From positions 2,480,001 through 2,544,000 of the forward strand of contig NZ_CP043473.1 in the NCBI RefSeq assembly GCF_008275125.1: a DNA stretch of 64,000 bases. The letters are read 5' to 3'. Shown one piece after another: positions 1-64,000 of this stretch. The number at the start of each line of letters is the position of its first letter. Position 1 is the first letter of the stretch. Made by a program: the position numbers and the translations under genes. Origin of the DNA: Chromobacterium paludis (lineage in GTDB: Bacteria > Pseudomonadota > Gammaproteobacteria > Burkholderiales > Chromobacteriaceae). Below the pieces are notes generated by a model, which was given only the letters and a program-made list of their open reading frames with translations, was not told where the DNA came from and searched no databases.

Positions 1-1
1 C

Positions 2-589
2 AGCAATGTGGACCTGGCGCGCAAGCTGGGCATCACCCCCATCGGCACCATGGCGCATGAATTCTTCCAAGCCTTCCAGGCGCTGGGGGTCCGGCTGCGC
101 GACTTCCAGACCGCGGCGCTGGAATCGTGGGTGCAGGAATACCGCGGCGACCTCGGCATCGCGCTGACCGACGTGGTCGGCATGGATGCCTTCCTCGCCG
201 ACTTCGACCTCTACTTCGCCAAGCTGTTCGACGGCCTGCGCCACGACAGCGGCGATCCTTATATATGGGGCGACAAAGCCATCGCCCATTACCGCAAGCT
301 GCGCATCGACCCGGCCAGCAAGATGCTGACTTTCAGCGACGGACTCAGCGTGGACAACGCGCTGGAACTGCAGCGCCATTTCAGTCCGCACATCCAGGTC
401 AGTTTCGGCATCGGCACCCACTTTACTAATGATATGGGGCTGGAGCCGCTGCAGATCGTGCTGAAGCTGGTCAGCTGCAACGGCCAGCCGGTGGCCAAGC
501 TATCGGACAGCCCCGGCAAGATCATGTGCAGCGACGAAACCTTTCTCGCCTACCTGCGCCAGGTCTTCAAGATTCCGCAGCCGGGCTAA
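2..589 (+). CDS. pncB: Nicotinate phosphoribosyltransferase, 3' part (gene starts before the window)
   Basis: This is the C-terminal half of nicotinate phosphoribosyltransferase, the cytoplasmic NAD-salvage enzyme that joins nicotinate to PRPP. The frame is open from base 2 and reads [20 protein letters not shown], which follows a GTSN-type motif in this family. Further conserved pieces are [16 protein letters not shown] (phosphate and substrate binding) and [10 protein letters not shown]. About 195 residues are present against roughly 390-400 for the whole enzyme, so only the 5' part is missing. Its last 23 bases overlap the end of the convergent DUF2520 gene, and no terminator lies between them. 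Confidence 0.95.
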
Positions 590-1445
590 ACCCCGTCAAC
601 GCGGCGCGCACCCGCTCGCGCGCCGACTCGGCCAACCGCTCGCCGGCCAAGGCCAGCGTCTGCAAACCCATGGCCCGATACGCCGCCGCCGCGCCGGCAT
701 CGGGCAACACCGCCAGGTGCCCCATCACGGTCTCGACATCGCCGCGCAAGATCGGGCCAGTCAACGCCTGATACGGCCCCAATGCCAGCGCATTGTCCAG
801 CGTTTGCCGCATCAAGCCGCCCAGCAAATCGCCCAGCAACGCCGATGGCACGCCAGCCTGCCGCTCCAAGCCTTCAGCCATGGCCGTCAGCGCCACCAGA
901 TAATTGGAAGCGACGGACAGGCCGGCGTGATAAGCCGCTTTGCCGCCCGGCGCCAAACGGAACGGCCGCCCGCCCAGCAGGGCAACCAAGCCCTCCAAGC
1001 ACTCGCAAGCCTCCCCATCGCCTTCCAGCGCGCACAGCGTGCCGGCAAAAGTCTCCACCGCGCGCTGCGGATCAGCGAAGGAAAACGCCGGGTGCAGGCT
1101 GGCGATGCCCACGCCCTGCTCAGCCAACGGCGCCAGCAAGGAAGACTCGCACGCGCCGCTGGCATGAAACACCACGCTGCCGGCAGGCACCACCCGCCAT
1201 TCAGCCAAGGCGCGCGCGCAGTCGGCTATCGCGCCATCCGGCACGGACAGCAAGTAGATCTGCGCCGGCGCCAGCACGCGCCAATCCGTCACCACCCGGC
1301 CGCCACCGATAAAGTCCCGCGCTGCCTCCGCGCGCCCGGCATCCCGCCCCGCCACATCCACGATGCGGCAGCGCCCGGAAGCACGGGCCAAGCGGGCCAA
1401 GACCCTTCCCAACCTGCCCGCGCCCAACACGCTCATCTCAATCAT
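567..1445 (-). CDS. Rossmann-like and DUF2520 domain protein (NADP-oxidoreductase-like)
   Basis: The protein has about 292 residues. The N-terminal dinucleotide-binding fold is shown by [13 protein letters not shown] near residue 5, and a DUF2520 C-terminal half contains [13 protein letters not shown] and [19 protein letters not shown]. The family resembles F420-dependent NADP reductases and pyrroline-carboxylate reductases, but its substrate is not established. I chose the ATG at 1445 because GGGAGG sits six bases upstream; an in-frame GTG two codons earlier is possible. The gene converges on pncB with overlapping 3' ends. Confidence 0.85.
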
Positions 1446-1601
1446 CCCCACCTCCCCGCGCCAATCCCATCTCCCATGACAACATTACAACAGTTCCACA
1501 TCGAGACACCCGCATCAGCACAATCAAACAATCCATTTAAAAACAAAAGGTTATAAATATTTTCTTCACAAAAACCAGATAAATCCAGAGCATTTGCTCA
1601 A

Positions 1602-1630
1602 TTTACATAGTTCATGCTTTCTATTAGAAT
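1602..1630 (+). promoter_or_regulatory. Sigma-70 promoter for the candidate sRNA
   Basis: A -35 box TTTACA (1602-1607) and a -10 box TAGAAT (1625-1630) are separated by 17 bp, each matching five of six consensus bases. No coding start follows before the terminator at 1701. The 12-mer AGCATTTGCTCA lies directly upstream of the -35 box. Confidence 0.65.
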
Positions 1631-1636
1631 GTTCGG

Positions 1637-1730
1637 AAGCGAATTCAAGTAGATGCAATCCGCAACCGCCTGGATTCACTTCAAGTCACGTTGATTTTTA
1701 AGCCCGCTCGACAAAGCGGGCTTTTTTTTT
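1637..1730 (+). ncRNA. Candidate small regulatory RNA, about 94 nt
   Basis: A good sigma-70 promoter and a strong intrinsic terminator with a ten-T tail frame about 94 bases without a plausible reading frame. The neighbouring upstream gene points away, so the terminator has no other obvious client. A U-rich stretch (GATTTTTA) precedes the terminator hairpin, as in Hfq-bound sRNAs. The RNA has two copies of TTCAAGT (1644-1650 and 1680-1686). The second extends to TCAAGTCA (1681-1688), a perfect complement of TGACTTGA at 1995-2002, two bases before the porin start codon. Existence is inferred from these signals; the transcript start is estimated from the -10 box. Confidence 0.55.
1701..1730 (+). 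terminator. Intrinsic terminator of the candidate sRNA
   Basis: AGCCCGCT, loop CGACAA, AGCGGGCT, then a run of T. The T-run is on the plus-strand side only, so the terminator acts rightward. Confidence 0.85.
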
Positions 1731-1902
1731 CGCCAACTGCCCACCAACCATCCGCCAACAAGCCCGTCATTACTGAATATAAGTCTTTGATGTATTTTTG
1801 CAACAGCAGGCACCACCCGTTGGATGCTCAATACAAACCAAGACAATTCAATAGCTTACCACGACATAAAATGAAAATTGTAGCGGCAAAAATGTGACAA
1901 TA

Positions 1903-1918
1903 GTTGCTCATCAGCAAC
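1903..1918. promoter_or_regulatory. Dyad upstream of the porin gene
   Basis: GTTGCT-CATC-AGCAAC is a perfect 6-bp inverted repeat about 87 bp before the porin start. It may be an operator or an mRNA-leader hairpin; no regulator can be assigned from sequence alone. Confidence 0.4.
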
Positions 1919-2004
1919 AGTTTTAGCCGCCCTTAGTTGCATTTCCACAACCCAGCCAATAGCATTTGCTCACATTCCTAAACCTAAATAAGGATGACTT
2001 GACC

Positions 2005-3009
2005 ATGAAAAAGAGTCTGATCGCCCTGCTGGTAGCCGCTATGCCGGCCGCCGCTTTCGCTGACGTAACCATCTACGGCGCCATCAAGGCTGGCGTGGAA
2101 AACCTGGACAAGGGTGGCAACACCACCAAGGTCACCAACATCGACGACCTGGGTTCCCGCATCGGCTTCAAGGGTTCCGAAGACCTGGGCAACGGCCTGA
2201 AGACCATCTGGCAAGTTGAAACCGGCTTCAACATCGACGGCACCGCCGGCACCGGCTCCCACAGCGGCACCTTCGCCAACCGCAACTCCTTCCTGGGTCT
2301 GCAAGGCGGCTTCGGTACCGTGCGCTTCGGCAACGTGTCCAACTTCCTGGACAGCGACATGGGCGTGGTTGATACCTGGACCTACAACAGCTCCATCCTG
2401 GGTCTGGGCACCTTCACCCGCGACGGCGACCGTCTGAAGAACTCCGTACGCTACGACCTGCCGTCCGTGGTTCCGGGTCTGACCGCCGCTCTGCAATACG
2501 GCGCGAAGGAAACCCGTGGCGCCGCCACCCCGTCCGACCGCGAAAGCACCATTCTGGGTCTGGGTTACGAGAACAGCGGCTTCTTCGGTAAGTACGCTTA
2601 CGTTCACGAAGCTCCGAAGGCTGCTGCCGGTGTTAACACCGACAAGCACCAACTGGAAGTTGGCTACAACGCCAACAACCTGTTCGTGGGCCTGGGCTAC
2701 AAGCAATCCAAGGGTGACGACGCTAGCTACCAAGGCGACTACACCGCCAAGGACACCAAGGCTGTTGAGTACGCTCTGACCGCCAATTACACCTTCGGCG
2801 CCATCACTCCGAAGTTCACCTACGCTCACGGCGACAACCTGAAGGTTGCTGGCGTGACCAAGGACAACACCGGCTACGACCAATACCTGCTGGGTGCCGA
2901 CTACGCACTGTCCAAGCGCACCACCGTTGGCGCACAATATGGCCAGCTGAAGTTCAAGGGTGCCGACACCCAAAAGGCTCTGGGCCTGAACATGGTTCAC
3001 ACCTTCTAA
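2005..3009 (+). CDS. Gram-negative (betaproteobacterial type) outer-membrane porin
   Basis: This is a 334-residue outer-membrane diffusion channel of the OmpC/Porin_4 type, expected to form a trimeric 16-stranded barrel. A signal peptide (MKKSLIALLVAAMPAAAFA) is cut before DVTIYGAIKAGVE, the typical first strand. GSRIGFKGSEDLGNGLKTIW and RNSFLGLQGGFGTVRFGN are family hallmarks, and the chain ends in Phe as barrel proteins do. I chose ATG 2005 over the in-frame ATG at 1966 because the signal peptide starts there and AAGGA lies at 1990-1994. Codon use is strongly biased, suggesting high expression. The long AT-rich leader and the adjacent sRNA candidate suggest post-transcriptional control. Confidence 0.93.
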   Translation: MKKSLIALLVAAMPAAAFADVTIYGAIKAGVENLDKGGNTTKVTNIDDLGSRIGFKGSEDLGNGLKTIWQVETGFNIDGTAGTGSHSGTFANRNSFLGLQGGFGTVRFGNVSNFLDSDMGVVDTWTYNSSILGLGTFTRDGDRLKNSVRYDLPSVVPGLTAALQYGAKETRGAATPSDRESTILGLGYENSGFFGKYAYVHEAPKAAAGVNTDKHQLEVGYNANNLFVGLGYKQSKGDDASYQGDYTAKDTKAVEYALTANYTFGAITPKFTYAHGDNLKVAGVTKDNTGYDQYLLGADYALSKRTTVGAQYGQLKFKGADTQKALGLNMVHTF

Positions 3010-3051
3010 TTCAACGGTTCGACGCAAGAACCTGCGAACTAGATGCAGAAA

Positions 3052-3077
3052 AGACCCGCCTGGGCGGGTCTTTTTCT
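3052..3077 (+). terminator. Porin gene terminator
   Basis: The stem AGACCCGCC/GGCGGGTCT with a two-base TG spacer is followed by TTTTTCTTT, 42 bp after the porin stop. Confidence 0.88.
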
Positions 3078-3099
3078 TTGCTGCACAAAAAATCGCGGC

Positions 3100-3130
3100 A
3101 ACAAAAAACCGCTGCCATGCGCAGCGGTTT
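3100..3130 (-). terminator. Terminator of the TetR gene
   Basis: Read on the minus strand, AAACCGCTGC and GCAGCGGTTT pair around a short loop, followed by a T run. It lies 20 bp beyond the tetR-type stop and separates it from the convergent porin gene. Confidence 0.8.
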
Positions 3131-3150
3131 CTCTCCAACAGCAGCCGGGA

Positions 3151-3801
3151 TCAGAAAGGCAGTTGGTAAGCCGGATTGCGCGTATCCGCGCCCTCTTGCT
3201 TGATGCGCTCCAGCTCATGCTTGAGCGCCGCCTGCAGCCATTGCTCGCGCATTTTGTCGCCCTCGGGATGCTCGGCCAGCGTGCGGTACAGCGCCATGCC
3301 GTGCATGGTGGTCATCATGGTCAGCAGGGTGGCGAAGAAGCCGGTGGAAATGGCATAACGCGGGAACAGCGAGGCCATCAAGGCGACGAAGCGATCGCGG
3401 AAATAGGTGCTGGCGCTGCCAAGGAAAATATCGCGCAAGTCCGGCGTGGTGCGGGCCGCCATCAGCAATTCCAGCAGCACGATGTGGCGTGGCGCCGTCA
3501 CCAGCGCGCGCATCAGTCCGACGATGCGCTCCTCCTCCGGCATGCCCGGCGCTTGCTGGCCAGCCAGCGCCAGGGCGGCATCGAAGATATCGTCCACCAC
3601 CTTGCGCCCCACCGGCAGCATCAGTTCGTTCTTGGTGGCGAAATGGCGAAACAAAGCGCCTTGCGAAACGCCGGCGCGATTGCAGATCAACTGCACGCTG
3701 GTGCCATGGTAGCCGCTCTCCATCAGGCACTCTATCGCCGCCTCCACCAGCTTTCCTATCGTGGACTCCCTGCGGCTTTGCTGTGTTCGTCTGGTTTGCA
3801 T
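3151..3801 (-). CDS. TetR/AcrR family transcriptional regulator
   Basis: A 216-residue repressor-type DNA-binding protein. The N-terminal helix-turn-helix spans about residues 13-60 (IGKLVEAAIECLMESGYHGTSV... CNRAGVSQGALFRHFATKNEL); the rest is the helical ligand-binding and dimerisation domain. I start at ATG 3801 because the TetR core begins a few residues later; the frame stays open to 3957 with no family similarity. Its target is unknown: it converges on the porin and is followed upstream by a 341-bp gap. Confidence 0.88.
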   Translation of the reverse strand: MQTRRTQQSRRESTIGKLVEAAIECLMESGYHGTSVQLICNRAGVSQGALFRHFATKNELMLPVGRKVVDDIFDAALALAGQQAPGMPEEERIVGLMRALVTAPRHIVLLELLMAARTTPDLRDIFLGSASTYFRDRFVALMASLFPRYAISTGFFATLLTMMTTMHGMALYRTLAEHPEGDKMREQWLQAALKHELERIKQEGADTRNPAYQLPF

Positions 3802-4142
3802 CTTGATTTTATCGTTTATCGGCCCATGCCCTGCCCCAAGCGTGCAAGACGCCTTCGAGCGAGGGTGAGCACATTCTAAGAACAAGCTAGACACGCCAGC
3901 GATCCGGCGTTCCTCTCTCCCCTGGCGAGCGGCATCTCGCCGCCCGCGCTCTTCCATACTACCAAAATAGCCGGCCCTTCAGGCAAACAGATGCCGAGTG
4001 GCCCCGACGCCGCCAGCCCGGCGCCGGTCTGGCCCGTCCACGCCCTGGCCGCCGCCATGATGACGCTCTCGCCTTATCCATGCCTCTGCGATCCCGCAAG
4101 GCAAACTCAAAAAGCGACTGCTCTATTTTAAAACAGCGCAGC
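3802..4142. other. 341-bp gap between the TetR gene and the DppA-like gene
   Basis: No convincing gene, RNA or strong terminator was seen. It should contain the tetR-type promoter. Small frames here lack a ribosome binding site and domain similarity. Confidence 0.6.
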
Positions 4143-5726
4143 TTACTTTAGCGTGACCGCGGCAAAATTGACTCGACCGTAGGGATTGACCGCGAAACCG
4201 CTCACGCCCTGGCGTGCCAGCGCATAGGCCGTGGGATGGGCGAGCGGCAACCATAACGCTTGCTGATGGATGATGCGCTGCGCGGCCTGGTACAGCTTGC
4301 CGCGGGCCTTGAAGTCGGCCGTTTTCTTGCCGTCGCTGATCAGCTTGTCCAGCTGTGGGTCGCAATAGCGCGCGAAATTGGTGCCCGATTGCACGGCGGC
4401 GCAAGAAAATTGGGGCGTCAGGAAGTTGTCCGGATCGCCGTTGTCGCCTGCCCACCCCATGAACAGCATCTGGTGTTCGCCTGCCTTGCCGCGCTTGATC
4501 AGCTCGCCCCACTCCAGCACCTGAATGCGCAGGCGGATGCCCACCTTGGCCAGGTCCGACTGCAGCATCTCGGCACCGGTCTTGGGGCTGGGATTCAGCG
4601 TGCTGCCGCTGGGCCGCACCCAGACGTCCACATCAAAGCCGTTGGGATAGCCCGCCTTGGCCAGCAGCTGCTTGGCGCGCGCCGGGTCGTAGGGATAGGG
4701 CTTGATGGTCTTGTCGTAGCTCCAGGTATTGGGCGGGTATACCAGATTGGCCGCGCTGGCCGTATTGCCGAACACCGCTTTCAAATAGCTGGCCTTGTCG
4801 AAGGCCAGGTTGATCGCCTGCCGCACCAGCGGATTATCCAACGGTTTCTTCTGACTGTTGAAGGCGACGAAGGCGGTCATGAAGGCAGGCGTCTGCAACA
4901 CCTGCAGGCTGCCGTCGCTTTTGGCCGCCTGCACATCTTGCGGCTTGGGCGACAGGGCAATCTGGCATTCGCCCGCGCGCAGCTTCTGCAGGCGCACGCC
5001 CGCATCCGGCGTGATGGCGTAGATCAGCGCCGGCACCTTGGGCGCCCCGCCAAAATAGGCCCGATTCGGCGCGTAGCGCACCAGCGCGTCCTTGGCGTAG
5101 CTCTTGAAAATGAAAGGCCCGGTGCCGATGGGCTTGCTGTTCAAATCCGCCATGCGGCCGCCGGCTTGCAGCTGCGCGGCGTACTCAGCCGAATAAATGG
5201 AGGCGAAGGCCATGGTCAGGCTGGATAGAAACGTCGCTTCGGGATAATTGAGTTCGAAACGCACGGTCAGCGGATCCAGCTTGCTCACCGACTTGATCAG
5301 CTTGGGGAACTGCATGGCCTGCGCATGCGGATAGCCGCCCGGCGCCGTCTTATGCCAGGGACTATCCGGGTTCAGCATGCGGTCGAAAGTGAACAGCACA
5401 TCGTCCGCGTTCAGTTTGCGCGTAGGCTGAAAATAATCCGTGGCGTGAAAGGCGACATTGGGGCGCAGATGGAAGGTGTAGCTCAGCCCATCCGCGCCGG
5501 CCTCCCAGCTGCGCGCCAGGCTGGGCTGCAGCTTGCCGCTGGCGGGATCGTAATCCACCAACCGGTTCATCAGCACATCGGCCGAGGCATTGGCGGTGAC
5601 CAGGGAATTGTACTGCACCACGTCGAAACCTTCGGGGTTGGCATCGGTGCAGACGGTGAGCGGCTTGGCGGCGTACACGGACAAGGGCAGCCAAGCCGCC
5701 AGCAGGGCGACGGTCAAGGTTTTCAT
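4143..5726 (-). CDS. Periplasmic dipeptide/oligopeptide-binding protein (DppA-like, SBP family 5)
   Basis: A 527-residue solute-binding protein for a peptide ABC importer. A signal peptide (MKTLTVALLAAWLPLSVYAA) precedes LTVCTDANPEGFDVVQYNS, the start of DppA-type proteins. Family blocks include LNADDVLFTFDRML, PIGTGPFIFKSY, NPLVRQAINLAFDK and the late FMGWAGDNGDPDNFLTPQFSC. The start is supported by AGGAG eight bases upstream. No permease or ATPase genes adjoin it, so it is an orphan binding protein that must work with a transporter encoded elsewhere. DppA itself also binds haem in some species, but nothing here shows that role. Confidence 0.9.
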   Translation of the reverse strand: MKTLTVALLAAWLPLSVYAAKPLTVCTDANPEGFDVVQYNSLVTANASADVLMNRLVDYDPASGKLQPSLARSWEAGADGLSYTFHLRPNVAFHATDYFQPTRKLNADDVLFTFDRMLNPDSPWHKTAPGGYPHAQAMQFPKLIKSVSKLDPLTVRFELNYPEATFLSSLTMAFASIYSAEYAAQLQAGGRMADLNSKPIGTGPFIFKSYAKDALVRYAPNRAYFGGAPKVPALIYAITPDAGVRLQKLRAGECQIALSPKPQDVQAAKSDGSLQVLQTPAFMTAFVAFNSQKKPLDNPLVRQAINLAFDKASYLKAVFGNTASAANLVYPPNTWSYDKTIKPYPYDPARAKQLLAKAGYPNGFDVDVWVRPSGSTLNPSPKTGAEMLQSDLAKVGIRLRIQVLEWGELIKRGKAGEHQMLFMGWAGDNGDPDNFLTPQFSCAAVQSGTNFARYCDPQLDKLISDGKKTADFKARGKLYQAAQRIIHQQALWLPLAHPTAYALARQGVSGFAVNPYGRVNFAAVTLK

Positions 5727-5842
5727 GGCATTCTCCTAGCGGCGCCCGATCGATGCCAGGCGCATGTTTGGCAATAGGGTAAGCCAATCGCGCTCGAAAA
5801 CCAACGAATTAATGCGGCTAAGATTATAAGCCGCTCACCGCC

Positions 5843-7837
5843 TCATAAAATCAACTGGGCGAATAGATTGGCCGGCAGCGCCGGGCTGCACAGAAAACCC
5901 TGGTACTCCTGACAGCCCCGCTCCGCCAGCCAGCGCAATTGCTGCGGCGTCTCCACGCCTTCCGCCACCATATTCAGCCCCATCATGCGGCACAAGGTGG
6001 TGATCATCTCGGCGATGGCAGGCCGCCGCTCCAGATCGGCCACGAAAGAACGGTCTATCTTCAGCGAGGTCAGCGGATAGCGCTGCAGATAGGCCAGATT
6101 GGAATAGCCGGTGCCAAAGTCGTCCACCGCGATGCGCACCCCCAGCGAGCAGAGCGACTGCAGCGTGGCCATGGTTTGTTCGTCGTCGCCCAGCAGTACG
6201 GACTCGGTGATTTCCAGCTCCAGCTTTTCCGGCTGGCAGCCGCTGTCGCGCAGAACCTGCTCCACCATGTCGGACAAGGCCGGATCGACAAACTGGCACG
6301 GCGACAGATTGACCGAGACCATCAGGTCCAAGCCGCGCTCGCGCCACAGGCGCTGCTGGCGCGTAGCCTGGCTCAGGATCTGCTTGCCCAGCTCGCGCAC
6401 CATGCCGCCCTCTTCGCATAGCGGTATGAAAGTGTCCGGCATCAGCACGCCGCGCATGGGGTGCTGCCAGCGCGCCAGCGCCTCGGCGCCGATGATGCGG
6501 CCGCTGGCCACGTCGACGCGCGGCTGGAAGTATGCAACAAACTCGCCGCTGTCCAGGCCGCGGCGGATATCGCGCTCCTGCGCCAGCTGCGCCTGGCTGC
6601 GATCCTCCAGCGAGGGCGCGAAGAACATCAGGCTGTTGCGGCCGGCATCCTTGGCCGCGTACATGGCCAGATCGGCGTGGCGCATCATCATCTCGATGTC
6701 CAGCCGCCCCTCGCCACAGATGCTGATGCCGATGGAGGCGGACACGCTGACATCCATGCCGCCCAGCCGCATCGGCTTGGACAGGCTTTCCAGTATGCGC
6801 CGCCCCAGCGCTTCCGCGCGTTGCGCCACATCGGAAGCGGCCAGCATCACCAAAAACTCGTCGCCGCCCAGCCGCGCCACCTTCTCGTCATGGCCCAGCA
6901 ACTGCGACAGGCGGCCGCTCATGCGGATCAGCATCTCGTCGCCGCTGGCGTGGCCCAGCGAATCATTGACGTTCTTGAAACGGTCCAGGTCGATGAACAT
7001 CAGCGCCACCTGGCGCCCATCACGCAGCGCTTGCTGCAAATAAGGCAGCAGTTCGCTGCGGATGCCGTTGCGGTTGGGCAGGCCGGTCAGTACGTCATGA
7101 TTGGCCAGGAAGCTGGCGCGAGCCTCCGCATGCTTCAGGTCCGTGATGTCGACTTCCGTCACCAACAGCGCCTCCTGACCCGACACGCCGTCGTGGCAGG
7201 CCCGCACCGCGATCTCATGCCAACGCATGCCTTGGCGCGTATGCACCTGGGCCAGTTGCCGCGCTTCGCCAGCGGCGGCCACGCCCTGCTGCAGCGCCTG
7301 CCAGTCGCCGTCATGGATGAAGTGTTGACGCCAGGTTTCGCTGGAATACGCCACCTTGGCGCGCGCGGACGGATTGCGGTACAACACCATGCCGGCGGAA
7401 TCGTACAGCGTCACCATCATCGAGGTATGCATCAGCGCCTCGGCGCTGCGCAGGGTGGTGGGATCGACGGACAAAGTGTTCTGCGCCTCGCAGAACATCA
7501 TCATTTTCCCGTCCACGCGGATGCCGCGAAAAACCACCTTCAGCAGGCGCGGCACGCCCTTGGGGTAAAGCGTCCAGCTTTCGGTGAAAACGGCATTGTC
7601 CCGCTCGAAATCCTGTTGGTACTGGCTCAGCCGCTGCGCGACGGAGACCGACATGTCTTGCGACATCTCGCGAGCGCGCAGCTCTTGCAGGCTCTCGGCC
7701 CCCCAGACCTCCAGTGCGGCATCGTTGGCCCAAAACACGCGCTTGCTGTCGATGTCAAACACCCATACCGGAAGGCTGAGGGCCTCCAGCATCGGCAAAT
7801 TGTCTCCCTGCCAGGAAATGACGTTCATAGTCGGCAT
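5843..7837 (-). CDS. PAS-GGDEF-EAL cyclic-di-GMP signalling protein
   Basis: A 664-residue cytoplasmic protein with no membrane segment. Two PAS-like regions (about 15-120 and 133-235) precede a GGDEF domain (about 242-405, motif GGDEF at 324-328) and an EAL domain (about 425-660, AEALARW at 451-457, later VDDFGTGYSN and AEGVETP). Both catalytic motifs look intact, so it could make or break cyclic-di-GMP. The RxxD inhibitory site expected five residues before GGDEF is absent. The gene stands alone, preceded by a GC-rich hairpin in its leader. Confidence 0.92.
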   Translation of the reverse strand: MPTMNVISWQGDNLPMLEALSLPVWVFDIDSKRVFWANDAALEVWGAESLQELRAREMSQDMSVSVAQRLSQYQQDFERDNAVFTESWTLYPKGVPRLLKVVFRGIRVDGKMMMFCEAQNTLSVDPTTLRSAEALMHTSMMVTLYDSAGMVLYRNPSARAKVAYSSETWRQHFIHDGDWQALQQGVAAAGEARQLAQVHTRQGMRWHEIAVRACHDGVSGQEALLVTEVDITDLKHAEARASFLANHDVLTGLPNRNGIRSELLPYLQQALRDGRQVALMFIDLDRFKNVNDSLGHASGDEMLIRMSGRLSQLLGHDEKVARLGGDEFLVMLAASDVAQRAEALGRRILESLSKPMRLGGMDVSVSASIGISICGEGRLDIEMMMRHADLAMYAAKDAGRNSLMFFAPSLEDRSQAQLAQERDIRRGLDSGEFVAYFQPRVDVASGRIIGAEALARWQHPMRGVLMPDTFIPLCEEGGMVRELGKQILSQATRQQRLWRERGLDLMVSVNLSPCQFVDPALSDMVEQVLRDSGCQPEKLELEITESVLLGDDEQTMATLQSLCSLGVRIAVDDFGTGYSNLAYLQRYPLTSLKIDRSFVADLERRPAIAEMITTLCRMMGLNMVAEGVETPQQLRWLAERGCQEYQGFLCSPALPANLFAQLIL

Positions 7838-7876
7838 GATTGCCGTTAACCTTTTATTTATTCATCAAAAATTCTG

Positions 7877-7896
7877 CCCGCCGGCACACCGGCGGG
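7877..7896 (-). repeat. GC-rich hairpin in the leader of the GGDEF-EAL gene
   Basis: CCCGCCGG-CACA-CCGGCGGG forms a perfect 8-bp stem 40 bp before the start codon. On the minus strand a five-T run follows after five bases, so it may be a weak terminator or attenuator. Confidence 0.5.
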
Positions 7897-7982
7897 GTTT
7901 GCAATTGTAGCAAACCCCGGCCTCTCGCCGCTGGTATTTTGCACCCCACTCAATGATATTGTCCTAATCGGCCGGCGCTCGC

Positions 7983-8008
7983 AAAAAAGCAGGGCACGCG
8001 CCCTGCTT
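7983..8008 (-). terminator. Terminator of the methyltransferase gene
   Basis: On the minus strand, AAGCAGGGC and GCCCTGCTT pair and are followed by a T run, 19 bp after the stop of the gene at 8027. Confidence 0.82.
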
Positions 8009-8026
8009 CTTCCTCCACTCCGCCAT

Positions 8027-8671
8027 TCAATGCGTCGGTTTGCGCGCGAACAGCCTAGCCATGCTGTGGTGATGCGCCCAGCCGTGACTCAGGTCCAGGG
8101 CATATTCTTCCTGATAGGCGAGCGGCTCCAGCGCCCCGAATTGCCGCCTCAATTCACCCGGCTGGTAATAATGCCGGATGTAGGCGGCGGTCTCGCTGGC
8201 GCGGCCGCCTCTGCCGCAACATCCGGGATCGTCCCGCAGGAAGACCGAAACAAACAGAAAGCCCCCCGGCACCAGCCCCTCCATCATGGCCTCAGCCAGG
8301 CATTCGCCAGCCGTCGGATCCAGATGATCCAGCAGCGTGTAAGCCACGATAATGCGGTAGGTGCGCGGCTTGATGTCCACTTGCGCCGAATTGCCCAGAT
8401 CCGCCACCCTGCCGCAGACATCCAGATGCAGCTTGTCGGCGCGCTCGCCCAGCGTGGCAATCGCCTCCGCGGACTGGTCCATGCCGCACATGGAAAAACC
8501 GCGCTCCGCCAAAAACAACGCGTTGCGTCCCTGGCCACAGCCCAAGTCCAGGCCCAAGCCGCCACCTTGCACATTGTATTTGTCCAGATAATAAATCAGA
8601 GACAGGGCGGGCCTGTCTCCATAAAACGATGCATTGTCGCGATAGAAAGCATCAAAATCAGCAGCGCCCAT
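8027..8671 (-). CDS. Class I SAM-dependent methyltransferase (TehB/UbiE-like)
   Basis: A 214-residue methyltransferase. The SAM-binding motif I is LDLGCGQGRNALFLA near residue 41, and post-motif segments VAYTLLDHLDP and GLVPGGFLFVSVF follow. The first 30 residues (FDAFYRDNASFYGDRPA) recall TehB-type tellurite and small-molecule methyltransferases, but the substrate cannot be read from the sequence. It is a single-gene unit with its own terminator, and its upstream region holds two dyads that may be operators. Confidence 0.8.
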   Translation of the reverse strand: MGAADFDAFYRDNASFYGDRPALSLIYYLDKYNVQGGGLGLDLGCGQGRNALFLAERGFSMCGMDQSAEAIATLGERADKLHLDVCGRVADLGNSAQVDIKPRTYRIIVAYTLLDHLDPTAGECLAEAMMEGLVPGGFLFVSVFLRDDPGCCGRGGRASETAAYIRHYYQPGELRRQFGALEPLAYQEEYALDLSHGWAHHHSMARLFARKPTH

Positions 8672-8737
8672 TGTCTTACCCCTGCTCGTTGACTACTCCA
8701 AAATGCCGCCAACGCCCGGCCATCGTCCGCAGGCGGA

Positions 8738-8758
8738 AACTACTACCTAGTAATAGTT
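8738..8758. promoter_or_regulatory. Imperfect palindrome upstream of the methyltransferase
   Basis: AACTA.TAC...GTA.TAGTT is symmetric across 21 bp, in an AT-rich stretch about 67 bp before the methyltransferase start. Confidence 0.4.
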
Positions 8759-8776
8759 CGCATGGGAAAGTATGAC

Positions 8777-8799
8777 TACTTAGATATACATACTAAGTA
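8777..8799. promoter_or_regulatory. Perfect 7-bp dyad between the methyltransferase and gcvP
   Basis: TACTTAG-N9-CTAAGTA. Together with the palindrome at 8738-8758 it suggests a regulated minus-strand promoter. Confidence 0.4.
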
Positions 8800-8828
8800 A
8801 TTACACCTAATTTCTTACGCTAGCCAAG

Positions 8829-8860
8829 AAAAAACCCCGCCGGCGGTCGCCAGGCGGGGT
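8829..8860 (-). terminator. Terminator of the glycine cleavage operon
   Basis: On the minus strand, ACCCCGCC pairs with GGCGGGGT and runs into a T tract, 22 bp beyond the gcvP stop. Confidence 0.82.
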
Positions 8861-8882
8861 GGTAAACAAACAGGCACCAGGC

Positions 8883-11735
<2,853 letters not shown>

Positions 11736-11751
11736 ACAAAACCTTTCTTTT

Positions 11752-11870
11752 GCCACGAAAACCACGAAAGGACACGAACGCCTGATGAGCAGCCGAAAAG
11801 CCGCTCACCCTGAGAAAAGCCGGAATAGGCTTACTGTTATCTTTTGTGTCTTTTCGTGGTTTTCGTGGCT
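11752..11870. repeat. Inverted-repeat element between gcvH and gcvP
   Basis: The left arm (11752-11778, GCCACGAAAACCACGAAAG...) is nearly the reverse complement of the right arm (11843-11870, ...CTTTTCGTGGTTTTCGTGGC), around about 64 bp of unrelated sequence. The arms themselves contain direct CCACGAAA repeats. It resembles a small non-autonomous palindromic element of the kind dispersed between genes; copies elsewhere cannot be checked here. Confidence 0.65.
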
Positions 11871-11871
11871 A

Positions 11872-11909
11872 AAAAACAAACGCCCCTGTGTCTTGCGACT
11901 AAGGGGCGT
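11872..11909 (-). terminator. Terminator or attenuator after gcvH
   Basis: ACGCCCCT...AGGGGCGT with a long loop, followed on the minus strand by TTGTTTTTT. It would end or reduce transcription between gcvH and gcvP. Confidence 0.65.
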
Positions 11910-11915
11910 ATCACA

Positions 11916-12302
11916 TCAGGCGCCGATTTCCTTGGCGTAGGCGGCGGCGTCCATCAGGCCGTCCAGCTCCGCGGCGTTGGCCGGCTTGATCTTGAAGAAC
12001 CAGCCGTCGCCATACGGATCGGTATTGGCCAGATCCGGCGTGCCTTCCAGCTCGGCGTTCACCTCCAGCACTTCGCCGGCGATCGGGCAGTAGACGTCGG
12101 AAGCGGCTTTCACCGACTCCACCACGCCAGCCTGCTCATCCTTGGCCAGCGCGGCGCCCACTTTCGGCAACTCGACGAACACGATGTCGCCCAGCAGTTC
12201 CTGCGCGTGCGCGGTGATGCCCACGGTCACGGAGCCGTCGGCTTCCAGGCGCAGCCATTCGTGGCTTTCAACGTACTTCAGTTCGGCGGGGATGTTGCTC
12301 AT
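11916..12302 (-). CDS. gcvH: Glycine cleavage system H protein
   Basis: The 128-residue lipoyl carrier shuttles the aminomethyl group between P- and T-proteins. The lipoylated lysine is K65 in [12 protein letters not shown], and SHEWLRLE near residue 13 is the usual N-terminal block. Length matches the family. It lies 57 bp downstream of gcvT and is read with it from the riboswitch-controlled promoter. Confidence 0.97.
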
Positions 12303-12359
12303 CTCGGTTTCTCCAGTCCTAGCTATGATCGGGGATGGCGGCGCGAGGCGCCTGCCGGT

Positions 12360-13448
12360 TTATTCGAATACTTTCTTGCCGTTGCGGACAAAGGGCATCT
12401 TCACCACGCGCACATCGGTCAGCGTGCCGCGCAGGTCCACCTGGGCGGTGGCGCCGGTGGCGGCCGGCACGCGGGCGATGGCGATGGAGTGTTTCAAGGT
12501 GGGCGAGAAGGTGCCGCTGGTGATCACGCCTTCGCCCACGCCCTCCACCACTACCTTCAGGCCTTCGCGCAATACGCCGCGGCCTTCCAGCACCAAGCCG
12601 ACTTGCTTCATCTTCACGCCGGCGGCCTTTTGCGCTTCCAGCGCCTCGCGGCCGTTGAATTTGCGCTCGGCCGGCTCCCAGGCGATGGTCCAGCCCATGC
12701 CGGCTTCCAGCGGCGACACGGTTTCGTCCATGTCGTGGCCGTACAGATTCATGCCGGCTTCCAGGCGCAGCGTGTCGCGCGCGCCCAGGCCGATGGGCGC
12801 GACGCCCACGGCTTGCAATTGATTGAAGAAGGCGATGGCCTGATCGGCCGGGATCATGATTTCCAAACCGTCTTCGCCGGTATAGCCGGTGCGAGCGTAG
12901 AACCACTCGCCCTGCGGCAGGCCTTGGAACACTTTGAGCGCGCGGATGGCCTCGGCCAGCTCCGGCTTGACGGCGCAGACTTTGTCTATGGCTTGCGGGC
13001 CTTGCACCGCCAGCATCGCCAGGTCGCGGCGCACCTTCAGCGCCACATCGAAACCAGCCTTCTGGCTTTCCATCCAGGCCAGGTCTTTTTCGGTAGTGCC
13101 GGCGTTGACCACCATGCGGTAGCCGTAGGAAGTGAGATAGACGATGAGGTCGTCGACAACGGTGCCCTGCGGGGTCAGCATGCCGGAATACAGCGCCTTG
13201 CCTTCGAAGCCGAGCTTGGCCACGTCGTTGGCGATCAGCTTTTGCAGCCAGGCCTTGGCGTCGGAACCGGTGATGTCGACCACCGTCATGTGGGACACGT
13301 CGAACATGCCGGCGTCGCTGCGCACGATTTCATGCTCTTTCAGCTGGGAACCGTAATGGATGGGCATTTCCCAACCGGCGAAATCGACCATCTTGGCGCC
13401 GGCGGCGATATGGGCATCAAACAGCGGGGTACGTTTCGGGGCCGTCAT
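12360..13448 (-). CDS. gcvT: Aminomethyltransferase, glycine cleavage T protein
   Basis: The 362-residue T-protein transfers the one-carbon unit to tetrahydrofolate and releases ammonia. Typical blocks are [20 protein letters not shown] near the N-terminus, [14 protein letters not shown] and [15 protein letters not shown]. It is the first gene after the tandem glycine riboswitch and heads the gcvT-H-P operon. Confidence 0.97.
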
Positions 13449-13495
13449 GGCGCGGTTCCTTAGAGAAAAGTGTGGATAGCCTCATCAACCACACC

Positions 13496-13684
13496 CCTCT
13501 GTCCCTGCACCTGAGATTTTCCGGCCGGATAAGCCGTTAGCCCCTTCGGTGGGCGCCGCGCGGGCGCCGCTCTCCAGATTGCGCAGGCCGGCAGCCGCCA
13601 ACCTGATGATACAGTCCTTTTGCCTGAGCGATTAGCGGGTGCGCTTGCGCCTTCGGCGGCGGCCCAGAGCCGCTCTCTCCTGTA
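13496..13684 (-). promoter_or_regulatory. Tandem glycine riboswitch upstream of gcvT
   Basis: Two glycine aptamers are visible on the minus strand. The first (about 13684-13610) has GGAGAGAG, a GCCGAAGG-type core and CGCTCAGGCAAAAGGAC. The second (about 13577-13497) has GGAGAG, CACCGAAGGGG and ATCTCAGGTGCAGGGACAGAG. These are the conserved core strings of the glycine riboswitch family, and the position before gcvT is the usual one. The family normally activates the glycine cleavage genes when glycine is abundant. The transcript must start upstream of 13684. Confidence 0.93.
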
Positions 13685-13814
13685 TGACCCGGCGATTATG
13701 GTGGCGATGTCCCCGCCTTGGCAAGCCGTGTTTATTTCGACATGAAACAGTCAGCAAAAATGTTTTTCAAAGAAAACATTCGCGCCGATTAATTCATAAT
13801 ATATATTCGAAAAC

Positions 13815-13845
13815 GAAAAAAGCGCAGGCTGACGCGCTGCGCTTT
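13815..13845 (-). terminator. Terminator of the APC permease gene
   Basis: AAAGCGCAG pairs with CTGCGCTTT; on the minus strand T residues follow. It lies 22 bp past the permease stop. Confidence 0.8.
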
Positions 13846-13866
13846 AGTTCCTATCCATCCCGCGGC

Positions 13867-15198
13867 TCAATCGGCGGCGTGGCGCTCCTTGAGCTGCCAC
13901 ACATAAATCGGCAGGCCCAGCAGCAAGAGCAGCATGCCCCACATCACGATGTCGGCGCCGGAACCATACAAGGCCCATAAGGAATAGATAAAGCCTATCC
14001 CGGCGAAAACTCCCGGCGCGACATAATCCTTGGGCGCGAACGCTTTGCCGCGCATCAGCATGATGGCGATCAGCGCCATCGAGCAGAAGGCGTAAGGCAG
14101 CAAGGTGGTGGCAGTGGCCAGCAGGATGATGAATTCAAAAATCTTCACCCCGCTATCCCCGCCCGCGTACTTCATCGCCATCAGTATGGTCACCAGAGAA
14201 CTGGACAGCACCAGGCCGAAGATGGGCACCCCGGCCGCGTTGCGCTGGTTGAAGCGGCGGGGGAACAAACCATCTTTGGCCGCGGCGGCCGGCACGTGCG
14301 CCTGCATCAGGCTCCAGCCGTTCAGCGCGCCGAAGCACGACACCACGGCGCCGAAACCGACCACCCAATAACCCCAATCGCCCCACATCAGCTTGGCGGC
14401 GTCGGCGAACGGCGCTTGCGAGGCGGCCAGCGTGTCGGACGGCATCAGCCCCATCAAGGAGATGGTGGACAAGATGTAAAGCACGGTGGCCAGCAGCGTG
14501 CCTATCACCGTGGCGCGCGGAATGGTCTTCTCGGGCTGATCCACGTCGCCCGCCGGCACCGAGGCCGACTCCAGGCCCAGGAAGGCCCACAGCGTCAACG
14601 CCATGGTGGCGGACAATGAGGGCAACAAGGGCTTGCCATGCGGATTGAAGGCCAGATTTTCCGGATGCATGTGGAAGAAACCGATGAAGGTTACCGCGGC
14701 CAGGGGCAAGAGCTTGAGCAGCGTGGTCACCACCGCGACGACGCCGGAGCTGTGCGCGCCGCGGCTGTTGATCCAGGTGACGACCCAGATCAGGCCGATG
14801 GCGAAAGCGCCGGCCAGCAATTCGCTATGCCCCAGAACCGGGAAGAAAACCTGCATATAACTGGTGGCCGCCACCGCCAGCGCGGCATTGCCGGCCCATA
14901 GCGCGATCCAATAGCCCCAGGCGATCCAGAAACCGGCGAAGTCGCCGAAACCGGCATGGATATAGGCGTAAGGCCCGCCTTCGCGCGGCAGAATGGCGGA
15001 CAGGCGCGCGAACACCAACGCCAGGCAAATGGCGCCGCCCGCCGTCAAAATCCAACCCAGCAGCGAAATGCCGCCAAAGGGCGCCAATGATGCCGGCAGC
15101 AGAAACACGCCGGACCCTATCATATTGCCCACCACCAGGGCGGTGCACATCCAGACTCCGAGCGAGCCTTTCTTGGGGGAGGAACTGTTTTCGCTCAA
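13867..15198 (-). CDS. APC-family amino-acid permease (AdiC/PotE-like)
   Basis: An inner-membrane amino-acid transporter or antiporter of about 443 residues with about 12 hydrophobic segments. The start of TM1, VVGNMIGSGVFLLPASLAPFG, is the APC signature, and TMALTLWAFLGLESASVPAGDV is the TM6 region of AdiC-like antiporters. Substrate is not readable; basic amino acids or their decarboxylation products are typical. I propose a TTG start at 15198 (LSENSSSPKKGS) with GGAG nine bases upstream, because the longer frame to 15267 adds an unlikely leader. It lies upstream of the glycine operon but has its own terminator. Confidence 0.85.
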   Translation of the reverse strand: MSENSSSPKKGSLGVWMCTALVVGNMIGSGVFLLPASLAPFGGISLLGWILTAGGAICLALVFARLSAILPREGGPYAYIHAGFGDFAGFWIAWGYWIALWAGNAALAVAATSYMQVFFPVLGHSELLAGAFAIGLIWVVTWINSRGAHSSGVVAVVTTLLKLLPLAAVTFIGFFHMHPENLAFNPHGKPLLPSLSATMALTLWAFLGLESASVPAGDVDQPEKTIPRATVIGTLLATVLYILSTISLMGLMPSDTLAASQAPFADAAKLMWGDWGYWVVGFGAVVSCFGALNGWSLMQAHVPAAAAKDGLFPRRFNQRNAAGVPIFGLVLSSSLVTILMAMKYAGGDSGVKIFEFIILLATATTLLPYAFCSMALIAIMLMRGKAFAPKDYVAPGVFAGIGFIYSLWALYGSGADIVMWGMLLLLLGLPIYVWQLKERHAAD

Positions 15199-15455
15199 AC
15201 CTGATTCTCCATCGCGAAGGAAAACCGCGCGCCGGCCAATCGGGCCGGGCGCCCATGCATGAGGCAAACGGAACAGGCGATGAACCGCCGGATCATGGCT
15301 TCAACATAGTCGAAGCCGGATTGCCGGGCGTCATGGATCGCTGGGCCGCGCCAAAAAAAGGGCGCATTAGAACACAGATTTGACGTAAAAACATGTCGCG
15401 TTGTCGAATTTCTTTACAGAAATTCTTGCGCGATCAGCAGTTTATGCAAATGAAA

Positions 15456-16358
15456 TCAGAAAACCGCCGCAGGCAAGGTCAAAGGCCCCCGCGGCACCCG
15501 CTGCAAGGACCAATTCAGGCGAGCCCAGGCCCACAGCTCGTCCAGCGTGGCGCATTCGTCTGGAGGAATATGTCCCAGTCGGGACAAGGCCTCGCGCAAC
15601 TGGCTGGCAGCGTCTTCGCGGGCAATGGCAGGCGCCAGTGTTTGTTTGGACAGTTTTTCCCCTGCCGCATTGGTCAACACCGGCAGATGGCAATAGTCCG
15701 GGGCCGGCAGGCCCAAAGCCTCGTACACGGCCACCTGCCGCGGCGTGGACACCAGCAGGTCGGCGCCGCGCACGATATCGGTAATGCCCTGCTCCGCGTC
15801 GTCCACCACCACCGCCAGTTGATAGGCCCAGAAGCCGTCGGCGCGCAGCAGCACGAAATCGCCGATATCGCGCGCCAAATCCTGTCGGTACTCCCCCTGC
15901 AGCCTGTCGCGCACCAGACAGTCGCCCTCTGGCGCCCGCAGGCGCCAGGCCCGGCCTTCCCGTCCACCCGGACAGCCATCGCGGCAGGTGCCAGGATAGA
16001 CATAGCCATCCAGCCCCCGCCGCGCCGCCGCGGCGATCTCCTTGCGCGTGCAGCAACAGGCGTAAGCCCGCCCGGAACCGATCAACTGCCGCAGCGCCTG
16101 GCGGTACAGATCATGGCGCCGGCTTTGATACGTCACCTCGCCATCCCATTCAAAGCCAAACGCATCCAGCGTGCGCAAAATATCATCGGCCGCGCCGGGC
16201 ACCTCGCGCGGCGGATCCAGGTCCTCCATGCGCAACAGCCATTGGCCGCCGCGGCTGCGCGCCTCAAGATAGCTGCCGACTGCCGTGCTGAGCGAACCCG
16301 CATGCAGCAGGCCTGTGGGACTGGGGGCGAAACGGCCCCGGTAGAGTGCGTTGGACAT
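15456..16358 (-). CDS. gluQ: Glutamyl-Q tRNA(Asp) synthetase
   Basis: A 300-residue paralogue of the glutamyl-tRNA synthetase catalytic domain that attaches glutamate to queuosine-34 of tRNA(Asp). The HIGH-type motif is [14 protein letters not shown] (residues 10-23) and the KMSKS-type motif is KLSKQ. Cysteines in [10 protein letters not shown] and CRDGC form the expected zinc site. It lacks the anticodon-binding half of GltX, as the family does. It is divergent from fdxA with a 94-bp gap. Confidence 0.93.
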
Positions 16359-16452
16359 CAGGCGGACGATGCCGGAACGTCTGATCGGAAAAATCCCGCT
16401 AAAATAATGATGATTCCGAACTACGAGCCAGCCATAAAAGAAGGATGCAAGA

Positions 16453-16776
16453 ATGGCCTACGTTGTAACCGATGCCTGTGTGAAATGCAAATACACGGAC
16501 TGCGTGGAGGTCTGCCCGGTGGACTGTTTCCGCGAAGGGCCTAATTTCCTGGCGATAGACCCTGACGAGTGCATAGATTGTTCGCTATGCGTGGCCGAGT
16601 GCCCGGTGGGCGCCATTTACCCCGAAGAAGATGTGCCCGCCGGCCAGGAGGCGTATATCCAGCTCAATGCGGAACTGGCGAAGACATGGCCCAGCATCGT
16701 CAATCGCATCGCCCCGCCGGCCGATCACGCGGACTGGGCTGAAGTCAAAGACAAGCTGCGCTACCTGGAACGGTGA
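16453..16776 (+). CDS. fdxA: Ferredoxin FdxA, 3Fe-4S/4Fe-4S type
   Basis: A 107-residue low-potential electron carrier. Cysteine clusters [18 protein letters not shown] (residues 9-26) and [14 protein letters not shown] hold the two clusters, and the C-terminal extension is typical of the FdxA (Azotobacter ferredoxin I) family. AGAAGGA is placed correctly before the ATG. The redox partner is unknown. Confidence 0.95.
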
Positions 16777-16841
16777 GGCCGGGCCTGGCCAGACGCGGCG
16801 GGGCGACCAGGACGGCGCGCCCCGCTCGATTGCCCGCACGC

Positions 16842-17156
16842 TCAGCCAGCGGGCCGGATGGTGAACATCTTGTTGAAGCAGGCGATTTCAAATACCTGCA
16901 TCACCGCCTCATGGCAGTTGACCAACACCATGGATTTTTTCTGCCCCGCCGCGCGCTCCTTCAGCAGCAGCAGCATGCCCAGCGCGGAACTGTCTAGAAA
17001 TGGCACCTGATCGAAATCCACGCGTATTTCCGACACGCCATTGTTATCCAATAGCTCCTGGCTCGCCTGGCGAAAATCCTTATGCAGATTGAAGTCGAAT
17101 TGACCAATCAGCATCATGGTGCCCACATTGCCCTCGACTCTCACTATCGGTCTCAT
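16842..17156 (-). CDS. STAS-domain anti-sigma factor antagonist-like protein
   Basis: A single STAS domain of 104 residues. The phosphorylatable serine position is in [17 protein letters not shown], and [13 protein letters not shown] precedes it. Such proteins act in partner-switching; in Pseudomonas, HsbA of this type controls FlgM. I chose ATG 17156, which overlaps the kinase stop by 4 bp (ATGA), because the domain starts there; the frame is open to 17270 but overlaps the kinase. Coupling to the kinase and the nearby che genes suggests a role in motility control. Confidence 0.85.
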
Positions 17157-18364
17157 TGTCGCCCCTCGCCTTTCCCTGATGGATTGCCTGACATAGCCGG
17201 AACGGACCCGACCGTCGCCCGCGGCAGCTTCAACTCGAAACATGCCCCGCCCGTTCCCCTGTTGTAACACCTGACATCGCCGCCCAGCTCTTCCGCCACC
17301 TTCTTCACGATAGCCAAGCCCAAACCCGTACCGCCAGGACGAGACGTAAAAAACGGCTCGAAAATCCGGTCCTGAATGCCAGGCTCCAAACCGGGTCCAT
17401 CATCGTCCACCCGGAACACCACGCTAGATGGCTCGACCAGGACCTGCATCCCTACTCTACCGCCGACAGGCGTAAATTGCAGCGCGTTCTCCAGCAAATT
17501 GACCAAAGCGCCCTGCAAGGCCTTGCGGTCCACCAGAACCGTTATGGCAGAAGCCACAGGCGGATGGCAATCGAAAAATACACCTTTGTCATGACATTGC
17601 GGCGCCATCACGGCGCACACATCCTCAAGCAGGCTGGAGGCATCCGCCTCCTCCAACGAGGACACCTGGCCTCTGACGAAGCTCAGCATATTCTGAATCA
17701 ACCCCTCCAGCGCGCGCATTCTCGCTAGGCTTTTGTCTACGAAGCGCGCCCGGTCTTCCGGCTTGGGCAAGTCCAGCTTCAAGTTGGCCGTATACAACAT
17801 CGCGCTGGCCAAAGGCGTGCGCAATTGATGGGCCAAGGATGCCGCCATGCTGCCCATAGAAGCCAGTTTCTGCTGCCTGGCCAACTCAAGACTGAGCTGA
17901 TGCAGCCGGGTCACGTCGTGAATAAGCACAATCCTGCCGCCGGACGCGGGAAGATCCTGATACTGCAGCGTCAAACGGCAAACGCCCTCCGGTCCCGGCA
18001 AGGCATACGTATCATCCAGCTCGCTTCTTTGCAGGATACCGCAAACCGTCTCCCAGCTTTTCCCGATAAAACAGCCGCTTAGCAAGGACTCCGCCGCCAG
18101 GTTCTGCGCGATCACCACGCCAGTCGGCGACAACTCCACCACGCCGGCCGGCAACACTTTCAACAACAGGCCCAGGCGCTCGGCCAGCGCCGCATTCTCG
18201 TCTCGTTGTTTTCGCAACTGGTTGTTCGCCTCATCCAATTGCGCATTCAAAACGTTAACTTGGACCTCAAGTTGTCTATATGCATCAATGAGTTGACTGG
18301 ATACGGCATTGAACTGTTCGAACGCCGCTTCCAGTTGCTGTTGATCCTTCAGGCTTGAAACCAT
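17153..18364 (-). CDS. FleS/FlrB-like PAS sensor histidine kinase
   Basis: A cytoplasmic histidine kinase of about 403 residues. An N-terminal coiled coil is followed by a PAS domain, a HisKA domain with the phospho-acceptor in [14 protein letters not shown], and a HATPase domain ([30 protein letters not shown]). The HQLRTPL sequence and the lack of membrane segments match FleS/FlrB flagellar kinases. No FleR-type response regulator is adjacent, so the partner must lie elsewhere. The ATG at 18364 is used; an in-frame GTG at 18400 is possible and neither has a clear ribosome binding site. Confidence 0.85.
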
Positions 18365-18542
18365 AGTCGCCGCCGCTTCACTGTCATTTGTAAAAACCAC
18401 TTAAACGGTATGATAATGGCCAGTCAACGGTCAGCCAACTTGCGACTGTCACGGTTGCAAGCAAAAAAAACCGGGAAAAACTCATATCTGGGCGTATAAA
18501 GGGAAGTAGTGCGCCATTCCAAAAGATGCTGCGGAGGTTTCT

Positions 18543-19496
18543 GTGTCAGAGCTTCTCAAAAAAATCGACGCCAGAACCAAACTGGCAGGCACCAACAAGC
18601 TGGAAATCCTGCTTTTCTCATTGGGGCATGATCAGCGTACCGGCCGCAAAGAGGTATTTGGTATCAATGTCTTCAAAGTGCGCGAAGTGATGCGCACGCC
18701 GGAAATCACCTCCGCGCCGGAAATGCCCTCCTCCGTAGAAGGCATGGTAAGCCTGCGCGGCTCGCTGGTGCCGGTGATAGACCTGGCCAAGTACGCCGGC
18801 ATCGTCACCAGCAACCGCCCGGAAATCATGATCGTCACCGAATACAACGGTCATACCCAAGGCTTTCTGGTCGAGGCGGTGGACACCATCCTGCGACTCG
18901 ACTGGTCCGCGATGCGGGTGCCGCCTGACATGATCACCAACCGCATGGCCGGCCTGGTGACGGCCGTCACCGAGCTGGAAAACGGCGCGCTGGTGATGAT
19001 GATGGACGTGGAAAAAGTGCTGGCCGAAACCAGCGTGATAGACGATGGCCACAGCTTCATCAATATCGAGCCAGTCAAGGAAGACCGCCGCATCTTCTTC
19101 GCGGACGACAGCGCCGTGGCGCGCAAGCAGATCGAGCGCACGCTGGAGGCGATGAATATCCGTTATACCTACGCGATCAACGGCATGCGCGGCTGGGAAG
19201 ACCTGCAGAAAATGGCCCAGCAGGCCGAAGCGGCAGGCCGCAAGCTATCCGATGACCTGCATCTGGTACTGACCGACGTGGAAATGCCGGAAATGGACGG
19301 CTACATGCTGACCAAGATGATCAAGAGCGATCCAAGATTCGCCGGCATCCCGGTGCTGATGCACTCCTCGCTGTCCGGCTCATCGAACCAGAAGCTCGGC
19401 GAATCGGTCGGCGTGGACTCCTATGTCTCCAAGTTCGAGCCGCAAAAGCTGGCCAGCAAGCTGCGCCAGATGCTGAAACTGGAACCGAGCGAATAA
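18543..19496 (+). CDS. cheV: Chemotaxis coupling protein CheV (first copy)
   Basis: A 317-residue CheW-REC fusion that couples receptors to CheA and can be phosphorylated. The CheW-like domain covers about residues 20-165 (FGINVFKVREVM, EGMVSLRGSLVPVIDL), and the receiver covers about 183-312 with acidic pocket FFADDS and phospho-site D245 in LTDVEMPEMDGYML. It starts with GTG, set by GCGGAGG nine bases upstream. It heads the che cluster; a second cheV follows after 43 bp. Confidence 0.93.
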   Translation: MSELLKKIDARTKLAGTNKLEILLFSLGHDQRTGRKEVFGINVFKVREVMRTPEITSAPEMPSSVEGMVSLRGSLVPVIDLAKYAGIVTSNRPEIMIVTEYNGHTQGFLVEAVDTILRLDWSAMRVPPDMITNRMAGLVTAVTELENGALVMMMDVEKVLAETSVIDDGHSFINIEPVKEDRRIFFADDSAVARKQIERTLEAMNIRYTYAINGMRGWEDLQKMAQQAEAAGRKLSDDLHLVLTDVEMPEMDGYMLTKMIKSDPRFAGIPVLMHSSLSGSSNQKLGESVGVDSYVSKFEPQKLASKLRQMLKLEPSE

Positions 19497-19539
19497 ACCA
19501 AGGCCTTCTTCAAGATTTTCAAGGGATAGGGATCACGAC

Positions 19540-20481
19540 ATGCCTAGCACCGACGCCTCCTTGCTTGCCAGTGTGGACGCCAGGACCAAGCTGGCAGGCT
19601 CCAACAAGATGGAGATCCTGCTGTTCTCGCTGGGAACGCGTGAGACATTCGGCATCAACGTATTCAAGGTGCGCGAAGTCTCGCAGACACCCGCCATCAC
19701 AAAGACTCCGAACATGCCGTTTGGCGTGGAAGGCGTGCTGTCGTTGCGCGGCAACATCATTCCTGTCATCTCGCTGGCCAAATTCATCGGCTACAACAGC
19801 GCCGGCACCAAGTTCGACACGATGATCGTCACCGAATTCAACAAGAGCACCCAGGCCTTCCTGGTGGATTCGGTCGACCGCATCATCCGCGTGGACTGGG
19901 ACAAGGTCCGGGCGCCGGAAAACATCATGGCCGCCGCCGGCGCCAACCAAAACCTGATCACCGCCGTCACCGAGCTGGAAAACGGCAAGCTGGTCTCCAT
20001 TCTCGACGTCGAGCAGATTCTCGCCAGCGTAGTGGGCGAGCCGCGCCTGCCGGACGTGCCGACAGCTCAGTTGGAGAGTGATCAGTACATCTTCTTCGTG
20101 GATGACTCCGTGGTGGCACGCAAGGAAATCACAGGGGTCCTGGAAAAGATGGGCCTCAAGTTCCAGCAAGCAACCAATGGCCGCGAAGCGTGGGATCGGC
20201 TGCAAGTGCTGGCCGGACGCAACTGGGCGGACGGCGAGTGCCTGCACGACTACCTGAAAATCATCCTAGTCGATGCCGAGATGCCGGAAATGGACGGCTA
20301 TGTGCTGACCAAGCTGATCAAGTCCGATCAACGCTTCAAGGGCATACCGGTTATCATGCACTCATCGCTGTCGTCCAACGCCAACCGCGCGATGGGCTCC
20401 AGCGTGGGCGTGGACTCCTATGTCGCCAAGTTCGACCCTGGCGTGTTGGCAGAAACTTTGATTCCATTCCTGCAAAGGTAG
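19540..20481 (+). CDS. cheV: Chemotaxis coupling protein CheV (second copy)
   Basis: A second CheW-REC protein of 313 residues, clearly homologous along its length to the preceding one but diverged. The CheW part reads FGINVFKVREVSQTPAI and EGVLSLRGNIIPVISLAKF; the receiver has FFVDDSVVARKE and D245 in LVDAEMPEMDGYVL. Both phospho-sites are intact, so neither copy looks decayed. Tandem CheV genes may serve different receptor sets. Confidence 0.93.
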   Translation: MPSTDASLLASVDARTKLAGSNKMEILLFSLGTRETFGINVFKVREVSQTPAITKTPNMPFGVEGVLSLRGNIIPVISLAKFIGYNSAGTKFDTMIVTEFNKSTQAFLVDSVDRIIRVDWDKVRAPENIMAAAGANQNLITAVTELENGKLVSILDVEQILASVVGEPRLPDVPTAQLESDQYIFFVDDSVVARKEITGVLEKMGLKFQQATNGREAWDRLQVLAGRNWADGECLHDYLKIILVDAEMPEMDGYVLTKLIKSDQRFKGIPVIMHSSLSSNANRAMGSSVGVDSYVAKFDPGVLAETLIPFLQR

Positions 20482-20532
20482 TCGCTACAATGTGCGCCTT
20501 GATGGAACATAGCTAATTCAGGACATACCTCG

Positions 20533-20928
20533 ATGTCAGACAAGAACATGCGATTTCTGGTCGTGGACGACTTCTCCACCATGCGCAGAATCGTTCGCAA
20601 CCTGTTGAAAGAGTTGGGGTTTACCAACGTAGACGAGGCGGAAGACGGCCAGGTCGCGCTGCACAAGCTGAAAACCCAACATTTTGACTTTATCGTTTCC
20701 GACTGGAACATGCCCAATATGACGGGCATAGAATTACTCAAGGCAGTACGGGCAGATCCTCAGCTGAAGCATCTCCCGTTCATGATGGTGACTGCGGAAG
20801 CCAAGCGCGAAAACATCATTGAAGCCGCCATGGCAGGTGCCAGCGGCTATATCGTGAAGCCTTTCACCGCCGCCACCATGGAAGAGAAGATGAACAAGAT
20901 CTTCCAAAACATGAACAAGCCAGCCTGA
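20533..20928 (+). CDS. cheY: Chemotaxis response regulator CheY
   Basis: A 131-residue single-domain receiver that, when phosphorylated by CheA, binds the flagellar switch. Key residues are D12-D13 ([11 protein letters not shown]), phospho-site D57 in [13 protein letters not shown] in MVTAEAK and K in YIVKPFT. The sequence is very close to enterobacterial CheY. It is followed directly by its phosphatase cheZ. Confidence 0.96.
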
Positions 20929-20971
20929 GCACCAAAAAAGACTGCCCGAGTCGCATTGAGGAGGAAAAAAC

Positions 20972-21721
20972 GTGCCCGATCATATTTTGGAGAACGGAGA
21001 CTCGCCGGAGCTGGAAGCCCTGTTCGACAGCATCTCCCGCCAACATCAGCAGGAAGAGGACGCCGCCGAGCCGACAGGCACCCTGGCTCAGGCCGCCGCG
21101 ACAAGCGCCGAGCCGACGCCGGCCTCGATGTACGAACAGATCGGCCAACTGACCCGCAAGATGCACGATGCCTTGCGCGACTTGGGCTATGACAAGTCCT
21201 TGGAAAAAGTGGCGGAAGCCATTCCTGATGCCAAGGACAGGCTGTCCTACATCGCCTCGCTGACGGAAAGCTCTGCCGAGCGCGTGCTGAACGCGACCGA
21301 CATCGCCAAGCCGTTTCAGGACAAATTGGAAAGCCAGGCGACAGCGCTCAGCGAACGCTGGGAAAAACTGTACGCCAACCTGCTTAGCGTGGAAGAGTTC
21401 AAGAAACTGGCAGAAGAAACTCGTCAGTACTTGAAGGATGTGCCGAACCAGACCCAGGCAACCAATACTCAGCTGCTGGAAATCGTGATGGCCCAGGACT
21501 TTCAGGATCTGACGGGCCAGGTCATCAAGAAAATGATGGGCATGGTCAAGATTCTGGAAACAGAACTGGTGCACTTTCTGATCGAATTCTCGCCGGACAG
21601 CAAAAAGGGCGAACTAAACAGCAGCTTGCTCAATGGTCCGGTAATCAATCCGGAAGGCAAGGCCGACGTAGTCACCAGCCAGCAGCAGGTCGATGACCTG
21701 CTCGAAAGCTTGGGCTTCTAA
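20972..21721 (+). CDS. cheZ: CheY-P phosphatase CheZ
   Basis: A 249-residue helical phosphatase of phospho-CheY. The catalytic glutamine region is AQDFQDLTGQVIKKM, and the C-terminal CheY-binding tail is QVDDLLESLGF. It starts with GTG, fixed by GAGGAGG nine bases upstream. The N-terminal 50 residues are acidic and Ala-rich. Confidence 0.95.
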   Translation: MPDHILENGDSPELEALFDSISRQHQQEEDAAEPTGTLAQAAATSAEPTPASMYEQIGQLTRKMHDALRDLGYDKSLEKVAEAIPDAKDRLSYIASLTESSAERVLNATDIAKPFQDKLESQATALSERWEKLYANLLSVEEFKKLAEETRQYLKDVPNQTQATNTQLLEIVMAQDFQDLTGQVIKKMMGMVKILETELVHFLIEFSPDSKKGELNSSLLNGPVINPEGKADVVTSQQQVDDLLESLGF

Positions 21722-21768
21722 ACAGATACGCAGGCAAGACAACGCAAGACGAAGCGTGGGGTGGAAAA

Positions 21769-23667
21769 ATGAGCGAATTTGGCGGCATGGAAGAGTTGCT
21801 TCAGGATTTCCTGATGGAATCCACCGACCTCCTGTCCGATGTGGACAACAAACTGGTCGAACTGGAAAAGCGCCCGGAAGACAAGGCTCTGCTCAATGAC
21901 ATTTTCCGCGGCTTCCATACCATCAAGGGCGGCGCCGGCTTTCTCAACGTCGGCCCGATGGTCAATCTGTGCCACCGTACGGAAAACCTGTTCGACAAGC
22001 TGCGCAACGGCGAAATGCATATCACCCCGGAAGTCATGGACGTCATTCTGGACGCCACAGGCATTGTCCGCGATATGTTCGGAACGCTGGGCCAAGGCTT
22101 GATGCCGACCGAGGCCGACGCACGCACCCTAGCGGCACTGGATGCCGCGTTGGCCGGCCAACCCCTCGCCGCAGAAACCGTTCAGCATCACCACGCCGCG
22201 CCGCAAGCGGAAGCGCCTTCCGCGCAGGCTGCCGTCGCCAGCGCCGGCAACGGGCCGGACTGGAACCAACTGTACCAAGCCGTTGCCCCGTCAGCCGCAC
22301 CTGCGGCGGCTGCACCGCAACCGGCCGCCGCGCCGCAACCCGCAGCGCTCGCGCCCAGCAAAATGGAAGCTCCCGCGCCGGCGCCGGCCATGCCGGCTCC
22401 AGCCAAAGCGGCGCCGCCTTCCAAGCCGTCCGGCGCCGGCCCCGTAGCCAGCGGCCCGCAAGAAAATACCATCCGCATCGACACGGTCCGACTCGACATG
22501 GTGCTCAACCTGTCCGGCGAAATCGGCCTGACCAAAAACCGCCTGACCACCCTGCGCACCGAAATCCTTCAAGGCAACCGCGACACCAACACGCTGCGCT
22601 CGCTGGATGAAGCGATCAGTCAGCTTGACCTGCTGGTGGGCGATCTGCAAAACGCGGTGATGAAGACCCGCATGCAGCCTATCGGCCGCCTGTTCCAGAA
22701 GTATCCCCGCTTGGCGCGCGACCTGGCCCGCCAACTGGGCAAGGAAGTGGAGTTGGTGCTGTCCGGCGAAGAGACCGAACTCGACAAGACCATGATCGAG
22801 GACCTGAACGACCCGTTGGTCCACTTGGTCCGCAACGCGGTGGATCACGGCATCGAATCGCCTGAAGATCGCATAGCCGTCGGCAAGAAGCCTCAGGCCC
22901 TGGTGCAGCTGACCGCCGAGCAGGTGGGCGACCACATCCTGATCGAGATCACGGACGACGGCAAGGGCATGAACCCCGACGCGCTGCGCCGCAAGGCCAT
23001 CGAAAAGGGCCTGATCGACCAGGAAACCGCCAACTCGCTGGACGAGAAGCAGTGCTTGCAGCTGATCTTCCTGCCCGGCTTCTCCACCAAGGACCAGATT
23101 TCCAGCGTATCCGGCCGCGGCGTCGGCATGGACGTGGTGCGCACCAATATCCAAAAACTGAATGGCCGCATCGACATCAACTCGGTAGCCGGCGAAGGCA
23201 CTCGCATCAGCATCTCGCTGCCGCTGACCCTCGCCATCCTGCCGGTGCTGGTGGTGCGCGCCTGCAATCAACCGTTTGCCGTACCGCTGGCGATGGTCCG
23301 TGAAATCATCACCATCGACAGCAATGCCATCCAGGAAGTGTCCGGTCGCCCCACCATCGTGGTGCGCGACGAAATCCTGCCGCTGAAGACCTTGGCCGGC
23401 CTGCTGGGCTGGGAGCCGACCCAGAAGCCGTACTTTGGCGTGCTGATGCAATCGGCCGAAAAGTCTTTCATTCTGGCGATAGACTCCTTCGTCGGTCGCG
23501 ACGATGTGGTGATCAAGCCGCTGCAGAACATCCGCCCGAAAGGCGTCGCCGGCGCCACGCTGTCCGGTGACGGCTCCGTCGTGCTGGTGCTCGACATGGA
23601 AGACCTGCTTGCCTCCAGCGAAAGCAATAATGTGCAAACGCGAACGACGGATATGATTGCCTCCTAA
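21769..23667 (+). CDS. cheA: Chemotaxis histidine kinase CheA
   Basis: A 632-residue kinase. The Hpt domain carries H50 in FRGFHTIKGGAGF. A long Ala/Pro-rich linker (about residues 125-230) stands where the CheY-binding P2 domain normally lies. The dimerisation helices (about 240-300), HATPase domain (LVRNAVDHGIES, DDGKGM, GRGVGMDVVR) and CheW-like regulatory domain (about 480-620) follow. It is the last che gene here; no cheW, cheR, cheB or receptor gene lies in the cluster. Confidence 0.95.
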   Translation: MSEFGGMEELLQDFLMESTDLLSDVDNKLVELEKRPEDKALLNDIFRGFHTIKGGAGFLNVGPMVNLCHRTENLFDKLRNGEMHITPEVMDVILDATGIVRDMFGTLGQGLMPTEADARTLAALDAALAGQPLAAETVQHHHAAPQAEAPSAQAAVASAGNGPDWNQLYQAVAPSAAPAAAAPQPAAAPQPAALAPSKMEAPAPAPAMPAPAKAAPPSKPSGAGPVASGPQENTIRIDTVRLDMVLNLSGEIGLTKNRLTTLRTEILQGNRDTNTLRSLDEAISQLDLLVGDLQNAVMKTRMQPIGRLFQKYPRLARDLARQLGKEVELVLSGEETELDKTMIEDLNDPLVHLVRNAVDHGIESPEDRIAVGKKPQALVQLTAEQVGDHILIEITDDGKGMNPDALRRKAIEKGLIDQETANSLDEKQCLQLIFLPGFSTKDQISSVSGRGVGMDVVRTNIQKLNGRIDINSVAGEGTRISISLPLTLAILPVLVVRACNQPFAVPLAMVREIITIDSNAIQEVSGRPTIVVRDEILPLKTLAGLLGWEPTQKPYFGVLMQSAEKSFILAIDSFVGRDDVVIKPLQNIRPKGVAGATLSGDGSVVLVLDMEDLLASSESNNVQTRTTDMIAS

Positions 23668-23679
23668 CAACGGGGAGCA

Positions 23680-24906
23680 ATGATGACTTCAAATACCGCC
23701 TTCATAGGAAGGCAACCTGTACTGAACCGAAATCAGCAGCTCATAGGCTATGAGCTGCTTTTTCGTCCCAGCAGCGATGCGCTGGGCGTAGGCAAGCACA
23801 GCGAGCTGCAGGCTGATACCGACGTGCTGGTCAATACCCTGAACAATATGGGTACCAGCTGGCTGATCGGCAACAAGCTGGCCTTCATCAATGTCGGCGA
23901 AGCCATGCTGAATAGCGAGTTCCTGGAACTGCTGCCGCCACGCCGCATCATTCTGGACTTGTCGCCGCGCATCACGCCAAGCAACGAGCTGCTGTCGCGC
24001 GCGCGTCATCTGCGCTCCATGGGCTTCGGCATTGCGCTGGATGACTTCAGCTTCGAGTCTCAGGCCGCCGCCTTTCTCGAGCTGGCCAATTACGTCAAGT
24101 TGGACATACAAAATCAGGATGCCACCCGCTTTCAGATGCAGGCCGCGCGGCTGCGCAGCTACCCCCTGATTCGCATCGCCGAGCGCGTGGAAACCCACGC
24201 CCAGTTCCACCTGTGCAAGGAACTCGGCATGGACGGCTTCCAGGGCTACTATTTCGCCAAACCGGAAACACTGGCCGCCAAGGTTATCCATCCCGCGTTC
24301 AGCAATACGCTGGAGCTGCTCAACCTGTTGCGCATGGATGCCGACATCCGCGATATCGAGCACGTGTTGAAACGCGATGTGGCCCTGTCGTACAAGCTGC
24401 TGCGCTACGTCAACTCCGCGGCCGCCGGCCTCAATACCGCCATCAGCTCCTTCTCCCACGCCGTCACCGTGCTGGGCTACCAGAAACTGTACCGCTGGCT
24501 GACCCTGCTGCTGGTCACAGCCTCCGACGACAACAACGCCCCGCCCGCGCTGCAGAAGACCGCCGTTACGCGCGGCCGCTTCATGGAACTGCTCGGCTTG
24601 GTGCAAGGCGAGCCGCACGACTTCAACGACAATCTGTTCATCGTGGGTCTGTTCAGTCTGCTGGACGTGCTGTTCGACATGCCCATGGACAAGATCATCG
24701 AACACCTGCAGCTGCCAGCCCCGGTCTCCGACGCCCTGTTGCATGGCCGCGGCCCCATGAGCCATTACCTGCGCCTGGCGCGTGCCTGCGAAGATGGCCA
24801 GCTGGATGGTGTGCCGCAACTGTGCGAACAGCTCGGTCTTTCTTCAGCGCAATTAAACGAGGCCCACATCTCCGCGCTCGCCTGGGTGGAGGAACTGGGC
24901 TTATAA
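23680..24906 (+). CDS. EAL-HDOD signalling protein (YuxH-like, probably catalytically dead EAL)
   Basis: A 408-residue protein with an EAL-like domain (about 5-200) and an HDOD domain (about 205-390). The EAL signature is replaced by IGYELLFRP, and the metal-binding motifs are degenerate (ILDLSPRI, IALDDFSF instead of DDFGTG), so phosphodiesterase activity is unlikely. AERVET near 170 still marks the fold. HDOD shows VLKRDVALSYKLLRYVNSA. EAL-HDOD proteins act as motility or biofilm regulators in other proteobacteria. It starts 12 bp after cheA and is probably co-transcribed. Confidence 0.9.
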   Translation: MMTSNTAFIGRQPVLNRNQQLIGYELLFRPSSDALGVGKHSELQADTDVLVNTLNNMGTSWLIGNKLAFINVGEAMLNSEFLELLPPRRIILDLSPRITPSNELLSRARHLRSMGFGIALDDFSFESQAAAFLELANYVKLDIQNQDATRFQMQAARLRSYPLIRIAERVETHAQFHLCKELGMDGFQGYYFAKPETLAAKVIHPAFSNTLELLNLLRMDADIRDIEHVLKRDVALSYKLLRYVNSAAAGLNTAISSFSHAVTVLGYQKLYRWLTLLLVTASDDNNAPPALQKTAVTRGRFMELLGLVQGEPHDFNDNLFIVGLFSLLDVLFDMPMDKIIEHLQLPAPVSDALLHGRGPMSHYLRLARACEDGQLDGVPQLCEQLGLSSAQLNEAHISALAWVEELGL

Positions 24907-24936
24907 TTCCCAGCCCTGCAAGGTAGTAGCCACCCG

Positions 24937-25608
24937 ATGAAACTGTTAGCACTCGACACTTCCACCACCTATCTGTCGCTGGCCCTGAGCCAGGGCGACG
25001 ACATGCTCGTTTTCCACCAATGCGTGGAGCAGAAGCATGCCGAACGCACCTTGCCGGAGGTGTCGAAACTGTTGGCGGAAGCCGGCTGTACGCTGTCGTC
25101 GCTGGACGGCATCGTATTCGGCCAGGGGCCCGGATCCTTCACCGGCCTGCGCATCGCTTGCGGCATCGCCCAGGGCCTGGCCTATTCTGCGGATTTACCG
25201 GTCATCGCCATCCCCACCTTGGACAATCTGGCCCAACAGGCCGGGGAAGGCCAAGTGCTGGTGTGTTTCGATGCCCGCATGCAACAGGTGTACAGCGCGC
25301 TGTACCGCACAGGAGCGGACTGGGCAAGACTCAGCCCCATCCGCGTCGCCTCGCCCGAGGACATCGAGCTGCCCCAGGAAATCACCATCCTGGCGGGAGA
25401 TGGATTCGACAACTACCCGCGCCTGCTCGAGCAGGCTCGCAGCCAGCTTCGCCTTTCGCCGCACAGCCGGCCGCATGCCGCGGCCTATGTCCAGCTGGCC
25501 GCCAGCGGCCGCTATCCCTCGGTGCATCCGCGCATGGCGGAACTGCTCTATGTTCGGGACAAGGTGGCGCTCACTTCCACCGAACAACAACAGGCCCGAC
25601 AGCGATGA
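24937..25608 (+). CDS. tsaB: tRNA threonylcarbamoyladenosine biosynthesis protein TsaB
   Basis: A 223-residue partner of TsaD in the t6A-37 tRNA-modification complex, with an ASKHA-like fold. LLALDTSTTYLSLAL near residue 3 and FGQGPGSFTGLRIACG near 62-77 are the family signatures. It overlaps rimI by ATGA, so translation is coupled, as tsaB and rimI often are in proteobacteria. Confidence 0.94.
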   Translation: MKLLALDTSTTYLSLALSQGDDMLVFHQCVEQKHAERTLPEVSKLLAEAGCTLSSLDGIVFGQGPGSFTGLRIACGIAQGLAYSADLPVIAIPTLDNLAQQAGEGQVLVCFDARMQQVYSALYRTGADWARLSPIRVASPEDIELPQEITILAGDGFDNYPRLLEQARSQLRLSPHSRPHAAAYVQLAASGRYPSVHPRMAELLYVRDKVALTSTEQQQARQR

Positions 25609-26048
25609 GCCTGGTTCGCCGCTTCGCCCCACAGGATGCCCAGCAGTTGGCCACGCTGGAACAGCAGGCGACAGCGCATCCCTGGCGAGTCGGCCAATAT
25701 CGAGACAGCCTGGAGGCAGGCTATCCCTGCTATGGCCTGTTCGACGATCAAGGCACGCTGCAAGGCTTTGCCCTGATCATGCGCGTATTGGATGAGGCTG
25801 AGATTCTCAATATCGTCATCGGACAAGAATTTCAGGGCAAAGGCCTGGGGTCCGAACTCATGCGAGCCATTCTGCAGGACCTGCGCAATGACTGCTGCCG
25901 CCGTCTGTTTCTGGAAGTGAGAGAGAGCAATGCTCCGGCGCGAAAGCTCTACCAACGCTGCGGCTTTCACCAATGCGGATTGCGCAAGAACTACTACCCC
26001 GCCGCGCATGGGCGCGAACATGCCATCCTGATGGAGGCCGTATTGTGA
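25605..26048 (+). CDS. rimI: Ribosomal protein S18-alanine N-acetyltransferase
   Basis: A 147-residue GNAT acetyltransferase that modifies the N-terminal alanine of S18. The acetyl-CoA site reads IVIGQEFQGKGLGSELM, and FLEVRESNAPARKLYQRCGF is the RimI-type C-terminal block. The start is the ATG that overlaps the tsaB stop. The frame is open far upstream, but that part is a shadow of tsaB. Confidence 0.93.
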   Translation: MSLVRRFAPQDAQQLATLEQQATAHPWRVGQYRDSLEAGYPCYGLFDDQGTLQGFALIMRVLDEAEILNIVIGQEFQGKGLGSELMRAILQDLRNDCCRRLFLEVRESNAPARKLYQRCGFHQCGLRKNYYPAAHGREHAILMEAVL

Positions 26049-26899
26049 GCCGCGCCAGCCTCTTGAAACAAGAAATGGGCCTGGGCCCTGCTTGGCATCC
26101 GCGGCAAGGCTGGTTCGAACACCATCCTGCCACGCTGCAGCCATGGCAGAGCGCGGATACCGCAGTCGCAGACGATGACGCCGCGGAAGATAAACCGGAG
26201 GCGGCAGCCAGCCAAACGGCCATCGCCCCGCCCCAGCCTTCCCTCGCGGCGGCGCCGTCGACGGCGGATCTGCCCCCCTCCGCGATAGCCACGCCGGCCA
26301 GCCCCATTCCGCGCGTCGAGACGCGCATCGAATTGCCACGACAGGACTGGCCTCAACTGGAGCGGGAAGTCTCAAACTGCCAACGCTGCCGCCTGTGCGA
26401 GACGCGCACCCAAACCGTGTTTGGCCGTGGCAATCCGCAAGCGCGCTGGATGCTGATTGGCGAAGCGCCGGGCGAAAACGAGGACAAGCAGGGACTGCCC
26501 TTCGTTGGCCGCGCCGGTCAGTTGCTGGACAATATGCTGGCGGCCACCGGTCTGGATCGGGATCGGGACGTCTATATCGCCAACGTGCTCAAATGCCGCC
26601 CGCCCGGCAACCGCAATCCGGCGCCGGACGAGATTGCCGCCTGCAACGGCTATTTACTGCAACAGATCCGTCATATCCAGCCTGCGCTGATCGTCGCGCT
26701 AGGTCGCTTCGCCGCGCAAACGCTGTTGGAAACGGAAGACGCCATCGGCCGCTTGCGCGGCAAAGTACACCACTACCAGGGCGTGCCGCTGGTGGTCAGC
26801 TATCACCCGGCCTACCTCTTGCGCAACCAGCCGGACAAGGCCAAGGCCTGGCAGGATTTGCTGCTGGCGCGCAAGGTATACAAGCAAGCCGGCCGCTAG
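26045..26899 (+). CDS. udg: Uracil-DNA glycosylase, family 4 (Fe-S type)
   Basis: A 284-residue DNA-repair enzyme that removes uracil. A disordered Ala/Pro-rich N-terminus of about 100 residues is followed by the catalytic domain. It shows [20 protein letters not shown] (139-157), [13 protein letters not shown] and the late [10 protein letters not shown]. Cysteines C115 and C118 (CRLC), C184 and C200 fit the 4Fe-4S cluster. It starts with GTG inside the rimI stop (GTGA). Together tsaB-rimI-udg form a translationally coupled set. Confidence 0.92.
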
Positions 26900-27051
26900 G
26901 CGCGGGGCGCCTGAGCCGATCTGCGTCGAGCGTCTTCGTACCGGATCTTATGTGTTTCACGCTAGCAGGGCATGATCAGGCGGCGCGCAAACCGCCTCCG
27001 GGCGCAAGCGCCCAACAATCGCAACCGCCTCCAGCCCGCTTCCCATGCCAA

Positions 27052-27075
27052 AAGGCCAGTCGCGAGACTGGCCTT
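27052..27075 (+). terminator. Possible terminator after the tsaB-rimI-udg genes
   Basis: AAGGCCAGTC-GCGA-GACTGGCCTT is a perfect 10-bp stem, but only a short T run follows. Confidence 0.45.
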
Positions 27076-27111
27076 TGGCTTGTGCACAGGCGCCGCGCAA
27101 AGCAAGCGGGC

Positions 27112-27147
27112 AAATAAAAAACCCTTCTCCGTGCACCAGAGAAGGGC
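27112..27147 (-). terminator. Terminator of the rpmB-rpmG operon
   Basis: CCCTTCTC pairs with GAGAAGGG and the minus strand continues TTTTTTATTT, 25 bp after rpmG. Confidence 0.85.
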
Positions 27148-27171
27148 TCTTCTACCAAGCGGAGAACAAGC

Positions 27172-27327
27172 TTATTTCAGCTTGGTTTCCTTGTACAGAA
27201 CGTGCTTGCGGGCAACGGGATCAAACTTCTTGATCTCCATTTTTTCCGGCATGGTGCGCTTGTTCTTGGTGGTGGTGTAGAAGTGGCCAGTGCCAGCGCT
27301 GGATTCCAGCTTGATCTTATCGCGCAT
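27172..27327 (-). CDS. rpmG: 50S ribosomal protein L33
   Basis: Translation on the minus strand gives 51 residues beginning [20 protein letters not shown] and ending [11 protein letters not shown], a full-length L33. It lacks the two CxxC zinc pairs, so it is the zinc-independent form. It lies 35 bp downstream of rpmB. Confidence 0.96.
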
Positions 27328-27362
27328 GATGTGTACCTCTGTGCGTTATCTAGTTAGACCGC

Positions 27363-27596
27363 TTAGATCTCGCCGCGAGCGCGCAGATCAGCCAGCACCA
27401 CATCAATGCCCACCTTGTCGATGGTGCGCAGTGCAGCGTTGGATACGCGCAGGCGCACCCAGCGGTTTTCGCTCTCTACCCAGAACTTGCGGTATTGCAG
27501 GTTCGGCAGGAAACGACGTTTAGTCTTGTTATTGGCGTGGGAAACATTGTTCCCGGTCATCGGACGCTTGCCGGTGACTTTGCAAACACGCGCCAT
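27363..27596 (-). CDS. rpmB: 50S ribosomal protein L28
   Basis: A 77-residue protein, [20 protein letters not shown] at the start, full length for L28. It forms the usual rpmB-rpmG pair. The zinc cysteine pairs of some L28 forms are absent. Confidence 0.97.
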
Positions 27597-27819
27597 GGTT
27601 AAACTCCCAAAACCGGTAAAAGCTGGCTTTATAACATAGAAAAAGCCAGTAATTCAAGCGGAACGCGCACCAGACGCAGGTCTGGCGTGCTCTCGTAATG
27701 AAACAGTCGGCGTGCATTGTAACGGAATCGCCACAACGGCGCGAGCTTTATCGCCAGCCGTCTATAGTGAGTGTTGCATTCTTCTCCGCCGAAACACTGC
27801 AAGACCATGCAGCAAGTGA

Positions 27820-29516
<1,697 letters not shown>

Positions 29517-29521
29517 CGCAG

Positions 29522-30370
29522 ATGAAGCTGTGTGGATTTGAAGTCGGCCTTGACCGGCCGCTGTTCCTGATCGCCGGCCCCAGCGTGGTGGAAAGCGCCC
29601 AAATGGCGCTGGACACCGCCGGCCGGCTCAAGGAAATCGCCGACGACCTGGGCATCCCGTTCATTTACAAGTCCAGCTACGACAAAGCCAACCGCGCCGC
29701 GCCGGGCGCCTTCCGCGGCTTTGGCATCGACCAGGGCCTGCGCATCCTCGAAGACGTGCGGCGCCAGATCGGCGTGCCCATCCTCACTGATGTGCACACC
29801 GAAAACGAGATGGTGCAGGTCGCCAGCGTGGTGGACGTGGTGCAAACGCCCGCCTTCCTGGCCAACCAGGCCGACTTCATCCGCGCAGCCGCCCAGTGCG
29901 GCAAGCCGGTCAACATCAAGAAGGGCCAGTTCATGGCCCCCAGCGAGATGCGCCAGGTGATCCTGCGCGCGCGCGAAGCGGCGCGCGAGGCCAACTTGCC
30001 GGAAGATGTGTTTCTGGCCTGCGAACGCGGCTCGTCCTTCGGTTACAATGACCTGATTGCCGACATGCGCTCCCTGGCCCTGATGCGGGAAACCGGCTGC
30101 CCGGTAGTCTTCGACATCAGCCATTGCGCGCAATTGCCCGGCAGACAGGACGAGAACACGGATCCGCGCCGCCTGATGCCCGTACTGGCGCGCGCCGCAG
30201 TTTCTGCGGGCGTGGCGGGTATCTATCTGGAGACCCACCCCACCCCTGAAAAAGCATTGTGCGACGGCGATATCGCCTGGCCGCTGCACCGCATCAAGGA
30301 ATTGCTGACCACGCTCAAGGCGCTGGATGAGATGGTCAAGCATAATCCCTGGCTAGAGCACTCGCTGTAA
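29522..30370 (+). CDS. kdsA: 3-deoxy-8-phosphooctulonate synthase (KDO-8-P synthase), variant active-site loop
   Basis: A 282-residue enzyme that condenses PEP with arabinose-5-phosphate for lipid A core synthesis. Blocks [29 protein letters not shown] and [11 protein letters not shown] are typical. Two features are unusual. The metal-ligand position in [11 protein letters not shown] (S21) is Ser, where metal-dependent forms have Cys and metal-independent forms Asn. In addition, the usual GGQGxSSGGxREF loop after HCAQLPG is replaced by [11 protein letters not shown], one residue shorter. The other metal-ligand positions (H in ISHC, E in YLETHP, D in CDGD) are kept. The frame is uninterrupted. 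It starts 5 bp after pyrG. Confidence 0.92.
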
Positions 30371-30384
30371 TAGACAGCCGGTAG

Positions 30385-31734
<1,350 letters not shown>

Positions 31735-31738
31735 TCGC

Positions 31739-32062
31739 ATGCGCTGGCTGACCGTGACCCTGGTATCCGTGATCCTCGCCTTGCAATGGCCGCTCTGGTT
31801 CGGCAAGGGCAGCTGGTTTAGGGTCTGGCAGCTGGACAAGCAGCTGCAGGAACAGCGGGCGACCACCCAAAAGCTGGTTGCCCGCAACGCCGCGCTAGAC
31901 GCGGAAGTGCGCGATCTGAAACAAGGAAGCGACGCCATAGAAGAAAGAGCTCGGAACGAACTTGGCATGATTCGCGATGGTGAGGTATTTTTCCAGCTGC
32001 TGGACACCAGCAAGCTACCTCCGCCGGCGAGTCATCAGATGACGGACACTCACACTCGCTGA
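31739..32062 (+). CDS. ftsB: Cell division protein FtsB
   Basis: A 107-residue bitopic divisome protein that bridges FtsQ and FtsL. A transmembrane helix (about residues 4-20) is followed by a coiled coil ([31 protein letters not shown]) and the family motif [18 protein letters not shown]. It lies 4 bp after eno, the usual eno-ftsB arrangement. Confidence 0.94.
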
Positions 32063-32109
32063 ATATTCCAATGATGGCTGGCCGCCTAAAAAGCACCAAG
32101 GTCTGGGCA

Positions 32110-33882
32110 ATGACGACACAAAACCCCATCGAAGTGGCACGAGAAACCCTGAAGCAATTGTCTCTACGCAAACTGCTTCCCACGCCGGAAAACTTCGAAA
32201 GGGTTTACCACGAGTTGACGCAGACGCCGATGGCACGCGACAACAAGCTGGCCATCCTGCTGCTCCGCGCCCTGGAAACCCTGCCTCAGGACAACGTCCA
32301 GGCGAAAGTCACCTTCAACCGCCTGAAGCAGGTTTGCGACGACAATCGCTGGGAACAGGCGCCGCAGCTGATCATAGACTTTTTACGCAGCAGCTTCTCC
32401 AGTCAGCAACTAACGCAAAGCTGGGGTCTGCTGATCCAGAATTTGATCAAGAGCTGGGAAACCCGCCAGCCCGATCTGCCTCAACACCACAAGCAAAGCA
32501 CGCTCGACCGTGTGCTGATCAATTACGGCAGCCAGCCGGAAGAACTGAACCAGAAACTGGTGGCGCTGCTGCAAAACTGGAACGCAGCCCCCTCCGCCCG
32601 CGAAGCCATGCCCGCGCTCGAATCCGCCGCAGAGGGGGAAACAGGGCCGGCCCCAAGCAGCCCCGGCAGCTGGCAAGCCTGGCAGAGAACCCTGGCCTTC
32701 GCGCTCAAGCATGGGCTGGAGCCGCGCCTCGCCAGCTATCCGGAACTGGTCGACAATCTGGAGTCGCTGCTGCGCGAGCTGGACGGCATCGTCGAAGACG
32801 AGGCGCTGAACGCCTTCATGCCCAAGCTGCGCGCCTTCATGATCAAGCTGGAGCTGCAGTCGCAACAGGAAGGCCGCCTGGCGGTAGGACTGACGAATCT
32901 GCTCAAGCTGATGCTGGACAATATCGCCGAGCTGAACCGCTCCGACGACTATCTGCTGGGCCAGGTCAGCTCCCTGCAGGAAATGCTCAGTCAAGAGCCG
33001 CTGTCCATGCAGCAGATTTACCAGCTGGAAAGCAGCCTGAAGGAAGTGATACGCAAGCAAGGCATGCTGAAAAGCTCGCTGGACGAAGCCGCCAGCTCCT
33101 TGCGCGCCCTGCTGGACCGCTTCGTCAACCGCCTGGCAGCGATGACGGACAGCACCGACGAATTCCACGCCAAGATCCAGCATCACAGCGAGAAGCTCAA
33201 GCAAACCAGCAATGTGGACGACCTGGGCGGCATCATCAGCGCGCTGATGGAGGATACCTCGGTCATGCAGCTGGACCTGACCCGCTCCCGCGATGAATTG
33301 GTTTCCGCCAAGGAGCAGGTGGAGGCGGCGGAGCGCCGCATCCAAGAACTGGAGACCGCGCTGGAGGCTGCCAGCGCCAAGGTCAAGGAAGACCAGCTCA
33401 CCGGCGCCTACAACCGCCGCGGCCTGGCCGAATATTTCCAGCGCGAGATCAGCCGCGCCGAACGCACCGCCGCGCCGCTGTCCGTGGCGCTGATCGACGT
33501 GGACAACTTCAAGCAGCTGAATGACCGCTACGGCCACCTGGCCGGCGACGACGCGCTGAAGTATCTGGTCGACACCATCAAGCACAGCCTGCGCCCCGCC
33601 GACATCGTCGCCCGCTTCGGCGGCGAGGAGTTTGTCATCCTGATGCCCGATACCCCGGAACAGGAAGCGGTGCAAACCGTGCAGCGCCTGCAGCGCGAAC
33701 TGACCAAGACCTTCTTCCTGGCCAACAACGACAAGCTGCTGATCACCTTCAGCGCCGGCGTGGCGCGCTGGCATCTGGGCGAAAAAGAAACCGATGTGCT
33801 AGAGCGCGCGGACCATGCCATGTACCAGGCCAAGATCAACGGCAAGAACCGCGTCTGCTCCGCTGAAGAAGAACCCGTTTGA
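32110..33882 (+). CDS. Diguanylate cyclase with helical N-terminal domain
   Basis: A 590-residue protein. The first 420 residues are mostly helical with a coiled coil near 300-425 and show no membrane segment. The GGDEF domain (about 425-590) has DQLTGAYNRRGL, the active motif GGEEF at 504-508, and a clear inhibitory site RPAD at 495-498, so product inhibition is likely. ATG 32110 is preferred; an ATG at 32071 in the same frame adds 13 residues. The N-terminal helical type occurs in other proteobacterial cyclases but I cannot name its family. Confidence 0.9.
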   Translation: MTTQNPIEVARETLKQLSLRKLLPTPENFERVYHELTQTPMARDNKLAILLLRALETLPQDNVQAKVTFNRLKQVCDDNRWEQAPQLIIDFLRSSFSSQQLTQSWGLLIQNLIKSWETRQPDLPQHHKQSTLDRVLINYGSQPEELNQKLVALLQNWNAAPSAREAMPALESAAEGETGPAPSSPGSWQAWQRTLAFALKHGLEPRLASYPELVDNLESLLRELDGIVEDEALNAFMPKLRAFMIKLELQSQQEGRLAVGLTNLLKLMLDNIAELNRSDDYLLGQVSSLQEMLSQEPLSMQQIYQLESSLKEVIRKQGMLKSSLDEAASSLRALLDRFVNRLAAMTDSTDEFHAKIQHHSEKLKQTSNVDDLGGIISALMEDTSVMQLDLTRSRDELVSAKEQVEAAERRIQELETALEAASAKVKEDQLTGAYNRRGLAEYFQREISRAERTAAPLSVALIDVDNFKQLNDRYGHLAGDDALKYLVDTIKHSLRPADIVARFGGEEFVILMPDTPEQEAVQTVQRLQRELTKTFFLANNDKLLITFSAGVARWHLGEKETDVLERADHAMYQAKINGKNRVCSAEEEPV

Positions 33883-33902
33883 TACCGCGCCGGTCGGCAT
33901 GC

Positions 33903-33931
33903 AAAAAAGGGATGGCGCGCCATCCCTTTTT
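33903..33931. terminator. Bidirectional terminator between the cyclase gene and rnfH
   Basis: AAAAAGGGATGG-CGCG-CCATCCCTTTTT is a perfect stem with A and T runs on both sides, so it can end both converging transcripts. Confidence 0.88.
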
Positions 33932-33951
33932 GCTTACGCCCAGACGGCCAC

Positions 33952-34260
33952 TCAGCCGCCTTTCTTCATTTTCTTGCCGGCCTCCGCGCGCTGGCGCCTC
34001 ACTTCCTTCGGGTCCGCCAACAGCGGTCGGTATATTTCCACCCGGTCGCCTTCGCGCAACAAGGCATCCGGCTTGGCGACCTTGCCGAAAATACCCAGCT
34101 TCAGCGCAGATTCGTCCAGCTCTGGACACTCAGGTAGGATGCCGGACGCGCGCACCGCGTCCAGCGCGCTAGCGCCTGCCGGCAGCGCCAACGCGCGCAG
34201 CCATTGCTTGTCCGGCATGGCATACGCCACTTCGACGTTCAGCATTTCAGTCATCGCCAT
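33952..34260 (-). CDS. rnfH: RnfH family protein (UPF0125)
   Basis: A 102-residue ubiquitin-fold protein. MLNVEVAYAMPDKQWLRAL, KLGIFGKVAKPDALLREGDRVEIYRPLLADPKEVRRQRA are typical of the family; the role is not settled. The start is either 34260 or 34254; both overlap the end of ratA, and GGAGG lies closer to 34260. Adjacent ratA-rnfH is a conserved pair. Confidence 0.9.
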   Translation of the reverse strand: MAMTEMLNVEVAYAMPDKQWLRALALPAGASALDAVRASGILPECPELDESALKLGIFGKVAKPDALLREGDRVEIYRPLLADPKEVRRQRAEAGKKMKKGG

Positions 34261-34690
34261 ACTTTCTATCGGCCTCCTTGATGAAGGCGTCCACCAACGT
34301 GCTGGAGATATGGCCAAACACCGGCCCTATGATTTTCTCCAGGATGCGGCTGGAAAACTGGTAACGCAGGCTGAACTCAATCTTGCAGCCGAAGTCACCC
34401 AGGGGCTTGAAGTGCCACAAGCCTTCCAAAAATTCGAACGGCCCATCCACCAGCTCCATGCGGATGGATTCGTTCTCCACATTGTGATTGCGCGTGGTGA
34501 AGTGCTGCTTCACCTTCAGGTAATCGATATGCAGGCTGGCCACCACTTGGCCGCCCTCGCGCGACAGTACCTCGGTTTTTCCGCACCAGGGCAGGAAACG
34601 GCTGTAATGCTCGATATCGTCCACCAGCGCGTACATTTGCGCCGGCGTGTGCGCCACCAGGACGCTTTTCTCGACTTGCTGCATCGGCAA
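34247..34690 (-). CDS. ratA: RatA/COQ10-type START-domain protein
   Basis: A 147-residue helix-grip protein. VEKSVLVAHTPAQMYALVDDIEHYSRFLPWC is the diagnostic N-terminal block. In E. coli the protein was described as a ribosome-association toxin, while homologues are coenzyme-Q binding; the sequence does not decide between these. It is divergent from smpB, a common arrangement. Confidence 0.9.
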   Translation of the reverse strand: MPMQQVEKSVLVAHTPAQMYALVDDIEHYSRFLPWCGKTEVLSREGGQVVASLHIDYLKVKQHFTTRNHNVENESIRMELVDGPFEFLEGLWHFKPLGDFGCKIEFSLRYQFSSRILEKIIGPVFGHISSTLVDAFIKEADRKYGDD

Positions 34691-34837
34691 AAACCCGGCG
34701 CGGCCGGGGTCTCGGATTGGAAATCAAAGCACAATTCTAACAAAAACCGCCCCGCTCCGCCTTGACCCTGCCCGTTGGCAGTCTCTCCACATCAAGCCAC
34801 TGAAAAGGCACGACTTTGGTTGCGCGCCGGCTTCTGC

Positions 34838-34843
34838 TACAAT
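34838..34843 (+). promoter_or_regulatory. Probable -10 box of smpB
   Basis: TACAAT lies 26 bp before the smpB start. The -35 match (TTTGGT at 34815-34820, 17 bp upstream) is weak. Confidence 0.4.
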
Positions 34844-34869
34844 GGCGGATTCAAAGGAACCCGCCACAC

Positions 34870-35325
34870 ATGAGCATCATCCAGAACCGCAAGGCTTTCC
34901 ACGACTACTTCATCGAGGAAAAACTCGAGGCCGGGCTTGTGCTGGAAGGGTGGGAGGTCAAGGCCATCCGCGCCGGCCGCGTTCAGCTCAAGGAAAGCTA
35001 CGTGGACTGGAAAAACGGCGCCTTCTGGCTGACAGGCTGCCACATCACCCCGCTGCAATCCGCCTCCACCCACGTCAAGCCGGACCCGGTGCGCCCGCGC
35101 AAGCTCTTGATGTCCCAGGCCGAAATCAACCGTTTCATCGGCAAGGTGGAACGCGCCGGCTACACCATGATGGCGCTGGACCTGCACTACACCAAGGGTA
35201 ATATCAAGGTCGAAGTGGGCCTGGCCAAGGGCAAGAAGCTGCACGACAAGCGCGATACCGAAAAAGACCGCGAATGGCAGCGCGAAAAGCAACGCATGAT
35301 GAAGAACCAGCGGGGCGCGGCATGA
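34870..35325 (+). CDS. smpB: SsrA-binding protein SmpB
   Basis: A 151-residue partner of tmRNA in ribosome rescue. [35 protein letters not shown] and the basic tail [19 protein letters not shown] are typical. The tmRNA gene itself is not in this window. It overlaps the next gene by ATGA. Confidence 0.96.
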
Positions 35326-35672
35326 AGCGCGGCGCCGCTCTGCCCATCGCCTTGATCTGCATAGGCGGCGTCTGGCTGCTGAAAAGCGCCGCCTGGCTCC
35401 CCAACACCCCCACCCTGCTCGCCCTGCTGCTGTTCGCGGCGGGCGTGTTGCTATTCGCCGTCGACGGCTTCAACAAATCCACCCTGGTCAGCAGCCCGTT
35501 GCTGGCCTACGCCGGCGCCAGCATCTACGCCATGGACCAGCTCAATCTGGCCGCCAGCCATTTCATGGCCTTCGGCATGGTCTTGGCCGGCGTATTGCTG
35601 CTGATCGCGCGCAGCGACCGCGTGCCGGAACGACGGGAACCGCCCCGCCGCTTCCCGCGGCAAGACGATTAA
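35322..35672 (+). CDS. Small integral membrane protein, unknown function
   Basis: A 116-residue protein with about four hydrophobic segments (near residues 6-22, 29-45, 54-70 and 75-92) and a charged Arg-rich C-terminus. I do not recognise a family. It starts in the smpB stop (ATGA), so it is probably translated together with smpB. Confidence 0.75.
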
Positions 35673-35764
35673 TCGATTTTGGGCCAGCCGCCTGAAATCA
35701 CAGAATTATTCCCAGCATTGACGATAATGGCCTTAACGGCCTGCATTACTTTTCAAGGATAGGC

Positions 35765-37342
35765 ATGGACAAGATCCTCATTCTCGACTTCGGCTCCCAG
35801 GTCACCCAGCTGATCGCCCGCCGCGTACGCGAAGCTCACGTTTACTGTGAGCTTCATTCTTTCGACATGCCCATCGAAGAGATCCAGGCCTTCGCGCCTA
35901 AAGCCATCATTCTGTCCGGCGGCCCCAACTCGGTATACGAGTCCGACTACCAGGCCGACCCCAAGCTGTTCGAGCTGGGCGTGCCGGTGCTGGGCATCTG
36001 CTACGGCATGCAGTTCATGGCCCAAACCCTGGGCGGCAAAGTGGAAAGCGGCGACAAGCGCGAGTTCGGCTACGCCCAGATCAAGGCGCGCCACCACTCC
36101 AAGCTGCTGGAAGGCCTGCAAGACCAAGTGGACGACGCCGGCAACGGCTTCCTCGACGTGTGGATGAGCCACGGCGACAAAGTCACCGCGCTGCCGGCCG
36201 GCTTCCAGGTGATCGCCGAAACCCCGTCCTGCCCGTACGCGGCGATGGCGGATGAGGCCCGCGGCTTCTACGGCGTGCAGTTCCACCCGGAAGTGACCCA
36301 CACCAAGCGCGGCACCGAAATGATCCACCGCTTCGTGCTGCACATCGCCGGCTGCAAACCCAGCTGGACCATGCCCAACTACATCGACGAAGCCGTGAAG
36401 AAGATCCGCGAGCAAGTCGGCGACGAGGAAGTCATCCTCGGCCTGTCCGGCGGCGTGGACTCCTCCGTGGCCGCCGCGCTGATCCACCGCGCCATCGGCG
36501 ACCAGCTGACCTGCGTCTTCGTCGACCACGGCCTCTTGCGCCTGAACGAAGGCAAGATGGTGATGGAAATGTTCGCCCAGAACCTGGGCGTCAAAGTGGT
36601 GCATGTGCAGGCCGAAGCCGACTTCATGGCCAAGCTGGCCGGCGAGTCCGACCCGGAGAAGAAGCGCAAGATCATCGGCGCCGAATTCATCGAAGTCTTC
36701 GACCGCGAATCCGGCAAGCTGACCAACGCCAAGTGGCTGGCCCAGGGCACCATCTACCCGGACGTGATCGAATCGGCCGGCGCCAAAACCAAGAAGGCCC
36801 ACACCATCAAGAGCCACCACAATGTGGGCGGCCTGCCGGAAGACATGAACCTGAAGCTCTTGGAGCCGCTGCGCGAGCTGTTCAAGGACGAAGTCCGCCA
36901 GCTGGGCGTGGCGCTCGGCCTGCCGCACGACATGGTCTACCGCCACCCCTTCCCGGGTCCGGGCCTGGGCGTGCGCATCCTGGGCGAAGTGAAGAAGGAA
37001 TACGCCGACCTGCTGCGCCAGGCCGACGCCATCTTCATCGAAGAGCTGCGCAACACTGTCGACGAGAAGACCGGCAAGAACTGGTACGAACTGACCAGCC
37101 AGGCCTTCGCCGTGTTCCTGCCGGTGAAGTCCGTCGGCGTGATGGGCGACGGCCGCACCTACGACTACGTGGTGGCATTGCGCGCCGTGGTGACCAGCGA
37201 CTTCATGACCGCCCACTGGGCGGAGCTGCCCTACAGCCTGCTGGGCCGCGCGTCCAACCGCATCATCAATGAGGTCAAGGGCATCAATCGCGTGGTTTAC
37301 GACGTCAGCGGCAAGCCGCCGGCGACGATTGAGTGGGAATGA
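35765..37342 (+). CDS. guaA: GMP synthase (glutamine-hydrolysing)
   Basis: A 525-residue enzyme that converts XMP to GMP. The amidotransferase half has the nucleophile in [10 protein letters not shown] and the histidine in QFHPEVTHT; the PP-loop is [13 protein letters not shown]. The last four codons (IEWE) and the stop lie inside the island's left attachment repeat, so the coding end is kept intact by the insertion, but the original downstream terminator now lies beyond 46.2 kb. Confidence 0.98.
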
Positions 37343-37350
37343 TCCCACGT
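37328..37350 (+). repeat. Left attachment site attL (guaA 3' end)
   Basis: The first copy of the 23-bp repeat. It covers the last four guaA codons and the stop. Its core GTGGGAATGATCCCAC is a dyad of 6-bp arms around ATGA, as expected for integrase core sites. Confidence 0.9.
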
Positions 37351-37389
37351 CTGGCAGTGGCTGGCATCGACAGGCACTAAAAGACAGCT

Positions 37390-37415
37390 AAGCCCGCGAT
37401 TTTGCGGGCGTTTTT
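37390..37415 (+). terminator. Terminator following guaA at the island's left end
   Basis: AGCCCGC-GATTTT-GCGGGC then GTTTTTGTCTTTTT. Confidence 0.8.
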
Positions 37416-37520
37416 GTCTTTTTGTGCGGCACTGGCTGGCAGCCTCAGGCATGTCCAAGCAGACTTTTTTCATGGCATTTCGGATGGTACTATGTGCCTT
37501 GGATGCCATGATTCGTTTCG

Positions 37521-37624
37521 ATACCATGCCACGAGGGTGCAGGGTGACATGGTATTGAGATTGCCTAAGTGATTGATTTGTAAGGAATAGATCGCCTCGC
37601 AGGGGTCTGTCTCTAGCATGGTAT
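37521..37624. repeat. CATGGTAT repeats at the island's left end (probable integrase arm sites)
   Basis: The octamer occurs three times: inverted at 37521-37528 (ATACCATG), direct at 37548-37555 and 37617-37624. The last reads CATGGTATCGG and lies 25 bp before the integrase start, so binding there could also control int. Matching copies sit at the right end. Confidence 0.6.
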
Positions 37625-37648
37625 CGGCGACCAATAGGAACCGAGAAC

Positions 37649-38857
37649 ATGCTGACTGATACCAAGCTGCGCAGCCTGAAGGCGCAGGACAAGCTCTACA
37701 AGGTGAACGACCGTGATGGCCTCTATGTGGCCGTCACTCCGGCCGGGGCGATCTCTTTTCGCTACAACTACTCGATCAATGGTCGGCAAGAGACCATCAC
37801 CTTCGGCCGCTATGGCATCGGAGGGATCACCCTTGCCGAAGCTCGCGAGCAACTGGCAGACGCCAAGAAGATGATCGCCAGCGGCAAGTCGCCGGCGAAG
37901 GAGAAGGCGCGAGACAAGGCCCGCGTCAAGGATGCAGAGACCTTCGGCGCATGGGCCGAGAAGTGGCTGCGCGGCTACCAGATGGCCGACTCCACCCGAG
38001 ACATGCGTAGAGCGGTCTATGAGCGCGAGCTGAAGCCGAAATTCGGCAACCAGAAGCTGGTCGAAATCACCCACGAAGACCTGCGGGCGTTGACTGATGC
38101 CATCGTGGAGCGCGGCGCACCAGCCACAGCTGTCCACTCCCGCGAAGTGGTCCTGCAGGTCTACCGCTGGGCCATCGAGCGCGGCCAGAAGGTCGAGAAC
38201 CCGGCAGAACTGGTGCGGCCGACCACCATCGCCAAGTTCGAACCGCGCGACCGGGCGTTGACGCCAGATGAGATCGCGCTGATGTACCAGTACATCGAGC
38301 GCATTGGCACTACACCATCCATTCGGGCGGCGGCCAAGCTGTTGTTGCTGACGATGGTCCGCAAGAGTGAGCTGACCAACGCGACCTGGAGCGAGGTCAA
38401 TTTCAGCGAGGCGCTGTGGACGATTCCCAAGGAGCGGATGAAGCGACGCAACCCGCATCTGGTCTTCCTGTCCCGCCAAGCACTGGACATCTTCATTGCG
38501 CTGAAGACCTTTGCCGGCGGTTCGGACTATGTGTTGCCGTCTCGGTATGACTCGGATACGCCAATGAGCAGCGCCACGCTCAACCAGGTGCTGACGCTGA
38601 CGTACAGGCTTGCGCAGAAGGAGGGAAAGCCTCTCGGCAAGTTTGGGCCGCATGACCTGCGGCGAACGGCCAGCACGCTATTGCACGAGGCTGGCTACAA
38701 CACGGACTGGATTGAGAAAAGCCTTGCCCACGAGCAGCGCGGTGTGCGGGCGGTCTACAACAAGGCCGAATACCGTGAGCAACGCACGGCCATGCTGCAG
38801 GACTGGGCAAACATGATTGATGAGTGGGTCCTCAAACGGCCCCTGCAAGGGGCGTGA
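37649..38857 (+). CDS. int: P4-type tyrosine integrase of the guaA island
   Basis: A 402-residue site-specific recombinase. The N-terminal DUF4102 arm-binding domain (MLTDTKLRSLKAQDKLYKVND) is followed by a core-binding domain (about 95-190) and a catalytic domain. The active-site set is R238 (MVRKSEL), H335-x-x-R338 (HDLRRT), H361 and Y370. All are present, so it should be active. It lies 0.3 kb inside attL and reads into the island, the usual layout. Confidence 0.95.
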   Translation: MLTDTKLRSLKAQDKLYKVNDRDGLYVAVTPAGAISFRYNYSINGRQETITFGRYGIGGITLAEAREQLADAKKMIASGKSPAKEKARDKARVKDAETFGAWAEKWLRGYQMADSTRDMRRAVYERELKPKFGNQKLVEITHEDLRALTDAIVERGAPATAVHSREVVLQVYRWAIERGQKVENPAELVRPTTIAKFEPRDRALTPDEIALMYQYIERIGTTPSIRAAAKLLLLTMVRKSELTNATWSEVNFSEALWTIPKERMKRRNPHLVFLSRQALDIFIALKTFAGGSDYVLPSRYDSDTPMSSATLNQVLTLTYRLAQKEGKPLGKFGPHDLRRTASTLLHEAGYNTDWIEKSLAHEQRGVRAVYNKAEYREQRTAMLQDWANMIDEWVLKRPLQGA

Positions 38858-39077
38858 TGCCGGGGCGCAATGCATGAGCGCCAGAAGACCGTCGCGCCTC
38901 GATCCATTGCTCCACCTCGGCCAGGTCCCACGCTACGTTCCGGCTGGTAAGTGCAATGCGGCGCGGGAATTCCCCACGCTGCTCCATGTTGAAGATCGTG
39001 CGCTCGGAAAGCGGGATCATCGCCAGCAGCTTCTTGCGGTTGATGAGTGTCTTGGTGTAAACCTCTTCGATCTGCAT
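38832..39077 (-). CDS. AlpA-like excisionase/regulator
   Basis: An 81-residue winged-helix protein. LINRKKLLAMIPLSERTIFNMEQRGEFPRRIALTSR... WDLAEVEQWIEARR is the AlpA pattern. AlpA proteins control island integrases and help excision. The 3' end overlaps the integrase 3' end by 26 bp on the other strand. An upstream ATG at 39125 is possible, but the domain begins just after 39077. Confidence 0.88.
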   Translation of the reverse strand: MQIEEVYTKTLINRKKLLAMIPLSERTIFNMEQRGEFPRRIALTSRNVAWDLAEVEQWIEARRSSGAHALRPGITPLAGAV

Positions 39078-39207
39078 AACTACGATTCCATGCGTTCGAT
39101 AACGGCTCCAAGAATGCCTTGGCATGGAGTAAGGTGCAGCTTATTAAGTTATCGTTATGGTTGACAACTTGTCGCGCGTTCGTTGTTACACGCGCAGGAG
39201 ATTGGCG

Positions 39208-39423
39208 ATGGAAAAGCAATGCGTGTACACGGCACCGAACGGCGACGATGTTGGTGCGTTTCGGGAGGATGCGCTGTCTTTGAGTGACGCATTGGCGGCG
39301 TCTGCTTGCGCGCCAAATTTTATATTTCAGATCGACGCGATGATGTCCGACCTGCTGGATGGTATGCGGCGACAAAGTGCTGATGCGTTACTACGCAAGG
39401 AAATTGGCAGTCGTTTGGTTTAG
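39208..39423 (+). CDS. Hypothetical island protein, 71 residues
   Basis: The start at 39208 has AGGAG nine bases upstream. The sequence MEKQCVYTAPNGDDVGAFRE... shows no domain I know. It is soluble and mildly acidic. It is divergent from the AlpA-like gene. Confidence 0.55.
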   Translation: MEKQCVYTAPNGDDVGAFREDALSLSDALAASACAPNFIFQIDAMMSDLLDGMRRQSADALLRKEIGSRLV

Positions 39424-39494
39424 TCGGAGGTCGGAAAACGCCGGGTAAGGCGTGTACACGCATTCACTTTGGTGATTTTTCGGTGCGGTAGCCG

Positions 39495-39848
39495 CTACGA
39501 TACGTTGCTCAGATGGTCTAGCCGATATTCTTGCGGGACGGAGTGAAGGGCTTTAGAAATTGCTTGTCGTTCTATACCGAGTTGTCGCGCTACCGCGGAC
39601 TGATTCATACCTGAATATAAGAGCGCGATGATCTCTTTTTTCCGGTCGGAAATGTGGTTATTCACGAGCATGCGCGCCTCCCACCGAAGCCGGGTTTCCA
39701 ATGTATCAATTCGATCTGGTGGTTGTTGCTCATACGTTAGGCTACGATGAACCGACAGCAGCCGAATATATTCATCCACCGCCGGGTTTCCCGACTTGGC
39801 ATAGGCCGCAGCGGTGCCAGCCCAACTTGACACATCCATCAAACACAT
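39495..39848 (-). CDS. Small helix-turn-helix protein of the island
   Basis: A 117-residue protein whose C-terminal part (KKEIIALLYSGMNQSAVARQ then LGIERQAISKALHSV) is a clear HTH of the RNA-polymerase sigma-4/LuxR or transposase-type. The N-terminal part is unknown. It overlaps the divergent frame at 39814-40077, so one of the two starts is probably further in. Confidence 0.6.
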   Translation of the reverse strand: MCLMDVSSWAGTAAAYAKSGNPAVDEYIRLLSVHRSLTYEQQPPDRIDTLETRLRWEARMLVNNHISDRKKEIIALLYSGMNQSAVARQLGIERQAISKALHSVPQEYRLDHLSNVS

Positions 39849-40077
39849 TCTCGATGATGACGCGGAGGAATTGGGCTGCGGCCAGGTTCACTACGCCTTG
39901 GAGCTAGGAGGCCAGCTTTTCCTAGTCTGGAACGACATGGACAGCGGGTCCATGATCGTTTCGCCGGTCGAGCATTGGGACTTGGAAAACCTGCTTGATG
40001 CAATTGATGACCCGATGCCGGTGCTTTCGTTTGCTGAAATTGAGGCATCAGCCCTGACGGCCAAGGCAACTCATTGA
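39814..40077 (+). CDS. Hypothetical island protein, about 87 residues
   Basis: An acidic protein (LDDDAEELGCGQVHYALELG, WDLENLLDAIDDPMPV) of unknown family. The first possible start is the GTG at 39814, without a good ribosome binding site; the true start is uncertain because of the overlap with the divergent HTH gene. It is followed after 53 bp by a HicB-like gene. Confidence 0.5.
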   Translation: MPAQLDTSIKHILDDDAEELGCGQVHYALELGGQLFLVWNDMDSGSMIVSPVEHWDLENLLDAIDDPMPVLSFAEIEASALTAKATH

Positions 40078-40130
40078 AACCCAAAATGACCAAACGCCGC
40101 CAATAAGCCGGCGGCGCGGGAGAAATACTA

Positions 40131-40472
40131 ATGGCGTTTTTTATGACCTATCTGGTGGATGAAGTCAACGGTGGCATTCGGGCAAGCTTGCCAGACTTCA
40201 ATCTTTACACATTCGCCTCGGCGGTTTCCGAGGTGCCTGTCAGGTTGCAGGAAGCCATCGCCGCCGGATACCACGGCAAAGAGCCAAAATCATCTGGGCT
40301 GGATGACCTGAAGGATGATCCTCGCTATCAGGGCGGATGGTGGCTTTGGCTCAACATTGACGTGGACGATTTACCCGCGCGGCGGCGCAGCAGGAAGGCG
40401 GCAAGCCACAAGCGTTCCAAGGGGCCAGGTCGTCGCGGTGACGCCCAGAGCGGGGCTGCCAGATCGGCCTGA
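40131..40472 (+). CDS. HicB-like protein, orphan
   Basis: A 113-residue protein. YLVDEVNGGIRASLPDFNLY, SAVSEVPVRLQEAIAA, and WWLWLNIDVDDLP follow the HicB antitoxin core. The usual DNA-binding C-terminus is replaced by a basic tail (RRRSRKAASHKRSKGPGRRG). No hicA toxin gene lies beside it. AGGAG lies before the ATG. The assignment is by eye and uncertain. Confidence 0.55.
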   Translation: MAFFMTYLVDEVNGGIRASLPDFNLYTFASAVSEVPVRLQEAIAAGYHGKEPKSSGLDDLKDDPRYQGGWWLWLNIDVDDLPARRRSRKAASHKRSKGPGRRGDAQSGAARSA

Positions 40473-40505
40473 ACACTTCAGGCTCTGAGTGTCATCCCTT
40501 TGTTC

Positions 40506-40524
40506 ACAAAACGGTCGTTTTTTG
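40506..40524. promoter_or_regulatory. Dyad upstream of the serine recombinase
   Basis: ACAAAA-CGGTCG-TTTTTTGT, about 90 bp before the recombinase gene. It may be part of a res-type crossover or operator site. Confidence 0.35.
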
Positions 40525-40611
40525 TACGGTTAGAAGCATGTGCTGTAGCGCTGGCCCATGATATTTTGAAGTGTTAGAATTCCCGTCCACTTTTCTATGG
40601 TGTGAAAACGT

Positions 40612-41172
40612 ATGGGAAAGTTGCGTTTGGGCTATGCCCGCGTATCGACTGACGATCAAACGACCGCGCTGCAGGCGGATGCTTTGCAGCGAGCGGGGTG
40701 TCATCGCGTCTATCAGGACACAGCGAGTGGCAAGTCTGGTGTGGCCCGCCCGCAGTTGGAAGAGTGCTTGGCCGACTTGCGCGAGGGCGACACCCTCGTC
40801 GTTTGGCGTCTGGATCGGCTAGGGCGAAGCCTGCCTGACCTTGTGCGTATCGTCACTGAGTTGGTTGAACGTGGGGTTGGCTTTGAGTCGCTGACCGAGA
40901 AGATCGAAACAACGAACGCATCAGGCAAGCTGATGTTTCATCTCTTTGCCGCGCTAGCTGAGTTTGAGCGAAATCTGATCCGCGAGCGTACCAAGGCTGG
41001 TCTTACCGCAGCACGTGCGCGTGGTCGCTTGGGCGGTAGGAAGCCCAAGTTGGACGCCAAGCAGATCAGGCACATTAAAGCGCTGCTTAATGACCCGAAG
41101 ACTAGCGTCACAGAGTTGGCGCGCGACTACGGGGTGTCCCGCACGACAATCTATAAACACTGCGGTGTTTAG
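40612..41172 (+). CDS. Serine recombinase (resolvase/invertase family)
   Basis: A 186-residue small serine recombinase. YARVSTDDQ holds the catalytic serine, LVVWRLDRLGRSLPDLV and FAALAEFERNLIRERT are catalytic-domain blocks, and the C-terminal HTH is TELARDYGVSRTTIYKHC. It looks complete. There is no Tn3-type transposase nearby. It ends 24 bp before the ABC-3C nuclease gene on the same strand, so it may head that operon. Confidence 0.93.
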   Translation: MGKLRLGYARVSTDDQTTALQADALQRAGCHRVYQDTASGKSGVARPQLEECLADLREGDTLVVWRLDRLGRSLPDLVRIVTELVERGVGFESLTEKIETTNASGKLMFHLFAALAEFERNLIRERTKAGLTAARARGRLGGRKPKLDAKQIRHIKALLNDPKTSVTELARDYGVSRTTIYKHCGV

Positions 41173-41196
41173 CTAGCTGAAGGAAATGGGAGCCCA

Positions 41197-42162
41197 ATGA
41201 AATTCGCATACGAAGACATGAGCGATGGTCAGTTCGAGACCTTGATCGTTCTTTTATGTCAGCGGTTGCTTGGGGCTGCCGTTCAGGGTTTTGCAAAAGG
41301 GCCTGATGGTGGGCGCGATGCTAAGTTCATTGGGACAGCGGAACTACATCCAAGCAAGTCGGCGCCGTGGATCGGTACAACCATCGTCCAAGCCAAGCAC
41401 ACCAACGGCTATAACCGTAACTTCTCCGAGTCCGACTTCTTTAGCACGACGACCGCGAACACAGTGCTGGGAAAAGAAATTCCCCGCATCAAAAAACTGC
41501 GTGAGGCCAAGCAGCTCGATCATTACATGCTGTTTGCCAACCGTCGGCTGGCGGGCAATGCCGAAACTGAGATACGCGAATACATCGCGTCTCAGTGCGT
41601 CATTCCTGCCTCGTCGATTTATCTCTGCGGGCTGGAGCAACTGGAAATCTGGCTTAAGCGATTCCCCGAGGTTGCGAAAGAAGCTGACCTTGACCCTGTC
41701 GATTCTCCGTTGATTGTCAGCCCCGATGACCTGGCTGAAGTAGTGCAGGCATTGGCCCGCCAGAAAGATGGCGTGGCCGCGCTGCTAGACGATCCACCGA
41801 CTGCGCGTGTGACCTACGAGCAGAAAAATGCACTCAACAACATGAGTGCCGATTACGCGAAGGTACAGCGGCGGAAATACCTCAAGGAGACCGCTCAAAT
41901 TCGGGCTTTCCTGGCGGCACCGGAAAACCTTGACCTGCTGCGCATGTACGAGTCTGTGGTTGATGAGTTCCAACTCAAGATCATCGCCAAGCGCAAGGAC
42001 TACCAGACATTCGACGAGGTTATGGAGTATCTGGTGGACCTTTTGTTCAGCCGTGACCCTGTATTGCGACAGCACGCTCACAAGCGTCTGACGCGTGCCG
42101 TACTTTTCTACATGTATTGGAACTGTGACATTGGGGAGGTGGGCGATGCTGCGGCCGACTAA
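41197..42162 (+). CDS. ABC-three-component system effector: Mrr-like nuclease head with ABC-3C C-terminal domain
   Basis: A 321-residue protein. The N-terminal 75 residues fit a PD-(D/E)xK restriction fold: E14 in FETLIVLLCQRLLG, then GPDGGRD (D37, D41) and IVQAKH (Q65, K67). The C-terminal half, TYEQKNALNNMSADYAKVQR followed by a helical region, matches the C-terminal domains that connect effectors to ABC-3C ATPases. The three-gene context (small middle component, then DUF2326 ATPase) supports this. Overlap with the next gene is 17 bp. The nuclease activity is predicted only. Confidence 0.78.
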   Translation: MKFAYEDMSDGQFETLIVLLCQRLLGAAVQGFAKGPDGGRDAKFIGTAELHPSKSAPWIGTTIVQAKHTNGYNRNFSESDFFSTTTANTVLGKEIPRIKKLREAKQLDHYMLFANRRLAGNAETEIREYIASQCVIPASSIYLCGLEQLEIWLKRFPEVAKEADLDPVDSPLIVSPDDLAEVVQALARQKDGVAALLDDPPTARVTYEQKNALNNMSADYAKVQRRKYLKETAQIRAFLAAPENLDLLRMYESVVDEFQLKIIAKRKDYQTFDEVMEYLVDLLFSRDPVLRQHAHKRLTRAVLFYMYWNCDIGEVGDAAAD

Positions 42163-42394
42163 GCACTCTCATCCTGATCGCACGGTCATTAACGTCTCGT
42201 TGCTGCTATTGGCTCGCTTGAAGGTCCGACGCGTAGATGAATACGATGTATTGCGCAAATTTGCGAAAAAAAGTGTCGTTGGCGGGGACGTGCTGTTCTT
42301 GCCGGCATTGAATTTTCTGTATCTCATGGGCTTGATTGAATATCGACCCAAGACCGATGCCGTGGAGTACATGGGGCCAAATGAAGCTGTCTAG
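42146..42394 (+). CDS. ABC-three-component system middle component (MC6-like)
   Basis: An 82-residue protein starting MLRPTKHSHPDRTVINVSLL, with a small winged-helix look (DEYDVLRKFAKKSVVGGDVL, FLPALNFLYLMGLIEY). This pattern is that of ABC-3C middle component 6. The start has GGAGG eight bases upstream and lies inside the preceding gene. The stop overlaps the ATPase start by 14 bp, so all three genes are translationally coupled. Confidence 0.75.
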   Translation: MLRPTKHSHPDRTVINVSLLLLARLKVRRVDEYDVLRKFAKKSVVGGDVLFLPALNFLYLMGLIEYRPKTDAVEYMGPNEAV

Positions 42395-44177
42395 ACTTTA
42401 TTCCAACAAGCCTGACTTGTTCGAGCCCGTGGAGTTCGTCCAGGGCTTGAACGTCGTCATGGCTGAAATTCGTCTGCCGGAGAACAGAAGCAAGGACACT
42501 CACAACCTCGGCAAGACCACGCTTGGGCGCTTACTCGACTTTGGTTTCCTCGCCAAGCGCGATCCCAAGTTCTTTCTTTTCAAGCACGCCGAATTGTTCA
42601 AGGACTTCATCTTCTTCCTGGAGATTGAGCTGGAAGATGCTTCGTTCGTGACGATCCGACGCGGCGTGGAAGAAGCTACCAAGATTAGCTTCAAGCGACA
42701 CGAGGCCGGGCATCAGGACTTGTCGGGATTGCCGTTGGCGGAGTGGGATCACCAGGACATGCCCTTTGAGCGAGCACGTGACCTGTTGGATGGATTGCTT
42801 GACTGGCGCGCATTAAAGCCTTGGGCGTTCCGAAAAGGCTTGGGCTATCTGCTGCGCTCTCAGGATGATTTCCGCGACGTTTTTCATCTTCGCAAGTTCG
42901 CGGCTGCGCATTCGGATTGGAAGCCTTTTCTGGCTCACGTTCTCGGCTTTGACGCTCAACTCGTGGCACAGCACTATGAGAAGGAAGAGCAGCTTGCGGA
43001 GAAGCAGGCCACCACGCAGACCATCAAGAATGAGTTGGGTGGGTCCATTGAGGACATCAGCAAGATCGAGGGCATCCTGTTGCTCAAGCAGAAAGAGGCT
43101 GAGAAGAAGCAGAAGCTGCTCGACGCCTTCGACTTCCGCGCGCAGGATAAAGACAGCACCAAGCAATTGGTCGATGACATCGACGAGCGGATTGCGTCCC
43201 TTAATGCTGAGCGCTACTCGCTCAACCAGAACAAGAAGAAGATCATTGCCTCGCTGGAAGATGATCAGATCCTCTTCAATCCTGATGAAGCGCAGCGCCT
43301 GTTCGAGGAGGCCGGTGTCCTGTTCAAGGGCCAGATCAAGAAGGATTTCCAACAGTTGATTGCCTTCAATCGGGCCATTACCGATGAGCGCCGAGGCTAT
43401 CTGCAGGAAGAACGCGCGGAGGTCGAGGCTGAGCTTAAGCGCATTAATGCAGAGCTGAATACCCTGGGCAAGAAGCGCTCGGAGATGCTCTCATTCCTGA
43501 GCGGTACCGATATCTTTGGCAAGTACAAGCAGGTGTCCGACGAGATGGTGACGCTGCGTGCCGACATTACTTCGTTGGAGCGTCAACGCGGTTTCCTACA
43601 TCGTCTGCAGGAGTTGCGAACTGAGATCAGGGCGTTGACCGAAGAGCGTGGGCATTTGCAGACCCAGATTGAGGCGGATGTCGAGAAGCAAAACTCTGAT
43701 CAGAGCAGCTTGTTCTCGGCAATTCGCGTGTTCTTCAGTGAAATTGTTGAAGAGGTGATCGACCGCAAGGCGCTGTTGAGCGTATCACCGAACCTGGCGG
43801 GGCATCTGGAGTTTAGGGCGGAGATTCTTGATGAATCAGGCAATGCAACCAGCGCCGATCTCGGGCACACGTATAGGAAATTGCTATGTATTGCCTTTGA
43901 CTTGGCAATTTTGCGAGCCCATTTGGACGACAAGTTCCCGCGCTTTGTTTATCACGACGGCGTTTTCGAGTCCCTGGATGATCGCAAAAAGGAGAATCTG
44001 CTTGCGGTCGTTCGTCGGTATGCTGAGTTGGGGCTGCAGCCAGTTATTACGCTTATCGATTCTGATTTGCCAGCCCGTGATACCGATGAGGAGCCGGTAT
44101 TCTCCTCTAATGAGGTTGTGATCGCATTGCATGATGAGGGTGAACAGGGGCGGCTCTTCAAAATGAAAGCTTGGTAA
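42381..44177 (+). CDS. DUF2326-type ABC ATPase with long coiled coil (ABC-3C ATPase)
   Basis: A 598-residue SMC/Rad50-like ATPase. Walker A is THNLGKTTLG (residues 40-49), a coiled-coil region runs about 215-450 (KEEQLAEKQATTQTIKNEL... EVEAELKRINAELNTL), and the C-terminal lobe has a signature-like GHTYRKLLCIAFDLAI and a Walker B/D-loop-like FVYHDGVFESLDD (522-534). This arrangement is that of DUF2326 proteins. In ABC-3C systems this ATPase is thought to sense altered nucleic acid and to license the effector. Start ATG 42381 is set by family length and overlap. Confidence 0.85.
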   Translation: MKLSRLYSNKPDLFEPVEFVQGLNVVMAEIRLPENRSKDTHNLGKTTLGRLLDFGFLAKRDPKFFLFKHAELFKDFIFFLEIELEDASFVTIRRGVEEATKISFKRHEAGHQDLSGLPLAEWDHQDMPFERARDLLDGLLDWRALKPWAFRKGLGYLLRSQDDFRDVFHLRKFAAAHSDWKPFLAHVLGFDAQLVAQHYEKEEQLAEKQATTQTIKNELGGSIEDISKIEGILLLKQKEAEKKQKLLDAFDFRAQDKDSTKQLVDDIDERIASLNAERYSLNQNKKKIIASLEDDQILFNPDEAQRLFEEAGVLFKGQIKKDFQQLIAFNRAITDERRGYLQEERAEVEAELKRINAELNTLGKKRSEMLSFLSGTDIFGKYKQVSDEMVTLRADITSLERQRGFLHRLQELRTEIRALTEERGHLQTQIEADVEKQNSDQSSLFSAIRVFFSEIVEEVIDRKALLSVSPNLAGHLEFRAEILDESGNATSADLGHTYRKLLCIAFDLAILRAHLDDKFPRFVYHDGVFESLDDRKKENLLAVVRRYAELGLQPVITLIDSDLPARDTDEEPVFSSNEVVIALHDEGEQGRLFKMKAW

Positions 44178-44206
44178 TTTAGAGGCCTCGAAGGTATCGA
44201 AAATTT

Positions 44207-46123
44207 ATGAGTGACATTTTTGAAGGTGTTCGCGAGATTGATTTAAATAATTTGCTGGAATCTCCAGAACCACAGGATTATCTCGTCTATGAGCCTAAAC
44301 TAGGTTCGCTTCCCTTTGATCAAGTTCCTTGGCAAAGCTTCGAGAAGCTAAGTGCGCGACTACTGGAGGCGGTCTCCGGTGGCAAGATCATGCAAGCGTT
44401 CAGTTATGGTGGGAACGGTCAAGCCCAGTACGGCATTGATGTTGTTGCACTGAAATTTGGTTCAAGCAAACAAACTGTCTTGCAATGCAAAAATGTCAGG
44501 AAGGTTAAGCGCGGGGAACTGCGTAAATGGATTGGCAAATTTTTATCTGACAGAAAACGTGGAGATGCGGACCACTATATTCTTTGCGTTCCCTGTCAGG
44601 TCGAAAATGATGCCAAACTTGTCGAAGAATGGAGTGAGCAGGAGCGGTTACTTGACAGTGAAGGCATCAGTGCCGAGTTGTGGAGTTTAAGTCGTCTTCA
44701 CTCGATGCTTCGTGATCAACCAGGGCTGATTGCAGAATTTTTCGGGGATCGATATGTGTCGAGTTTTTGCGCAATTCCTCCGGCGCCCGATCGATACCCG
44801 GAGCGTTATCGGCGCGAGTTTAAATCTCAAAACGAAAACTACTTCGTCTTCGAGAATGAAACGGCGCGGCTCGATATATTTGTGCCAGATGATCGAAGGC
44901 CTCGGGTTTCTGCTTCGTTGTCGTTTGCCCGTGCGGACCTGAGTGGCATCACTTTTACTATTCCTAGTTCGCCCCTAGTTGAATGGCTACAGTGGATCGG
45001 TCATGCCAAGGACTTGTCCAAGCCTCCTTATGCGTTGCAGGCGCCTGGATTCGAGGGACGTCATGTTTTTTGTGCACCCGATGTTCGACTAATGTTGGAC
45101 GACAGCGAGCTAGGGCATATACATTGGATTTTTAAAAATGCATGGCTAGCCTATCACCAGGCGGCTAAAGACATTGAGGCAAAATGGCGCTTCTTACGGT
45201 TTAGTCCTATAGAGGATGCCCAAAAAAGAACGTTTGCACTAGCAAAAGTTAGCCGTCAATTGTGGAGAACAATACTCGCGTTTGCCCGTGAGCATGATTG
45301 CAGCCATGGCAAATCAGATTGGTATATTTTTGATGGGGCGCCAGGCGTTCTCAAGGTTTATGTTGAAACCACTACTGAGAGGCTTGAGAGTGGCTATCAC
45401 TTGATCATGTACGGGTATCAGGAAGGTGGAATAGTGCTTCCGCATGAAGATTCCATCATGCTGGGGTGGGCGCCACTTACATCAATTTCCGACGAGCCAA
45501 TTGAATTGCACCCACGTTTGGCGTGGGATGCTGAGTATACGCACGAATGGATTTTTCGCGAACTTGTGCCCACTGTGAAGAAATGGGTTGAACGGAAACA
45601 GGAAGAAGATAACAATTCTTACGGTGTTTTGAGAAGATTTGTTCCCCGTAAGCGGGCCGAAGTGGATTTGTCTCCCCATATCTATTCACTTCAGAAGATG
45701 CCCATCCGTTTCATGTCGAGTGGAACAGTTACTTTAGCTGCTTTGGCTGAGTATACGGAGATACTCCAGTCATTCTTCCATGTCTATCGACGTGCTGCGC
45801 AGGTCCCGGGCGAATCAGTTACGAGCATCCTCAGTTTGTTGATTCGGCTGTTGCCATTGATCAAAGCGCCAGACGAACATTACATTCGGGGAAATCTTCA
45901 GCTTGGTAACGAGGATTTGTCTGCGGAAATATCCAAAGTTATTCTGCGTGGCCCGGTCGCTTTGAGCAATCCGACATGGCTTGATATGAGTCTGCGCTCA
46001 TTGAGTGCGTTGTTGCGGGGTGCTCAGGAGCTTCCGAATTCAGAACTGGTGTTGATCGGCGAAGCGCTTGCCCCACTTTGGGACCGCATGGCTGAGGACC
46101 GGATTTGCGACAGCTTACGATAG
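44207..46123 (+). CDS. Large protein with Mrr-like nuclease head; unknown C-terminal region
   Basis: A 638-residue protein. Residues 40-110 fit the Mrr PD-(D/E)xK pattern: E46 in WQSFEKLSARLLEAV, GID with D78 in QAQYGIDVVALKF, and VLQCKN (Q93, K95). Residues 110-180 continue a restriction-like fold (DHYILCVPCQVEND, ELWSLSRLHSML). The remaining 450 residues match no domain I recognise; they contain Trp-rich stretches such as VEWLQWIGHAK and a late helical region. Base composition is lower in G+C than the ABC-3C genes before it. It starts 29 bp after the ATPase gene, so it is a likely fourth gene of the operon or a separate acquisition. Confidence 0.75.
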   Translation: MSDIFEGVREIDLNNLLESPEPQDYLVYEPKLGSLPFDQVPWQSFEKLSARLLEAVSGGKIMQAFSYGGNGQAQYGIDVVALKFGSSKQTVLQCKNVRKVKRGELRKWIGKFLSDRKRGDADHYILCVPCQVENDAKLVEEWSEQERLLDSEGISAELWSLSRLHSMLRDQPGLIAEFFGDRYVSSFCAIPPAPDRYPERYRREFKSQNENYFVFENETARLDIFVPDDRRPRVSASLSFARADLSGITFTIPSSPLVEWLQWIGHAKDLSKPPYALQAPGFEGRHVFCAPDVRLMLDDSELGHIHWIFKNAWLAYHQAAKDIEAKWRFLRFSPIEDAQKRTFALAKVSRQLWRTILAFAREHDCSHGKSDWYIFDGAPGVLKVYVETTTERLESGYHLIMYGYQEGGIVLPHEDSIMLGWAPLTSISDEPIELHPRLAWDAEYTHEWIFRELVPTVKKWVERKQEEDNNSYGVLRRFVPRKRAEVDLSPHIYSLQKMPIRFMSSGTVTLAALAEYTEILQSFFHVYRRAAQVPGESVTSILSLLIRLLPLIKAPDEHYIRGNLQLGNEDLSAEISKVILRGPVALSNPTWLDMSLRSLSALLRGAQELPNSELVLIGEALAPLWDRMAEDRICDSLR

Positions 46124-46143
46124 AGTCCGTCTCTTATGTTGTG

Positions 46144-46163
46144 CATGGTATGCTTCATGGTAT
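46144..46163. repeat. CATGGTAT repeats at the island's right end
   Basis: Two copies, at 46144-46151 and 46156-46163, the second reading CATGGTATCGG as at the left end. They lie about 60 bp inside attR, as arm sites would. Confidence 0.6.
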
Positions 46164-46221
46164 CGGTCTACGCATCTTTTTTATGTATTTGATTCTTAAT
46201 GGTTTTTCCATGTTATTTACA

Positions 46222-46244
46222 ATTGAGTGGGAATGATCCCACGT
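46222..46244 (+). repeat. Right attachment site attR
   Basis: The second exact copy of the 23-bp repeat that ends guaA. It is followed at 46274 by the hairpin that probably was the original guaA terminator. Confidence 0.9.
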
Positions 46245-46273
46245 TAGACCACAGTTGGCATCCACCAGCAAAA

Positions 46274-46316
46274 AAACCTCAAAAGCCCGCGTCACTGCGG
46301 GCTTTTGAGGTTTTCA
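46274..46316 (+). terminator. Displaced guaA terminator
   Basis: AAACCTCAAAAGCCCGC pairs with GCGGGCTTTTGAGGTTT over 17 bp, followed by T. It lies 30 bp right of attR and has no other upstream gene outside the island. Confidence 0.85.
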
Positions 46317-46469
46317 GTCAAGCATGGATTCTGTTGTATAAGCCTTGGGTGGGAACGGTCACACACAAGTGCTGACCATCGGCGGTATCCACCTCATCGG
46401 CAAACTACAAATGAAATGCCATTGAAATAGCAAGAGGCGTAAGATGGATTTTTCCCCATGGAGTCCGTC
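46317..46469. other. Gap between the island and the hydrolase gene
   Basis: No gene or clear signal apart from the ribosome binding site of the hydrolase. It should contain that gene's promoter. Confidence 0.5.
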
Positions 46470-47414
46470 ATGCGCCCGCTCTCCTCCGCCATCCTGCTCG
46501 CCGCGCTGGCCGCCGCCCCCGCGCTAGCCGCCAGCGATCAGCCCATCTCACTGGACACCGCCAGCGGCCGCATCGCTGGCTCTCTGCTGCTGCCGGATCA
46601 CGCCGACAAGCCGCCGGTGGCGCTGATCATCGCTGGCTCCGGCCCCACCAACCGCGATGGCGATAATCCCGGCCTGCCCAATGGCAGCGGCGGCTATTTG
46701 AAGCAGCTGGCCCAGGCGCTGGCCGATGCCGGCATCGCCTCCGTGCGCTACGACAAGCGGGCGATAGGCGAAAGCCGAGCGGCGGGACTGGATGAGGCCG
46801 CGCTACATTTCGACGATTACGTGGGCGACGCGGCCGGCTGGGTGGCCAAACTGAAGACAGACCCGCGCTTTTCCAAAGTGGCGGTGATAGGCCATAGCGA
46901 AGGTTCGCTGATCGGCATGCTGGCGGCGGAGAAACAAGGCGCGGCCGCTTTCGTCTCTCTGGATGGCCCGGCCCGCAACGCGGCCGACGTGCTGCGCACG
47001 CAGCTGGCGCCGCGCCTACCGGGAGACTTGGCCAAGCAAAGTGAGCGCATCCTGCAGGCCCTGCAACAGGGCCGCGAAGCCGACAAGGTGCCCGGCCCGC
47101 TGATGGTGGTGTACCGCCCCAGCATACAGCCCTATCTGATCTCATGGTTCCGCTACACCCCGACCACGGCCATTCGCGCGCTGAAAGCGCCCACGCTGAT
47201 CGTGCAAGGAGAAGCCGACCGGCAAGTCGCCAAGACCGAGGCAGAAGCGCTGCACGCGGCCAAGCCGGATAGTCAGCTGGAATGGATACCCACCATGAAT
47301 CACCTGCTGCGCGACAACGATCTGCAACACCAGGCCGCTTATGGCGAAGCCCCGCCGCCGCTGGCGCCGGCGCTGATCCAATCCGTCACCCGTTTCCTGA
47401 AACAGACCCTGTAA
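46470..47414 (+). CDS. Secreted alpha/beta hydrolase
   Basis: A 314-residue protein with a signal peptide (MRPLSSAILLAALAAAPALA). The nucleophile elbow is GHSEG (S143), the oxyanion-hole region is IIAGSGPTNRDGDNP, and the late acid and histidine are in VQGEADRQVAKTE and PTMNHLLRD. The GSGPTNRDG block is typical of a family of exported hydrolases with unknown substrate. ATG 46470 is chosen because GGAG lies six bases before it, inside the codons of the alternative ATG 46458. Confidence 0.86.
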   Translation: MRPLSSAILLAALAAAPALAASDQPISLDTASGRIAGSLLLPDHADKPPVALIIAGSGPTNRDGDNPGLPNGSGGYLKQLAQALADAGIASVRYDKRAIGESRAAGLDEAALHFDDYVGDAAGWVAKLKTDPRFSKVAVIGHSEGSLIGMLAAEKQGAAAFVSLDGPARNAADVLRTQLAPRLPGDLAKQSERILQALQQGREADKVPGPLMVVYRPSIQPYLISWFRYTPTTAIRALKAPTLIVQGEADRQVAKTEAEALHAAKPDSQLEWIPTMNHLLRDNDLQHQAAYGEAPPPLAPALIQSVTRFLKQTL

Positions 47415-47434
47415 CACCGTCCTGGCAACTGGGC

Positions 47435-47462
47435 GCCTCTCTCTCTGGAGAGAGAGGCTTTG
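47435..47462 (+). terminator. Possible terminator of the hydrolase gene
   Basis: GCCTCTCTCT-CTGG-AGAGAGAGGC followed by TTTGT. The stem is strong and the T run short. Confidence 0.55.
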
Positions 47463-47818
47463 TCATAACCCCATCGGACCTACCGCCTCCTCCGCGCGTC
47501 AGCAAGGGAATCTATGCCTCCGCTGGGTTTGGCCTGGGGCTTAAGCCGCCTCCCCCAAACCGCCTCACGCCACCTGGTGGCTATTCACTCTTTCATGCTT
47601 GACTGATGTCAGCAATAGCTTTATTTGGCGGGCATTTCCGTCTCGCCCCACCGCCTTTCTATCCTAAAATAATGCGATAGGAATATTATTATTACCGTAG
47701 AATAGCTATCCCGCGCTAAACTGGCGCCCATGCGCGAGCGAGCCCCCGGCCAAGGCCTGGCCCGCTCTTTACCATCGCGATGCCACTGACAGGCATCCGA
47801 GCAATCCGTGATTGATCC
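47463..47818. other. Gap upstream of the MFS transporter gene
   Basis: No gene was seen. The right half is AT-rich (around 47660-47710) and probably contains the transporter promoter, but no box pair stands out. Confidence 0.5.
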
Positions 47819-49123
47819 ATGACCACAAACCAATCCACCCCGCTCACCCGCACCGACTACAAGACGCTGGGCCTCGCCGCGCTGGGCGGTGCGCTGGAAA
47901 TCTACGATTTCATCATCTTCGCCTTCTTCGCCACCACACTGAGCAAGCTGTTCTTCCCCCCGGACATGCCGGAATGGCTGCGCCTGCTGCAAACCTTCGG
48001 CATCTTCGCCACCGGCTATCTGGCGCGGCCGCTGGGCGGCATCCTGATGGCCCACTTCGCCGATGTCCTGGGCCGCAAACGCGTGTTCAGCCTCACCATC
48101 CTCTTGATGGCCGGACCTTGCCTGCTGATCGGCCTGATGCCCACCTATGCCGACATCGGCATCGCCGCCCCGCTGATCCTGCTATCCCTGCGCATCCTGC
48201 AAGGCGCGGCAGTGGGCGGCGAGGTACCCAGCGCCTGGTCCTTCGTCGCCGAGCACGCGCCGCTGCGCCACCGCGGCTACGCGCTGGGCGTGTTGCAGGC
48301 CGGACTGACCTTCGGCTACCTCTTGGGCGCGCTGACCGCCACCTTTCTGGCGCGCGTGTTCACGCCGCAGGAGATGCTGGATTACGGCTGGCGCATACCC
48401 TTCTTGCTGGGCGGGCCGTTTGGCCTGATCGGCGTCTGGCTGCGCCGCTGGCTCAGCGAAACGCCGGTGTTCCTGGCGATGCGCGAGCGCCAGGATGCCC
48501 GCGCAGCCTATCCGCTGATGGATGTGCTGCGCGGCCATAAAGCCACCCTGCTGCCGGCCGCGGCGCTGACCTGCGTGCTGACTTCCGCCGTGGTGGTGCT
48601 GGTGGTGGTGACCCCCACGCTGCTGCAGCAACGCTTTGGCCTGCACGCCGACCGCGCCTTCGCGCTCAGCAGCGTCGGCATCGTGTTCCTCAATATCGGC
48701 TGCGTGATCGCCGGCCGCGTCTGCGACCGCATCGGCCAGCGCCGCAGCCTGGTTCTATACAGCCTGCTCTTGCCGCTGGGCGTGGCCGCGCTGTATGGCG
48801 ACCTGATAGGCGGCTGGGGCTGGACCGGCCTTGCCTACGCCTTTGCCGGCCTGTGCTGCGGCATCGTCGGCGTGGTGCCGTCCATCATGGTGGGCATGTT
48901 CCCGGCGCAGGTGCGGGTATCCGGCATTTCTTTCACCTACAACATCGCCTATTCGATCTGGGCCAGCGTCACGCCTTTGCTGCTGATCGCCGCCATGCCA
49001 TGGAGCCCCTGGATCTGCGTGCTGTACTGCGCGGCAGTGGCCGCGGTGAGCATAATCTGCGGCCGCGCCGCCCGTCCGGCGCGGGAACCATCGCTGGACG
49101 AGGCGCTCTACCAGCGTGGATGA
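47819..49123 (+). CDS. MFS transporter, metabolite:H+ symporter (MHS) type
   Basis: A 434-residue inner-membrane transporter with 12 expected helices. GGALEIYDFIIFAFF in TM1, GYLARPLGGILMAHFADVLGRKRVF (the MHS/MFS loop 2-3 motif) and LRILQGAAVGGEVPSAW are the family marks, seen in citrate, proline/betaine and ketoglutarate symporters. The substrate is not known. No metabolic genes are adjacent to suggest one. Confidence 0.9.
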   Translation: MTTNQSTPLTRTDYKTLGLAALGGALEIYDFIIFAFFATTLSKLFFPPDMPEWLRLLQTFGIFATGYLARPLGGILMAHFADVLGRKRVFSLTILLMAGPCLLIGLMPTYADIGIAAPLILLSLRILQGAAVGGEVPSAWSFVAEHAPLRHRGYALGVLQAGLTFGYLLGALTATFLARVFTPQEMLDYGWRIPFLLGGPFGLIGVWLRRWLSETPVFLAMRERQDARAAYPLMDVLRGHKATLLPAAALTCVLTSAVVVLVVVTPTLLQQRFGLHADRAFALSSVGIVFLNIGCVIAGRVCDRIGQRRSLVLYSLLLPLGVAALYGDLIGGWGWTGLAYAFAGLCCGIVGVVPSIMVGMFPAQVRVSGISFTYNIAYSIWASVTPLLLIAAMPWSPWICVLYCAAVAAVSIICGRAARPAREPSLDEALYQRG

Positions 49124-49250
49124 AACGTTTGACCGCCTGGTTTGACTCGCTTGCGGCGGCCTGTTAGCTTGAATTGGCGCAGCCGCATGCTTGCGGCGCG
49201 CCATGTCTGCGTTTCGCGTTGTTTTCTTTCATCATTGTCAGGAGGTTGTC

Positions 49251-49565
49251 ATGTCGAATGCCGCCATCGCCAAGGAAAAAGAACAGCTGCTGGATGACGT
49301 ACGCCAAGTATTGGCCAGCACCGAAGAACTGATAGACGCCACCGTCGATGACGGCAGCGCGCAAAGCAAGGAGCTGCGCAAGCGCCTGAGCGAAAAGCTG
49401 GGCACGGCCAAGGCCAAGCTGCGCGACGCCGAAGTGGCCGTAATGGGCAAGGCCAAGGAAGCGGCCAAGGCCACCGACGAGTACGTGCATGAAAACCCGT
49501 GGAAATCCATAGGCATCGCCGCCGGCGTAGGCTTTCTGCTGGGCATGCTGGTGTCCCGCCGCTGA
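49251..49565 (+). CDS. ElaB/YqjD/DUF883 family ribosome- or membrane-associated protein
   Basis: A 104-residue protein with a long amphipathic helix and a C-terminal membrane helix (WKSIGIAAGVGFLLGMLVSRR). HENPWKSIGIAAG is the family hallmark. E. coli members anchor inactive ribosomes to the membrane. AGGAGG sits before the ATG. It is followed by two overlapping genes, as in yqjD-yqjE-yqjK. Confidence 0.9.
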   Translation: MSNAAIAKEKEQLLDDVRQVLASTEELIDATVDDGSAQSKELRKRLSEKLGTAKAKLRDAEVAVMGKAKEAAKATDEYVHENPWKSIGIAAGVGFLLGMLVSRR

Positions 49566-49957
49566 TGTCTGACACTGCGCGCCCGCCGCGGCCCGGCACT
49601 CTGCGTTCCTTCGTCCATGGCGCGGCCGCCCTGCTGTTTACCCGCGCCGAATTGGTGGCGCTGGAAGCGCAGGAGTTCAAGGACGACATCGTCAGCCATC
49701 TGCTGCAAGGCATGTTGGCGCTGGTGCTGCTGGGCTGCGGCCTGATCGCCGCCGTGCTGGCGCTGTGGGCGCTGACGCCCGCCGCCTGGCGGCTGGCGGT
49801 GATGGCCGGCCTGGCTCTGGCGCTATGCGGCGCCGCGGCCGTCTTGCTGTTCCAGTTACGCAAGAAGCGATTGGCGCAGGCGGCGCCCTTTTCCACTTCG
49901 CTGGAAGAGCTGCGCAAAGACTGGGCCGCACTGGGGCCCGGCGGAGAGCAGGCATGA
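49565..49957 (+). CDS. Phage-holin-like YqjE family membrane protein (DUF1469)
   Basis: A 130-residue protein with two close membrane helices (MLALVLLGCGLIAAVLALWA and LAVMAGLALALCGAAAVLLF) between charged ends. This is the YqjE pattern. It overlaps the preceding gene (TGATG) and the following gene (ATGA). Confidence 0.88.
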   Translation: MSDTARPPRPGTLRSFVHGAAALLFTRAELVALEAQEFKDDIVSHLLQGMLALVLLGCGLIAAVLALWALTPAAWRLAVMAGLALALCGAAAVLLFQLRKKRLAQAAPFSTSLEELRKDWAALGPGGEQA

Positions 49958-50232
49958 CGCCGCAGGACCGCGCGCTGAAGAAGCAGCTGCTGGTGATGAA
50001 GGGCGAGGCGCTGCGCGTGAAGCTGCGGCTGGAAAAACAGCGGCTGGCCGATCCGCTGCGCTGGGCGGGCCAAGGCTTCAGCTGGTGGCGCGATGCAGGC
50101 GGCGCGGGCTCGCTGCTTGGCATGCTGGGCCAGCTCTTGCCCCAAGGGAAGCTGGGCCGCTGGCTGAAAGGCGGCTCCCGGCTGTTGACGGTCTGGCGCT
50201 TATTCCGCCGCTTGCTGGCCAACACCCCCTGA
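49954..50232 (+). CDS. YqjK-like small protein
   Basis: A 92-residue basic protein, MTPQDRALKKQLLVMKGEAL at the start, with a helical central part. The position after YqjE and the basic composition fit the YqjK family, but similarity is weak. Its end overlaps the convergent gene by 33 bp. Confidence 0.7.
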   Translation: MTPQDRALKKQLLVMKGEALRVKLRLEKQRLADPLRWAGQGFSWWRDAGGAGSLLGMLGQLLPQGKLGRWLKGGSRLLTVWRLFRRLLANTP

Positions 50233-51165
50233 GGCGGCCTCGCCGTCCGCCGCCACGCTCACGCCGAGGCCGGAATCGCCCATCGCCGCCATGGCCTCCG
50301 GGCCGCCCTTCAATATCTTGTCCACATCCTGCAAGGCTTTGTCCGCCGCGTGCATGTCCTCGCGCAGCTGGCGCTCCTTTTCCTTGTCCTGATCCTTCAG
50401 CAGCTGGGCCATTTGCTTGATGAAAGCCTGAATCATCTTCAGCGTGCGCTGCATGTCGCGGATGTCTGGATCGTTAGCCACCGGATTGCCCTTGGTCAGC
50501 ATGGCGCCCAATCTCGCGTCTGCGCCTGTCGGCGCGCGGATCGCGGATGCAGCCGCCCCTGGAGGCGTCTCCTGCACCACGCCACCGTCGGCCCCCGCCT
50601 CCTGCCCCGCCTCCGCGCCGCCGGTTGGCGTCGGCTCGTCCGCTGCGGCATCCTGCGCGCCATCGCTTGACGCGGCTGTCTGCCCGACATCCTGGCTGGT
50701 GGATGGATCGGCAGCGGCATTGCCCGCGTTCACGTTGACGGCCACCTGAGTGTCGGCCGCATTGCGGGTCATGCTGGTGACCAGCTCCTTCAGATCGCGC
50801 GCCAGACGCGCCAGTTCTCCAGCCAAGGCGCGCAAGCTCGCCTTGTCGTGCGTCATCAGCATCATCTGCCGCAACGAATCCACTCTCTGCTTGAGCATTT
50901 GTTTCTTGAGCTGATCCGTTTCCCGGTTTTGCTGTTTGACGGGACGATTCAGGTCCACGCGCAGCTTCTGCATATAGTCCTGCCACCCCTGATTCAGCGA
51001 TTGCTGCAGGCTGCCGTTCAAGGCCGCAGGGCGCAAGGGCGGGCTGCCGGCCGCGCCGGAAGCATCTTGCCCAGAGGGAGGCGCATCGGCGGAGCGGGAT
51101 GGGGTCAGGCTGCGCGTCAACGCAAGCCTGCTGGAAACGGCGGGCTGGGAAGTAATCACAGACAT
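50200..51165 (-). CDS. Hypothetical protein with coiled-coil segments
   Basis: A 321-residue protein. The N-terminal 90 residues are Ser/Ala/Pro-rich, followed by a helical region (LKKQMLKQRVDSLRQMMLMT), a low-complexity Ala/Gly/Asp stretch (about 145-210) and a C-terminal coiled coil (MIQAFIKQMAQLLKDQDKEK). No signal peptide or known domain was seen. The start is ATG 51165; the frame is open to 51465 but that part has no support. Confidence 0.7.
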   Translation of the reverse strand: MSVITSQPAVSSRLALTRSLTPSRSADAPPSGQDASGAAGSPPLRPAALNGSLQQSLNQGWQDYMQKLRVDLNRPVKQQNRETDQLKKQMLKQRVDSLRQMMLMTHDKASLRALAGELARLARDLKELVTSMTRNAADTQVAVNVNAGNAAADPSTSQDVGQTAASSDGAQDAAADEPTPTGGAEAGQEAGADGGVVQETPPGAAASAIRAPTGADARLGAMLTKGNPVANDPDIRDMQRTLKMIQAFIKQMAQLLKDQDKEKERQLREDMHAADKALQDVDKILKGGPEAMAAMGDSGLGVSVAADGEAASGGVGQQAAE

Positions 51166-51262
51166 GGCAGGCTTTCTATTGTTATGAGCTGATATCGGCC
51201 TGGCCACCTCATTCTTTATGCAAAAATTTGGCAGCAATAAAATTTCAAAAGCATAAAAATAA

Positions 51263-52099
<837 letters not shown>

Positions 52100-52100
52100 G

Positions 52101-52727
52101 ATGCGCCGCCTCCTCGTCCTGCTGCTGGCCGGCCTAGCCCATTCGTGCCTGGCGGCCGACAACGCCGCCGCGCTGATTCTGCAGGCGCAGGCGGCGGCGC
52201 CGCTACAGGCCACCCACCCCAATGCCCGCCATTACGGCGAGCCGTGGATCTGGGTGGGCGTGAAATCGCAAACCTTGCGCCTGCTGGACGGCTGGGGCCG
52301 CGTGCAAAAAGAATACGTGGTTTCTACGGCCAAGAACGGCATGGGCGAGAACACCGGCAGCTACCAGACGCCGCGCGGCTGGCATACCGTGTGCGAGAAA
52401 ATCGGGGCGGGTGCCGCGGAAAACACCATCATCTTCCGCCGCCAAGTCACGCCGTGGAAATACACGCCGGAACTGCATGCCCAATACCCGAACAAAGACT
52501 GGATATTGACGCGCATCCTGTGGCTGTGCGGCCAGGAACCGGGCTTGAACCAGGGGGGAAACGTAGACAGCTATGATCGGGCCATCTACATCCACGGCGC
52601 CGGCGATCATGTACCATGGGGCCGCCCCAGCTCGCTGGGCTGCGTCCGCATGAAAAACCGAGATGTGATTGAACTGTTCGATGCCGCGCCCGTTGGCATC
52701 GACGTATGGATAGACGAGAACGCCTGA
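52101..52727 (+). CDS. L,D-transpeptidase (YkuD domain), exported
   Basis: A 208-residue protein with a signal peptide (MRRLLVLLLAGLAHSCLA) and a YkuD domain. The catalytic block has His at about 165 (IHGAGDH) and Cys at about 181 (SSLGCVRM). Such enzymes cross-link peptidoglycan or attach proteins to it. The start is one base after the tadA stop, so the genes are likely co-transcribed. Confidence 0.9.
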   Translation: MRRLLVLLLAGLAHSCLAADNAAALILQAQAAAPLQATHPNARHYGEPWIWVGVKSQTLRLLDGWGRVQKEYVVSTAKNGMGENTGSYQTPRGWHTVCEKIGAGAAENTIIFRRQVTPWKYTPELHAQYPNKDWILTRILWLCGQEPGLNQGGNVDSYDRAIYIHGAGDHVPWGRPSSLGCVRMKNRDVIELFDAAPVGIDVWIDENA

Positions 52728-53140
52728 TGCACTCCGCGCTGAACCTGGCCACTCCGGCCCTGCTTTTCCCCGCCGTTTCCCTGCTGTTGCTGGCCTATAC
52801 CAACCGTTTCCTGGGCCTGGCCGGCATCATCCGCAATCTGTACGAGGAATACCGCGACAGCCATGACCCCAAGATCCTGCGCCAGATCGGCAATCTGCGC
52901 ACCCGCATCACGCTGATCAAATGGATGCAGTTCATGGGCATCGCCAGCCTGTTCCTGTGCACGGTGGCGATGTTCCAGATCTACACCGGCTGGCAGGCGA
53001 CCGGCGAAATCACCTTCGGCGCCAGCCTGCTGAGCATGATCGCCTCGCTGGCCATTTCGCTGATCGAACTGATCCGCTCCTCGGACGCGCTGAACATCCT
53101 GCTGTCCGATCTGCAGGCCGAATACGACCGCCAGCGCTGA
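52727..53140 (+). CDS. DUF2721 family membrane protein
   Basis: A 137-residue protein with three membrane segments (near residues 7-26, 68-85 and 95-113). NRFLGLAGIIRNLYEEY and QIGNLRTRITLIKWMQF are the DUF2721 pattern. Function is unknown. The start overlaps the preceding stop (TGATG). Confidence 0.87.
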   Translation: MHSALNLATPALLFPAVSLLLLAYTNRFLGLAGIIRNLYEEYRDSHDPKILRQIGNLRTRITLIKWMQFMGIASLFLCTVAMFQIYTGWQATGEITFGASLLSMIASLAISLIELIRSSDALNILLSDLQAEYDRQR

Positions 53141-53147
53141 GATCCCC

Positions 53148-53930
53148 TCAATAGCGGCCGGCAAAAACCGGCGCCGTATCCTTGCGCGCCACCAGAAGGT
53201 GCAGCGGCAACGCCACGTGCCGCGTCCCGCCCCCATGTCCCCAGGCCCGGGAGATGCGCAGGCAGGCATCGTCCAGAATGCTCTCGCCCAGGGCCTGCTT
53301 GCACAGCTTGCTGGCTGAGGTGGTATTGAGAAAGCCCAGAAAACGCTCCAGCGTCCATTCCTCATGGATGGTAAAGCTGGGAGCCTTCAACAGCGGCAAG
53401 GGACAGCCGCTGCCGCGGAAATCATCCCACAACAGCTGGCAGCGGCTGGACCAGAACGGCTCGATGATGGACCACAGTACGCTGCAAGCCTTGTCCACCT
53501 CTGGCGACACCTCGCAATGATGGTAGCCCCAGGCGGCGAAAATACCGCCCGGCTTCAGCACGCGCAGCGCCTCCGGCCAGAATGAAGGCAAATGGAACCA
53601 GTGCAGCGCCTGCGACACGCAGATCAGATCGAAACAATCGTCGTCGAACGGCGTCACCTCCGCCGGACATTCGCGGTAATACACCTGCTTGTGCCGCTCC
53701 GCGACCGACAGCTGGTTGAAATTGATATCGGTGGCGTCCACCCGGGCAAAACTCTCCCCCAGCCGCACCGCCGTCTGGCCATTGCCAGTCGCGCAATCCC
53801 AGGCGCGCTGGCGGCCCGGGCACAGGGGGAGCAGCCAATCGTACAGGGCTTCCGGATAGCTTGGACGGAAGCGCGCGTACAAATCCGAGTAAAGACCGAA
53901 ACTGGCAACGGAGCTGGTCGTCATACTCAT
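53148..53930 (-). CDS. Class I SAM-dependent methyltransferase
   Basis: A 260-residue protein. FGLYSDLYARFRPSYPEALY at the start, motif I AWDCATGNGQTAVRL, and FDLICVSQALHWFHLPSFW are typical of UbiE/trans-aconitate-type methyltransferases. The substrate is unknown. It converges on the DUF2721 gene with a 7-bp gap. Confidence 0.85.
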   Translation of the reverse strand: MSMTTSSVASFGLYSDLYARFRPSYPEALYDWLLPLCPGRQRAWDCATGNGQTAVRLGESFARVDATDINFNQLSVAERHKQVYYRECPAEVTPFDDDCFDLICVSQALHWFHLPSFWPEALRVLKPGGIFAAWGYHHCEVSPEVDKACSVLWSIIEPFWSSRCQLLWDDFRGSGCPLPLLKAPSFTIHEEWTLERFLGFLNTTSASKLCKQALGESILDDACLRISRAWGHGGGTRHVALPLHLLVARKDTAPVFAGRY

Positions 53931-54083
53931 AATCCGGTAAGTAGAAACACTGAAACCATGCCGAGAACATTTTCAGTATGTATGACCTAAGCGACGGATT
54001 TGCAAGACAAAAATTAAATTTTGCCGATTGGGCTAAAGTGGTTGCAGCCTAGCCGCAACATTGGCCACCGTTCTGCGTCAGAC

Positions 54084-54113
54084 AAAAAAAATGCCGCCCT
54101 CACGGACGGCATC
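54084..54113 (-). terminator. Terminator of the fumarase gene
   Basis: On the minus strand ATGCCGTCC and GGGCGGCAT pair and a run of eight T follows, 14 bp after the stop. Confidence 0.85.
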
Positions 54114-54127
54114 TTTCATGCATGCAC

Positions 54128-55654
54128 TTATGCCAGATTGACCGGAATCTTGCCGATCTTCACCCGCCACTCCGCCGGGCCGGTGTTGTGCACCGAGGTG
54201 CCACAGGCATCCACCGCCACCGTCACCGGCATGTCCTGGACCTCGAACTCGTAGATCGCCTCCATGCCCAAATCGGCGAAACCCACTACCTTGGACGCCT
54301 TGATCGCCTTGGACACCAGGTAGGCGGAGCCGCCCACCGCCATCAAGTACACGGCCTTGTTGTCCTTGATCGCCTCGATGGCCGCCGGGCCGCGCTCGGC
54401 CTTGCCTATCATGCCCAAGAGGCCAGTCTGCTCCAGCATCTGGCGCGTGAACTTGTCCATGCGGGTGGCGGTGGTCGGGCCGGCCGGGCCCACCACTTCG
54501 TCGCGCACCGGGTCCACCGGACCCACGTAGTAAATGAAGCGGTTGGTGAAGTCCACCGGCAGCGCCTCGCCCTTGTTCAGCATGTCTATCATGCGCTTGT
54601 GGGCGGCGTCGCGGCCGGTCAGGATTTTGCCGTTCAGCAGCAGCACATCGCCGGGCTGCCAGCTGGCCACTTCTTCCTTGGTGATCTTGTCCAGATCCAC
54701 GCGCTTGCCGTTGGACGCGTCGTAGGTGATGTCCGGCCAGTCTTCCAACTTGGGCGGCTCCAGATGGGCCGGACCGCTGCCGTCCAGATGGAAATGGATG
54801 TGGCGGGTGGCGGCGCAGTTCGGGATCAGCGCCACCGGCAGCGAGGCCGCGTGGGTCGGGTAGTCCAGAATCTTCACGTCCAGCACCGTGGTCAGGCCGC
54901 CCAGGCCCTGAGCGCCTATGCCCAGCGCGTTGACCTTCTCGAACAGTTCCAAACGCAGTTGTTCAACCCGCGACAGTTCCGCGCCGGCGGCGGCCTTGGC
55001 CTTCAGTTCGTGGATATCCACGTGGTCCATCAGGCTTTCCTTGGCCAGCAGCATCGCCTTTTCCGGCGTGCCGCCGATGCCGATGCCGAGAATGCCCGGC
55101 GGACACCAGCCGGCGCCCATGGTCGGCACCGTCTTCAGCACCCAGTCCACGATAGAGTCGGACGGGTTCAGCATCGCCAGCTTGGACTTGTTTTCCGAGC
55201 CGCCGCCCTTGGCCGCGCAGATCACCTCCACCTGGTCGCCTTCGACGATCTCGAAGTGCACCACGGCCGGGGTGTTGTCCTTGGTGTTCTGGCGCTTGCC
55301 GGCCGGGTCGCGCAGCACGGAGGCGCGCAGCTTGTTGTCCGGGTGGTTGTAGGCGCGGCGCACGCCCTCGTTGACCATCTCCTGCACGCTAAGCTTGGCG
55401 TCCCATTGCACTTGCATGCCCACCTTCAGGAACACCACGGCGATGCCGGTATCCTGGCAGATCGGGCGCTGGCCTTCGGCGCACATGCGGCTGTTGACCA
55501 GGATTTGCGCCATCGCATCCTTGGCGGCGGTGCTTTCCTCGTTCAGGTAAGCCTGGTACAGCGCGTCGATATAGTCTTTCGGGTGGTAGCAGCTGATGTA
55601 CTGGAAGGCATCGGCGATGCTCTGGATGAAGTCTTCCTGGCGGATGATGGTCAT
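54128..55654 (-). CDS. fumA: Fumarate hydratase class I
   Basis: A 508-residue iron-sulfur fumarase of the TCA cycle, with fused alpha and beta parts. CQDTGIAVVFLKVG, MGAGWCPPGILGIGIGGTPE and LGIGAQGLGGLTTVLD are in the alpha part, while LNGKILTGRDAAHKRMIDML and GPTTATRMDKFT mark the beta part. The start at 55654 (MTIIRQEDFIQSI) fits the family; the frame extends to 55768 without support. fumA is used because the class is certain; fumB-type specialisation cannot be excluded. Confidence 0.95.
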   Translation of the reverse strand: MTIIRQEDFIQSIADAFQYISCYHPKDYIDALYQAYLNEESTAAKDAMAQILVNSRMCAEGQRPICQDTGIAVVFLKVGMQVQWDAKLSVQEMVNEGVRRAYNHPDNKLRASVLRDPAGKRQNTKDNTPAVVHFEIVEGDQVEVICAAKGGGSENKSKLAMLNPSDSIVDWVLKTVPTMGAGWCPPGILGIGIGGTPEKAMLLAKESLMDHVDIHELKAKAAAGAELSRVEQLRLELFEKVNALGIGAQGLGGLTTVLDVKILDYPTHAASLPVALIPNCAATRHIHFHLDGSGPAHLEPPKLEDWPDITYDASNGKRVDLDKITKEEVASWQPGDVLLLNGKILTGRDAAHKRMIDMLNKGEALPVDFTNRFIYYVGPVDPVRDEVVGPAGPTTATRMDKFTRQMLEQTGLLGMIGKAERGPAAIEAIKDNKAVYLMAVGGSAYLVSKAIKASKVVGFADLGMEAIYEFEVQDMPVTVAVDACGTSVHNTGPAEWRVKIGKIPVNLA

Positions 55655-55838
55655 AAGGCTGTCTCGAGAAGCCGGGCGCCGGTGCGGCCGCCCGTGGATT
55701 ACCCCGCCGCCGGCGCTGGATGGAACCGGCGTCGCGCGGACACTAAAAACCTGTCCCGATTGTAACACTGTCCGTCATAAACTTTGACTCTGAACAAGGC
55801 GCGCGGGCGCGTATCGCGCCGGACTGGCGCCAATGCGA

Positions 55839-55872
55839 AACCGCCGCCTGACGGATTGTCGCGGCGGCGGTT
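55839..55872 (-). terminator. Possible terminator of mgtC
   Basis: AACCGCCGCC and GGCGGCGGTT pair around a 14-base loop just after the mgtC-type stop; the T run is poor. Confidence 0.4.
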
Positions 55873-55888
55873 GGTGGCATGACGCGGA

Positions 55889-56617
55889 TCACTCGCTGGT
55901 GCTGGTGTTCCAGTAAGCCTGGCTGATGTAGGGCTTGGCCGTCAGCGCCTCGGCGATGCGGTCCAGTTCGTCCGAGTCCACCGAGGTGGCCAGCAAGGTG
56001 GCGGTCATTTCCACCTCGTCGTCGCCGAAGGCCTCCACATCCAGATCGCCCACCGGGTAATTGGCCTGCTCCAGCAAGTCGCCCACCTGGGCCAGGGCCT
56101 GTTTCTGCCCCTCGCGCGTGGCGATGACGCACAGCTGGTAAGTCACCTCGCTGGCGTCGTCGTCGATAGGCCTGCGGTTGATCGAGTTCACCACCGGCCT
56201 GAGCAGGGTATTGACCGCCAGCACGAACACCGTGGTCAGCACGGCCTGCCCGAGCAAGCCCGCCCCGGCGCAAGCGCCGGTGGCGGCCGAGCCCCACAAC
56301 GTCGCCGCCGTATTGAGGCCGCGGACATTCAGCCCTTCCTTCATGATGGTGCCCGCGCCCAGGAAGCCCACGCCTGACACCACGTATGCCACCACGCGCG
56401 CGGCGCTGCCGCTGCCATCCAGCTGCAAGGCCATATTGACGAAGGCCGCCGCGCTGACCGCCACCAGGGCATTGGTGCGCAAGCCCGCCGTGCGCTGGCG
56501 ATATTGCCGCTCCAGGCCGATCACCGTGCCGCAGACAAAAGCCATGGCCAGGCAGATCAGCGAATGCAGCAGGCCGAACCAGTCTAGATCGAACAGATTG
56601 TGCAAATTGTAATGCAT
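55889..56617 (-). CDS. MgtC/SapB family membrane protein
   Basis: A 242-residue protein. Five hydrophobic helices include LAMAFVCGTVIGLERQYRQR, the MgtC signature, and GVGFLGAGTIMKEGLNVRGL. The C-terminal part (VTYQLCVIATREGQKQALAQ) is an ACT-like soluble domain. MgtC proteins help growth in low magnesium and inside macrophages by acting on ATP synthase and phosphate uptake in Salmonella; the role here is inferred from family only. GGGAGG before the ATG fixes the start. A strong hairpin lies in its leader. Confidence 0.9.
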   Translation of the reverse strand: MHYNLHNLFDLDWFGLLHSLICLAMAFVCGTVIGLERQYRQRTAGLRTNALVAVSAAAFVNMALQLDGSGSAARVVAYVVSGVGFLGAGTIMKEGLNVRGLNTAATLWGSAATGACAGAGLLGQAVLTTVFVLAVNTLLRPVVNSINRRPIDDDASEVTYQLCVIATREGQKQALAQVGDLLEQANYPVGDLDVEAFGDDEVEMTATLLATSVDSDELDRIAEALTAKPYISQAYWNTSTSE

Positions 56618-56656
56618 GCGCCCTCCCGCTTGCTTTGGATGGTGGATCGCAGGACG

Positions 56657-56693
56657 GGTGCCTGGTGGTTTTGCGGGAAAGCCACCAGGCACC
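56657..56693 (-). promoter_or_regulatory. Hairpin in the mgtC leader
   Basis: GGTGCCTGGTGG and CCACCAGGCACC form a perfect 12-bp stem around 13 bases, 40 bp before the mgtC-type start. No T run follows, so it is not a plain terminator. Confidence 0.5.
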
Positions 56694-56823
56694 GATCCTG
56701 AAGCGAAGCCGCTTGCGCGGCCTCGCCTTGCCGCGGCGCGCATGCGCGCGCCAACGGCCGACACCATACCGCGCCGCTCGCCGCCTGGGCAAGCCGCCCG
56801 CTGTCAGTAGGCGCGCCGGCCGC

Positions 56824-57720
56824 TCAAGGCCGCGCCGGCGCCAGTCGGCGCAGCCTGCCCGGATTGAGCATGCCCTGCCCCAGCGCCACGCCCAGCAGAA
56901 TCATGCCGCCGCCCAGCCAATGGTAAGAATGGATGGTCTCTCCCAGCAGCGCGCTGGCCAGCAAGGCGGTGAACAAGGGCAGCAGATTCATGAAGATGGC
57001 GGTGCGGTCGCTGCCCAGCTTCTGGATGCCGCGCATCCACAGATAGGCGGCGAACAAGGAGGAGCCGATCCCCGCGAACAAGACCAGGCCCACGCCCTGG
57101 GCCGGCACGGCCATGCTGCGAGCGGTGAGGGTGAGCGGCAGCAGCAGCAACACCGCCAGGCTGGCCTGCAGATAGAGATTGAGCCAGGCGCCGAACGGCG
57201 GCGCCCAGCGCCGCAGCAGGATGCCGTACAGGGCATAAGACGCGGCGCCGGCCAGGATCAGCGCGTCGCCGGTATTGACGCCGTTGGCCAGCAGGCTGGC
57301 CGGGCTTCCCTTGCCCAGCAGGTAAACCACGCCGGACAAGGACACCGCCACGCCCAGCCAAGCCAGCGCGCTGACCTTCTGGCGGAATACAGCGGCGTTC
57401 AGCAGCAGGCCCAACAACGGCACCAGCGCGGTGATCACGCCCATATTGGTGGCGCTGGTGCTGTGCGCCGCGTAATACGCCAGGCACTGGAACATCACCA
57501 TGCCCAGCGCGGACAACGCGACAAGCTTGCCCAGCCAGGGCTTCAATTCGCGCGCGCGGCGGCGCAGCTGCGGTAGGCAGAACGGCGTCAACACCAGCGC
57601 CGCCACCAGCCAGCGGTAAATGGAGATCGCCGCCGGGTCCAGCACCTGGGCGGCGGCCTTGGAAACAATCACGTTGGCGGCCCAGATCAGCACCGCCAGC
57701 AGGGGGAACAGCATGGCCAT
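56824..57720 (-). CDS. EamA/DMT family transporter
   Basis: A 298-residue inner-membrane protein with ten expected helices in two EamA repeats (MLFPLLAVLIWAANVIVSKA; GDALILAGAASYALYGILLR). Such proteins export metabolites or amino acids. The ATG at 57720 has GGAGG five bases upstream; a GTG lies one codon earlier. It is divergent from an AraC-type regulator, which probably controls it. Confidence 0.88.
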   Translation of the reverse strand: MAMLFPLLAVLIWAANVIVSKAAAQVLDPAAISIYRWLVAALVLTPFCLPQLRRRARELKPWLGKLVALSALGMVMFQCLAYYAAHSTSATNMGVITALVPLLGLLLNAAVFRQKVSALAWLGVAVSLSGVVYLLGKGSPASLLANGVNTGDALILAGAASYALYGILLRRWAPPFGAWLNLYLQASLAVLLLLPLTLTARSMAVPAQGVGLVLFAGIGSSLFAAYLWMRGIQKLGSDRTAIFMNLLPLFTALLASALLGETIHSYHWLGGGMILLGVALGQGMLNPGRLRRLAPARP

Positions 57721-57756
57721 CACAGCCTCCTTCGACTCGATGCGTCTATTCTAGAG

Positions 57757-57779
57757 TCGTCCGTTATGGACGATATAAT
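57757..57779 (+). promoter_or_regulatory. Dyad plus -10 box between the EamA and AraC genes
   Basis: TCGTCC-GTTAT-GGACGA (57757-57773) is directly followed by a perfect TATAAT (57774-57779). The dyad fills the 17-bp spacer position, so a bound protein would block or distort the araC-type promoter. Confidence 0.55.
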
Positions 57780-57815
57780 GCAAAACAGACAATTCACTGA
57801 GGCGAAGCAGACAGG

Positions 57816-58637
57816 ATGAGCCCGGACCTAGACGACTATTTCGCCAGCGACGCCGCGCTGCCGGAACCCGCGCCGCTGACCTTTCGCTACCATCGCTTCA
57901 CGCCCAGGAGCGAGTTCGCCCGCCACCGCCATCGCTGGGGCCAGCTGAGCCGCATCAATCTGGGCCTGGTGGAGCTGCTGCTGGACGAGGGCAAGGTGGT
58001 GGCGCCGGCCCAGTATCTGCTGTGGACGCCGCCGGAAGTGCCGCACGCGGCCTATGTGCGGCAGGCCATGCACTACATCTCGATCTACGTCAGCGGCGAG
58101 ATGGCCGCGCGGCTGCCGGACCACACCTGCCTGATCGAGCAGACGCCGCTGGTGCGCGCCCTGCTGGACGACTTCGCCCTGCGCCGCATTACCGTGCCCA
58201 GCGATCCCTGGGACATCCGCCAGGCCCAGCTGCTATGCCAGCGGCTGCTGGAGTCGGGAAAAGAGGCCAACTACCTGCCGGATAGCGGCCACAAGCTATT
58301 GCGCCCGATACTGGACGCCATCCGCCATGATCCGGCCGACGCCACGCCCTTGAAACAATGGTCGGAGCGCGTGTTCAGCACCGAGCGCACGCTGGCGCGG
58401 CTGTTCCAGCGCGAGCTGGGCATGAGCTTCGGCCAATGGCGCGGCCGCGCGCGGCTGGTGGAAGCGCTGGCGCGGCTGCGCCAGGGCGACAGCGTGCAGG
58501 ACATCTCGGCGCGGCTGGGCTACGCCACGCCGTCCGCCTTCATCGCCATGTTCCAGAAGCAGCTGGGCGACTCGCCCGAGCGCTACCGGCGGCAGCTGCT
58601 GGAGGGCGGGCAAGGGAACGAGGACGTCAGCGCTTGA
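57816..58637 (+). CDS. AraC family transcriptional regulator
   Basis: A 273-residue protein. The N-terminal cupin ([20 protein letters not shown]) senses a ligand, and the C-terminal AraC domain has two HTHs ([39 protein letters not shown]). It starts 95 bp from the divergent EamA transporter gene, its likely target. Its 3' end overlaps the convergent photolyase gene by 11 bp. Confidence 0.9.
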
Positions 58638-60042
58638 ACAAGGCCAGCGCCAATTCGCGCTGAACGGCGTGATCGACGATGGGATGCGGGTAGTCCCGCC
58701 CCAGCCGCACGCCGGCGTCCATCAACTGTTCCGGTTTGGCCAGCCACGGCGCGTGGATCAGCTTGTCCGGCAGCGCCGCCAGCTCCGGCACGTAACGGCG
58801 GATGAAGCGGCCGTCAGGGTCGAATTTCTCGCTCTGGCTCACCGGGTTGAAGATGCGGAAATAAGGCTGGGCGTCGCAGCCGGTGCTGGCCGCCCATTGC
58901 CAGCCGCCGTTATTGGCCGCCAGGTCGAAGTCCAATAGCTTTTCGGCGAAGTAGCGCTCGCCCCAGCGCCAGTCAATCAAGAGATCTTTCACCAGGAAGC
59001 TGGCCGCCACCATGCGCAGCCGGTTATGCATATAGCCGCTATGGTTCAGCTGCCGCATCGCCGCGTCCACCAGCGGGTAGCCGGTTTGTCCGTTTTTCCA
59101 GGCCTCGAACCCTTCCGCGTCATTGGGGAAAGGCAGCGCGTCGTACTCCGGCTTGAACGCGTGTTCCACCACGTCCGGCCGGTGCCACAGCACTTGCTGG
59201 TAGAAATCGCGCCAGATCAGCTCGCTCAGCCAAGTCATCGCCCCCTCGCCGCCGTCATGCCAGGCATAGGCCGCCAGCCGGCGGATGGAAATGGTGCCGA
59301 AGCGCAGATGGACGCTGAGATAGGACACGCCCTTGATGCCGGGGTAGTCGCGCATGGTCTTGTAATGGGCGATGCGGCGGGAAAAATCGGCGAACAGGGC
59401 CTCCGCCCCGTCGGCGCCCGCCCGCACCGGCAGCGCGGCCAGGTCGCTGGGGCCAAAGCCGATGTCGGCCAGCGACGGCATGGCCTCGGGCGCGCGCGGC
59501 AGCAGCGCGTCCAGATAGCGCCGCACCGGATAGGCCTGCAGATGGAAGGGCGTCAGTTTTTTCAGCCAGGCGTTCTTGTACGGCGTGAACACGGCAAACG
59601 GCTTGCCGGCGCCGGTCAACACCTCGTCGGTTTCAAAGACCACCTGATCCTTGCAGGAATGGAAGGCGATGCCGCGCTCGGCCAGCTTCTCCGCCACCTC
59701 CGCGTCGCGCGCGCGCGCGGCCGGCTCGTAATCGCGGTTGCAGAACACCGCCTCCGCGCCCAGCTCCGCCGCCAACCGCGGTATCTCATCCCGCGGCTGG
59801 CCATGGCGGATCAGCAGGTCGCCGCCCAGCTGATTCAACTCCGCCTTCAGCGCCGCCAAGCTTTGATGAATGAAGTCGACGCGGCGGTCGTCGCGCGGCA
59901 ACGCGTCCAAAATCGAGGCGTCGAACACGAACACCGGCAGCGCCGCCCGGCTGTGCTTCAGCGCGTGGTAAAAAGCGGCATGGTCGTCCAGCCGCAAATC
60001 GCGGCGCAACCAGACCAGCGCCGTGCCTATCGTCTTGCTCAT
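58627..60042 (-). CDS. phrB: Deoxyribodipyrimidine photo-lyase
   Basis: A 471-residue light-driven repair enzyme for pyrimidine dimers. [20 protein letters not shown] opens the photolyase domain; the FAD-binding half has [15 protein letters not shown] text ([20 protein letters not shown]) and [17 protein letters not shown]. The start at 60042 overlaps the stop of the LysR gene (ATGA), so the two are co-translated. Confidence 0.95.
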
Positions 60043-60989
60043 GGTTGGCTCCCGTTTGGCGATGCCAGCAAAGATGCGGGCAGGCCGCTGTCCCACAAGG
60101 GCAGCTCCCCGCCCAGCTTTTCCTGCAGAAAATCGATGAACGCGCGCGCCTTGGCCGGCAGCCGCCTGCGCTCGGGATAGACGACGTGGATGGCGTGCCG
60201 CGGCAAAGGGTAATCGGTCAACACCGCCTTAAGCCGCCCCGCCGCCAGGTCCGGCCCGACGATGAACGTGGGCATCTCGCAAATGCCCAGCCCGGCTAGC
60301 AGCGCATCGCGGCGCGCCTCGCTATTGTTCACCTGGTAATTGCCGCGCGGCTGCACGCGGATGTCGCCGCCCGGCCCCTGGAACACCCAGCTGGCGCCGC
60401 CGCGATAATAGGAATACGCGATGCAGTTATGCTGGGCCAGTTCCGCCGGATGCGCGGGCTCGCCATGCTCCGCCAGATAGTCCGGCGAGGCGCACACCCA
60501 CACCCGGCACGGCGCTAGGCGGCGCGCCACCATGCTGTTGTCCGGCAGATTGCCGATGCGCACCGCCAGATCGTAGCCATCGGCCACCAGGTCCACCATG
60601 CGGTCATCCATCGCCAGGTCCAGTTCGATATTGGGATGGCGGCGCAGAAATTCCGGCACCAGCGGCGACACATGCAGGCGGCCGAAAGCCATCGGCGCGC
60701 TGACGCGCAGCAAGCCGGCCGCCTGGCTTTGCAGGCCGGCCGCCGCCTCCTCCGCCTCCATGGCGATGGCCAGCGCGTGGCGCACGCTGTCGTAATAGCG
60801 CTCGCCGGCCTCGGTCAGGCTCAGGCTGCGGGTGGTCCGCTGCAGCAGCCGCACATTCAGCCCGGCCTCCAGTTGCTGCACCCGCTTGCTGACGGCGGAT
60901 TTGGTCAAGCCCAGCTTGGCCGCGGCGGCGGAAAAACTGCCCGCCTCCACCACGGCGACGAAGATGGGGATCGCGGCGAAATGCTCCAT
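60039..60989 (-). CDS. LysR family transcriptional regulator
   Basis: A 316-residue regulator. The winged HTH is in residues 4-62 ([40 protein letters not shown]), followed by the effector-binding domain. The start at ATG 60989 is that of the family ([17 protein letters not shown]). It reads into phrB and is divergent from the YdcZ-like genes; either could be its target. Confidence 0.9.
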
Positions 60990-61062
60990 CGCTATTGTCC
61001 ACTTATTCTCTACGATAAGTTTCCACAAAGCCGGATTATCAGTCAATCAAACACAATATACG

Positions 61063-61566
61063 ATGCGTTTCATTCCATCACTGACAAAACCCATGGCCAT
61101 GCCCACACCACGCATTCCACTCAATCGATTCACGCTGCCGGCGCTTGCGCTGTTCGCTGGCGGCTTGCTCGCGCTGATGATCCATAGCAACAGCCAACTC
61201 GCGCGCGACAGCAATCCGCTGTGCGCCTCTTGGCTGGCGCACGGCATCGGCATGCTGGCCGCTTTGCTGATATGGCTGGCCATGCCGGCCTCAAAGACGA
61301 CAGGCCGTTCAGACCCGCCGCCCATCTGGGCTTACCTTGGCGGCGTGCCTGGCGCGCTGGTGGTGTCGCTGGCCGCCATCACCGTCAATAGCCCGCTGGC
61401 GATGTCCGGCACGCTGGCGATAGGCATGCTAGGGCAAGTTCTCTTTGGTTTGCTTTCCGACCATTGTGGCTGGTTTGGCCTGCCGAAGCGGCGCTATCGC
61501 CTGCCAGACACCCTGGCGCTGCTGCCCATCCTGTCCGGCTGCGCCCTTTTGATTTTTGGAGCCTGA
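61063..61566 (+). CDS. YdcZ-like (DUF606) DMT half-transporter, first
   Basis: A protein of about 167 residues with about five membrane helices (LPALALFAGGLLALMIHSNS; GALVVSLAAITVNSPLAMSG). It matches the DUF606/YdcZ half-size DMT family. The start is uncertain: ATG 61063, 61093 or 61099 are possible and none has a good ribosome binding site. The next gene, also YdcZ-like, starts 2 bp after it, so the pair likely makes one heterodimeric transporter. Confidence 0.78.
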   Translation: MRFIPSLTKPMAMPTPRIPLNRFTLPALALFAGGLLALMIHSNSQLARDSNPLCASWLAHGIGMLAALLIWLAMPASKTTGRSDPPPIWAYLGGVPGALVVSLAAITVNSPLAMSGTLAIGMLGQVLFGLLSDHCGWFGLPKRRYRLPDTLALLPILSGCALLIFGA

Positions 61567-61568
61567 AC

Positions 61569-62042
61569 ATGGGGTATTTGATGCTATTGGCGCTGACGAA
61601 CGGGTTTTGCATAGCTGCCAGCCGCGCCATCAACGGCAAGCTTGCGCAAAGCCGCGGCGCGATGTCCGCCTCTTTCTGGAATCATCTGGGAGGGTTTCTG
61701 TTTCTCAGCCTGCTGCTTATAGTCGGGAGCGCCCCATATCGCCTGCCGTTGCAGGCGCCCGGCCTGGCTTGGCTGGGAGGCGCGATGGGCGCCTGGTTTG
61801 TCGCGATCAACAGCATGGCGCTGCCCAGGCTGGGCGTCATGAAAACCACGCTGCTGGTGATAACGGGCCAGATGATCAGCGGCGTCCTGATCGACCACGT
61901 GTCGGGAGCAAGCGCTAAATCGGCCCCGCTGCAACTGGTCGGCATCGCGCTGATCTTGGCGGGTCTGTATCTGTCGAAACGCCGCCCGGAATCACCCGCC
62001 GAGTCCCCGACTCCGTCTGGCATGCGCAAACCCACGCTTTAA
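61569..62042 (+). CDS. YdcZ-like (DUF606) DMT half-transporter, second
   Basis: A 157-residue protein with about five helices (MGYLMLLALTNGFCIAASRA; LGVMKTTLLVITGQMISGVL). It is related to the preceding gene's product. GGAG lies before its ATG. The transported compound is unknown. Confidence 0.82.
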   Translation: MGYLMLLALTNGFCIAASRAINGKLAQSRGAMSASFWNHLGGFLFLSLLLIVGSAPYRLPLQAPGLAWLGGAMGAWFVAINSMALPRLGVMKTTLLVITGQMISGVLIDHVSGASAKSAPLQLVGIALILAGLYLSKRRPESPAESPTPSGMRKPTL

Positions 62043-62188
62043 GTTCGGGGCGAGATGACGAGTCCGCCGGCCATGCGCGGCGCGGCGGCAAGCGCGGCTA
62101 TCGCCCCGATCATGATATTCAAATTCTCTCGCCCCGCGCCGCGGGCTTAGCATGGGACATCCAATACTAAACGCTGCCAGGAGACGCC

Positions 62189-62566
62189 ATGCCGCCCTTC
62201 GCCATTCTCAAGATCGACCACATCGTGCTGCGCGTCCGCGACACGGCGCTCGCGGAACGCTTCTACCTGGAGGTACTGGGCTGCGAGGTGGTGAAGCGGC
62301 AAGGCCAGCTGGCGCATTTGCATGCCGGGAGCGCGCTGATTGATCTGGTCCCCGCGGAGGGTTCGGAAACGGGCGCCAATGTGGATCACTTCTGCCTGCG
62401 GGTGGAGCCTTTCGACGAGGACGCGATCCGCGCCCACTTGGCGCGTTGCGGGGTCGATGTCGCTCCTGCCATGCCCCGCTTTGGCGCGGACGGCGTCGGG
62501 CCGTCCATTTACCTGCGCGACCCGGACGGCAACGGCGTGGAATTGAAGGGCCCGCCGCAGGCCTGA
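62189..62566 (+). CDS. VOC family (glyoxalase-like) protein
   Basis: A 125-residue single VOC domain. LKIDHIVLRVRDTALAERFY starts the first beta-alpha-beta unit, NVDHFCLRVEPFD the second, and YLRDPDGNGVELKG ends it. Metal ligands H in IDHIV, H in VDHFC and E in VELKG fit the fold. Function could be dioxygenase, lyase or resistance. AGGAG lies before the ATG. It converges on nsrR. Confidence 0.88.
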   Translation: MPPFAILKIDHIVLRVRDTALAERFYLEVLGCEVVKRQGQLAHLHAGSALIDLVPAEGSETGANVDHFCLRVEPFDEDAIRAHLARCGVDVAPAMPRFGADGVGPSIYLRDPDGNGVELKGPPQA

Positions 62567-62570
62567 GCGC

Positions 62571-63008
62571 TCAGACCGCGGCGCGATGCAGGCGGATGAT
62601 GGCCTCGCCGGTGGGGCCGGCGACGATGTCGCGCAGGGTATAGCCGTCCAAGGCCAGAAAGAAAGCCGCCAGCGCCTCGTCCAGCACGCCTTTGAGCAGG
62701 CAGCCCTGACGCAGCGCGCAGGGCGGCTCGGCGCAGTCTATCAAGCGCGGTTTCCCTTCCAGCGCGCTGACCACTTCGCCCAGCCGGTAATGCTCGGGCG
62801 GACGCGCCAGCGCCAGCCCGCCGCCCTTGCCGCGCGTGGTAACCAGCCAGCCTTGCTGCCCCATGAAGTGCACCACCTTGACCAGATGATTGCGCGACAC
62901 CTCGAACCGCTCCGCGATTTCAGGAATGGTGGCCAGCTGGCCGGGCTGCTGCCCGGTCAGGTACATCAGCACGCGCAGTCCTAGGTCGGTGAATCGGGTC
63001 AGTTGCAT
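62571..63008 (-). CDS. nsrR: Nitric-oxide-sensing Rrf2-family repressor NsrR
   Basis: A 145-residue winged-helix repressor holding a NO-sensitive iron-sulfur cluster. MQLTRFTDLGLRVLMYLTG and the HTH (ATIPEIAERFEVSRNHLVKV) match NsrR. The three cluster cysteines are C92, C97 and C103 (DCAEPPCALRQGC). The start is ATG 63008; the frame is open to 63191 but is a shadow. It lies 55 bp downstream of hmp on the same strand, so sensor and NO-detoxifying enzyme form a unit. Confidence 0.93.
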   Translation of the reverse strand: MQLTRFTDLGLRVLMYLTGQQPGQLATIPEIAERFEVSRNHLVKVVHFMGQQGWLVTTRGKGGGLALARPPEHYRLGEVVSALEGKPRLIDCAEPPCALRQGCLLKGVLDEALAAFFLALDGYTLRDIVAGPTGEAIIRLHRAAV

Positions 63009-63063
63009 GGCGTTCTTCTCGTGCGGGAAACCGGGGGCAGCATACCGCTTCTGGCCTATGGCC

Positions 63064-64000
63064 TCAATCGTCGCCAGAGTTGGAGCCAAATACCTCGCTA
63101 TGGATGCGTTCGTCCGGCACGCCCAGGCGGCGCAGGCTGTCGCGCTGCGCGCGCATGAAGCCCAGCGGGCCGCACAAGTAGTAGTCCGCATCCGGCAACA
63201 CCGCCAACGCCTTCACCTCGCCCAAATCCAGGCGTCCGGCGGCATGGTAATCGACGCCCAGCACATCCTGCGCGCGCGGCGCTTCGTAACGCACGTGGAT
63301 CTGCAACTGCGGATGGCGCTCAGCCAGCTGGCGCACTTTCCGCCCCATCGCATGCGCGCCGCCGTGCCGCGCCGCGTGCAGGAAGCGCACTTCGCGGCCA
63401 CCCTGCTTGAGCAAGCGGGCCAGCATGGCCTGCATCGGCGTCTGGCCGACGCCGGCGCTGATCAGCACCGCCGGGCCGGAACGGTCTTCATCCAGGAAAA
63501 AGTCGCCCTGCGGCGCGGTCAGCTCCAGCACATCGCCTTCGTTCACTTCGCGATGCAGCAGATTGGACACGCGTCCCGCCGGCTTGCCCGCCGCCGCATC
63601 CTCGCGCTTGACCGAGATGCGCAGGTACTCGCCGCTGGGCGCGTCGGACAGGCTGTATTGGCGCGGCTGGCTCAGGCCCCATTCGCCGACGAAGCGCTTG
63701 ACCGTCACGTACTGGCCCGGCTTGAACGCCGGCAGCGCGCCGCCGTCGCAGGCCTCCAGATAGAAGGACACGATCTCTTCGCTCTCCGCCACCTTGCGCG
63801 CCACGCGGAACGGACGCCAGCCGCTCCAGCCGCCGGCCGCGTTGGTGGACTCGCCATACATGCCGTTCTCGATGCCGATCAAAGTCTCCGCCAGCAGTCC
63901 GTAGGCCTCGGCCCAGGCCTGGATCAGATCGTCGCTGGCGGCTTCGCCCAACACCTCGCGGATGGAGGCCAGCAAATGCTTGCCGACGATGGGATAGTGC
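63064..64000 (-). CDS. hmp: Flavohemoprotein (nitric oxide dioxygenase), C-terminal part; start lies beyond the window
   Basis: The C-terminal 312 or so residues of Hmp, which oxidises nitric oxide to nitrate. The frame is open to base 64000 (HYPIVGKHLLASIREVLGEA is the end of the globin domain). The FAD domain has RQYSLSDAPSGEYLRISVKR and the NAD domain has LISAGVGQTPMQAMLARLL and YLCGPLGFMRAQ. The haem-binding N-terminus is outside the window. NsrR is encoded just after it. Confidence 0.95.
   Translation of the reverse strand, partial: HYPIVGKHLLASIREVLGEAASDDLIQAWAEAYGLLAETLIGIENGMYGESTNAAGGWSGWRPFRVARKVAESEEIVSFYLEACDGGALPAFKPGQYVTVKRFVGEWGLSQPRQYSLSDAPSGEYLRISVKREDAAAGKPAGRVSNLLHREVNEGDVLELTAPQGDFFLDEDRSGPAVLISAGVGQTPMQAMLARLLKQGGREVRFLHAARHGGAHAMGRKVRQLAERHPQLQIHVRYEAPRAQDVLGVDYHAAGRLDLGEVKALAVLPDADYYLCGPLGFMRAQRDSLRRLGVPDERIHSEVFGSNSGDD

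Follow-up and report, generated by a model that had tools for sequence, protein, structure and literature searches.

A conserved small RNA gene beside a Chromobacterium porin gene is predicted to act on other porins, and an apparent paralogue on its neighbour

Introduction

OmrA/OmrB and other sibling small RNAs (sRNAs) are paralogues that have a common seed and partly different targets, and GcvB has a GU-rich target-binding region. Two sRNAs of Escherichia coli are encoded beside porin genes: the 93-nt MicF, beside ompC, represses ompF by pairing across the ribosome-binding site and start codon, and MicC, beside ompN, represses ompC (PMC5745476). Among the matches listed in a search of the open literature, we found no study of Chromobacterium sRNAs, and no Chromobacterium porin sRNA appears in those matches, which include PMC5745476, PMC12114271 and PMC11019928. 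A porin of C. subtsugae, U6115_05110, is strongly changed in a quorum-sensing transcriptome (PMC12114271).

The locus described here resembles MicF and MicC (PMC5745476) in that an sRNA lies beside one porin gene and is predicted to silence another; the idea of dual regulation is a further likeness to MicC. It differs from MicF in its host, a betaproteobacterium, and in its layout, with the sRNA neither opposite nor divergent to the adjacent porin gene but upstream on the same strand, and from MicC in comprising two sRNAs, apparently paralogues, with a common seed. These recall OmrA/OmrB in being paralogous, with a seed in common and partly different targets, although each sibling lies beside its own porin gene whereas OmrA and OmrB lie in tandem.

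Results and discussion

A conserved sRNA locus upstream of porin P1

The locus belongs to a 64-kb window (the whole stretch of DNA analysed) of a 4.28-Mb genome. Here the candidate gene, sRNA1, sits between an open reading frame (ORF) on the minus strand, 567-1451, and the porin gene P1, with the following features:

1602..1630, plus strand: sigma-70-type promoter of sRNA1, TTTACA-17-TAGAAT (boxes 1602-1607 and 1625-1630)
1637..1730, plus strand: sRNA1, about 94 nt, with a 5' end placed by reference to the -10 box
1637..1681, plus strand: 5' hairpin of sRNA1, with a manually assigned structure
1679..1699, plus strand: pairing core of sRNA1, CTTCAAGTCACGTTGATTTTT, with the 15-nt TTCAAGTCACGTTGA invariant in 18/18 loci
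1700..1730, plus strand: Rho-independent terminator of sRNA1 with U tail (stem 1700-1723 plus T run)

A sequence-only reading of this DNA had proposed an orphan sRNA gene here, and its description of the signals is confirmed: the promoter stands at 1602-1630, the strong terminator consists of the stem and a following T run, the upstream gene points away, and TTCAAGT occurs twice in the predicted RNA, at 1644 and 1680. BLAST searches with 1560-1740 matched 18 of the 19 genomes of the genus and, outside it, one of 42 genomes, over 26 nt within the terminator. In all 18 of these genus loci P1 adjoins sRNA1 downstream on the same strand, and in 12 the upstream gene was recognised as well. The 19th genome, G011, carries a diverged homologue with a similar promoter (sRNA1 model, E 3.8e-4), with no porin within 1.5 kb on either side. 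Because it is conserved through the genus, sRNA1 is very likely a real RNA gene, as the earlier reading had held.

Of 21 titled stretches with the core before a T run, 11 are from Chromobacterium, one is from Xenophilus sp. AP218F, and the nine from unrelated groups are taken as chance. The sole G011 match of a 16-nt core pattern (L075) was set aside since by eye it looks like coding sequence, and four further one-mismatch matches of this pattern (L081-L084) lie outside the examined set. Unrelated matches of the sRNA1 search model R1, which carries the RNAalifold structure discussed below, have E values of 0.08 to 1 (L166-L173 among them) and are read as noise.

Across the 18 aligned loci, the elements ATTTACA and GCTTTCT(A/T)TTA of the promoter region are retained, and the predicted fold of 1637-1730 beats 200/200 dinucleotide shuffles (z -3.7). 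RNAalifold, run on a MAFFT alignment, returned an implausible helix between core and terminator, so the 5' hairpin was counted with the structure set by eye. Paired cells make up 91.7% of its outer helix, 70.6% of its inner helix and 83.8% overall, and six pairs are changed on both sides, against 2.0 in shuffles (0/500), while the number of pair types is not unusual (63/500 shuffles). By these counts the hairpin varies across the genus with compensating changes. The core is partly paired in the fold of the RNA itself (mean unpaired probability 0.31 here, 0.45 over the 18). A U-rich stretch and terminator tail are present, and Hfq is encoded in the genome.

The element at 1602-1730 could instead act in cis, for example as a leader or attenuator of P1, rather than as a separate RNA, and its position upstream of P1 on the same strand in 18/18 loci is what one would then expect. 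Yet the strong terminator, kept in form across the genus, ends about 274 nt before the P1 ATG, a separate conserved promoter-like region lies next to P1, and the core matches the leaders of unlinked porins; we consider a cis element highly improbable.

For the sRNA1 region, known Rfam families gave sub-threshold matches only. One of these, GcvB (RF00022) over 1581-1730, scores 27.4 bits, below the curated gathering score of 42 bits, and was judged to be chance or driven by the terminator; a GU-rich target-binding region like that of GcvB is not seen in sRNA1. The MicF and MicC models are absent both from the two matches in the window that reach the gathering score and from the 14 matches at E up to 5 in 1450-2060. 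With no match to these models, and with sRNA1 on the same strand as its neighbour, we do not on this evidence file sRNA1 as a member of either family, though it would work like them. Elsewhere in the window, Rfam places a tandem glycine riboswitch at 13489-13692 on the minus strand, with two aptamers above the gathering score.

Pairing with the adjacent porin is at background

The region next to P1 contains the following features:

1937..1965, plus strand: probable P1 promoter, TTGCAT-17-TAGCAT, read by eye and absent from the promoter scan; region conserved
1990..2009, plus strand: P1 leader, AAGGATGACTTGACCATGAA, a predicted site of a second RNA, sRNA2, holding the 8-nt sRNA1 match at 1995-2002
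2005..3009, plus strand: porin gene P1, ATG at 2005

This promoter would give a leader of probably about 33 nt. Upstream of it, at 1903-1918, stands an inverted repeat, GTTGCTCATCAGCAAC, which takes a GTTG...CAAC form in aligned relatives and is possibly a regulator site. A second repeated string, GCATTTGCTCA, occurs at 1590-1600, upstream of the sRNA1 promoter, and at 1963-1973, in the -10 region and leader of P1; only the P1 copy is well conserved.

The sequence-only reading had rested its choice of target on an exact 8-nt complementarity between sRNA1 (1681-1688) and TGACTTGA at 1995-2002, between the Shine-Dalgarno site and the P1 ATG. The match exists, and neither of its sides varies among the 18 genomes that retain sRNA1, bearing out the conservation of paired bases that had been proposed as a check. 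Taken alone, the match is not significant: TGACTTGA occurs twice in the window, where 1.07 occurrences are expected, one of the two being sRNA1 itself on the other strand; 31 of 100 shuffles equal this count. The sRNA1-P1 duplex has a predicted energy of -12.4 kcal/mol here and -12.2 to -13.1 in 18/18 genomes, values which, like all duplex energies below, ignore the folding of target and sRNA. It is equalled by 193 of 2000 shuffled cores and by 194 of 786 sampled start sites, a background that covers about 20% of the genome, comes from a crude ORF caller and includes at least one false start (L139, on the strand opposite a gene read as smc). Equally good pairing at unrelated starts, which had been named in advance as evidence against the proposal, is thus present.

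That sRNA1 mainly silences its neighbour through the 8-nt match, as a local feedback, would fit the presence of a perfect match between Shine-Dalgarno site and ATG in 18/18 genomes, but a duplex at background level, and the far better fit of the same leader bases to sRNA2, make this improbable. The earlier idea of a porin-regulating sRNA stands as to its kind, which is MicF/MicC-like, while the adjacent same-strand porin is probably the wrong target: two other porins, P2 and P3, pair far better.

Predicted pairing with porins P2 and P3

Five porins of the genome are related to P1 at E up to 0.001 (one gene gave two matches), and three of the five have leaders complementary to the sRNAs. The P2 leader, AAAATCAACTGACTTGAAAGG, forms 18 bp with the sRNA1 core, a single base being bulged, at -22.4 kcal/mol here and -20.6 to -23.9 in 19/19 genomes (one P2 copy per genome), a fit reached by none of the 786 sampled starts and none of 2000 shuffled cores. 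The string GACTTGAAAGGA is retained in all 20 P2 copies across 19 genomes, a count that takes in a second copy in G011 (L104).

For P3 the predicted duplex is -19.2 kcal/mol here, with 4/786 sampled starts and 0/2000 shuffled cores as good. It ranges from -12.9 to -20.1 in 18 genomes, being weak in a second clade (-12.9 to -15.3), and is absent in G011 (-7.5). The leader string GACTTGGAG is kept in 17 of 19 P3 copies, the exceptions being G009 and G011; this count leaves out a partial 20th match (G002, L124). Pairing of P4, and of P5 (leader from G000 only), is at background against the 786 starts. In an earlier, smaller set of 256 starts, none was as good as P2, none as good as P3 and 70 as good as P1. 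As judged by these predicted duplexes, sRNA1 fits the start sites of P2 and P3 far better than that of its neighbour, and conserved complementarity to the ribosome-binding or start region of another porin mRNA, as in MicF and MicC, is thus predicted.

Matches outside the porins

In the whole genome, TGACTTGA stands before an ATG at 15 places, against five for a reversed control pattern, and six of the 15 open ORFs of at least 200 aa. Two of these are P1 and P2, two run opposite to putative smc and mutY genes, and the remaining two, putatively hscA and a DedA-like gene, form weak duplexes (-14.1 and -13.2). The smc-antisense start is also one of the four that equal P3 for sRNA1. Across the genus, among the matches listed, those that recur are P1, P2, the smc-antisense string and a string that precedes a gene read as argF. 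The last, a match of TGACTTGAGA in the string TGACTTGAGACCAGCG about 90 nt upstream of that gene (L028, G000 1136328, plus strand), pairs at -16.5 kcal/mol here and recurs in several genomes of the genus. Not every recurring match is therefore a porin, and the argF-upstream site may be a further sRNA1 target.

These matches bear on whether sRNA1 regulates broadly and has its main targets outside the porins. The core is conserved beyond the need of one target, four of 786 starts match as well as P3 with only some 20% of the genome sampled, and the argF-upstream match recurs. Complementary leaders in three of five porins point the other way, as does the make-up of the six long ORFs after TGACTTGA, of which two are porins, two antisense and two weak, and as does the antisense nature of one start among the four that match as well as P3. 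On balance we regard a mainly non-porin regulator as unlikely.

A second unit, sRNA2, upstream of porin P4

Upstream of P4 lies a unit of the same build as sRNA1, with promoter, hairpin, core and terminator, which we call sRNA2. It is found on the same strand as P4 in 18/18 genomes having that gene, so that both sRNAs are encoded next to a porin in all 18 of their loci, the G011 homologue of sRNA1 being the exception; at E up to 1e-115, P4 finds no match in G011. The P4 search gave 20 matches, of which a second one in G012 (L193), a porin without an sRNA2 unit, was aligned but kept outside the counts, and a second one in G017 (L194), by position that genome's P1, was left out. Around sRNA2, Rfam gave no match at E up to 0.1. 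In the second clade a palindrome, TTGTAAATGGACATTTACAA, precedes the sRNA2 promoter (L188-L191, also L192) and has TTTACA in common with the promoter of sRNA1.

The sRNA2 core is GGTCAAGTCTATCCTT (reverse complement AAGGATAGACTTGACC), and GTCAAGTCTA is present in 18/18 P4 loci. Against the P1 leader given above it is predicted to form 19 bp, in runs of 6, 9 and 4 bp with single-base bulges, spanning the P1 Shine-Dalgarno site to the start. The duplex reaches -25.6 kcal/mol here and -18.8 to -27.3 in 18/18 genomes, and neither any of 785 other starts nor any of 2000 shuffled cores is as good. As far as pairing can tell, the conserved P1 leader is explained better by sRNA2 than by sRNA1, and the 8-nt sRNA1-P1 match would exist because the two RNAs have the seed TCAAGTC in common. 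sRNA2 also fits P3 (-21.3 here; 8/786 starts and 0/2000 shuffled cores as good), with a range over genomes of -10.1, the lowest fit, in G012, to -23.1; it does not fit P2, P4 or P5 of this genome.

Proposed mechanism

We consider it likely that sRNA1 acts in trans on P2 and P3, and the paralogous sRNA2 on P1, as cross-wired porin switches derived from a duplicated unit. sRNA1 would be transcribed from its own promoter, and its core would base-pair with the P2 and P3 mRNA leaders at or beside their Shine-Dalgarno sites, lowering translation of both, probably with Hfq. sRNA2, apparently its paralogue, would lower P1 by covering the Shine-Dalgarno site and start codon, and would act on P3 too in one clade. 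Most likely, the RNAs would act by antisense pairing at the ribosome-binding site, repressing translation with the help of Hfq. Through such wiring, and under signals that would switch the promoters, P1 would fall when the P4 locus is active, and P2 and P3 when the sRNA1 promoter is. The two loci would have arisen by duplication of one sRNA-porin unit and would form cross-wired switches like MicF and MicC.

If true, betaproteobacteria make independent use of the MicF/MicC logic, in which a porin is silenced by an sRNA that lies beside a different one. The locus would also offer a clean case of how sRNA-target relations originate, with two porin-sRNA units that have a traceable history and seeds assigned to different porins. 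For Chromobacterium, it would supply a post-transcriptional network governing outer-membrane permeability that can be put to the test.

Origin of the two units and related loci in other genera

In a tree of 31 chosen porins, which takes in 5 of 18 P1 and 5 of 18 P4 proteins, P1 and P4 are sisters with modest support (86/65). The sRNA1 model matches sRNA2 in G012 (E 0.02) and falls on the place of sRNA2 in G002 at E 0.42, at noise level but in the right place. Since P1 and P4 appear to be sister porins, the sRNA-porin unit was probably duplicated and its copies took different targets, which is the simplest reading.

Of four genomes of genus g9 matched by the sRNA1 model, three were examined (G070 being left out), and each of the three has an sRNA-like unit linked to a porin, with a different core (L164, L165 and upstream of L197). 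In two of them, G034 and G069, the linked porin branches beside P1/P4 in the tree (97/88), and that of G026 groups elsewhere, away from P1/P4. Neither the sRNA core nor the P2 leader of g9 is the same as in Chromobacterium. Matched sRNA-P2 pairs have energies of -21.3 (Chromobacterium) and -20.2 (G034), against -5.7 and -12.8 for swapped pairs, and the g9 RNAs paired with their own P2 are equalled by 22 (G034) and 21 (G069) of 2000 shuffles. The linked sRNA of G026 pairs poorly with its own P2 (753/2000 shuffles as good), whose leader the G034 core fits better (-18.1 vs -11.6). A fuller account, in which porin and linked sRNA were duplicated as a unit, one sRNA kept P2 and the other was retargeted to the sister-locus P1, giving a cascade (P4/sRNA2 repressing P1, P1/sRNA1 repressing P2 and P3) in which seeds and leaders evolve together from genus to genus, is one we hold tentatively, at a shade under even.

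A pattern expected from the P2 leader, followed by a terminator, lies just after an ORF read as ilvC in seven of nine genomes of genus g7, that is, in seven of all 13 genomes searched:

L235, L245, L237, L238, L252, L240 and L241: ilvC-adjacent stretches of g7, complementary to the g7 P2-type leader

No porin lies within 1.5 kb of this stretch. In the 13 genomes the pattern gives 20 real matches against 14 for its reversed control. The stretch of G062 pairs with its own P2 leader at -24.6, and that of G061 with the G062 P2 leader at -25.3. As a candidate 3'-UTR sRNA it is only a lead; L166 is another, unproven, sRNA candidate in g7.
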